A stretch of DNA of 40,857 nucleotides from an uncultured Nitratifractor sp. (GTDB lineage: Bacteria; Campylobacterota; Campylobacteria; Campylobacterales; Sulfurovaceae), in contig CAJXJF010000009.1 in NCBI GenBank assembly GCA_913054475.1, positions 1 to 40,857 on the forward strand, given 5' to 3'. How positions within the stretch are numbered: position 1 is the first letter of the stretch; each line of letters starts with the position of its first letter. A model generated the notes under the pieces. That model made no database searches and was not told where the DNA came from. It worked only from the letters and a program-made list of their open reading frames with translations. Shown one piece after another: positions 1 to 40,857 of the stretch. Both the position numbers and the translations under genes were made by a program.

Positions 1-35
1 CCAAAGGAGTCGGAAGCTTCAGCCCCGCATAGATG

Positions 36-198
36 GTAGATGGACTTTCGCTTTCTATTTCGATGGCGAGTTTTATGGACTCCGACACGATTCCGCGACT
101 GAAGTCGCGGCTCCAAGTAGATGGACTTCTTCATTTCAAAGCGATAGTCAGCCTTATAAACTCCGATGTCTATTCCGCGACTAAAGTCGCGGCCCCAA
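36..198. repeat. Two tandem degenerate ~81-82 bp units (36-116 and 117-198), each starting GTAGATGGACTT and ending in a CCGCGACT-NN-AGTCGCGG palindrome plus C(T/C)CCAA
   Basis: Direct comparison of the two units: shared GTAGATGGACTT, ACTCCGA, ATTCCGCGACT(G/A)AAGTCGCGG(C)(T/C)CCAA. Confidence 0.75.
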
Positions 199-220
199 AA
201 CGGCGACGCATTCTATGGGG

Positions 221-238
221 CGGCGACTTCAGTCGCCG
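221..238. repeat. REP-like palindrome CGGCGACT-TC-AGTCGCCG, opposite loop orientation to those at 93-110 and 175-192
   Basis: 8-bp perfect stem with 2-nt loop; same core GCGACT/AGTCGC as the two upstream palindromes. Confidence 0.7.
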
Positions 239-419
239 GTAAAATCTTGCATAGAGCATAACTTCGATTTTCGCCGTCTCGCTGAGTAGTCGTTGCGACT
301 GCATATTTTATGAAAGGGTGATAGTATTGGGTCGAGTACTTTCCTTTTGCGGTCAGAATAGAGGCATTTTCAAAATATGCTTCGGCTGGGATAGCGTTGT
401 GTGCTTTTTTGTGCCGAGT

Positions 420-1037
420 CTATCTTTTCGCTCTCTTTTTGTAGAGATATCTCCTCTTTCCCCTCGTGACTATCTCATAGCTCTTCGCATCGGTAATCTT
501 GTCGAGCTCCATTTGTGCTCTGGAGCCTTTGTAGAGTAGAAGTTCCGTATCGTCGTCTATCAGCCGGGAGCAGATATCGAGCAGGATCGAGAGGTCCGTT
601 ACCGCTCTGCTGCTTATCATGGAAAATGGCGGATACTCCAACTCCTCGACCCTCTTTCTCTCGACAACGACATTTTCAAGCCCCATCTGCATGGCGCAGA
701 ATCTGAGGAAGGAGCTCCTTTTGGCTATGGGCTCGCATAGTACACACTCCATATCGTCCCAAACGGAAGCGAGCAGAAGTCCGGGGAAACCGGCTCCTGT
801 ACCGATATCGAGGAGATTTCGCGCTTTTTCCACGAAGGAGAGAGGATATAGGGAGTCTGCGATATTCTCCGCCAGGCTCTGCATATCTTCGACGCCGCTG
901 AGATTGTGTACGCTGTTCCACTCCAGCAGAGTATCGGAAAAGATGAGTAATCTATCGAGCGTTTTGTCTCCGAAGAGCTCCGAGGAGCGGGGGATGGTGG
1001 AGATGGCCTTTTCGATAATCTCTCGTCGAGTGTTCAA
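420..1037 (-). CDS. rsmG: 16S rRNA (guanine-N7) methyltransferase RsmG (GidB)
   Basis: [19 protein letters not shown]-binding motif, ISSRAV motif, size 205 aa. Confidence 0.9.
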
Positions 1038-1600
1038 AGCAGGTGTCCCATCTGCTCTTTTTTGGTGCGCAGATACTTTTCATTATATGGATTGGGTTCG
1101 ATGGTGAGAGGAATACGCTCTACAATCTCCACACTCTTGAGCGATTCGATTTTTTTCGGATTGTTCGTAAGCAGTTTCATCTTCTCTATGCCGAAATGTT
1201 CCAGTATGCTCTCGACGATATCGTATGTCCTCTCATCCGCGGCGAAGCCGAGTTGATGGTTGGCTTCGACCGTATCGTAGCCTCTATCCTGAAGAGCGTA
1301 GGCGTTTACCTTGTTGAGCAGTCCGATATTGCGCCCCTCCTGACGGTGGTAGATGAGCATTCCACCCTCTTTGGCTATGAGTTGCAAAGCCGCTGCAAGC
1401 TGTTCGCCGCAATCGCATTTTATCGAACCGAGCGTGTCTCCGGTAAGACATTCGGAGTGGACTCTGACGATGGGAATTTCAGGCAGCGGTTGTGTATAGA
1501 GTGCCAGATGCTCTTTGCATCCCTCCTTGAAGGCCTGTATTGTGAAAGTTCCGTATCTCGTGGGAAGAATGGCTTCGTTGGATATCTCAATCTTTTTCAT
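1034..1600 (-). CDS. ribA: GTP cyclohydrolase II
   Basis: [24 protein letters not shown] zinc/active-site motif, [19 protein letters not shown]. Confidence 0.93.
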
Positions 1601-1645
1601 GGCGCAATTATACTATGAGTTTAGACTTTTATAGTCAAAAGCACT

Positions 1646-2299
1646 TTACGAACTTTCGAGTATCTTGTCTGCGAAACGCTCCAATCCGCCGCCGCTCTCT
1701 ATCCAGCCCGGAAAATGGCTGTCGAAAAAGGGTCTGCTCACTCTATCGAAACTATCCGCATCCTCATGGATATTGATGCACCACTCATACTCCACAGCCC
1801 TCGACTCCAGTACCTCCATGGCGCAAAGAGTCTCGTTTATACAGCCCAGACGAGAGGGTGTCACGAGCAGAGTGTGGGCACCTGTGACCTTCGGTATATC
1901 TATCATATATAGAGTTTTCGTGATGGGGACGAGCGGTCCTCCCGCACCCTCTATGAGAAGTATCTCGCATCTGGATGCCATCTCCTCTATTTTGGCGAAT
2001 ATCGCATCCTCCTCTATCACCCCAGCACTGTCCGCACAAAAAGGTGCCGCCGGCAGGGGGAAGGTATAGGCACAGAGGTCGGCAGGCTCCAAAGTTGCGA
2101 AAGCGTCGTTGTGGCGCTTGCAGAGATTCAGAAGTTTCTGAGCGTCTCGGGGTATATCCTGCACTCCCGTCTCCAGAGGTTTGACCGCACCGACGCAATA
2201 TCCTCTCGAGGCGAAGAGTTCGAGCAGACGCAGCGAGACGAAAGTTTTTCCCACTCCCGTGCCGGTGGCGGTGACGAATATGGCTCTTTTCACTTGCAT
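1646..2299 (-). CDS. bioD: Dethiobiotin synthetase; likely start at MQVKRAIFVTATGTGVGKT inside the longer ORF
   Basis: TATGTGVGKTFVS P-loop, KPLETG, IEGAGGPLVP motifs. Confidence 0.9.
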   Translation of the reverse strand: MQVKRAIFVTATGTGVGKTFVSLRLLELFASRGYCVGAVKPLETGVQDIPRDAQKLLNLCKRHNDAFATLEPADLCAYTFPLPAAPFCADSAGVIEEDAIFAKIEEMASRCEILLIEGAGGPLVPITKTLYMIDIPKVTGAHTLLVTPSRLGCINETLCAMEVLESRAVEYEWCINIHEDADSFDRVSRPFFDSHFPGWIESGGGLERFADKILESS

Positions 2300-2349
2300 T
2301 TCCTTCGAAAATATGTATAATAAATTGGCTAAGCCGCGCATTTGCCGGT

Positions 2350-2685
2350 TTGGAAACAAGAACTATTGTAGCAAAAGGAGTATCGTTGCCGAAAATCGAA
2401 GAGGAGGTGGAGAGTGATATCGAACTCAAAGAGCCTTCGATGTATAGAGTCATACTGCACAACGACGACTACACTACGATGGAGTTCGTAGTCGAAATAC
2501 TCGAGAGAATTTTTCATAAAAAGCGTATGGAGGCGGAAGAGATAATGTGGACCGTCCACGAAAAAGGCAGTGCCGTATGTGGTATATACACTTTCGAGAT
2601 AGCCCAGACGAAGGTGGAACAGGTAAAGATGGCGGCCAGAGAGAGCGGTTTCCCGCTTCTTGCTACGATGGAAGAGGATATATGA
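2350..2685 (+). CDS. clpS: ATP-dependent Clp protease adaptor ClpS (TTG or internal start)
   Basis: YRVILHNDDYTTMEFVVEIL motif; directly upstream of clpA. Confidence 0.93.
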   Translation: METRTIVAKGVSLPKIEEEVESDIELKEPSMYRVILHNDDYTTMEFVVEILERIFHKKRMEAEEIMWTVHEKGSAVCGIYTFEIAQTKVEQVKMAARESGFPLLATMEEDI

Positions 2686-2686
2686 G

Positions 2687-4894
2687 ATGATAAGTGTCGA
2701 ATTGAACAAGGTCTTTATGAGAGCGGTCGAATATGCCAAACACAAGCATCACGAGTATCTCACGATAGAGCATGTATTCCTGGCCATTCTCTCCAGCAGG
2801 GCCGGTTCCATGCTGATGGAGCTTCTCGGTGCCGATACGGAGAAGATGAAAAAAGAGATAGTGATGCATCTGAAGGCCAATGTGCCGGTTGTCGAGGGAG
2901 AGAGTGAGCCTATGGAGACTCTGGCGCTTTCGAGAACGGTCAATCAGATGATGAACCAGCTTCAGGCCGCCGGTCGCAAAGAGGCGACCATCGGTAACAT
3001 GATAGCGGCGATAAGGGAGCAGAAGCAGAGTTATGCAGCCTATCTCATGCAGAGGGCGGGTATAGGCATAGTGGATATTCTGGAAGCGATCTCACACCCC
3101 TCCTCCGCCGAGAGAGAGGAGAAGAGGAGCGGAGAGAAGAGAAGCGAAACTCCCAATCTCGATGAATTCACCATCGAGCTGGTGGCGCTGGCCAAAGAGG
3201 GCAGGATAGACCCTGTCATCGGCAGGGAGAGCGAGATAGAGAGGATGATGCAGACACTCTGCCGGAGGAAGAAAAACAATCCTCTGCTCGTTGGAGAACC
3301 GGGTGTTGGCAAGACGGCCATAGCGGAGGGGCTGGCTCTTCGTATAGCGCAGGGGAGTGTGCCCGAGCCTGTACGGGATGCAAGAATATACGCTCTGGAT
3401 ATGGGAACGCTTCTGGCCGGTACCAAATATAGAGGCGATTTCGAAAAGAGACTCAAGGGTGTCATAGAGGAGCTCGGGAGTACGGAGGGTGCGATAGTCT
3501 TCATCGACGAAATCCATACTCTTGTCGGGGCGGGAAGTACGGGGGGCGGAAGCATGGATGCCTCCAACATACTCAAACCGGCTCTGGCGAGGGGCGAACT
3601 GCGCTGTATCGGGGCAACCACCCATCAGGAGTATCGCAACTTCTTCGACAAAGACAAGGCCCTCTCGAGGCGTTTCGCCAAAATAGATGTGGATGAACCG
3701 GGCAGGGAGGATACTCTGCGCATACTCAAAGGTATTCAGTCCAAATACGAGAAGTATCACAGAATCAGATTCAGCGACGAGGCTCTCGAAGCGGCGGTGG
3801 ATTTGAGTGTCAGATATATTCACGACCGCTTTCTGCCCGACAAGGCGATGGATATAATAGACGAGACGGGTGCGGGCTTCATGCTCAGGGGGAAGGTGGA
3901 CGAGGTGGTGACGCGTAGGGATATAGCCCATACGCTTTCGCAATTGATGAAGATTCCACCCTCTACGCTCAGCAGTGATGAGAGTGAAAAACTCAGAGCG
4001 CTCGATGAACGGCTCAAGAGAAGAATCGTAGGACAGGATGGGGCGATAGAGGAGGTGGTCCGTGCCGTCAAAAGGTCATATGCAGGGCTCAACAGAGAGA
4101 ATGTGCCCATAGGCAGTTTCCTCTTCGTAGGCCCTACCGGTGTGGGCAAGACCGCCCTGGCCCGGGCTCTTGCCGAGACTCTCGATATCCACTTCGAAAG
4201 ATTCGATATGAGTGAATATATGGAGAAGCATGCGGTGAGCCGACTCATAGGGGCACCGCCGGGATATGTCGGATATGAGCAGGGGGGATTGCTTACGGAA
4301 GCAATACGCAAAAATCCGCATACCGTACTTCTGCTCGACGAGATAGAGAAGGCACATCCCGATATTATGAATATACTTCTACAGGTGATGGATAGCGCCA
4401 GGCTGACCGACAACAATGCAGAGGTGAGCGACTTTGGGAATGTCATACTGGTAATGACCTCCAACCTCGGTACGAAAGAGGCCAATGTGATGGGCTTCAT
4501 GAGCAATCAGGCCGACAAGAGCGACAGAGCCACGAAAGATTTCTTCTCTCCCGAATTCAGGAACAGACTCAGTGCCATCATCCGCTTCTCCCCTCTGGAG
4601 AGAGAGAGTCTGGAGCGTATCGTTTCGATAGAGATAGAGAAGCTCAATATGCAACTGGCCTCTAGGAATATCGTGATCGTCACGGATGAAGAGGTGCCGG
4701 CATATATAGCCCGAAGATGCAGGGCTGAAGAGTTCGGAGCCAGAGATATAGGCAGATTGATAGATGAGGAGATCAAGGAGAAGCTGACGGACGAGATACT
4801 CTTTGGCAGACTCAGAAAAGGTGGAGAGGTCGTCGTGAAGATGGAAGGGGATGATGGAGTGAGGCTCCATTTTCGTGAAGATGTCTCGCAATAG
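2687..4894 (+). CDS. clpA: ATP-dependent Clp protease ATP-binding subunit ClpA; likely start MISVELNKVF
   Basis: Clp_N repeat, two AAA+ modules (GEPGVGKTAIAEGLA; GPTGVGKTALARALA), Walker B VFIDEIHT and LLLDEIEKAH. Confidence 0.95.
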   Translation: MISVELNKVFMRAVEYAKHKHHEYLTIEHVFLAILSSRAGSMLMELLGADTEKMKKEIVMHLKANVPVVEGESEPMETLALSRTVNQMMNQLQAAGRKEATIGNMIAAIREQKQSYAAYLMQRAGIGIVDILEAISHPSSAEREEKRSGEKRSETPNLDEFTIELVALAKEGRIDPVIGRESEIERMMQTLCRRKKNNPLLVGEPGVGKTAIAEGLALRIAQGSVPEPVRDARIYALDMGTLLAGTKYRGDFEKRLKGVIEELGSTEGAIVFIDEIHTLVGAGSTGGGSMDASNILKPALARGELRCIGATTHQEYRNFFDKDKALSRRFAKIDVDEPGREDTLRILKGIQSKYEKYHRIRFSDEALEAAVDLSVRYIHDRFLPDKAMDIIDETGAGFMLRGKVDEVVTRRDIAHTLSQLMKIPPSTLSSDESEKLRALDERLKRRIVGQDGAIEEVVRAVKRSYAGLNRENVPIGSFLFVGPTGVGKTALARALAETLDIHFERFDMSEYMEKHAVSRLIGAPPGYVGYEQGGLLTEAIRKNPHTVLLLDEIEKAHPDIMNILLQVMDSARLTDNNAEVSDFGNVILVMTSNLGTKEANVMGFMSNQADKSDRATKDFFSPEFRNRLSAIIRFSPLERESLERIVSIEIEKLNMQLASRNIVIVTDEEVPAYIARRCRAEEFGARDIGRLIDEEIKEKLTDEILFGRLRKGGEVVVKMEGDDGVRLHFREDVSQ

Positions 4895-4965
4895 GGCTAC
4901 CATTCACACTCCTGCAGATAGTGGGAGTACCAGATCTTTTCGGGTCTGTTCGCCGGAGTATCGTC

Positions 4966-5697
4966 ATGTCTTCGAGCTATGACGAGGGCTACTGTATTCT
5001 CCCTCTCGGAAGAGCCCATACATTCCCGGACCCTTCCGGCGCACCGAAGGAGGGGCTGCTCGCCTATGGCGGCGACCTCGACCCGGAAAGAGTGTTGAAA
5101 GCCTACAGTATGGGTATATTCCCGTGGTACTCTCCCGACGACCCCATACTCTGGTGGTCTCCCGACCCGAGACTCCTTCTTTATCCCCGTGAGTTGAAGA
5201 TATCGAAATCTTTGCGCAGAGTTTTGAGAAACAGCGAATATAGAGTGCTTTTCGATCACGATTTCGCTTCGGTCATAGAGAGTTGCGCACGGATAGAGAG
5301 GCCGGGGCAGGAGGGAAGCTGGCTCGGTGAGGAAATGGTGGAGGCTTATACGCAGTTGCATCGGAGGGGTTTTGCGCACAGTGTGGAGGTGTATAGAGGA
5401 GAGAGACTCATCGGCGGACTCTACGGTATAGGTCTGGGCGCCGCTTTTTTCGGAGAGTCGATGTTCTCTGCAGAAAAAAACGCCTCCAAAATAGCACTCA
5501 AAGCCCTAAGTGATGTTTTAAGCGAAAGAGGTTATGATTTTGTGGACTGCCAAGTAGTCACGGAGCATCTTGTGAGAATGGGAGCGACGGTGGTTTCGAG
5601 AGAGAGATTTCTTTCGGAGTTGAAGGAGGCACTCTCGAAAGGCGGATGCTGTGGCGGATGGAGAGATTTTGAATGGGAGTACGCAGATGATAGATGA
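4966..5697 (+). CDS. aat: Leucyl/phenylalanyl-tRNA--protein transferase
   Basis: LLAYGGDLDPERVLKAYSMGIFPWYSPDDPILWWSPDPR signature; start placed at MSSSYDEGY. Confidence 0.93.
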   Translation: MSSSYDEGYCILPLGRAHTFPDPSGAPKEGLLAYGGDLDPERVLKAYSMGIFPWYSPDDPILWWSPDPRLLLYPRELKISKSLRRVLRNSEYRVLFDHDFASVIESCARIERPGQEGSWLGEEMVEAYTQLHRRGFAHSVEVYRGERLIGGLYGIGLGAAFFGESMFSAEKNASKIALKALSDVLSERGYDFVDCQVVTEHLVRMGATVVSRERFLSELKEALSKGGCCGGWRDFEWEYADDR

Positions 5698-6691
5698 CGA
5701 TTTGGGTTTTTCGCTGTGGTTGGATTTTATAGAGAGGGATTTTCTTCATACGCAGTTCGTAGAGATGGTGGAGAAAGGAATAGTCAATGGAGCCACGAGC
5801 AATCCCTCCATCTTCGCCAAGGCCATTATGGAGTCTCCGGCATACAGGGAGCAGCTATCTACACTCGAAGGTCTTTCGGCAAAAGAGAAGTATGAAGCGC
5901 TGGCGATAGCGGATATCAAAGAGGCCGCCATAGCCCTGAGAGGGGTTTACGATATAGGGAGTGAAGGCTATATCAGTATAGAGGTGGACCCTTTTCTCTC
6001 GAACAATACCGAAGAGACCGTCAGGGAAGCCAGAAGGCTCTTCGAAGCTGTCGGTGAACCGAATGTGATGATAAAGATACCCGCCACCGAGGCCGGTTAT
6101 GCGGCTATGAGGGAACTTCTGGCAGACGGTATCTGTGTAAATGCGACTCTGGTCTTCTCCCCCTCGCAGGCGAGGGCCTGTCTCGATGCGATGAAATCGG
6201 GCATAGATGAGTTCGAAGCTACCGGTGGAGAGCGTGTAGAGGCTGTAATAAGCGTATTCGTAAGCCGTTTCGACAGGGCTCTGGATCCTATTTTGCAGGA
6301 GAAGGGCATGCCTGGCTCTCTTACCGGTATCATGAACGCAGCAGACATATACAATCTGATAGAGAGCAACCATACACCGAGTATCCGGACACTCTTCGCA
6401 AGTACCGGTGTCAAGGGTGGCAATCTGCCTGCGGACTACTATATCAGACAACTCTACGCTCCACACAGTGTGAATACGGCTCCGCTGGAGACTATAGAGG
6501 CTTTCGAAAACAGTGGAGAGCCCCCTCTCGCCGCACTGCCCATTGCACAGGAAGAGATAGATGGCTACTTTAGAGAGCTGGAAAAGGCGGGGATATCTAT
6601 TGAAGAGACGAGATTAAGACTTCTCGAAGAGGGGATGAAGGCCTTCGAAAAGGCTTTTGCCGAAATGATGGAAAAATTGGAGGAACGATGA
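5687..6691 (+). CDS. tal: Transaldolase
   Basis: NGATSNPSIFAKA, IKIPATEAGYAAM, NATLVFSPSQA motifs; start placed at MIDDDLGF. Confidence 0.92.
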   Translation: MIDDDLGFSLWLDFIERDFLHTQFVEMVEKGIVNGATSNPSIFAKAIMESPAYREQLSTLEGLSAKEKYEALAIADIKEAAIALRGVYDIGSEGYISIEVDPFLSNNTEETVREARRLFEAVGEPNVMIKIPATEAGYAAMRELLADGICVNATLVFSPSQARACLDAMKSGIDEFEATGGERVEAVISVFVSRFDRALDPILQEKGMPGSLTGIMNAADIYNLIESNHTPSIRTLFASTGVKGGNLPADYYIRQLYAPHSVNTAPLETIEAFENSGEPPLAALPIAQEEIDGYFRELEKAGISIEETRLRLLEEGMKAFEKAFAEMMEKLEER

Positions 6692-7845
6692 AAGAGCTTT
6701 TAAACAAATTTCTCAATGCGATGGTTGCCAAGAAGGGGAGTGACCTTCATCTCAAAGCCAGTTCTCAGGTGAGGATGAGAATCAACGGAGATCTCAAGAT
6801 AGCGAGCAAAAACATCCTTAGCGCCAAACAGGTCGAGGGGATAGTGAACTCTATTACGAACGAGGAGATGCAAGAGAAGCTACACTCCCACAAATCGCTC
6901 GACTTTACCTATGTATTGGATGAAAACAGCCGTTTTCGCGCCAATGTCTTTTACCAGATGAACGGTCTTAGCGCGGTATTTAGGATTATACCGGTCAAGA
7001 TACCGAATATCGAGCAGTTGAAGTTGCCCGATGTCATAAAGGGATTTGCCGATGTTCAGCGGGGCTTGATACTTGTTACCGGAGTTACCGGTAGTGGAAA
7101 ATCGACTACGCTCGCTGCGATTCTCGATAGGATCAACGAAACCTATCCAAAACATATCATAACTCTCGAAGATCCGGTGGAATTTGTACACAAAGACAAA
7201 AAGTGCCTTATAAACCAGCGCTCGATAGGGCAGGATTCGAACTCCTTCTCCGATGCACTCCCCGCGGCTTTGAGGGAGGATCCGGATATTATCCTGGTGG
7301 GGGAGATGAGAGATACAGAGACGATCGATCTGGCTCTGCATGCGGCCAACACCGGACACCTCGTCTTCTCGACCCTACATACGCTCGATGCCAAAGAGAC
7401 GATAAACCGTGTAATCGGTATGTTCCCGGAACAGGAGCAAAACCGCGTCAGGCTCTCGTTGGCATCCGTGTTGCAGGGGGTTATATCTCAAAGGCTCGTC
7501 AAAACCACCGATGGCGGAAGAAGGGCCGTTACGGAAGTGATGGTCCGTACTTCTCGAATAGAGGAGCTCATTGCCGAAAACAGGGATTTCGAGATTCCCG
7601 ATACGATAGCCGAGGGCAAGGAGATATACGGCTCGCAAACCTTCGACCAGCATCTTTTCGATTTGGCGCAAGAGGGTGTCATTACCGAAGAGCTGGCATT
7701 GCAAAACGCATCGTCACCCTCCGATTTGAAGTTGAAATTCGAAGGTATCGGCAAAGGGAGTACCAAGAAAGATGGCTCCGACGGAGGTTCTGGTGAAATG
7801 GAGCTCGAAGCTTTCGACTTCAAAGAGGAGAGCGAAGAGGAGTAA
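6688..7845 (+). CDS. pilT: Type IV pilus retraction ATPase-like protein (PilT/PilU family)
   Basis: GVTGSGKSTTLAAILDRIN Walker A, EDPVEFVH Asp box, LREDPDIILVGEMRD Walker B, HLVFSTLHT His box. Confidence 0.92.
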   Translation: MKELLNKFLNAMVAKKGSDLHLKASSQVRMRINGDLKIASKNILSAKQVEGIVNSITNEEMQEKLHSHKSLDFTYVLDENSRFRANVFYQMNGLSAVFRIIPVKIPNIEQLKLPDVIKGFADVQRGLILVTGVTGSGKSTTLAAILDRINETYPKHIITLEDPVEFVHKDKKCLINQRSIGQDSNSFSDALPAALREDPDIILVGEMRDTETIDLALHAANTGHLVFSTLHTLDAKETINRVIGMFPEQEQNRVRLSLASVLQGVISQRLVKTTDGGRRAVTEVMVRTSRIEELIAENRDFEIPDTIAEGKEIYGSQTFDQHLFDLAQEGVITEELALQNASSPSDLKLKFEGIGKGSTKKDGSDGGSGEMELEAFDFKEESEEE

Positions 7846-7869
7846 GTCGTCGCCTCTTGCTCTTGCCGC

Positions 7870-10800
7870 TTAACTCGCCTCTTCGTAATTTGCCACCCTC
7901 ACCCCTAGGGTGGCAGCCTCTTTTACGATATCCTCACCGACGAACATTCTGGATTCTATCACCACATCTGCAAGCTTGGAGCGTATCTCTATCTGCAGCG
8001 GGCGTCTTCCTGGACAGCGTTCGGCCAGACAGTAGAGCTCCTCTATGACGGATGGGTCGGACATGAGCTCAAGAGAGAGGATGAGAGGAGGGAGATTCTC
8101 GGCTTCGGGGGTCTCTCTCTTCTCCCTCTTTACCTTCACCTTCTCTTTTCTGGCCTCTTCAAGGGTCTCTATCTTGAGGATGTTCATCCTAGTGAAATCC
8201 CCATCTTTGCCTATCTTGACCTTGAAGGCTATCGGTTTTTCGAGATCGAAGTCTCTGCGCAGCTCTTCGAGATGGTCGGAGAAGAGCATGAGCTCGATAT
8301 TGCCGTGAAGGTCCATTATATTGGCTATGCCGAACTTGTTGCCCTTTTTGGATATCTTTTCGCTGATCTCCTCCACTCTGCCTATGAAGAGAGCCTGTGA
8401 GCCGTCGGCGAGCTCATCTATCTGTGAACTTAGAGTGTAGTCTATCTTTTCGAGCTCCTCTCTATACTCGTCGAGAGGATGCCCCGATACATAGAAGCCC
8501 AGAGTCTCCTTTTCGAACTCCAAAATCTGCATTGGGGCGAACTCTCCCATCTCCTCGATCTCCACCGTCACATGCGTCATCTCTTCCCCTCCTCCGAAGA
8601 GGGAGTTTTCCGCCATTTTTTTGGCCTGCTGTGCCTTGCCGGCGGAGGCGACGATCTCCTCGATCTGCGTTAGCATCGCCTTTCGGCTGTAACCCAGCGA
8701 GTCGAGCGCCCCGGCTTTTATGAGGGACTCTATGACCTTTTTGTTCACCTTGGTGGCATCTATGCGGGAGACGAAATCGCTCAAATCCGCAAACGGTCTC
8801 TCTTTGCGAGCCTCGAGTATGGAGTTTATAGCTATGTCGCCCGCACCCTTTATCGCCCCGAGTCCGAAGAGAATCGTCGCTCTCCCCTCACTCTCGTCGG
8901 CGACGAAAGCGAGGTCAGAGCGGTTGATATCGGGAGGCAGAAGCTCTATACCCATATGTTTGACCGCATCCACATACTTGACCACTTTCGTGGTGTTGTC
9001 TTTCTCCAGAGTCAGCTGTGCGGCCATGAATTCGGTAGGGTAGTAACATTTGAGATAGGAGGTGTAGAAGGTGACCATCGCATAGGCTGCGGAGTGGGAT
9101 TTGTTGAATCCGTAACCGGCGAATTTGACGATGAGGTCGAAGAGCTCTGCCGCCTTTGCGGGATCGAAACCCTTTTTGGCCGCCCCCTCGGCGAACTCGC
9201 CCTTGAGCCGGTCCATCTCCTCTTTGATCTTCTTACCCATCGCACGGCGTACCAGGTCCGCCCCTCCGAGGCTGAAACCACCTATGGTCTGCACTATCTG
9301 CATCACCTGCTCCTGATAGACGATTACACCGTATGTGGGCTTGAGTATCGGTTCGAGTTCGGGAAACATATAGGTGATTTCGGCTCGGCCGTGCTTTCGT
9401 TCGACGAAATCGTCGAGCATCCCCGACTCCATAGGTCCGGGGCGATAGAGTGCAAGCATCGCGATTATATCTTCGAAGCCGGAGGGTTTGAGCTTCTTCG
9501 CCAAATCCTGCATACCGGCGGACTCTATCTGGAAGAGCCCCAGAGTGTTTCCTTCGGAGATATACTCATAGACCTTCGGGTCGTTTATATCGACCTTTTT
9601 GAAATCTATCCTCCTGCCCCGACTCTTCTCTATGAGCTTGAGAGCCTCCTCTATGACCGTGAGAGTCTTGAGACCGAGAAAGTCGAACTTTATCAGGTCC
9701 ACATCCTCCACATACTTGCCGCTATACTGGGTGGCGAGCGTATCCTGCCCCGACGGCTTGAAGAGAGGTGTCTTCTCCCAGAGTGGTTCGTTGGATATCA
9801 CCACCCCCGCCGCATGCGTACCGGCATTGCGGTTGAGCCCCTCCAGCGCGAGAGCGAAACGCCACACCTGCTCGGCTTTCGGGTCTCTCTCTATGAGCTC
9901 CTTTATCTTGGGCTCTTTTTCATATGCACTCCTGAGGTCTATGCCCAATTCGTCGGGGATGAGTTTGGCGAAGGCGTCCGCCTGAGCGTAGGGCATACCC
10001 ATGACCCGAGCGACATCTCTTATGACCCCTTTTGCCAGAAGTTTGCCGAAGGTGATTATCTGGGCGACATTCTCTCTGCCGTATTTGTCCACAACATAAT
10101 CTATTATCTCCTGACGGCGCGACTGGCAGAAATCCATATCGATATCCGGCATACTCACCCTCTCTGGGTTGAGGAATCTCTCGAAGAGCAATCCGTAGGG
10201 CATGGGGTCTATATCGGTTATCTTCAGAGCGTAGGCCACGAGCGAGCCCGCCGCCGAGCCGCGCCCCGGCCCTACCGGTATCCCCATCTCCTTGGCCGCA
10301 CGCACGAAATCCCAGACGATGAGCATATAACCCGGAAACTTCATCGAGTTGATTATCTCTATCTCGGTCTCGAGGCGCTCTCTATACTCGTCGTGTTTCT
10401 CCCTCTTTATATGTGCAAGCCTCTCTTCGAGCCCCTTTCTCGCTTCGTGCTCGAAGAGTACTATATCGTTCGCGAGGGAGTACTCCTTTTGTGGTTCGGG
10501 GAGCTCCAGCCCCTCCATCTCCGCCCTCATAAGAGTAAACTTGAAGTTCGGAGGAGTCGGATTGCCGAGTTTTATCTCCAGATTGCACTTGCGGACTATC
10601 TCCTGCGTATTTTCGATAGCCTCTGGTATATCGGCGAAGAGCTCGGCCATCTCTTCGGGAGATTTGAGATAGAACTCATGTACGGAGTGGCGCAGTCTGT
10701 CGGGGTCGTCGTACTCCTTGTTCATGGCTATGCACATGAAGGCTTCGTGGGCTTCGGCATCTTCGGGAAAGGTGTAGTGTGTATCGTTGGTGGCCACTAT

Positions 10801-11430
10801 CTTGATACCGGTTTCGAGGGATAGCCGTATGATATCGTCGTCTATGCGCTGCTGATCGCCTATGCCGTGGCGCATCAACTCCAGATAGAAATCATCTCCG
10901 AATATCTCCCTATACTCCAGAGCCACCCTCTTGGCCTCTTCGTATCCTCCCGCACCGAATTTCCTATTTCTTTCGCTGAGGTTCAGATGCCAGTTGACCT
11001 CCCCTTGGAGACAGGCGGAGCTGCATATGAGCCCTTCGCTATGTTCCCGCAGAAGCTTCTTGTTGATTCGAGGATAGTAGTAGAAACCCTTCAGATATGC
11101 CTGGGAAGATAGATACATCAGATTTTTGTATCCGGTTTCGTTCTTGGCGTAGAGGCAGAGGTGAAAGCGTTGTCTGGTCGATCTGTCTTCGGGGTCGTCG
11201 CTGTTGTGTAGATAGGCCTCTATCCCTATGATGGGCTTGATACCCTCTTTTCTCATGGTGTTGTAGAAGTCTATCGTACCGAACATATTGCCATGGTCGG
11301 TCATTGCCACCGAATCCATACCGAGCTCCTTCACCCTCTTCGCCAGAGCCTTTATCTTGTTGGCGCCGTCGAGCAGGGAGTACTCCGTATGGAGGTGCAG
11401 ATGTGTAAACGCCGGTTTTCGGGACATCAC
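7870..11430 (-). CDS. dnaE: DNA polymerase III subunit alpha
   Basis: PHP domain HLHLHTEYSLLDGANKI, PGRGSAAGSLVAYAL, PDIDMDFC, 1186 aa. Confidence 0.97.
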   Translation of the reverse strand: MMSRKPAFTHLHLHTEYSLLDGANKIKALAKRVKELGMDSVAMTDHGNMFGTIDFYNTMRKEGIKPIIGIEAYLHNSDDPEDRSTRQRFHLCLYAKNETGYKNLMYLSSQAYLKGFYYYPRINKKLLREHSEGLICSSACLQGEVNWHLNLSERNRKFGAGGYEEAKRVALEYREIFGDDFYLELMRHGIGDQQRIDDDIIRLSLETGIKIVATNDTHYTFPEDAEAHEAFMCIAMNKEYDDPDRLRHSVHEFYLKSPEEMAELFADIPEAIENTQEIVRKCNLEIKLGNPTPPNFKFTLMRAEMEGLELPEPQKEYSLANDIVLFEHEARKGLEERLAHIKREKHDEYRERLETEIEIINSMKFPGYMLIVWDFVRAAKEMGIPVGPGRGSAAGSLVAYALKITDIDPMPYGLLFERFLNPERVSMPDIDMDFCQSRRQEIIDYVVDKYGRENVAQIITFGKLLAKGVIRDVARVMGMPYAQADAFAKLIPDELGIDLRSAYEKEPKIKELIERDPKAEQVWRFALALEGLNRNAGTHAAGVVISNEPLWEKTPLFKPSGQDTLATQYSGKYVEDVDLIKFDFLGLKTLTVIEEALKLIEKSRGRRIDFKKVDINDPKVYEYISEGNTLGLFQIESAGMQDLAKKLKPSGFEDIIAMLALYRPGPMESGMLDDFVERKHGRAEITYMFPELEPILKPTYGVIVYQEQVMQIVQTIGGFSLGGADLVRRAMGKKIKEEMDRLKGEFAEGAAKKGFDPAKAAELFDLIVKFAGYGFNKSHSAAYAMVTFYTSYLKCYYPTEFMAAQLTLEKDNTTKVVKYVDAVKHMGIELLPPDINRSDLAFVADESEGRATILFGLGAIKGAGDIAINSILEARKERPFADLSDFVSRIDATKVNKKVIESLIKAGALDSLGYSRKAMLTQIEEIVASAGKAQQAKKMAENSLFGGGEEMTHVTVEIEEMGEFAPMQILEFEKETLGFYVSGHPLDEYREELEKIDYTLSSQIDELADGSQALFIGRVEEISEKISKKGNKFGIANIMDLHGNIELMLFSDHLEELRRDFDLEKPIAFKVKIGKDGDFTRMNILKIETLEEARKEKVKVKREKRETPEAENLPPLILSLELMSDPSVIEELYCLAERCPGRRPLQIEIRSKLADVVIESRMFVGEDIVKEAATLGVRVANYEEAS

Positions 11431-11747
11431 TCTTTATCTCCGCTTTTTATGAGCATCAACTCCCCGAGAAGTTCGCCCGCCTCCTCGTCGTCCATCTCAC
11501 CGCTCTCTATCTCTATCAGAATCTCCCTGCACTCTCTGTGCATCTCCTGCATATCCTCCAACTCCTCTCTCTCGCCTATAGATATGCTCTTTTGGCGCTC
11601 TATCGTTTTGAATATATCGTCTATAGCCTCTTCGAGATCGGGTATTATCTCGTTTTCAAGCAGCAGTTTGAGTTTCTGTCGTTCGGACATCTCCTCCCCC
11701 CCTCTTTCACTTTTGATTTTCAGATTGTATCGCTCCATATCCGCCAC
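11427..11747 (-). CDS. Small acidic coiled-coil protein of unknown function
   Basis: ORF overlapping the dnaE start by 4 bp and abutting kdsB; Glu/Leu-rich. Confidence 0.7.
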   Translation of the reverse strand: MADMERYNLKIKSERGGEEMSERQKLKLLLENEIIPDLEEAIDDIFKTIERQKSISIGEREELEDMQEMHRECREILIEIESGEMDDEEAGELLGELMLIKSGDKE

Positions 11748-12466
11748 TAAAGCATATGTCTCTTCAGTGCCCTTTGCAGATCTTCGTAGGTATCTATGCC
11801 GAAGCTTTCACTCTCGACCTCCCTCATGGCTATTTTGTAGCCACCAGAGAGTATCCGTAGCTGTTCGAGCTTCTCTATATTCTCCAGAGAGGAGGGCTCC
11901 ATCGAGCAGTAGAGTCTCAGACTCTCCACGCTATATCCGTATATACCCAGGTGTCCCTTGTAGGAGTCGAAATGGTGGTCTCTCGGGTAGGGTATCTTGG
12001 CTCTGGAGAAGTATAGAGCCATATTGTCGCTGTCGGTGACGACCTTCACAATATTGGGATCTTCCGCCTCCGCGGCACCGATATATCTGTAGGCGCTTAC
12101 AGCCAGCACATCTCTATCGTCCCTGTGCTTCAGCGCAAGCTCGTAAACAGCTTCGACCACACCCTCCTCTATGAAAGGCTCGTCGGCTTGTACATTGACG
12201 ACCACTTCATCATCCGCAAGAGCAAGCTTTCGGACCGCTTCGTATATTCTGTCCGTGCCGGAACGGTGTTGTGTGGAGGTGAGTATGGCTCCGAAACCGT
12301 AGCCCTCGACGATATCGGCCACCTCCTGCGAATCGGTAGCCACGACCACTTCGTCTATATCCGAGACACGGCGAGCCGTACACACGACCATGGGTGTACC
12401 CATTATGTCGGCCAGTACTTTGCTGGGAAAGCGTGTAGAACCGAGTCTCGCAGGTATCACTATCAT
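11747..12466 (-). CDS. kdsB: 3-deoxy-manno-octulosonate cytidylyltransferase
   Basis: MIVIPARLGSTRFPSKVLADI, VVVNVQADEPFI motifs. Confidence 0.93.
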   Translation of the reverse strand: MIVIPARLGSTRFPSKVLADIMGTPMVVCTARRVSDIDEVVVATDSQEVADIVEGYGFGAILTSTQHRSGTDRIYEAVRKLALADDEVVVNVQADEPFIEEGVVEAVYELALKHRDDRDVLAVSAYRYIGAAEAEDPNIVKVVTDSDNMALYFSRAKIPYPRDHHFDSYKGHLGIYGYSVESLRLYCSMEPSSLENIEKLEQLRILSGGYKIAMREVESESFGIDTYEDLQRALKRHML

Positions 12467-12479
12467 GAAATCTCCTATA

Positions 12480-13316
12480 TTATGAGTGCTCTTGCATCCG
12501 TTCGTAGAAGTAGTTCGTAGCCTCCACGAAACCATCCACACTTCCGCAATCGAAACGGCATCCTTCGAATCTGTAGGCCATTACCATCCCCTCTTTCGCC
12601 TGCTGCCTGAGAGCGTCGGTAATCTGAATCTCTCCACCCTTACCCGCTTCGGTACGCTCTATCTTTTCGAAAATATCTGGTGTCAGGATATATCTGCCTA
12701 TAATCGCGAGATTCGACGGCGCTTCGTCGGCTTCGGGCTTTTCGATCATATCGTCAACCATCATTATCTGCTCATCCAAGGCCCTGCCCGAAACCACACC
12801 ATAGCGCGAGATATCCTCTCTATCGACCTCCTGTACAGCCACGATGGAGCACCTGTACTTCTCGTAAACTCTCATCATCTGCTTCAAGACACCTTCACCC
12901 TCCAGATTGTCGCACAGATCGTCGGCGAGTAGCACGGCAAAGGCTTCGTCACCGATGAGAACCCTCCCTTTGAGTATCGCATCTCCGAGCCCTCTCATCT
13001 TCTTCTGTCTGGTATAGGTGAAGGTACAGTGCTCTATCAATCCGCGGATATCGTTGAGCAGATGCTCTTTGCTGCTCCCCTGTATCTGGTGTTCGAGTTC
13101 GTAGCTTATATCGAAATGATCCTCTATAGCCCGTTTCCCGCGACCCGTTATTATCGCCATGGTATCCATGCCCGCCTCCACGGCCTCCTCAACCCCGTAC
13201 TGAATCAGAGGTTTGGTGAGGATCGGGAGCATCTCCTTGGGCATGGCTTTGGTCGCGGGCAGAAATCTCGTGCCGTAGCCCGCCGCCGGAAAGAGGCACT
13301 TTTTGATAATGGACAT
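12480..13316 (-). CDS. galU: UTP--glucose-1-phosphate uridylyltransferase
   Basis: CLFPAAGYGTRFLPATKAMPKEMLPI signature; start at MSIIKKCLF. Confidence 0.93.
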   Translation of the reverse strand: MSIIKKCLFPAAGYGTRFLPATKAMPKEMLPILTKPLIQYGVEEAVEAGMDTMAIITGRGKRAIEDHFDISYELEHQIQGSSKEHLLNDIRGLIEHCTFTYTRQKKMRGLGDAILKGRVLIGDEAFAVLLADDLCDNLEGEGVLKQMMRVYEKYRCSIVAVQEVDREDISRYGVVSGRALDEQIMMVDDMIEKPEADEAPSNLAIIGRYILTPDIFEKIERTEAGKGGEIQITDALRQQAKEGMVMAYRFEGCRFDCGSVDGFVEATNYFYERMQEHS

Positions 13317-13394
13317 CCGTACCCTTTGTATTGAAGTGATAATATCCGTATCTATCGTATCTGCTTGCAATCGTGAGATTTGCAAAGAGTAGAG

Positions 13395-13553
13395 CTACGC
13401 TTTTTGTACAATAAGCTCGTCAAATTTGCATAGCTGTTTACCAAGCACGACATATGGGCGAATATCTTCCGCTTTTTCATTTATGTCGAGACATACGACA
13501 AGCGACAGCAATCTCTTTGGTCGAGAAACTCGAGTATCCTCTCGTGTACACAT
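13395..13553 (-). CDS. Candidate 52-aa small protein MCTREDTRVSRPKRLLSLVVCLDINEKAEDIRPYVVLGKQLCKFDELIVQKA
   Basis: Translated by hand from the reverse complement; uninterrupted ATG-TAG ORF filling most of the galU/13563 gap; below the 60-aa cutoff of the supplied track. Confidence 0.4.
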   Translation of the reverse strand: MCTREDTRVSRPKRLLSLVVCLDINEKAEDIRPYVVLGKQLCKFDELIVQKA

Positions 13554-13562
13554 TTCCCAATC

Positions 13563-13796
13563 TCATGAGGGAAACTCGATATTTTCTATAATCTCCTCTA
13601 TCTCTTTCTCGTGACTTCTGAATTTGCCGGCGAGTCTGAGATATGCGACGAAGAGCCTCTCCGCACTGTTGTCCGACTCCAGCGAGACACCCGACTCTCT
13701 CAGATTCCTCTCTATGAAATCCGCAAACGAGTCATCCAGTTTCTTGGCCTTGTACTTGACATTGTTTATCGATACCGTCACCTCTCTCATCTTCAT
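13563..13796 (-). CDS. Small protein, possibly ZapA-like (weak)
   Basis: 77-aa ORF in a same-strand run; VTVSINNVKYKAK N-terminus and helical C-terminus. Confidence 0.55.
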   Translation of the reverse strand: MKMREVTVSINNVKYKAKKLDDSFADFIERNLRESGVSLESDNSAERLFVAYLRLAGKFRSHEKEIEEIIENIEFPS

Positions 13797-13803
13797 CTCT
13801 CCT

Positions 13804-14064
13804 CTACTCTATGAGCGCTTCGACTTTGTCTATAATGGCCTCTATCTCGGCATCCTTGGCATCCATCTCTTTTCTGAGCTCCTCTATGGTTCTCTCTCGG
13901 GCGAGAAGTTCCTTTTCGAGTTCGCTGCACTCACCCCTGCCTGCACCCGAACTCTTCTGCAGCTCCTTTTTCAGAGCTTCGTTCTCTTTGCGCAGAGCCT
14001 CGAGACTCTCTCTCCAGCGCTCCATCTTCTCTTTGAGCTTCTCTATAGCACTCATCCTCTCCAC
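13804..14064 (-). CDS. Small coiled-coil protein
   Basis: 86-aa Glu/Lys/Leu heptad-rich ORF directly upstream of the 13563-13796 ORF. Confidence 0.6.
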   Translation of the reverse strand: MERMSAIEKLKEKMERWRESLEALRKENEALKKELQKSSGAGRGECSELEKELLARERTIEELRKEMDAKDAEIEAIIDKVEALIE

Positions 14065-14126
14065 TCCTGTGTGAAATTCTCCTGATATAATAGCGTATCG
14101 ATGTGAAAAATCACTTTTGAAGGAGT

Positions 14127-16103
14127 ATGATGAAACGCTTCGTAGTCCACAGTCCTTACAAACCCGCGGGGGATCAGCCGGAAGCGATAGAGAGGCTATC
14201 TTCGTCGATAGAGAGGGGAGGACGCTATCAGACCATGCTCGGTGTGACGGGCTCGGGCAAGACCTATACCATGGCCAAGATAATAGAGAGAGTCCAGATG
14301 CCGACCCTCGTCATGACCCACAACAAGACTCTCGCGGCACAGCTCTACAGTGAATTCAAAAGTTTCTTTCCCGACAATCATGTGGAGTATTTCATAAGCT
14401 ACTACGACTACTATCAGCCGGAGGCCTACATACCCAGACAGGACCTTTTCATAGAGAAGGACAGTTCGGTAAACGAAGAGCTCGAGAGGCTCCGGCTCAG
14501 CGCTACGGCATCTTTGCTGAGTCATGAAGATGTGATAGTGGTGGCTTCGGTATCCGCCAACTACGGACTCGGAAGCCCCGAAGACTACAGAAGTATCGTA
14601 CAGAAACTCGTAGTCTCCGAAGAGTACGAAAGGCGTGCTCTGCTGATGAAGTTCGTAGAGATGGGCTACAGACGCAACGACGACTTTTTCGACAGAGGGG
14701 ACTTCCGGGTCTGCGGCGAAGCCATAGATATCTATCCCGCATACAGTGAGGAGTTGGCCTATCGTCTCGAGTTTTTCGGAGACGAACTGGAGAGAATCTA
14801 CTCTTTCGACTCTATCAGCGGGGAGAAAGTCCAGGAGCTCGAAGAGTTGACAATCTACTCCGCGAATCAATTCATTGTCGGCAGGGAGAAGATGGCCAAA
14901 GCGATAGAGAGTATCGAAAAAGAGCTGGGAGAGAGACTGAAATATTTCGAAAAAGCGGGAAAGACGATAGAGTACAACAGGCTCGAACAGCGTACCCGTT
15001 TCGATCTGGAGATGCTCGAGACGACGGGTATCTGCAAAGGTATAGAGAACTACTCCAGACACCTGACCGGAAAGAAGGAGGGGGAGACCCCCTACTCTCT
15101 GATGGACTACTTCGAAGCCATGGGGAGAGACTATCTCGTGATAGTGGATGAATCTCATGTCAGTCTGCCGCAGTTCAGAGGAATGTACGCGGGAGACAGA
15201 AGCAGGAAGGAGGTACTCGTGGAGTATGGCTTCCGCCTTCCGAGCGCTCTGGACAACAGACCACTGCGTTTCGAAGAGTATATACGAAAAGCTCCCCACT
15301 ATCTCTTCGTCTCCGCGACACCCGGCGAGTGGGAGCTCGAGCATTCGGAAGTGGTGGCCCAGCAGGTGGTTCGCCCCACTGGACTGCTCGATCCCGAAAT
15401 AGAGCTCAGAGAGAGCCGAAGACAGATAGAGGATCTCTACGACGAAATCAAGAAGGTGATAAAGAGAGACGAAAGGGTACTTGTAACGGTACTTACCAAA
15501 AAGATGGCGGAAGAGCTGAGCGGATACTACAGGGATCTCGGACTGAAAGTGCGCTATATGCACTCGGACCTCGATGCCATAGAGAGAAACTCCATTATCC
15601 GCGCCCTGCGTAGCGGAGAGTTCGATGTACTTGTGGGTATAAATCTGCTCAGAGAGGGTCTCGACCTGCCGGAGGTCTCGCTCGTAGCCATTCTCGATGC
15701 GGACAAAGAGGGATTTTTGCGTAGCGAAACGGCTCTCATACAGACAGCGGGTCGTGCGGCGAGAAACGCCAACGGCAGAGTACTCATGTATGCCCGCAAA
15801 ACGACCCCCTCGATGCAAAGAACGATCGAAACGACGAAAGCCAGAAGAGAGAGGCAGCAGCGCTACAACCGAGAGCATGGCATTGTACCGACAACGACGA
15901 AGAGAGAGCTCGATACCGACCTGAAGGTGGCCGAACCAGGAGAGCTCTACAACAGGAAGAGGAAGATCGAGAAGATGCCAGCTTCGGAGAGGAGAAAAAT
16001 CGTGAACGAACTCAGGGCAAAGATGCTCGAGGCGGCGAAGAGACTGGAGTTCGAAGAGGCGGCACGACTCAGGGATGAAATAGCGAAAATAAAAAAACTG
16101 TGA
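14127..16103 (+). CDS. uvrB: Excinuclease ABC subunit B
   Basis: [26 protein letters not shown]-terminal UVR motif [13 protein letters not shown]. Confidence 0.97.
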
Positions 16104-16164
16104 AATACTATTCTCGAAGGATAGGAGGAATATAATAATATATTACGGTAACAATCCGACAATA

Positions 16165-18279
16165 GTGCGAAGAGGGAGAATCCGAATGTCCATTGACCTT
16201 AACGATGCATCGCTATATATAAACAGGGAGCTTTCGTGGCTGCAATTCAATACGAGAGTTCTCTCGCAGACAGATAGAGAGGAGCTTCCGCCTCTGGAAA
16301 GATTGAAATTCATAGCCATCTACGGTACCAATCTCGATGAGTTCTATATGGTTAGAGTAGCGGGACTCATTTCACTCTACAAAGCCGGGATTCAGGAGAC
16401 AGGAGCGGACAGACTCACTCCGGCCCAACAGCTCGAAGAGATCAGAAGCTATCTTCACAGAGAGAAACTAAGACTGGAAAAGGTGTACAACAGCATAACC
16501 GACGAGCTGAGGGAGGAGGGCGTGGAGGTGCTCCCTTTCAAAAATATTCCCAAAGAGTTGCAGGAGAGCATCAAGGAGGAGTTTTTCGAACACATCTTCC
16601 CTGTCGTCATCCCCATCGCGGTGGATGCCACCCACCCCTTCCCCCATCTGAACAATCTCAGTTTCGGTCTAGCCGTCACTCTGCGCGATATGGATGGCAA
16701 GATCAAGCACGGGCTCGTGCGCATACCGAGACTCCTGCCCAGATTTCTCAAAATAGAGGGGACCTACATTCCGATAGAGAGCGTGGTCGAACACTTCATA
16801 GGGGATCTCTTTCCCGGCTATACCAAACTGAGCACAACACCCTTCAGGGTTACGAGAAACGCCGATCTCGAAATAGAGGAGGAGGAGGCGGACGACTTTC
16901 TGGAGATGATGGAGGAGGGGCTGCGCTCCAGAAACAAAGGAAATGTGGTTAGATTGGAGCTGACGGGAGATGCCGACAAAGATCTGGTCAATTTCCTCAA
17001 CGACCACCTCCATATATGCGAAGAGGATATCTACTACTATCGCTCCATCCCTCTGAATCTCGGAGCTCTATGGCAGATAGTCGGAGAGAAGTCGCTTACG
17101 CACCTTCTTCTGCCGAGCTTCACACCCAAAACCATCTCTCCATTCGATCATGAGAGTATCTTCAGTATCATAGAACATCAAGACAGCCTGCTCTACCATC
17201 CCTATGAGAGTTTCGATCCGGTGGTGAAATTCATACAGGAGGCGGCAGCTTCCTCCGACACTCTCGCCATAAGAATGACTCTCTACAGAGTAGGGATTAA
17301 ATCTCCGATAGTCAAGGCCCTCATAGATGCCGCGCAAGATGGCAAGCAGGTAACGGTACTGGTGGAGCTCAAAGCCCGTTTCGACGAAGAGAACAATCTA
17401 CGCTGGGCGAAGAGACTCGAAGATGCGGGGGCCCATGTCGTTTACGGGATTCCGGGCCTGAAGGTGCATGCCAAGATAGCCCAGGTGATCAAGAGAAAGA
17501 ACTCTCAGCTAAAGAGCTATCTGCATCTGGCCACCGGAAACTACAACCCGGGAACGGCCAAGATATATACCGATGTAAGCTACTTCACGGGCCGCAAAGA
17601 TTTCAATGACGACGCTACGCGCTTTTTCCACTTTCTGACCGGATTCTCCACGCATACCAGACTCAAGAGACTATATATGTCTCCCATACAGATAAAACCC
17701 AAACTGATAAAACTGATAGAGAACGAAGCCCGTTACGGCAAAGAGGGGCGTATCATTCTCAAAGCCAACTCCCTCGCCCATCCTGAGATAATAAGAGCCC
17801 TCTACCGTGCTTCGATGGCAGGCTGCAGAGTCGATCTGATTATCAGAGGCATATGTTGCCTGCGGCCGGGGATAGAGGGGGTGAGCGACAATATAAGCGT
17901 ATCGTCGATAATAGGGAAATATCTCGAGCATCCCCGCATCTACTATTTCGAACACGACGAGCCCGGATGCTATATCTCGAGTGCCGACCTGATGCCCAGA
18001 AACCTCGATAGACGAATAGAGCTAATGACACCGATATTCGAAAAGGGTCTGGCCGAAAGGCTCTATCAGATACTGACTCTCCAGCTTGCGGATACCGAGC
18101 TAAGATGGGAACTGCGCAAAGATGGAAGCTATGTCAGATTCGAGAGACAGGAGGGTGCCAATGCGATAAACTCTCAGGAGCTTCTGGAGAAGTATGTCAA
18201 CAAAATATACAACAAGACGCGCAAGAGTAGTGCCAACTATGTCAAGAGGCTCGCCGAAAAGCTTCTGAACGAGAGTTAG
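16165..18279 (+). CDS. ppk1: Polyphosphate kinase 1
   Basis: NRELSWLQFNTRVL, HLATGNYNPGTAKIYTDVSYFT motifs. Confidence 0.96.
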   Translation: MRRGRIRMSIDLNDASLYINRELSWLQFNTRVLSQTDREELPPLERLKFIAIYGTNLDEFYMVRVAGLISLYKAGIQETGADRLTPAQQLEEIRSYLHREKLRLEKVYNSITDELREEGVEVLPFKNIPKELQESIKEEFFEHIFPVVIPIAVDATHPFPHLNNLSFGLAVTLRDMDGKIKHGLVRIPRLLPRFLKIEGTYIPIESVVEHFIGDLFPGYTKLSTTPFRVTRNADLEIEEEEADDFLEMMEEGLRSRNKGNVVRLELTGDADKDLVNFLNDHLHICEEDIYYYRSIPLNLGALWQIVGEKSLTHLLLPSFTPKTISPFDHESIFSIIEHQDSLLYHPYESFDPVVKFIQEAAASSDTLAIRMTLYRVGIKSPIVKALIDAAQDGKQVTVLVELKARFDEENNLRWAKRLEDAGAHVVYGIPGLKVHAKIAQVIKRKNSQLKSYLHLATGNYNPGTAKIYTDVSYFTGRKDFNDDATRFFHFLTGFSTHTRLKRLYMSPIQIKPKLIKLIENEARYGKEGRIILKANSLAHPEIIRALYRASMAGCRVDLIIRGICCLRPGIEGVSDNISVSSIIGKYLEHPRIYYFEHDEPGCYISSADLMPRNLDRRIELMTPIFEKGLAERLYQILTLQLADTELRWELRKDGSYVRFERQEGANAINSQELLEKYVNKIYNKTRKSSANYVKRLAEKLLNES

Positions 18280-18589
18280 TCTCTTACGGGCTCGAATACC
18301 GAAGACAAAAGACATTGGCAAAGAGTGAGCTTTCAAAAGTCGGGAAGTTTGTTTATTTGCGACATCACTTCCCAAAAAAGCTAACAGCTAAGAGCTATAG
18401 TGTCTCCATCTTCCAAGAGCTCTCTTTGTGCCACTATTTAAAACATTCCAATCGCCAAGAGTACTTCTATCTTCGTTCAACTCTTTGGCATCTACATGAG
18501 ACCTATCGTCGTCGCTTTGGCAAATCGGATATATTGACAATAACCTTACTCTGCAATCTACCTATACCGAAATGGTGACGATTTTCTAT

Positions 18590-19654
18590 CTATATCGTCA
18601 AGAACCATTCGATTAGTTGATTCTGATATGGAAACCAAGCAAAAGACCAAGCGGCGAATTTTAGAAAGACAATATAGGCCAATGCATAATAGCCGATAAC
18701 AAGAGCTGTCACTATACGAGGAGGTAGAATTTTGGGTAGTAATTGTGGTAGTCTCGTCAAAACGACAATTTGCATCGGGATGAAGTATAGCCCCAGTCTG
18801 TCTATAACCGTAGATGCAAACGGGACCAAAGGAAGGGAGAATACGGAACCCAGCGCCATAAGCAGCCAAAGTGTATAGTCGTTTGGATATAGTTTTTTCC
18901 ATCTATTTCTAAAATATAGAAGAAATAGTCCTGGTATAGCATTCATCAAAATTCTGATATAGGCACCTTTGGAGTGAAAATGTGAAGAGTCTACATACCT
19001 CTGTACATACTGACTTTCGTAGCCGGAGACAAAGGCGAAATATACTCCTACGAGGATAAAAAGTCCTGCGATCATCTTTATATATTTATTTCTCCCCCCG
19101 TGAAAAATACCTATACCCGCCATTAAAACTGCCGATTTGTGAAAGGCTGTAGCAAAAGCCACGAAGAGTAAAAATCTGCCGTACTTCCCATCCATAATAT
19201 AGGCTATAGCCCAGAAGACCAGCCCGAGAGCTACACTCTGTCTCACATACCCCATAGCTACCGCCAGCATCGTATATGCTACCGCGATCGTCAATCCCAG
19301 CCATGGATTGGGAAGTTTTCGCAAAAGAGTCACAAGCCCCCATACAAATATGATTGCACAGAAGAGATTGACCATGTGCACATCCCAGCCCATATCGTCC
19401 ACCCAAACTTGCAGGAGCCAGAAGGCCGGATCCCCATGGTGTAGTGCATCCATGTAGTTCATCTTGCTGGCTTCGTTTTCGAACATAAAGAAGTAGTTAC
19501 CCCAATCGGCCCCTACCTCATCTCTCAATCCTACGAAAAGTATATATAAGATAGAAGTAGGGAACCATATACCCCATCCTTTCCACGGCTTGGAGTATGG
19601 TTGAAGCATAGCCATGAGAGCAGGATAGAAGAAAGCCAGAAAATAGTGGAGCAT
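18590..19654 (-). CDS. EpsG-family multi-pass membrane protein (putative polysaccharide polymerase)
   Basis: Multiple TM segments; LFVGLRDEVGADWGNY motif typical of EpsG-like proteins. Confidence 0.75.
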   Translation of the reverse strand: MLHYFLAFFYPALMAMLQPYSKPWKGWGIWFPTSILYILFVGLRDEVGADWGNYFFMFENEASKMNYMDALHHGDPAFWLLQVWVDDMGWDVHMVNLFCAIIFVWGLVTLLRKLPNPWLGLTIAVAYTMLAVAMGYVRQSVALGLVFWAIAYIMDGKYGRFLLFVAFATAFHKSAVLMAGIGIFHGGRNKYIKMIAGLFILVGVYFAFVSGYESQYVQRYVDSSHFHSKGAYIRILMNAIPGLFLLYFRNRWKKLYPNDYTLWLLMALGSVFSLPLVPFASTVIDRLGLYFIPMQIVVLTRLPQLLPKILPPRIVTALVIGYYALAYIVFLKFAAWSFAWFPYQNQLIEWFLTI

Positions 19655-19655
19655 T

Positions 19656-20423
19656 CTACTTGACCCCTTTTAGAAAAAAGTTCATGAGATATTCGATGAT
19701 AGTGGGATGATACCATAGTTTTGAAGGGAGTAGGGGGCTAAAGCTCTTCGCTCTACCCTCGCAGATATCCCTGATAGCTCTTTTGAGAAGGGGGAGGGCT
19801 ACAGCCAGTTGGAGAGTGGGATAGGTGAAGAGATTGTCTCTCTTGTCGGGTACTATCACACTCTGATAGAGTACCGCTCCGGTATCTATTCCACTGTCGA
19901 CCAGATGAACGCTCACCCCGCAATTGTCGGGGTCTTCGTTTGCCAGTGCCCAGTAGGCTCCGTGTACACCTCTATAGGCGGGAGTTATACCGGCATGGAT
20001 ATTGAGTATGGGAGATTTCACAGCATCTATGAACTCTTTCGACAAAATTCTGCTTCCATGGATAATCACCATATCGGCATCGATACTCCCGAAGAGCTCT
20101 ATCGACTTCATATCGTTGGCACTCTCCACCCGATATATATTGACACCATCGATATCGGAAGGTTCCAGAGAGTACTCGGTGATAATCTCTTCGACCCTAT
20201 CTCTCGATAGCCTCTTGAGCACTATCGCAAAGAGCGAAAAGAGGATCTGCCCCGTCACCCTTGCCATACCGAGTCTCTTTATCCTTCTGCTGAGTATCTC
20301 TCTGGCACAGGGAGGTTTTTCGAATACCACAGCTTCGATTTCGAAATATCTCTTCAGATAGTTGTAGAGTATATTGCCGCTCTCACTCTCTCTCATCAAA
20401 AGTACGATTTTACAACTATGCAT
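19656..20423 (-). CDS. Formyltransferase-family protein
   Basis: ILNIHAGITPAYRGVHGAYWAL...GVSVHLVDSGIDTGAVLYQ formyltransferase core. Confidence 0.82.
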   Translation of the reverse strand: MHSCKIVLLMRESESGNILYNYLKRYFEIEAVVFEKPPCAREILSRRIKRLGMARVTGQILFSLFAIVLKRLSRDRVEEIITEYSLEPSDIDGVNIYRVESANDMKSIELFGSIDADMVIIHGSRILSKEFIDAVKSPILNIHAGITPAYRGVHGAYWALANEDPDNCGVSVHLVDSGIDTGAVLYQSVIVPDKRDNLFTYPTLQLAVALPLLKRAIRDICEGRAKSFSPLLPSKLWYHPTIIEYLMNFFLKGVK

Positions 20424-21411
20424 AGTAGCGACCCAGCTCGGACATGTTTAGAGAGAGCATATCGTGCTTCTCTCTCATCTTCGAAAAGAAGTGCAGAATC
20501 TTTTCGAGATTGTCGAGATTTTTCTCCATATTTGTGCCGAAGTTGTGAGGATGCCACCATAGATGAAAATTTTTCCTCTCTATGGCGGCCTTTTCGATAG
20601 CCTTTTGGATACGACGCAGTTTAAGAGCTTCCAAAAATTTTAGATTGCGATTGTATGGACGCAGAAAGATAGAGCTTTTTAGCTCGCACACCCTCTCCTT
20701 CTCTCTCACAGGCAGAGATATATGAGGACCGGAGAGATCGAAATAGGTGTCTATCAGACGATAGACTCTTTGCAAAAAGCTCTTGTTCACCTCACCGTCT
20801 CTATAGATCGGATGCTCGGGATTGCCTCTGAAATTTTTCACCCCTGCTTCGAAGATGTTTTCGAGACTTTTTTCATCTATCTGATTTCTCGGGAAGACGA
20901 TCGACTCTATCTCCACTCCCTCTTCGAGTGCTCTTTTGAGGGCACTCTCGATATCGGCCTCGAAAGCTTCCGGCACTATCTCGGGCTCGGCGGTATAGTA
21001 GTGGGAGAATGTATGTGTGGCGATCTCCTGTCCGGCAGTTTTGCCGATCATCTCTATCGAAGCCGGAGCGAAGTGAACTTTTAGAAACTCTTTTCTCTTT
21101 TTTTCCTCCTCTTCAAGGTGGGCTATATATCTGTAGGGGCAGAGTCTCTCGTCTCGATAGCGGGGTAGTATTTTTGGATAATCCCCACTCAACTCTTCGA
21201 AATCCCTATACCAGAGAAAACCGACTATGGCCCATGTGGCATGGATATCGTAGCGTTCGAAGAGTTTCAATATCTGCGGAATCACTCTCTGTACATTCAT
21301 GAGATTCTCTTCGTACTTCTCTATCGAGACAATATCCCGCATACCCCAATATAGCTCGAAATCGAGAGATATCGTAAAGCTCCCTCTATATTCTGCATTT
21401 TCTCTTTCCAT
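20416..21411 (-). CDS. Polysaccharide deacetylase-family protein (start MERENAEYRG, TAATG overlap with upstream GT)
   Basis: FTISLDFELYWGMRD, YDIHATWAIVGFLWY, EIATHTFSHYY motifs. Confidence 0.82.
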   Translation of the reverse strand: MERENAEYRGSFTISLDFELYWGMRDIVSIEKYEENLMNVQRVIPQILKLFERYDIHATWAIVGFLWYRDFEELSGDYPKILPRYRDERLCPYRYIAHLEEEEKKRKEFLKVHFAPASIEMIGKTAGQEIATHTFSHYYTAEPEIVPEAFEADIESALKRALEEGVEIESIVFPRNQIDEKSLENIFEAGVKNFRGNPEHPIYRDGEVNKSFLQRVYRLIDTYFDLSGPHISLPVREKERVCELKSSIFLRPYNRNLKFLEALKLRRIQKAIEKAAIERKNFHLWWHPHNFGTNMEKNLDNLEKILHFFSKMREKHDMLSLNMSELGRYYA

Positions 21412-22655
21412 TATACGGACACCTCTTCTATCAGACTCTTCCATTCGGAGACTATTATATCTTTCGAAAAGTCGTTCGCACGCTCGAAACCTTTGCTTCG
21501 CAATCTATTCAGTCTCTCTTCGTCTAAGAGCAATTTTTCGATCGTATCGACCCAAAGTAGCTCCTTTTCGCTCATCCGACTATGCGCATCGACAAAGCTG
21601 TTTTCAAAAACGGGCATCAATACTCCATACTCTTCGTCATATACATCATCGGCCTCCAATCCTCTCTTTTTGAAAGAGGGAGCCACTATCTCTCCAGGAC
21701 CAGATCGACAGTCGGAAGTGAGCACCGGCACACCGCAGGCCATCGACTCCACTATCGTATTGCCGAAGCCCTCCCAAAGAGAGCTCATCACGAAGAGCTT
21801 CGAGACAGAGATATACTCGAAAGGATTGCTCATGAATCCCATGAAATATATATCGTAAGCAAGATCGATTTTCTCGCCTTTATCCCACTCATATACATTC
21901 AGTCCCAGTTCGCGGGAGAGTTTTACAAGTCTCTCTTTGAGCTCACCAATTCCCAGAATCATCAGTTTCAGCTCGGGATTTCTCCTCTTCAATTCGGCGA
22001 ATATCCGTATCAGATACCACTGACCTTTCTGCATTGTGAGTCTGCCGACAGTAAGGAGCAGAGGAAGCCCTTCGAAGATGGAGGATATCTCTCCTCTCGC
22101 TTTGGCCATAGCCCCAATCTTCTCTATATCGTAGGGATTGTATATGGTCTTTATCTTTTCTCCGTCGATATCGAGCCTCTCTACGAGGGTGTCCCGTATC
22201 CCTTCCGAAACGGTAACGACCTTTTTTACTTTGGAAGAGGAGAGAAGATATTTCAAAATCCCGTTAACCAACCTGCCCTGAAAATCTTTGAGTGCGGCAT
22301 ATCTATTTTCGTGAACCACAGCTAGCATATCGCAATCTATGCTCAGTACATTGGGCAAAGTGCTCAGTTCGCCGTGGCTTATCATCAGATCGAATTTTTC
22401 GTGCACTACAAGTCGTCGGAGTTTGAAAGCGGCTTTGAGCAGATTGTAGGCTCTGGATAGAATATTTCTATTTTCCAGATCCACCGACAGCTCCACCTTT
22501 TTCCCCTCGAAGGGGTAATCCACCCTGAAGCTGTCCATCACCACGAGCGTCACATCGTAGAATTTTTCGAGCTCTTTAGCCTCTTGTACCGCGACTCTCT
22601 CGAGACCTCCCTTCGCCAGAGAAGGTACCGTTACGGCTATCTTTTTTATCTTCAT
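21411..22655 (-). CDS. Glycosyltransferase (GT1/GT4 type)
   Basis: GGLERVAVQEAKEL N-terminus; LLTVGRLTMQKGQWYLIRIFAEL; SSLWEGFGNTIVESMACGVPVLTSDCRSGPGEI. Confidence 0.88.
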   Translation of the reverse strand: MKIKKIAVTVPSLAKGGLERVAVQEAKELEKFYDVTLVVMDSFRVDYPFEGKKVELSVDLENRNILSRAYNLLKAAFKLRRLVVHEKFDLMISHGELSTLPNVLSIDCDMLAVVHENRYAALKDFQGRLVNGILKYLLSSSKVKKVVTVSEGIRDTLVERLDIDGEKIKTIYNPYDIEKIGAMAKARGEISSIFEGLPLLLTVGRLTMQKGQWYLIRIFAELKRRNPELKLMILGIGELKERLVKLSRELGLNVYEWDKGEKIDLAYDIYFMGFMSNPFEYISVSKLFVMSSLWEGFGNTIVESMACGVPVLTSDCRSGPGEIVAPSFKKRGLEADDVYDEEYGVLMPVFENSFVDAHSRMSEKELLWVDTIEKLLLDEERLNRLRSKGFERANDFSKDIIVSEWKSLIEEVSV

Positions 22656-22690
22656 CTCTCAACTCCAAATAGCTTCACTCCGCCTCTTTG

Positions 22691-23773
22691 TCAGAGAGCC
22701 TCGATACTCTCGAGTATGGGACCCAATACCTTCTCTTGTGAAAAGATGCGAGCTTTGTCGATACACAGAGCACTATAGTTTCTACTCTCGGATAAAAGTT
22801 TTTCCACTCTATATAGAAAGTCGGAGTCGTAGATATCTTTCTCCTCGAAAACCAGACCGCTTCTACCACCATAGCCTTGCACAAAGTCCACACAGAAACC
22901 GGAAGTGCTCGTCACTATTGCCGGAAGACCTCTTGCGTGAGCTTCGAGCAGAGTTGTGGCAAAACCCTCATGCAGACTACTTATGACGAAACATTTAGCG
23001 CTGTCATATAGGCTCGGCAACTCTTCTCTTTCAATCCATCCTCTAAAAACGATACTCTCTTCCAATCCGTATCTATTTACAAGTTTTTCCAACTCCTCTC
23101 TCTCTTCCCCCTCACCAACTATCAAGGCTCTATACATCACCCTCTCTTTATTCAATTCTCTCATAAGTTTCAGAAAAAGAGGTATATTCTTCTGTTTGGA
23201 GAGTCTTGCGACTAACAAAAAATCATACTCTTTAGCATTGGAATTTTTTGGTGCATTTAGAAACCATTCAGGTACATAATTTCCGATAAATTCAACCTTC
23301 TTATAATGAAAAATTTTTACATTTTCCATATTTACACTAAAGATAATATTGCAAAATAATGAGGATAATTTAAGAAGATGATATTCGAGTAGATTGTGTC
23401 CTTGAGGGTTTTCTCTTTTTTTTCTTAAATATAAATGCAGTAGGGATATGACCTTTAAACCGAAGAGTCTGAAGATAGGGGCCAACCAGAGAGATGAGAG
23501 GTCATTTAGCACAATACTGTCTGCACCTTCCCTCTTGAAGGTGTATGCGAGATAGAAGGAGTGGAAAAATCTCTTCACCCGGGAGGCCACTATGGTAATC
23601 TTTCTGCTATTACAGCCAAATCCACTCGTATCCGCACTGACTATCTGAGCCGAAACTCCATTTGCATTGAGATAGATACAGAGTTGGTCGATATAGAGAT
23701 GCGCTCCACCCCACTGTGCATGACCTGGGATGTATATCAATACTCTTTTAATTACATTCATAAAAATCTCCAC
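22691..23773 (-). CDS. Glycosyltransferase (GT4 type)
   Basis: LLVARLSKQKNIPLFLKLM; ISSLHEGFATTLLEAHARGLPAIVTSTSG. Confidence 0.88.
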   Translation of the reverse strand: MEIFMNVIKRVLIYIPGHAQWGGAHLYIDQLCIYLNANGVSAQIVSADTSGFGCNSRKITIVASRVKRFFHSFYLAYTFKREGADSIVLNDLSSLWLAPIFRLFGLKVISLLHLYLRKKRENPQGHNLLEYHLLKLSSLFCNIIFSVNMENVKIFHYKKVEFIGNYVPEWFLNAPKNSNAKEYDFLLVARLSKQKNIPLFLKLMRELNKERVMYRALIVGEGEEREELEKLVNRYGLEESIVFRGWIEREELPSLYDSAKCFVISSLHEGFATTLLEAHARGLPAIVTSTSGFCVDFVQGYGGRSGLVFEEKDIYDSDFLYRVEKLLSESRNYSALCIDKARIFSQEKVLGPILESIEAL

Positions 23774-23778
23774 AACTG

Positions 23779-24858
23779 CTAAGTCTCATCTATTTTCAAT
23801 TCAGAACAATACTTCAAAGACTTTGCTTTCAAAAGTTCAATATACTCTTTTATCGAAGTTTTATCTATCGCAATACCAAAATCTTCCCCATAGATGGGTT
23901 TTTCCCGGCCCAAAATTCTATCCACTATAATATTGGAAAGGCTCCTGCCGGGATGCACCGAATCTTGCCATAGACAGTCATCGATTCTAATTACAGAGAG
24001 GTTTCCAAAATCGTATATACTACCAAAAATATCCACCAAAATCTCTTTGAATTTCAAATATTTCTCAAAAAGAGTTCGATTTGATTCAATGATACAAAAA
24101 TGCTCTTTGCTTATAGGGGAAATCGTAACAATCAGTTTAATTTTATGCTCTATACACAGCTCTCTCAATTTTCGCAAATACTCTATTCTCTTACTATCAA
24201 AATGATAATTCTTATAACTATATTTGATTATTTTTCTCGCTATTGTGATTTTGCAAGCATTTCTTTTTGAATCAATCTGTATTTTCTCTTTTTCAGAATG
24301 AGTCTTTTTTATATTCATCTTATCTATATAAAGAAGTTTGATAGAATCATATAGGGCCTTGGTGGTAAAATAACCATCGTAGAAAAAAGAGTTTCCAATA
24401 TTTATCTCTTTACGATATTTGGAATCGAAATAATCATATAGCGGAGATTTGACAAACCTCTTATCATATGGTAGTGAAGCATTTAGCATATAAAAATCGA
24501 GATTGAGCCATAGAATTTTTGGTTTTTGTCGTGATATTATATGATTTGTGATTGCAAGGAGATCCTCTGGTTTTGCGTTGAAGACACCATAATTGAAAGC
24601 ATTGAGTCTATATCTCTTTTTTATTAATGAGATATCATAATTGTGTATATTGCTACTACCCAGAAGGAAAATATCATATATCTCTTTACTATTCTCCAAT
24701 GTGTAGAAGCGCCTCTCTCTTATCGAGGAGATTGCCTTCTCCTTTATTCCCCAAAAATTATATGAGAGTTTATCGTATGGATCTACCGAGGCTATAAATA
24801 TATAGAGCAGTAATACTACTATCGAAGATAGGAAAGCAAAGCGATACAAAAAACTCAT
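23779..24858 (-). CDS. Membrane-anchored SGNH-like/DltD-AlgJ-like protein
   Basis: N-terminal TM; IFLLGSSNIHNYD (GSS block) and DSVHPGRSLSN (D-x-x-H block); immediately downstream of the MBOAT gene. Confidence 0.65.
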   Translation of the reverse strand: MSFLYRFAFLSSIVVLLLYIFIASVDPYDKLSYNFWGIKEKAISSIRERRFYTLENSKEIYDIFLLGSSNIHNYDISLIKKRYRLNAFNYGVFNAKPEDLLAITNHIISRQKPKILWLNLDFYMLNASLPYDKRFVKSPLYDYFDSKYRKEINIGNSFFYDGYFTTKALYDSIKLLYIDKMNIKKTHSEKEKIQIDSKRNACKITIARKIIKYSYKNYHFDSKRIEYLRKLRELCIEHKIKLIVTISPISKEHFCIIESNRTLFEKYLKFKEILVDIFGSIYDFGNLSVIRIDDCLWQDSVHPGRSLSNIIVDRILGREKPIYGEDFGIAIDKTSIKEYIELLKAKSLKYCSELKIDET

Positions 24859-24865
24859 ATATCTC

Positions 24866-26341
24866 CTAAAAATTAAAATATATAAATTCGTTTACTTCTC
24901 TCATTCCAAAAAGAGATATCGAAAACAAAAATGCCGATATAAATAGATATTTCAGGCTACCGTCATTTCTATCGAGCCATGTATGGGAATTTTCAAAGAA
25001 AAAAACGATAATTACCGAAACAAGCAAAAATACCCATGTCTCTATACCACCATACAGATTCTGCATCCAAGGGCCAAATTCCATACCAACTTTTTCAAGA
25101 AAGTATAGAGTATTTTCCATAGGTACTGGTAGAATGATATTTGATGGATTAAACATTGTCGATATAATATTCGTCAGTTGAGTCCAATTGGACGATCTAA
25201 ATATTACCATTGTTAGAATGATAAATATGAATGTTATGATTCTTGCAATATGTTTATGAAGCTTTATTTTTGTTTTTCTCCAATAGTGATTGACTATTAG
25301 TCCCAAACCATGCACTCCTCCCCAGAATATATAGATCCATGATGCACCATGCCATATTCCCGAGAGCAACATGGAAAAGAGAGTAGCGAGCATTGCTTTG
25401 TTGAAAGTGATTTTTTTGCAGGAGCGTAAAATTGGAGTATAGATATATGTCATTATAAAGTTTGTAAGTGTTATATGCCATCTCGACCAATAGTCTATTA
25501 CTCCAGTGGCTTTGTATGGGCTGTTGAAATTCTTGGGCAATTCTATGTTAAATAGGAGAGCCGCTCCTGTCGCCATATCCATATATCCACTAAAGTCGAA
25601 ATATATTTGAAAAGTATATGAAAGGGCTGTTGCCCATGCCTCTATAAAATTTAGCGATGCCGAATTTTCAAAACCAGCATTAGCCCAAAATGCGAGAGTA
25701 TCGGCTAAAATCACCTTTTTGAATAGACCTATACAGAAGATAAAAATTGCTTTGGAGATATTGTTGTCGTTTAGTCTCTTTCTATCATTATCTGAGAATT
25801 GTGGCATCATATCTTTGTGATGAACAATGGGCCCTGCAATCAACTGTGGAAAAAACATTACAAACAAAAAATAGTCTCTAAGTTTCACATCTTTTACCAA
25901 ACCTTCGTAAACATCAACAATGTACGCAATCTGCTGGAGAGTAAAAAAGCTTATCGCCAGAGGTAGCATCAAGTTCAAATGGTGGATATTTTTTCCAAAA
26001 AGTATATTGATATTGTCAATAAAGAAATCTATATATTTGAAATATCCCAATATTCCGATATTGACAATCAGAGCAACGAGAAAAAGGGCTTTTCTCTTTT
26101 TTGTACTACTCTTATTTTTGGAACCGTAATGAGAGATTCTTTTTGAAATAAAGTAATTGAAAAATATCGAGAATAGAATCAGGGGTAGATATATATAGTT
26201 CCACCAAGCATAAAAATATATACTCGATGCTATAAGCCAATATATCGATTTGTCATATAAACTCAGTCTGTTGAGCAAAAAATATACAGATACGGTTATC
26301 GGCAGAAAAAGAAAAACGAATATATAGCTATTGAAAAGCAT
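24866..26341 (-). CDS. MBOAT-family O-acyltransferase (AlgI/DltB-like)
   Basis: FFPQLIAGPIVHHKDMMPQF, YFDFSGYMDMATG, SGIWHGASWIYIFWGGVHG motifs. Confidence 0.93.
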   Translation of the reverse strand: MLFNSYIFVFLFLPITVSVYFLLNRLSLYDKSIYWLIASSIYFYAWWNYIYLPLILFSIFFNYFISKRISHYGSKNKSSTKKRKALFLVALIVNIGILGYFKYIDFFIDNINILFGKNIHHLNLMLPLAISFFTLQQIAYIVDVYEGLVKDVKLRDYFLFVMFFPQLIAGPIVHHKDMMPQFSDNDRKRLNDNNISKAIFIFCIGLFKKVILADTLAFWANAGFENSASLNFIEAWATALSYTFQIYFDFSGYMDMATGAALLFNIELPKNFNSPYKATGVIDYWSRWHITLTNFIMTYIYTPILRSCKKITFNKAMLATLFSMLLSGIWHGASWIYIFWGGVHGLGLIVNHYWRKTKIKLHKHIARIITFIFIILTMVIFRSSNWTQLTNIISTMFNPSNIILPVPMENTLYFLEKVGMEFGPWMQNLYGGIETWVFLLVSVIIVFFFENSHTWLDRNDGSLKYLFISAFLFSISLFGMREVNEFIYFNF

Positions 26342-26586
26342 CAGTTATCGAGTTTCTCCTCTATCAAATTCAACATCTCTCCTACATTTTTCATTTCCTG
26401 TAGCTCACCCAGTGCGAAACGAATAGCAAATTTTTCCTCTATAGCATTGATAAGATTTATGTGATTTAGGGAATCCCACTCATCTATATCATCGGCATTG
26501 GTGTTGTCATTTATTTGTAGATCAACATTATTGAATATGTCACGAAATATGTTCTGCACCCTCTCTCTTATCTCTTCTCTTTTCAT
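26341..26586 (-). CDS. Acyl/peptidyl carrier protein
   Basis: DEWDSLNHINLINAIEEKFAIRF phosphopantetheine-attachment motif (DSL). Confidence 0.9.
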   Translation of the reverse strand: MKREEIRERVQNIFRDIFNNVDLQINDNTNADDIDEWDSLNHINLINAIEEKFAIRFALGELQEMKNVGEMLNLIEEKLDN

Positions 26587-26587
26587 T

Positions 26588-28042
26588 TTATTGCTCCTTT
26601 TGAATAGATTTTTTCAAGGTCTTTTTGCATACTTTTCCATTTGAGTTGACAGGTAGTTTGTCGATAAGAATTATCTTTCTGGGTATTTGATATGGCAAAA
26701 GTATGCTTGAAAGATCTCTTTTAATAATTTTTTCCGTGATATCCCTGTTGTTTGTCACCACAAATGATAGCAAGCTCTTCTCTTCGTTTTTTTCGTCGAG
26801 TGTGATAGTCGCACTCTCTTCTATGTAGTTCAAAGTCTGTAGATATGCATCGATATCCGAAAGATTGACTCTAAAGCCTCTTATCTTTACAGTCTCATCC
26901 AATCTGTCGATTATAAAGTACTCTCCTTTGTTATTTCTAAAAGCCAAATCACCGCTTCTATACCACCTCTCTCCCCCCAGATTCAATATGGATTCACGGT
27001 TTTTGATTGGATTGTTGATATATCCGGCCATCACCTGGATACCTCCTATCAGCAACTCTCCATCTTCAGACTCTCCGAGAATATTGAAGTTTTTGTCAAC
27101 TATAATCGATTTTACTCCTTTTAGAGGATATCCTATGGATATATTATGCCTTAGCGAATCATCTTCCTGCGAAAAACTCACTCTCTTGATATGTGTATAT
27201 ACTGTGCATTCCGTTGGACCATATATATTATAGATCTCCTTTTTGTTGACATAAAAGAGTCTTTTTAGTTTAAGATAGAGAGACCAAGGGAATTTTTGAC
27301 CTCCAATCAACAAAACTCTCAAAGTGGAAAAATCACTCCTTTTTAGTACAATTTCATTTAGAAGCATAGATATATTGTTTGGTACGGTACTTATAAAAGT
27401 AATTTTGTAGCTTTCGATTTCATATGCCAACTTGAATATGTCTTGTTCGAATGAGGAGAAATATAGCCTACATCCATATTCTACAAATAGGGCTATATCG
27501 CTTAGTGACTGATCGAAGCTAAAATTGGCGATTTGCAATATTCGATCATCGCTGTCTAATCTCACCTCCAGCGAGAGGGCTTTGATGAAATTCTCCAAAG
27601 ATTCTCTCTTTATTGCGACACCTTTAGGTTTACCGGTAGTACCTGATGTGAAAATAATATATGCTATGTCAGAAAATGGTTTTTCCGAATATTCGTTTTT
27701 TACAATAGTATGTTTTTTTAGTAAATGCTCCAGTGTTTTATCTTTGAAAATATAAGCTATTTCTATATCTTCTTCAATCTGCTTTATTCTAAAATCGGGA
27801 AATTTCTTATCCATAGGGATATAGACGATACCAAGCTCCAAGCAGGCCAATATTACAAGCAGATATCTATAATCTTTGCTTAACATTATGGCTATCTTGC
27901 TATCTCTATACTTTAAAGATAAGAAATTTTTAATAATTCTATATTCTCGCTCTATTCTATCTGAAGGAATTTTGTTGCCATTTGAATCATAAATATATAG
28001 ATCTTTTTCAAAAAGTTTTTCGATTTTGTTTTTAATATACAT
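26588..28042 (-). CDS. AMP-binding (amino-acid adenylation, DltA-like) ligase
   Basis: AYIIFTSGTTGKPKGVAI (A3), NIYGPTECTVY (A5), YRSGDLAFRNNKGEYFIIDRLDETVKIRGFRV (A7/A8), NGKVCKKTL (A10). Confidence 0.92.
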   Translation of the reverse strand: MYIKNKIEKLFEKDLYIYDSNGNKIPSDRIEREYRIIKNFLSLKYRDSKIAIMLSKDYRYLLVILACLELGIVYIPMDKKFPDFRIKQIEEDIEIAYIFKDKTLEHLLKKHTIVKNEYSEKPFSDIAYIIFTSGTTGKPKGVAIKRESLENFIKALSLEVRLDSDDRILQIANFSFDQSLSDIALFVEYGCRLYFSSFEQDIFKLAYEIESYKITFISTVPNNISMLLNEIVLKRSDFSTLRVLLIGGQKFPWSLYLKLKRLFYVNKKEIYNIYGPTECTVYTHIKRVSFSQEDDSLRHNISIGYPLKGVKSIIVDKNFNILGESEDGELLIGGIQVMAGYINNPIKNRESILNLGGERWYRSGDLAFRNNKGEYFIIDRLDETVKIRGFRVNLSDIDAYLQTLNYIEESATITLDEKNEEKSLLSFVVTNNRDITEKIIKRDLSSILLPYQIPRKIILIDKLPVNSNGKVCKKTLKKSIQKEQ

Positions 28043-28054
28043 CTCTACTTTATC

Positions 28055-28951
28055 CTAACTCTTTTTGTAGTCATATTTTACAAGATAATCATGAAGTATT
28101 TCTTCCAGAATATCAATTTGAACTTCGGAAAGATCCGACAGATATTTCTTGTTGTTGTTTAGAAGTTTGAAATTATCTATACTATTCTCAAAATCATTGC
28201 TCCATTTCAAAGCGCAAAAATCTACTGTTTTTTTGAATATATCCTCTGGTTTTTCGCAAAGTTCCTCATATTTTACATACATCCATCGCTCTTCGTCTAT
28301 AAGCGAAAGAGCTTTTTCGGCGGCGTCCATGAGCATCTTCCACAAAACGGCAGCAAGAGCCACGAAAGATTCGTCGTAGCTTTTCCACTCCGAGAGATAA
28401 GGCTCCGGTAGTGAACCGTATAGCCACTTTTGCGGACCTTGCCAGCCATCCCAGAAATCTATGTTCAGCATCGAGTTCGCCACTGCCCTTCCATCTCTGA
28501 CGACATGAATGAATTTGGCTTCTTCGAAAGCTTCGGCCAAAAAGCCTACCCTCGGCCATCCCGTAATCTTGTGAACGAGCTGACTCCTGCGCGTAGTCGT
28601 CAACTCCGGCATAGGCTTTTCGAGTCTCCTTTTGATATGCGGTGTCATATCCGAAGATAGGAGATCTCTATATGGCAGACTGAAGCCCGGGAAATAGTGA
28701 TCCCAAAATCTATAGACCTCGACAGGCTTGAAGAGTCTGCGCAATATCTCTCCCGCCACAGGAAGATCCACACTCCTCATCAGTGCCCTTTGCAGATATA
28801 GTCTTTCGGGAAAGAAGTTGCACAGATGCGATGTCCAAGCCACTTCCTCATGTCTTGAGAGAATCTCGTAAAATATCGTGGTGCCGCTTCTACCAGTTCC
28901 GAAAACAAATATAGGACTGTAATATTTCTTATTCATCGGGCAATTATACAA
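28055..28951 (-). CDS. Sulfotransferase-family protein
   Basis: PIFVFGTGRSGTTIFYEILSRH (5'-PAPS loop) and FIHVVRDGRAVANSML (3'-phosphate loop). Confidence 0.88.
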   Translation of the reverse strand: MYNCPMNKKYYSPIFVFGTGRSGTTIFYEILSRHEEVAWTSHLCNFFPERLYLQRALMRSVDLPVAGEILRRLFKPVEVYRFWDHYFPGFSLPYRDLLSSDMTPHIKRRLEKPMPELTTTRRSQLVHKITGWPRVGFLAEAFEEAKFIHVVRDGRAVANSMLNIDFWDGWQGPQKWLYGSLPEPYLSEWKSYDESFVALAAVLWKMLMDAAEKALSLIDEERWMYVKYEELCEKPEDIFKKTVDFCALKWSNDFENSIDNFKLLNNNKKYLSDLSEVQIDILEEILHDYLVKYDYKKS

Positions 28952-29038
28952 TCATAGACTGAATATAATACTCCCGCGCCCTCTATTGAAGATTGTAGCT
29001 CTTTTTATGATAATATATCGAAAAATCGAGGAGTGTGA

Positions 29039-30469
29039 ATGAGAGAGGAGATAGGGATAGAGAAGCGATATATAGTACTCATGTTGTCTATCTTCGTGAT
29101 TTCAAGATTTATCTTGCTAAAAGTGGGAATCGGGTTGAGTCTCGATCCACTGTATAGCTATTGGCAATATCTCGATCCCAAAGCGCTCGAAAACAATCTT
29201 TTGCAGAGTATCTTCTATCTGCATGCTCAGCCTCCATTCTTCAACCTGATTATAGGTATCGTTCTGAAGCTTTTCCCAAACTCATATGAGACGGTATTTC
29301 AAAATTTATTCTATCTATTTTCACTAACTATCTATTTTTCTATCTTTCAACTATTGTATCTCTACGGTATTTCGCGAAAGATATCTTTTTTGCTGGCGAC
29401 TCTTTTTATACTATCACCGGAAGCCATATTGTATGAAAATTACTTTTTCTATACATGGTTTATCTCATCGTTGTTGATTTTGTCGGTACTGCTACTGAGA
29501 ATATATCAGTACAGCGGAAGAGCTCTGTATATATTTCTGTTCATATCCGCAATATTCATAGTTGCATTTACGCGCTCTCTTTTTCATTTGCTATATATCA
29601 TACCTCTACTCGCTCTAATATTGCATATAAGCGGAAGAGATTTTTCTATCAAGCTGTTTTCACTTCTGCTCTTTACACTGCTGAGCGCTCTCTATCTGAA
29701 AAACTATATACTTTTCGGAACTTTTTCAAGTAGTAGCTGGATGGGGATGAATCTATTCAAGATAGCGAGATATTGTGTCGATAAGGATGAGATGAAGAGA
29801 TTGATACGAAATAGAGAGATATCACCCTCTTGTGCCGTCGAACCCTTCTCTACAATCGATAGATATCCGAAGCGTTTTTCGAAAGTTCCCAAAAGATTCG
29901 AAAATATAGATGTTTTAAGTAGAGAATACAAAACGAGCCACTATGGAAATAGAAATCATTATGGATATATAGAGATTTCGAAAGAGCTTAGAAGAGATTC
30001 GATATTTCTGATAAGGAAACATCCATTCGCTTATATGAAGAGTGTAATCAAGGCTTGGGGCTACTACTCTCTTCCTTCATGGAGCTATTTTTCGTTTCGA
30101 AAGAAGCTGGATATTTTGCGACGCTACCATCCGGTTTTGCTTTTCGAAGATCTTTTATACAATCTGCAAAAGAGGATCTTCGCTCTAAAAAACAACTTTT
30201 CATGTTCATATATATCAATCCTTTCGATTCCTATCGCAGTTTTGATAGTGATTGTAAGTGCTTTACTCTCGTATCGTAGGGGCAGAGTGGATTATGCACA
30301 GCTTTTTGCCATATATAATATTTTATTCATTGCAATAATCGGTAATATGCTCGAATCGGGTGAGAACAATCGCTTTAGAGTTATGAGCGATCCTATATTA
30401 TACACCTACTTCGTGATAGCTATATTTCTATTTCTCAAGGGGCGAAAGGCAAGCTCCAAGCCTATATAA
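29039..30469 (+). CDS. Multi-pass membrane protein, ArnT/PMT-like glycosyltransferase candidate
   Basis: Many TM segments; YLHAQPPFFNLIIGIVLKLF periplasmic-loop motif. Confidence 0.6.
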   Translation: MREEIGIEKRYIVLMLSIFVISRFILLKVGIGLSLDPLYSYWQYLDPKALENNLLQSIFYLHAQPPFFNLIIGIVLKLFPNSYETVFQNLFYLFSLTIYFSIFQLLYLYGISRKISFLLATLFILSPEAILYENYFFYTWFISSLLILSVLLLRIYQYSGRALYIFLFISAIFIVAFTRSLFHLLYIIPLLALILHISGRDFSIKLFSLLLFTLLSALYLKNYILFGTFSSSSWMGMNLFKIARYCVDKDEMKRLIRNREISPSCAVEPFSTIDRYPKRFSKVPKRFENIDVLSREYKTSHYGNRNHYGYIEISKELRRDSIFLIRKHPFAYMKSVIKAWGYYSLPSWSYFSFRKKLDILRRYHPVLLFEDLLYNLQKRIFALKNNFSCSYISILSIPIAVLIVIVSALLSYRRGRVDYAQLFAIYNILFIAIIGNMLESGENNRFRVMSDPILYTYFVIAIFLFLKGRKASSKPI

Positions 30470-30570
30470 TTAAAGAGCAGAAGGAGGCGATACTATTCGA
30501 TATAGAAAAGTAAAGAAGGAAGAACTTGCGATTGTACTTAGCTTTCGATTGAGGTAAAATGCGTGCGAAC

Positions 30571-32166
30571 TCATTTTTTGCACCCAAGTGTACTTCTTGC
30601 CTCTTCGCTATCAGCCAGCTCGCAGAGCTTTTTTATCTTCTCTTCGCTACTTTCGTCAAATACGGCATTTTGCTCTTTTAGCCAAATAAGCGGATCTCTA
30701 TCTATTGCTTTTGCAATATTGTCTATCATGATTTTTTTAAAATGGTGATTATTGAATCTCAGTGGCATATATTTATATTTTTTTACCCTATCGATAAGCT
30801 CTTTCGCTTCAGCTCTTTTTAGTCTTTTTTTATCTATTTTGTCTAAATTTTCGATTTTTTTGAAGTTGCTGCCATAGAGGAGCGCTCCTTGGAGTTTGCA
30901 CCCTTCCAGCTTGCTATTGGATAGATTTGCAAACCATAGATTGGCGGCTTGCAAGTTGGCATTTTGGAGATTGGCGCTGTGCAGATTGCTATATTTCAAA
31001 TCGGCTATTTTCAAATCGCTACCATTTAAGTTTGCATTGGATAAATCGCTGTTGCACAAGCGCGCACCCTCGAGTTTGGCTCCGACGAGATTGCTACCCT
31101 CGAGCTTCGCTCCGAAAAGATCGCAATATTTCAGGTTCGCATAGGACAAGTCGGCATTTTGCAAATCGACGACACCCAAGTCGGCACCTTGCAAGCTGGC
31201 CTTTGCCAAATGTGCTCTTTTGAGATTGCTCAAGCTCAAATCCGAACCATCGAAGCGAGAATTTTCGAAATAGAGCTTTGCAAAATCGCATTCGCTAAAT
31301 TTCGCCAATCTAAAACTTCTATTGGAGAAGATTTTTGTCTCTTTGTCTTTTGTCTGCAGGAGGAATCTGCCGGTAAATGTCAAGCTATTGCAATCTATTT
31401 CGATTGTGGGCAATAAAATCTCATCCAATGCCGGTATAAAATCTTGTACTTCGGAGTGCAACTTGCTGAAGAACTTAATGTCATCCTTTGAAAAATCACT
31501 TTTGTTTATCGTATAGAGTATTTCATAGTGATATAGCGATAGGATGCAAATCGAGCAGAGTATAGATAGAAACTTTAGCAAAAGAGAACCCCTGTCTCTA
31601 TCTTTTGTAAATTCGAAAATATTTCCAAAAAGAGATATCGTCAAGATAGAGAGAAAAATCAAAACGAGATGCCAAGAGCTGGTACCGAAGTTTTGGTAAC
31701 GCCCAAACCCAAGATAGAGTATAGTCGATGTGAATATCGGTATATAAAGTATAACGATATAGAAGATAGTCTTTGTCGTTTTGTAAATGAGATTGTTTTT
31801 AAAATTGAGTAGTATTTTCTCGTATGGGCCGGCAGGGATTATCTCTATTTTATTCTTATAGTTGAGATATATATCCAATAGAGCTCTTCTGTATTCATGA
31901 ATGAGCCTTAGTAGTTCGAGTTGAAGTAGGAAAAGAAGTAGTGGCATAACCGAATAGAAGGATACAAAGGGGAGTCCGATATCAAGGAGCGGTATCTTTA
32001 TCTTTTCGAGCATAAAGATATCTTCATCGTTCGTTACAGATACGGTAAATAGTATATATAGGCAAAATAGGAAAAGAGATATCATTATATTCGATATGCG
32101 CCATGAGTCTATCCATAGGCTTCTATTGGAGATAAGTTTCTTGGCGGATTTCACTCTTTGTACCAT
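30571..32166 (-). CDS. Pentapeptide-repeat protein with N-terminal transmembrane region
   Basis: A(D/N)L-x-x repeats LQGADLGVVDLQNADLSYANLKYCDLFGAKLEGSNLVGAKLEG...; hydrophobic N-terminal half. Confidence 0.88.
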   Translation of the reverse strand: MVQRVKSAKKLISNRSLWIDSWRISNIMISLFLFCLYILFTVSVTNDEDIFMLEKIKIPLLDIGLPFVSFYSVMPLLLFLLQLELLRLIHEYRRALLDIYLNYKNKIEIIPAGPYEKILLNFKNNLIYKTTKTIFYIVILYIPIFTSTILYLGFGRYQNFGTSSWHLVLIFLSILTISLFGNIFEFTKDRDRGSLLLKFLSILCSICILSLYHYEILYTINKSDFSKDDIKFFSKLHSEVQDFIPALDEILLPTIEIDCNSLTFTGRFLLQTKDKETKIFSNRSFRLAKFSECDFAKLYFENSRFDGSDLSLSNLKRAHLAKASLQGADLGVVDLQNADLSYANLKYCDLFGAKLEGSNLVGAKLEGARLCNSDLSNANLNGSDLKIADLKYSNLHSANLQNANLQAANLWFANLSNSKLEGCKLQGALLYGSNFKKIENLDKIDKKRLKRAEAKELIDRVKKYKYMPLRFNNHHFKKIMIDNIAKAIDRDPLIWLKEQNAVFDESSEEKIKKLCELADSEEARSTLGCKK

Positions 32167-32356
32167 ACCTTATTCGTTTTTTTGACAATAGGAAGCGACA
32201 ATGCCCCAACAACTCTATTCCTCTTTTTAAATCGACAATTTTCAAATTGCGCATGGGCTGTTATCACCTCTTCGCCCTTGGCTATTTCGCCTCTACATAT
32301 ACACTTTTCGAAAGATTTTTTGCTAAAGTATATCAAATAAAAAGTAGAGGGGCAAG

Positions 32357-33301
32357 ATGCAACAGATGAACAATCTCAAGGCGATCCTACACTCTAAGCG
32401 AGCCAATATCTACTATCTCGAGATGTGCAGGGTGATGCAAAAAGATGGTAGAGTGGTCTATCTAAGCGAAGAGCGCAAGGAGTTTCGCTACTGGAACATT
32501 CCGATAGCCAATACCAACTGCCTGCTGCTTGGAACGGGCACTTCGATTACCCAGGCGGCTATGCGTATGCTCTCGCAAGCTGGTGTGTTGGTGGGATTTT
32601 GCGGTGGTGGAGGCACTCCGCTATTTTCGGGTACGGAGGTGGAGTGGCTTATGCCTCAAAGCGAATATCGTCCCACACGCTTCGTGCAGAAGTGGCTCTC
32701 TTTTTGGTTCGACGATTCCAAACGCCTAGAGGCGGCCAAAATCTTTCAAGAGAGCAGGGTACTCTTCATCAAAAAGGTCTGGAGCAAAGAGCGCGAATTT
32801 GTGAACGAGGGTCTGGAGGTAGGCGAGATCGATGAGATACTCGAAAACTACAAAAGAGCCTGCAAGGGGGCTAATGAAACTGTCAAACTGCTCCAACTGG
32901 AGGCCGATTTGACCAAAAGATTGTATAGATATGTAGCCGAAAGAACGGGACAAAGCGGTTTTAGCAGAGATCGAGATGCTGCTGATGGTGCAAACCGCTT
33001 TCTCAATCATGGCAACTATCTGGCCTACGGTCTGGGGGCTACGGCGTTGTGGGCTCTGGGTATTTCGCACGCTTTTGCCGTAATGCACGGAAAGACGAGA
33101 CGCGGGGCGCTGGTCTTCGATGTGGCCGATCTAATCAAGGATGCCATCGTATTGCCATGGGCCTTTGTGGGGGCGAGAAACGAGCTCGACGAGCAGTCGT
33201 TTCGCGCACAGATACTACAGAGCTTCATCTCCTACAAGGCGATGGATAGGATGATAGAGACTATAGAGGATGTGATCGATACATTGGGGGTGGCTCCATG
33301 A
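32357..33301 (+). CDS. cas1: CRISPR-associated endonuclease Cas1, subtype I-F
   Basis: Position upstream of cas2-3; SGFSRDRDAADGANRFLNHGNYLAYGL and AFAVMHGKTRRGALVFDVADLIKDA Cas1 motifs. Confidence 0.95.
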   Translation: MQQMNNLKAILHSKRANIYYLEMCRVMQKDGRVVYLSEERKEFRYWNIPIANTNCLLLGTGTSITQAAMRMLSQAGVLVGFCGGGGTPLFSGTEVEWLMPQSEYRPTRFVQKWLSFWFDDSKRLEAAKIFQESRVLFIKKVWSKEREFVNEGLEVGEIDEILENYKRACKGANETVKLLQLEADLTKRLYRYVAERTGQSGFSRDRDAADGANRFLNHGNYLAYGLGATALWALGISHAFAVMHGKTRRGALVFDVADLIKDAIVLPWAFVGARNELDEQSFRAQILQSFISYKAMDRMIETIEDVIDTLGVAP

Positions 33302-36300
33302 TGGTACTCTTCGTCTCCCAGTGTCAGAAGCGGGCCAAAAAGCGCAGCAGGCGCGTACTCGACACCTTCGCCGAGCGTATTGGCGACGATACTTGGCTAA
33401 CACTGATTACGGACGAAGGGCTCAAGGCGGTACGGGGATTGCTTCGCCGTAGTGCGAGCAAGAGTACGGCTGTGAGTTGTCACCGTATCAGGGGATACAA
33501 TAGTAGCGAGCTTTTGTGGATCGTCGGCAATCGCGACAAATTCGACGAAAGGGGGAGAGTGCCGGTGCATATGACTACCAAGCCTCTTTTGCAGCTCTAT
33601 AGCGAGCATGACTGGAGATATATCGGACTCTTGCAGAGCCTGACGGTCGTAGCCGGTCTTTTGCACGACTGGGGTAAAGCCAACGATGCTTTTCAGAAGA
33701 AACTCACAGAGAGAAAAGCCATATCCGATCCGTTGAGACACGAGTGGGTCAGCGCTATGCTGTTGGGGGCTTTTGTCGCTATCGATCCGCAGACATGGTT
33801 GAAGCGGCTGTATGATGGGCGCATCGACAAAAAGGCTATTCTCGATGGTATCAAAGGATTCGAACTCAAAGCTTTTGGGGAATTCCCCCTTAGTGCCCAA
33901 GCGGTGGCGTGGCTTATATTGACCCATCACAAATTGCCGACCCCATATTTCCGGGCAAAAGAGCTTGCAGAAGAGTATAGTGGCGAGATTTTGGAGGGTT
34001 TTGCCGAGTTTTTCGCCTATGTCGATGCCGATTGGGGATATAGCTACGAGGGTGATATCGATCGTGTGACGAGTTTTTCCAAGGGCTTGCTCGAAGAGGC
34101 TACGGATTGGAAAAAACGCTTGAGTCGATGGGCAAAAAAGCTCGACTCTTACCAAGAGCTACTCGACGAACTTGCCATCAACGGTGCATTGCGAGCTCTT
34201 TTGCACCATGCGAGGGTGGCATTGATGCTTGGTGATTATGGCTACTCTTCGGATGAAGCTCGAGAGGGTTGGCACGATTGTTGCGGACTCTATGCCAATA
34301 CAAAACGAGACGGCACTCTGAAGCAGAGGCTCGATGAACATCTTTGTGGGGTGGCAGATTTGGCCAAAGTCGCCACCTATCGCTTTTTGCACTACGAAAG
34401 AGAGCTTCCCCGTGCTCACGATATCAAAAAATTGCTAAAGGCATCTCCCGCACCCTTTGCTTGGCAGGATAAAGCGGCTATGACAGTATGGGAGCATTAT
34501 GGAAAAAGGGGACTTCAAGAGGGCTTTTTCGGTATAGATATGGCCAGTACGGGCAAGGGCAAGACTGTTGCCAATGCCAAAATCATGCACTCTCTACGAA
34601 GAGATAGGAGCCTGCGCTATGTCTTGGCTCTGGGGCTTCGCACACTGACTTTGCAAACCGCAGAGGAGTATCGCAATCGTCTAAGGATGGATGAAGAGCA
34701 GGTTGCGGAGGTCATTGGCTCTCGTGCTATCGGAGAGCTCTACGGTGAATCGGAGGATAGGGATAAGGATAGACTCTTTAGCGGTTCGGAGTCGGCAGAA
34801 AGGCTCTGGAGCGACTGGATATCGTGGGAGAGAGCTGTTGGCGGTCGGATGGACGAGATTATACTCAAGGAGGAGAAAGCCAAGAATCTGCTCTATGCCC
34901 CCGTATTGGTATGTACCATAGATCATATGATGGGTGCGGTAGATACGGTCAGAGGCGGTGCTCATCTTCTGCCGGCTCTGCGTCTGATGGGTTCGGATCT
35001 CGTCATCGACGAGATCGACGATTTTACAGGTGCGGATCTGATAGCTATCGGTAGGCTGCTCTTCCTTGTCGGGATGCTGGGAAGACGGGTAATGCTCTCT
35101 TCGGCTACGATTCCGCCCGATTTGGCCGAAGGGTTTTTTCATGCATACGCGCAAGGGTGGCGACACTACTCCCGTTTCAAAGAGGGGGTGGCAGATAGGG
35201 TACATGCCTTTTGGGCTGATGAATTCGGTGCCAAAATCGAAGCTCTGCCCAACGATGCGAAGGTGTGCGAAAACTATCGTATCTGCCATGCCGATTTCGT
35301 GCGCAGACGCCTGAAAAAGCTACGGAAGTTTCCTGCGAGGCGCAAGGCCGAGATAGTCGCTTTGGGCGAGAAGGAGAGAGGAGGGGAGGCAGAGTATTTC
35401 GAAACGATGCTTTCGGCTATTTTGAGACTGCACGAGCGTCACCATATCGTCGATCCCGAGAGTGGGAAACGAGTCTCTTTCGGTGTAGTGAGGATGGCGA
35501 ATATAGGGCCATGTGTGGATTTCGCCAAATATCTCTGCTATGCGCAGTGTAGCGGCGCGGATTTGAAGATTATGCCCTACCATTCGAGGCAGGTGCTACT
35601 CTTGCGTCATGCTCAGGAGCGCTATCTCGATACTATCTTGAAGCGCAAAGAGGGCCCCGAAGAGACTCCAAAAGCACTGGAAGATGCCGTGGTGCGAAGG
35701 CATATTGGGGGAGCTACGACTCGAAATGTACTCTTTGTGGTGCTTGCCACTCCGATAGAGGAGGTGGGTAGAGACCACGATTTCGACTGGGCGCTCATAG
35801 AGCCATCTTCATGGAGAAGTGTGATACAGATGGCAGGCAGGGTGCTTCGTCATCGGGAGATGGAGCCAAAAAGTCCCAATATCGCCATCATGCAGTACAA
35901 CTATAGAGCCTATGTCGAACATAGGAAGATCGCTTTTACAAGACCTGGTTTCGAAGACGAAGAGCATAGGCTCGAAACTCACGATATGCAAAAGTTGATC
36001 GATACGCAGAGCATCTGCGAACGACTCGACGCTTCATGGAGGATCGTCAAAGCCCAAAAGCTCGATGAGCGCCGAAGATTGGTAGATCTGGAGCATAGTG
36101 TTATCGCGCAGGCTCTTACAGGCTACGATAATTGCGGTCCTGAGAGTCTGGAGGGGTATTTGAGCGGTGATTGGTATCTGACCGCCCTGCCACAGATAGC
36201 CAATGCGTTTCGCTTGAGCCAAAAAGAGATCACCCTCTATCTCGTATATGACGATAGGCGTGAGAGATACTTTTTTGCCGAACTGGATGAAGACGACTCT

Positions 36301-36534
36301 ATCGTCGATAGGGAGAGAATATTGAATATAGAGTGGGAAAATCTGGATATATCTATGCGCAGACGGCTCTGGTTGCAACACGACTACGACACTCTCGTGC
36401 AAGAGCAGAGCCGATTGAGAGGATGGGGCGCGAACAAGGTGAGATTGCGTTTTGGAGAGTTGAAGATACCTGCATACGCGGACGGCTACAGATACTCCTA
36501 TGTCTTTGGTGCAGTGCTGAGCGATGATGAATAA
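33298..36534 (+). CDS. cas3f: Cas2-Cas3 fusion helicase/nuclease, subtype I-F
   Basis: Cas2-like N-terminus (MMVLFVSQCQKRAKKRSRRVLDTF), HD motif LLHDWGKANDAF, helicase STGKGKTVANAKIM, LVIDEIDDF, 1078 aa; 4-bp overlap with cas1. Confidence 0.95.
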   Translation: MMVLFVSQCQKRAKKRSRRVLDTFAERIGDDTWLTLITDEGLKAVRGLLRRSASKSTAVSCHRIRGYNSSELLWIVGNRDKFDERGRVPVHMTTKPLLQLYSEHDWRYIGLLQSLTVVAGLLHDWGKANDAFQKKLTERKAISDPLRHEWVSAMLLGAFVAIDPQTWLKRLYDGRIDKKAILDGIKGFELKAFGEFPLSAQAVAWLILTHHKLPTPYFRAKELAEEYSGEILEGFAEFFAYVDADWGYSYEGDIDRVTSFSKGLLEEATDWKKRLSRWAKKLDSYQELLDELAINGALRALLHHARVALMLGDYGYSSDEAREGWHDCCGLYANTKRDGTLKQRLDEHLCGVADLAKVATYRFLHYERELPRAHDIKKLLKASPAPFAWQDKAAMTVWEHYGKRGLQEGFFGIDMASTGKGKTVANAKIMHSLRRDRSLRYVLALGLRTLTLQTAEEYRNRLRMDEEQVAEVIGSRAIGELYGESEDRDKDRLFSGSESAERLWSDWISWERAVGGRMDEIILKEEKAKNLLYAPVLVCTIDHMMGAVDTVRGGAHLLPALRLMGSDLVIDEIDDFTGADLIAIGRLLFLVGMLGRRVMLSSATIPPDLAEGFFHAYAQGWRHYSRFKEGVADRVHAFWADEFGAKIEALPNDAKVCENYRICHADFVRRRLKKLRKFPARRKAEIVALGEKERGGEAEYFETMLSAILRLHERHHIVDPESGKRVSFGVVRMANIGPCVDFAKYLCYAQCSGADLKIMPYHSRQVLLLRHAQERYLDTILKRKEGPEETPKALEDAVVRRHIGGATTRNVLFVVLATPIEEVGRDHDFDWALIEPSSWRSVIQMAGRVLRHREMEPKSPNIAIMQYNYRAYVEHRKIAFTRPGFEDEEHRLETHDMQKLIDTQSICERLDASWRIVKAQKLDERRRLVDLEHSVIAQALTGYDNCGPESLEGYLSGDWYLTALPQIANAFRLSQKEITLYLVYDDRRERYFFAELDEDDSIVDRERILNIEWENLDISMRRRLWLQHDYDTLVQEQSRLRGWGANKVRLRFGELKIPAYADGYRYSYVFGAVLSDDE

Positions 36535-36546
36535 GCATGAGTAGGT

Positions 36547-36552
36547 TATAAT
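36547..36552 (+). promoter_or_regulatory. Candidate -10 box (TATAAT) for transcript starting at the first degenerate repeat
   Basis: Exact TATAAT; +1 would fall at ~36559, the first base of psi-repeat 1; no good -35 seen. Confidence 0.4.
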
Positions 36553-36558
36553 CGCCTC

Positions 36559-36586
36559 TCTACTGCCGCATAGTGTAGCTTATAAA
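36559..36586 (+). repeat. psi-repeat 1, degenerate I-F CRISPR repeat (TCTACTGCCGCATAGTGTAGCTTATAAA)
   Basis: Compared with array repeat GTGAACTGCCGTGTAGGTAGCTTAGAAA: shared ACTGCCG, GTAGCTTA-AAA; 1-nt loop insertion; 3' octamer CTTATAAA vs CTTAGAAA. Confidence 0.75.
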
Positions 36587-36604
36587 ATAGTACTTGAGAA
36601 ATCT
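36587..36604 (+). ncRNA. Pseudo-spacer ATAGTACTTGAGAAATCT of a putative CreR-like crRNA (mini-CRISPR 36559-36632)
   Basis: Flanked by psi-repeats; begins directly after the CTTATAAA handle; near-identical copy in csy1 promoter at 36638. Confidence 0.6.
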
Positions 36605-36632
36605 TTTGACTGCCGTATAGGCAGTAAAAATA
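36605..36632 (+). repeat. psi-repeat 2, degenerate CRISPR repeat with perfect Cas6f-type hairpin CTGCCGTATAGGCAG (36610-36624)
   Basis: 5-bp Watson-Crick stem CTGCC/GGCAG with GTATA loop, as in canonical I-F repeats; 3' handle is degenerate (TAAAAATA). Confidence 0.75.
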
Positions 36633-36635
36633 TTG

Positions 36636-36655
36636 CCATAGTACTTGACAAATAA
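36636..36655 (+). promoter_or_regulatory. Putative self-target: CC PAM (36636-36637) plus protospacer ATAGTACTTGACAAATAA (36638-36655) overlapping the csy1 -35 box
   Basis: 15/18 identity to the pseudo-spacer (mismatches at positions 12, 17, 18). Confidence 0.65.
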
Positions 36656-36673
36656 TAACATAAGTGTTAGACT
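36645..36673 (+). promoter_or_regulatory. Predicted sigma70-type promoter of the csy1-csy2-csy3-cas6f operon: TTGACA-17-TAGACT
   Basis: Exact TTGACA at 36645-36650, 17-bp spacing, TAGACT at 36668-36673; ATGs of the operon downstream. Confidence 0.6.
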
Positions 36674-36683
36674 TCTATTGTCT

Positions 36684-36705
36684 AATGCCGTACAGGTATA
36701 AAAAT
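36684..36705 (+). repeat. psi-repeat 3, degenerate repeat hairpin in the predicted csy1 5' UTR (AATGCCGTACAGGTATAAAAAT)
   Basis: Stem ATGCC/GGTAT with GTACA loop: bottom C-G pair replaced by A-U, stem preserved. Confidence 0.5.
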
Positions 36706-36730
36706 CTCATACTTTTGGAAAGGAGGGGGC

Positions 36731-37990
36731 GTGGATGTTTCGATTGTAACGGACTATTTGAACGAACGCAGAGAGGATTGGCTAAAAAAGAAGCTGAAAA
36801 AGAGCATGTCACCCGAAGAGATTGCCAAAATCGAGGAAGAGGCGCAAGAGAGATTTTCACTGCAAAGATGGCTCGAAGATGCCTCTAGGCGTGCCGGGCA
36901 GATGAGTATGTCCACTCATCCGTGCACATTTTCGCATCCGAGTGCAAGAAGGACGAAAGAGGGTTCCGTAACGCCTGTGGTCTGTGAAGCGTGCTTCGAA
37001 GCCGATGGATTGCTAAGAAGCGGAAATGTGAGAGAGAGCGAGATGGACGCACTGGGCAATGCGGCGGTACTCGATGTCTATAAGCTGCTCGACTTGAGAA
37101 TGGATGATGGCAGAAGGCTCATAGAGCATATCAAGGAAGAGAGCGAAATAGGCAAAGCCGTCGTATCGAGCGCAGGAGGTGATTACGAGAGTGTCAGAGA
37201 GGGCTTTTTGGCGATGTTGGAGAGCCCTGATGATGCAGTGGTGACAAGCTCGAAGATAAAGCAGGTCTATTTCCCTATCGACGGACAAAACTATCATCTA
37301 CTATCCATATTGAGCAATTCGGGCATTATCTATCGTCTCAGGCGTACGATCGATCGAATGCGTTTTGGCCAAGAGGCGAAAGAGCGCCGCGAAGCGAGGA
37401 AGAAAAGGGAGTGCGCCGAGGATCATATGGAGATATACGATTTGCTTCTCTTGGGTTATGGCGGTACGAAACCGCAGAATGTTTCGGTACTCAACAACGC
37501 TATGGGCGGGCGCACATATCTGTTTCGCACTATGCCGCCGGAGCTTCTTTCTCGTCGGGTGCGCTTCCCAAAAAAAGACTTTTTCGAAGAGTCGCTTTCG
37601 TCGAAAGAGTCACAAGAGCACTTCAAGGCTCTATCCAAAATCGTAGCTATCGACTACAACAATCTCAATATCCGCAAAGCCCGCAAGCGACACTACGAAG
37701 CTTTGCTCGAGATAGTGGTAGAGACTATGTGGAGTCTGAGGATGGTAAGCGACAAGCAGTTTTACGAAGCTGCTTCGAAGCTCAAAACTTGGCAGAAAAT
37801 CTGGCTCGTAGAAGCCTACCGAGATAAACGCACCGAAGATGAGTCGTGGCTCAAAGAGGTCAAAGAGGCGATCGGCCGATGGATCGCCGGGGGTATCGAG
37901 AGGCATAGCTCCAAAAATCTGGCGTTCGGCTCCGAGGAGATGAAAGATATACATACAGTTATAGAGAGATACGAGGAGGCGTTGAGATGA
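36731..37990 (+). CDS. csy1: Type I-F CRISPR-associated protein Csy1 (Cas8f), GTG start
   Basis: LLGYGGTKPQNVSVLNNAMGGRTYLFRTMPP motif; AGGAGG ribosome-binding site at 36721. Confidence 0.93.
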   Translation: MDVSIVTDYLNERREDWLKKKLKKSMSPEEIAKIEEEAQERFSLQRWLEDASRRAGQMSMSTHPCTFSHPSARRTKEGSVTPVVCEACFEADGLLRSGNVRESEMDALGNAAVLDVYKLLDLRMDDGRRLIEHIKEESEIGKAVVSSAGGDYESVREGFLAMLESPDDAVVTSSKIKQVYFPIDGQNYHLLSILSNSGIIYRLRRTIDRMRFGQEAKERREARKKRECAEDHMEIYDLLLLGYGGTKPQNVSVLNNAMGGRTYLFRTMPPELLSRRVRFPKKDFFEESLSSKESQEHFKALSKIVAIDYNNLNIRKARKRHYEALLEIVVETMWSLRMVSDKQFYEAASKLKTWQKIWLVEAYRDKRTEDESWLKEVKEAIGRWIAGGIERHSSKNLAFGSEEMKDIHTVIERYEEALR

Positions 37991-38871
37991 TAGCGTTGAT
38001 CATTCCCCATATTCGGATACAAAACGCCAATGCCCTTTCCAGCCCATATACGGTGGGCTTCCCTGCCATGACGGCGTGGTTGGGGGCGGCACACGCTCTG
38101 CAGCGGCATATGAGAGCTTTTTTCGAAAAGTTCGAGGTTCTCTCTGTCGGAGTGATTAGCCACAAAGCCGACCTCAGACTATACAAGGGGCGGGGTGATT
38201 TCGTCTATTCGGCAATCAATCCTGCCTTTACGCTCGATAAGAGCGGCAAGAGGGCATCTATCATCGAGGAGCCGCGTATCCATCTGGATGTATCGCTGGT
38301 GCTGGAGATAAGAGGGGTACGAAATCTGCAAGAGGGTGACTTTTTGCAAAGACTCGAGCGGATTTTGCATACGAAAATGCGCATTGCCGGCGGAGAGATT
38401 CTGGATTTTGGCAGAGCGTATATCAACAGAGCCCTCGACCACTCCTCTTTGCCGCATCTGCCTGGGCCCGGCTATGCCATCATCTCTCGGCGCGAATGGA
38501 TGAAAGAGGCGATGAGAGAGGGCAAGGACGCTCTCGATGCTATCATGGAGGCTATGGCGCTGCATTTTCACTGCCGCGAAGAGCCCTGCGCGAAAGAGGA
38601 TGAGCGTGTCGAAGTATCCTGGGAGACGAAGCGAAAATACGAGGGGTGGGTCGTCCCTCTGGCAGTTGGCTTTTACGCCATCACAGAGCCGAGTCGGGCA
38701 CGAAACGCCCGAGATTCGCAAACCCCGCATCGCTTTGCCGAAAGTGTGGTGACGCTTGGGGAGTTTCGGATGCCTCACCGGCTCGATAGTATCGACGAGA
38801 TGATGTGGTCTTACCATTATATAAAAGAGAAAAACCTATATCTATGCGAAACCAAAACGACAAAGGAGTGA
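37987..38871 (+). CDS. csy2: Type I-F CRISPR-associated protein Csy2 (Cas5f)
   Basis: IPHIRIQNANALSSPYTVGFPAMTAWLGAAHAL N-terminus; ATGA overlap with csy1. Confidence 0.93.
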   Translation: MIALIIPHIRIQNANALSSPYTVGFPAMTAWLGAAHALQRHMRAFFEKFEVLSVGVISHKADLRLYKGRGDFVYSAINPAFTLDKSGKRASIIEEPRIHLDVSLVLEIRGVRNLQEGDFLQRLERILHTKMRIAGGEILDFGRAYINRALDHSSLPHLPGPGYAIISRREWMKEAMREGKDALDAIMEAMALHFHCREEPCAKEDERVEVSWETKRKYEGWVVPLAVGFYAITEPSRARNARDSQTPHRFAESVVTLGEFRMPHRLDSIDEMMWSYHYIKEKNLYLCETKTTKE

Positions 38872-38874
38872 AAA

Positions 38875-39897
38875 ATGGCGAAAAAATCTACAGTTGCTTC
38901 GGTATTGGCTTATGAGAAAAAATTGGTTCCCTCCGATGGATATATGTATGGCACTATCTGGGAAAAACGACACGATAGAGCACAAAGAGCACCTTTGAAG
39001 CTGGTGGAAAAATCGGTACGAGGTACTATATCCAACCGTCTAAAAGGTGCAGTCAAAAACGATCCACTCAAGCTCAACGCCGAAGTGGAGAAGCCCAATT
39101 TGCAGACCGTGGATAGTTGCGCTCTTGCGGAGAACCACGATACGCTTCATCTGCACTTTACTCTCAAAATTCTGGGAGGCCTGCAAGAGCCTTCGGCATG
39201 TAACTCTCCCGAATTTCTGCAAAAGTATCAAAGGGCGCTATCCGAATACAAAGCGAATGAAAATTTCGCGGAACTTGGCTTGCGCTATGCGCTCAATCTG
39301 GCCAATGCGCGCTTTTTGTGGCGAAATAGAGTCGGAGCCGAAAAGATAGAGGTGATTCTCAGAGATCTTGCCAACGACAAGAGCTGGACATTCGATGCCA
39401 AAAAGTTTTCGATTCGTAATATGCGAAGCGATGACGAGAGTGTAAAAGAGTTGGGAAGTGTCATAGCCCGAACATTGGCGAGCGAAGAGGATTTTTTGAT
39501 GCTCGATGTAGAGTGTTTTGCCAAAATCGGACTCTCTCAAGAGGTCTATCCGAGCGAAGAGCTGGTATTGGACAAGGGGCAGGGTAAAAAGAGTAGGGTA
39601 TTGTACGAAGTTGACGGTATCGCCGCCATGCATTCTCAGAAGCTGGGCAATGCGCTTCGCACCATCGATACCTGGTATAGCGAGTATGATACGCAAAAGA
39701 GGGTGATTGCAATAGAGCCGTATGGAGCGGTCACCAGTATGGGCAGGGCTTTTAGAAGCCCTAAGAACAAAGAGGATTTCTACACACTCTTCGAGCGTTT
39801 CATCGAAGATATAGAGAGTCTGCAAAGCCACGAAAGGGATTATGTAGCGGCTGTTCTGGTGCGTGGCGGTGTCTTCGGAGAGAGCGACAAGGATTGA
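38875..39897 (+). CDS. csy3: Type I-F CRISPR-associated protein Csy3 (Cas7f)
   Basis: VASVLAYEKKLVPSDGYMYGTIWE, LNLANARFLWRNRVGAEKI motifs, operon position. Confidence 0.94.
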   Translation: MAKKSTVASVLAYEKKLVPSDGYMYGTIWEKRHDRAQRAPLKLVEKSVRGTISNRLKGAVKNDPLKLNAEVEKPNLQTVDSCALAENHDTLHLHFTLKILGGLQEPSACNSPEFLQKYQRALSEYKANENFAELGLRYALNLANARFLWRNRVGAEKIEVILRDLANDKSWTFDAKKFSIRNMRSDDESVKELGSVIARTLASEEDFLMLDVECFAKIGLSQEVYPSEELVLDKGQGKKSRVLYEVDGIAAMHSQKLGNALRTIDTWYSEYDTQKRVIAIEPYGAVTSMGRAFRSPKNKEDFYTLFERFIEDIESLQSHERDYVAAVLVRGGVFGESDKD

Positions 39898-39899
39898 CA

Positions 39900-40493
39900 A
39901 TGCTGCTTTGCTACAAGGAGATCGAGATCTTCGACGATATGGAGATAGGTATGGGTTTTGTCTGGAGTCGGCTATACGATACTCTTCATCGTAAATTCGT
40001 TTCGATTCAAGATTCCGACGCTCATATAGCTGTGGGTGTTTCATTTCCCGATTATGGTGCGGGGACTTTTCGACTCGGTGCCAGATTGCGACTCTTTTCA
40101 CCTGACGAGCGGATTTTGCAAAAGCTCGAACTAAATGAGATACTCGATATATTGGGTGATTATATCGATATGAGCGAAACGAAAGAGGTACCCACCGAAC
40201 ATAGCTATGCCCTCTTTTCTCGAAAACAGTTCAAAAAGAGCAACCCTCTACGACTCGCACGCCGCTACGCCAAACGACACGGTGTGAGTCTGCAAGAGGC
40301 GATAGGCCGATATGCCGCTTTGGATAGCGAAAAGGTTATCAGAGAAAATAATCTACCTTTCATAAATATGAATAGCGCTTCTACCAATCGGCGATACAAG
40401 CTCTTCGTCAAGAAAGAAGAGTCCGATATACGCCGCGACGGTGTATTCAACACCTTTGGCCTCGGAGGAGATGCGACGGTACCTATATTTTGA
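39900..40493 (+). CDS. cas6f: Type I-F CRISPR endoribonuclease Cas6f (Csy4)
   Basis: Last gene before array; VGVSFPDYGAGTFRLGARLRLFS; start at MLLCYKE. Confidence 0.92.
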   Translation: MLLCYKEIEIFDDMEIGMGFVWSRLYDTLHRKFVSIQDSDAHIAVGVSFPDYGAGTFRLGARLRLFSPDERILQKLELNEILDILGDYIDMSETKEVPTEHSYALFSRKQFKKSNPLRLARRYAKRHGVSLQEAIGRYAALDSEKVIRENNLPFINMNSASTNRRYKLFVKKEESDIRRDGVFNTFGLGGDATVPIF

Positions 40494-40568
40494 CCAAAAT
40501 TTTCGAGGCCCCTAGGAAAGTACCGTTTCACGGGGCTTCGAACGAGTGTTTGAAAATTTTGGTTTTTT
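40494..40568 (+). terminator. Candidate rho-independent terminator/leader hairpin after cas6f
   Basis: Inverted repeat CCAAAATTTTC (40494-40504) / GAAAATTTTGG (40552-40562), inner CGAGGCCCC / GGGGCTTCG, followed by TTTTTT. Confidence 0.55.
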
Positions 40569-40623
40569 CAGTAAAATTCCGTCTAAGGCTCGTTTCATCG
40601 AGGGAATGGGCGATTTTGTTTCA

Positions 40624-40857
40624 GTGAACTGCCGTGTAGGTAGCTTAGAAATCTTGTCCCCATATGCGCAACTGCGCCGACAAGTGAACTGCCGTGTAGG
40701 TAGCTTAGAAACAACTTGTCGAAGATTATATAAACAAACGCACGTGAACTGCCGTGTAGGTAGCTTAGAAAAATAACTCGGCATATATCGCGATAACTCG
40801 GCCGTGAACTGCCGTGTAGGTAGCTTAGAAATAAGCCAGAGGAGGTAGATATCGTTA
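40624..40857 (+). CRISPR. Type I-F CRISPR array, 4 identical 28-nt repeats GTGAACTGCCGTGTAGGTAGCTTAGAAA with 32-nt spacers; truncated by the window end
   Basis: Repeats at 40624-40651, 40684-40711, 40744-40771, 40804-40831; exact 60-bp period. Confidence 0.98.

Follow-up and report, generated by a model that had tools for sequence, protein, structure and literature searches.

The type I-F1 CRISPR-Cas locus of an uncultured Nitratifractor sp. (Campylobacterota) carries, between cas2/3 and csy1, a worn two-repeat mini-array (psiR1-psiS-psiR2) of the CreR type, through which the Csy complex probably represses its own operon. The mini-array lies apart from the CRISPR array and close to the cas genes, and the mini-array itself, the match between its guide and a target, the PAM beside that target, the overlap of the target with a predicted promoter and the conservation of this design across diverged systems are all features read directly from genome sequence. 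The window, by which we mean the entire 40,857-nt stretch of DNA that was analysed, is contig C9 of a 1.74 Mb genome in 87 contigs, and the locus at its end is complete, comprising cas1f, cas2/3f, csy1, csy2, csy3 and csy4 together with an array (Table 1). Its assignment to type I-F1 is based on the presence of cas1f, a fused cas2/3f, csy1-4 and a 28-nt repeat (GTGAACTGCCGTGTAGGTAGCTTAGAAA) with a CTGCC...GGYAG hairpin; as the array has a period of 60 nt, its spacers are 32 nt long. The gap separating cas2/3 from csy1 measures 196 nt and contains, in order, TATAAT, psiR1, psiS, psiR2, CC, the target, the csy1 promoter, psiR3 and a Shine-Dalgarno sequence, with csy1 starting at 36731. Beside the CRISPR locus, on the minus strand (window 30571-32166), lies a gene for a pentapeptide-repeat protein of 531 aa, and the DNA repeats within this gene (e.g. 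30886-31125) are probably coding repeats.

Table 1. Features of the type I-F1 locus and of its cas2/3-csy1 gap (window coordinates)
Feature	Position	Strand	Basis or remark
cas1f and cas2/3f	32357..36534	+	TIGR03637/TIGR02562, both above cut-off
TATAAT, predicted -10 of the mini-array (creR) promoter	36547..36552	+	sequence
psiR1, degenerate repeat with worn hairpin	36559..36586	+	5'-handle CTTATAAA retained (7/8 of CTTAGAAA)
Predicted mature mini-crRNA, 46 nt (8-nt handle, 18-nt guide, 20-nt 3' hairpin)	36579..36624	+	inferred from I-F Csy4 processing rules
psiS, 18-nt guide ATAGTACTTGAGAAATCT	36587..36604	+	
psiR2, repeat-like	36605..36632	+	hairpin CTGCC-GTATA-GGCAG intact; 3' eight bases degenerate (3/8)
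Csy4 site in psiR2	after 36624	+	predicted
CC PAM	36636..36637	+	CC in 29/29 loci, partly by construction
Target (protospacer) of psiS, over the csy1 -35 box	36638..36655	+	15/18
Predicted csy1 promoter, TTGACA-17-TAGACT	36645..36673	+	10/12, TG preceding second hexamer
psiR3, third repeat-like element, predicted 5' end of csy1 mRNA	36680..36707	+	15/28 to repeat
psiR3 hairpin, ATGCC-GTACA-GGTAT	36685-36699	+	
csy1 (cas8f), first in the csy1-csy2-csy3-csy4 operon, predicted repressed	36731..37990	+	TIGR02564
csy2, csy3, csy4 (cas6f)	37987..40493	+	TIGR02565/02566/02563, above cut-off
CRISPR array start, 28-nt repeat, 32-nt spacers	40624..40857	+	more repeats on contig C60

The initial annotation had described the guide as 18 nt long, against the 32 nt of the array spacers, and coordinates and letters agree with this when psiR2 is set in its 28-nt register. 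Transcription of the mini-array is predicted to start at about 36560, where the psiR1 hairpin begins, and a -10-like hexamer precedes psiR1 in all 11 of the co-directional loci listed. The fold of psiR2 beats 200 of 200 shuffled sequences (z -3.7), and the Rfam family CRISPR-DR4 matches exactly the bases of psiR2, with a score under the curators' cut-off; the one other Rfam match, to a snoRNA, was dismissed as chance. psiR1 folds poorly in silico (z 0.04), which makes formation of the 5'-handle uncertain. Aligned with its target, psiS shows the perfect seed (positions 1-8) that had been claimed for it, and also the two mismatches at positions 12 and 18, both multiples of six, the third falling at position 17. 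The TTGACA hexamer at 36645-36650 lies inside the target and is part of the best promoter-like site of the region, so that the partial match of psiS falls on a PAM-flanked site within a predicted cas-gene promoter, as is characteristic of CreR. A genome-wide search for the PAM and guide with at most 3 mismatches returned the template and the target alone, the reversed control pattern gave 2 matches in 1.74 Mb, and of the trials with shuffled guides 0.03% came down to 3 mismatches at a CC-flanked site of the upstream region.

The same design was found in many other loci. The 700 nt upstream of csy1 were scanned for handle-spacer-hairpin units, blind to mismatch position and with a CC, a psiR1 handle of at least 6/8 and a psiR2 stem of at least 4 bp as requirements, in 80 named csy1 loci and in loci from the family, order and class of the window and from other families of its order. 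An earlier generic scan, lenient at position 6, had let in real array spacers, and its mismatch counts were excluded from the statistics. The scanned loci yielded 61 mini-array-like units, 29 of which, in 29 loci including the window, have a spacer that differs from a CC-flanked site at 0-4 of 18 positions, a quality that shuffled guides attain (at most 4 of 18 at a CC-flanked site) in about 0.2% of cases. The other 32 units have at least 6 mismatches, making the distribution bimodal, and can mostly be explained as antisense readings or as artefacts of composition; no clear mini-array with a non-CC target was seen among the unmatched units. A CC was required by the scan, and a PAM-free search of the 29 loci gave identical sites. 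The 28 loci besides the window carry differing guides of their own, in 19 guide clusters, each matching the csy1-proximal CC-flanked site of its own locus, and since guides match their own region with 0-4 mismatches and reach 3 or fewer against the region of another locus in just 6 of 784 cross pairs, guide and target co-evolve. Conservation of the guide-target pair among related loci, a further hallmark of CreR, is therefore also found here. Mini-arrays run in the direction of csy1 in Campylobacterota and are mostly opposed to it in the other loci, chiefly Gammaproteobacterial; where cas3 abuts csy1 (L012/L020, L015, L017, L021/L100, L022, L055 and L105) there is neither gap nor mini-array. 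The psiR1 handle is retained at 7-8/8 in 29/29 loci, its stem being sometimes worn, and the 5-bp stem of psiR2 is likewise present in every one, with the handle of psiR2 itself decayed to 1-6/8. These retained parts are exactly the ones that would end in a Csy4-processed mini-crRNA, and the pattern is the footprint of such an RNA.

The positions of the mismatches indicate how these guides are read. In Class 1 complexes every sixth crRNA base is flipped out (PMC11127173), and mismatches at positions 6, 12 and 18 are for this reason the footprint expected if Csy reads the guides. When the window is set aside, the remaining 28 loci have 66 mismatches, of which 48 occupy these positions (15, 15 and 18, respectively) where 11 are expected (p 9e-24), and with one guide taken per similarity cluster (19 guides) the count is 34 of 46 (p 2e-17), the latter being the safer figure as independence of the mismatches is presupposed by the binomial tests. 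Positions 1-5, 7-11 and 13-15 stay paired in 27-29 of the 29 loci, and a thirtieth case, read by hand in L027, has mismatches at 6, 12, 14 and 18. The window obeys the six-base rule at 12 and 18 and breaks it at 17. As the flipped-out bases are unpaired in the Csy complex, drift is free at these positions, and mismatches there are neutral and diagnostic of a guide being read by Csy; it is guide length that blocks cutting.

Guide length follows a pattern of its own. The 29 guides measure 15 (n = 1), 18 (2), 19 (6), 20 (11) and 21 (1) nt or, in a longer group, 25 (4), 26 (1), 27 (2) and 28 (1) nt, none reaching the 32 nt at which Cas2/3 is licensed, and 25 of the 29 lie within 1 nt of 20 or 26 (p 6e-9 against a uniform distribution over 14-31). 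These are the lengths given by L = 6N-4, at which 20 and 26 nt correspond to 4 and 5 Cas7 subunits (PMC7296934). In the I-F1 system of Aggregatibacter, guides that fall short of 32 nt by 6-18 nt form R-loops and Cas2/3 is never triggered; both binding and R-loop formation occur at guide lengths of 14, 20 and 26 nt, with 14-nt guides binding weakly, and truncation lowers both binding affinity and in vivo effect (PMC7296934). Binding without destruction by a short guide, as proposed in the initial annotation, is thus well supported by a design conserved in 29 loci, by lengths near 20 or 26 and never 32, and by the Aggregatibacter precedent. The part of that proposal which rested on a short guide with a perfect seed, a PAM and no PAM-distal pairing stands, with the one correction that the flipped-out mismatches are neutral and do not cause the failure to cut. 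The guide of the window is 2 nt under the 20-nt mode, and in the Acinetobacter I-F CreA position 17 is essential, its mutation having abolished function (PMC10097628). Given its 18 nt and its mismatch at 17, the window guide may, on the precedents of the 14-nt guides and of CreA, repress weakly.

On the mechanism that we propose, the promoter before psiR1 would give rise to a short transcript, which Csy4 would cut after the psiR1 and psiR2 stems to release the mini-crRNA, and this would assemble with Csy1, Csy2, Csy4 and about four Csy3 subunits. The resulting Csy complex would find the CC and the seed at the csy1 -35 box, open a short R-loop and block RNA polymerase; because this R-loop, at about 18 bp, would fall far short of 32, recruitment of Cas2/3 would not be reached and the chromosome would stay uncut. 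The template of the guide should itself be safe from cutting because AAA (36584-36586) sits in the place of the PAM, as had been pointed out and as the sequence confirms. Repression would be stronger the more Csy complex is free and weaker once the Cas proteins are taken up by array crRNAs or anti-CRISPRs, and feedback on the csy operon would be the outcome of repression that tracks the free complex.

Elements of this kind are already known as CreR and CreA mini-arrays. The CreR systems studied experimentally by Liu and colleagues in 2023 reportedly belong to types I-B, I-E and V-A, from which the window differs in being of type I-F1, in coming from Campylobacterota and in having an 18-nt guide. 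Shmakov and colleagues (2023, NAR 51:8150) are said to have tested an I-F1 mini-array as regulatory, many such mini-arrays reportedly targeting cas8 promoters; like these, the mini-array of the window has two repeat-like elements and a spacer that partly matches the cas8 (csy1) promoter. According to the account of CreR in PMC12737573, it is established that mini-arrays mediate RNA-guided autorepression (Liu et al. 2023 Cell Host Microbe 31:1481), a crRNA-like RNA guiding the host effector to its own cas promoter by partial complementarity, as in the window. The autorepression described in that account is sensitive to crRNA load and to Acr proteins, which for the window is predicted. The Acinetobacter I-F CreA, a 20-nt guide in the cas3-csy1 gap, is experimentally a Csy-dependent repressor, and its system shares with the window the position in this gap, the psiR1-psiS-psiR2 arrangement, the CC PAM and a partial match, with natural mismatches at 6, 11 and 18; it differs in that it represses a toxic RNA, creT, and not csy1 (PMC10097628). 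The guides of the truncated Aggregatibacter I-F1 Cascades were engineered, whereas those of the window type are natural (PMC7296934). Racr RNA anti-CRISPRs are likewise solitary repeat-like RNAs that engage Cas6f/Cas7f, but they are phage-encoded inhibitors which form aberrant subcomplexes (PMC10651486), whereas the guide of the window is chromosomal and matches a promoter.

That a former mini-array has left a residual similarity to the promoter and is now non-functional in the window genome seems improbable. The worn psiR1 stem, the length of 18 nt and the mismatch at 17 would fit such a decayed relic, and most relatives have a better preserved psiR1 in both hairpin and handle; however, the seed, the PAM, the handle, the psiR2 stem and two of the three mismatch positions fit the constrained pattern, whereas free decay would strike all positions alike. 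It is very improbable that the guide acts in a CreTA/CrePA system and represses a small toxin expressed from the targeted promoter. The creTA of Acinetobacter has the same cas3-csy1 gap and 20-nt psiS design (PMC10097628), and in two Campylobacterota relatives, L044 and L027, the only loci in which toxin-like ORFs were seen, this gap holds a gene for a PBECR3-like RNase that follows a self-targeted promoter, but csy1 is the first gene downstream of the targeted promoter in the window, and the mere 57 nt from the predicted -10 to its start codon are taken up by psiR3 and the csy1 Shine-Dalgarno sequence, this leader showing no separate mini-ORF with a ribosome site of its own. Chance similarity, or simple duplication of a promoter without any link to Cas, is next to negligible and strongly disfavoured, for while the reversed control indicates that a genome holds a couple of equally good matches by chance, the location, the PAM and 28 parallels with a 6-nt mismatch periodicity speak against it.

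Several other arrangements were observed in the relatives. In two Campylobacterota I-F loci (L044:4310-4830 and L027:3925-4461) the order promoter-CC-target-psiR1-psiS-psiR2 is followed immediately by an ORF of 135-137 aa between cas3 and csy1, which resembles a PBECR3-like RNase (PF18812; 29.7 and 23.6 bits, below the 30-bit cut-off), making these loci candidates for a CrePA/CreTA-like unit in which guide and putative toxin share one self-repressed transcript. From this ORF to csy1 (L044:4843-4931, L027:4474-4562) the two have in common about 85 nt of highly conserved sequence, including 36 identical nt (CTAGCTTAACGTCCGAAACGAACTCCGATGGTTTTA), for which no Rfam match was found in L044. A more degenerate second copy of the guide (ATACAAACGGAATCAACAGA) follows psiR2 in L026 (4425-4560), suggesting that the spacer-repeat unit was duplicated. 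The target lies 200-300 nt before csy1 in L058, L062, L069, L082 and L099, as compared to about 70 elsewhere, which leaves room for a further gene or RNA, possibly a CreT/CreP; L058 is the only one of the five in which a short ORF with a ribosome site turned up. Mini-array-like units with CC-flanked matches away from csy1 (L057 at about 1287, L075 at about 10380 and L093 at about 10322) may control other genes.

The less expected part of the locus is psiR3. A psiR3-like hairpin follows the csy1 -10 box in 11 of the 11 Campylobacterota loci compared, which is notable given that chance alone should produce one in about 14-26% of such leaders. It starts 11-14 nt past the -10 box, and so right where the predicted mRNA begins, in seven of these loci and 25-44 nt past it in the other four, and its loop has the GNNNA form of the repeat in 10 of 11. 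Stem pairs altered on both sides amount to 7 cells against 2.6 expected, a value reached in 0 of 500 shuffles in a test that sequence kinship weakens, and the pairing is lost when the partner is slid by 1-3 columns. In loci with divergent mini-arrays a psiR3-like leader hairpin was not found beyond chance. We tentatively suggest, as a rather unlikely reading, a second layer of control in Campylobacterota I-F systems in which Csy4 binds or cuts psiR3 on the csy1-4 mRNA; as psiR3 mostly has another base in place of the closing G that precedes the Csy4 cut in the array repeat, Csy4 might bind without cutting. No precedent for a Cas6-hairpin mRNA was found in the literature. There are two alternatives, one being that psiR3 is a generic protective 5' hairpin and the other that it is left over from a duplication by which the target arose, the target being followed by a repeat, like the guide, in several loci. 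Were the suggestion correct, Csy4, encoded last in the operon, would control how much mini-crRNA repressor is supplied and also what becomes of the mRNA that encodes Csy4 itself.

Autorepression of the CreR type would mean that natural sub-length guides convert a nuclease system of immunity into a repressor that regulates itself. With a mismatch at every sixth base and guide lengths in 6-nt steps, genome sequence alone is sufficient to see how Csy reads DNA, and the comparative readout also reveals where the threshold of destruction lies. The 29 natural guide-target pairs may serve as a design table for type I-F repression without cutting.
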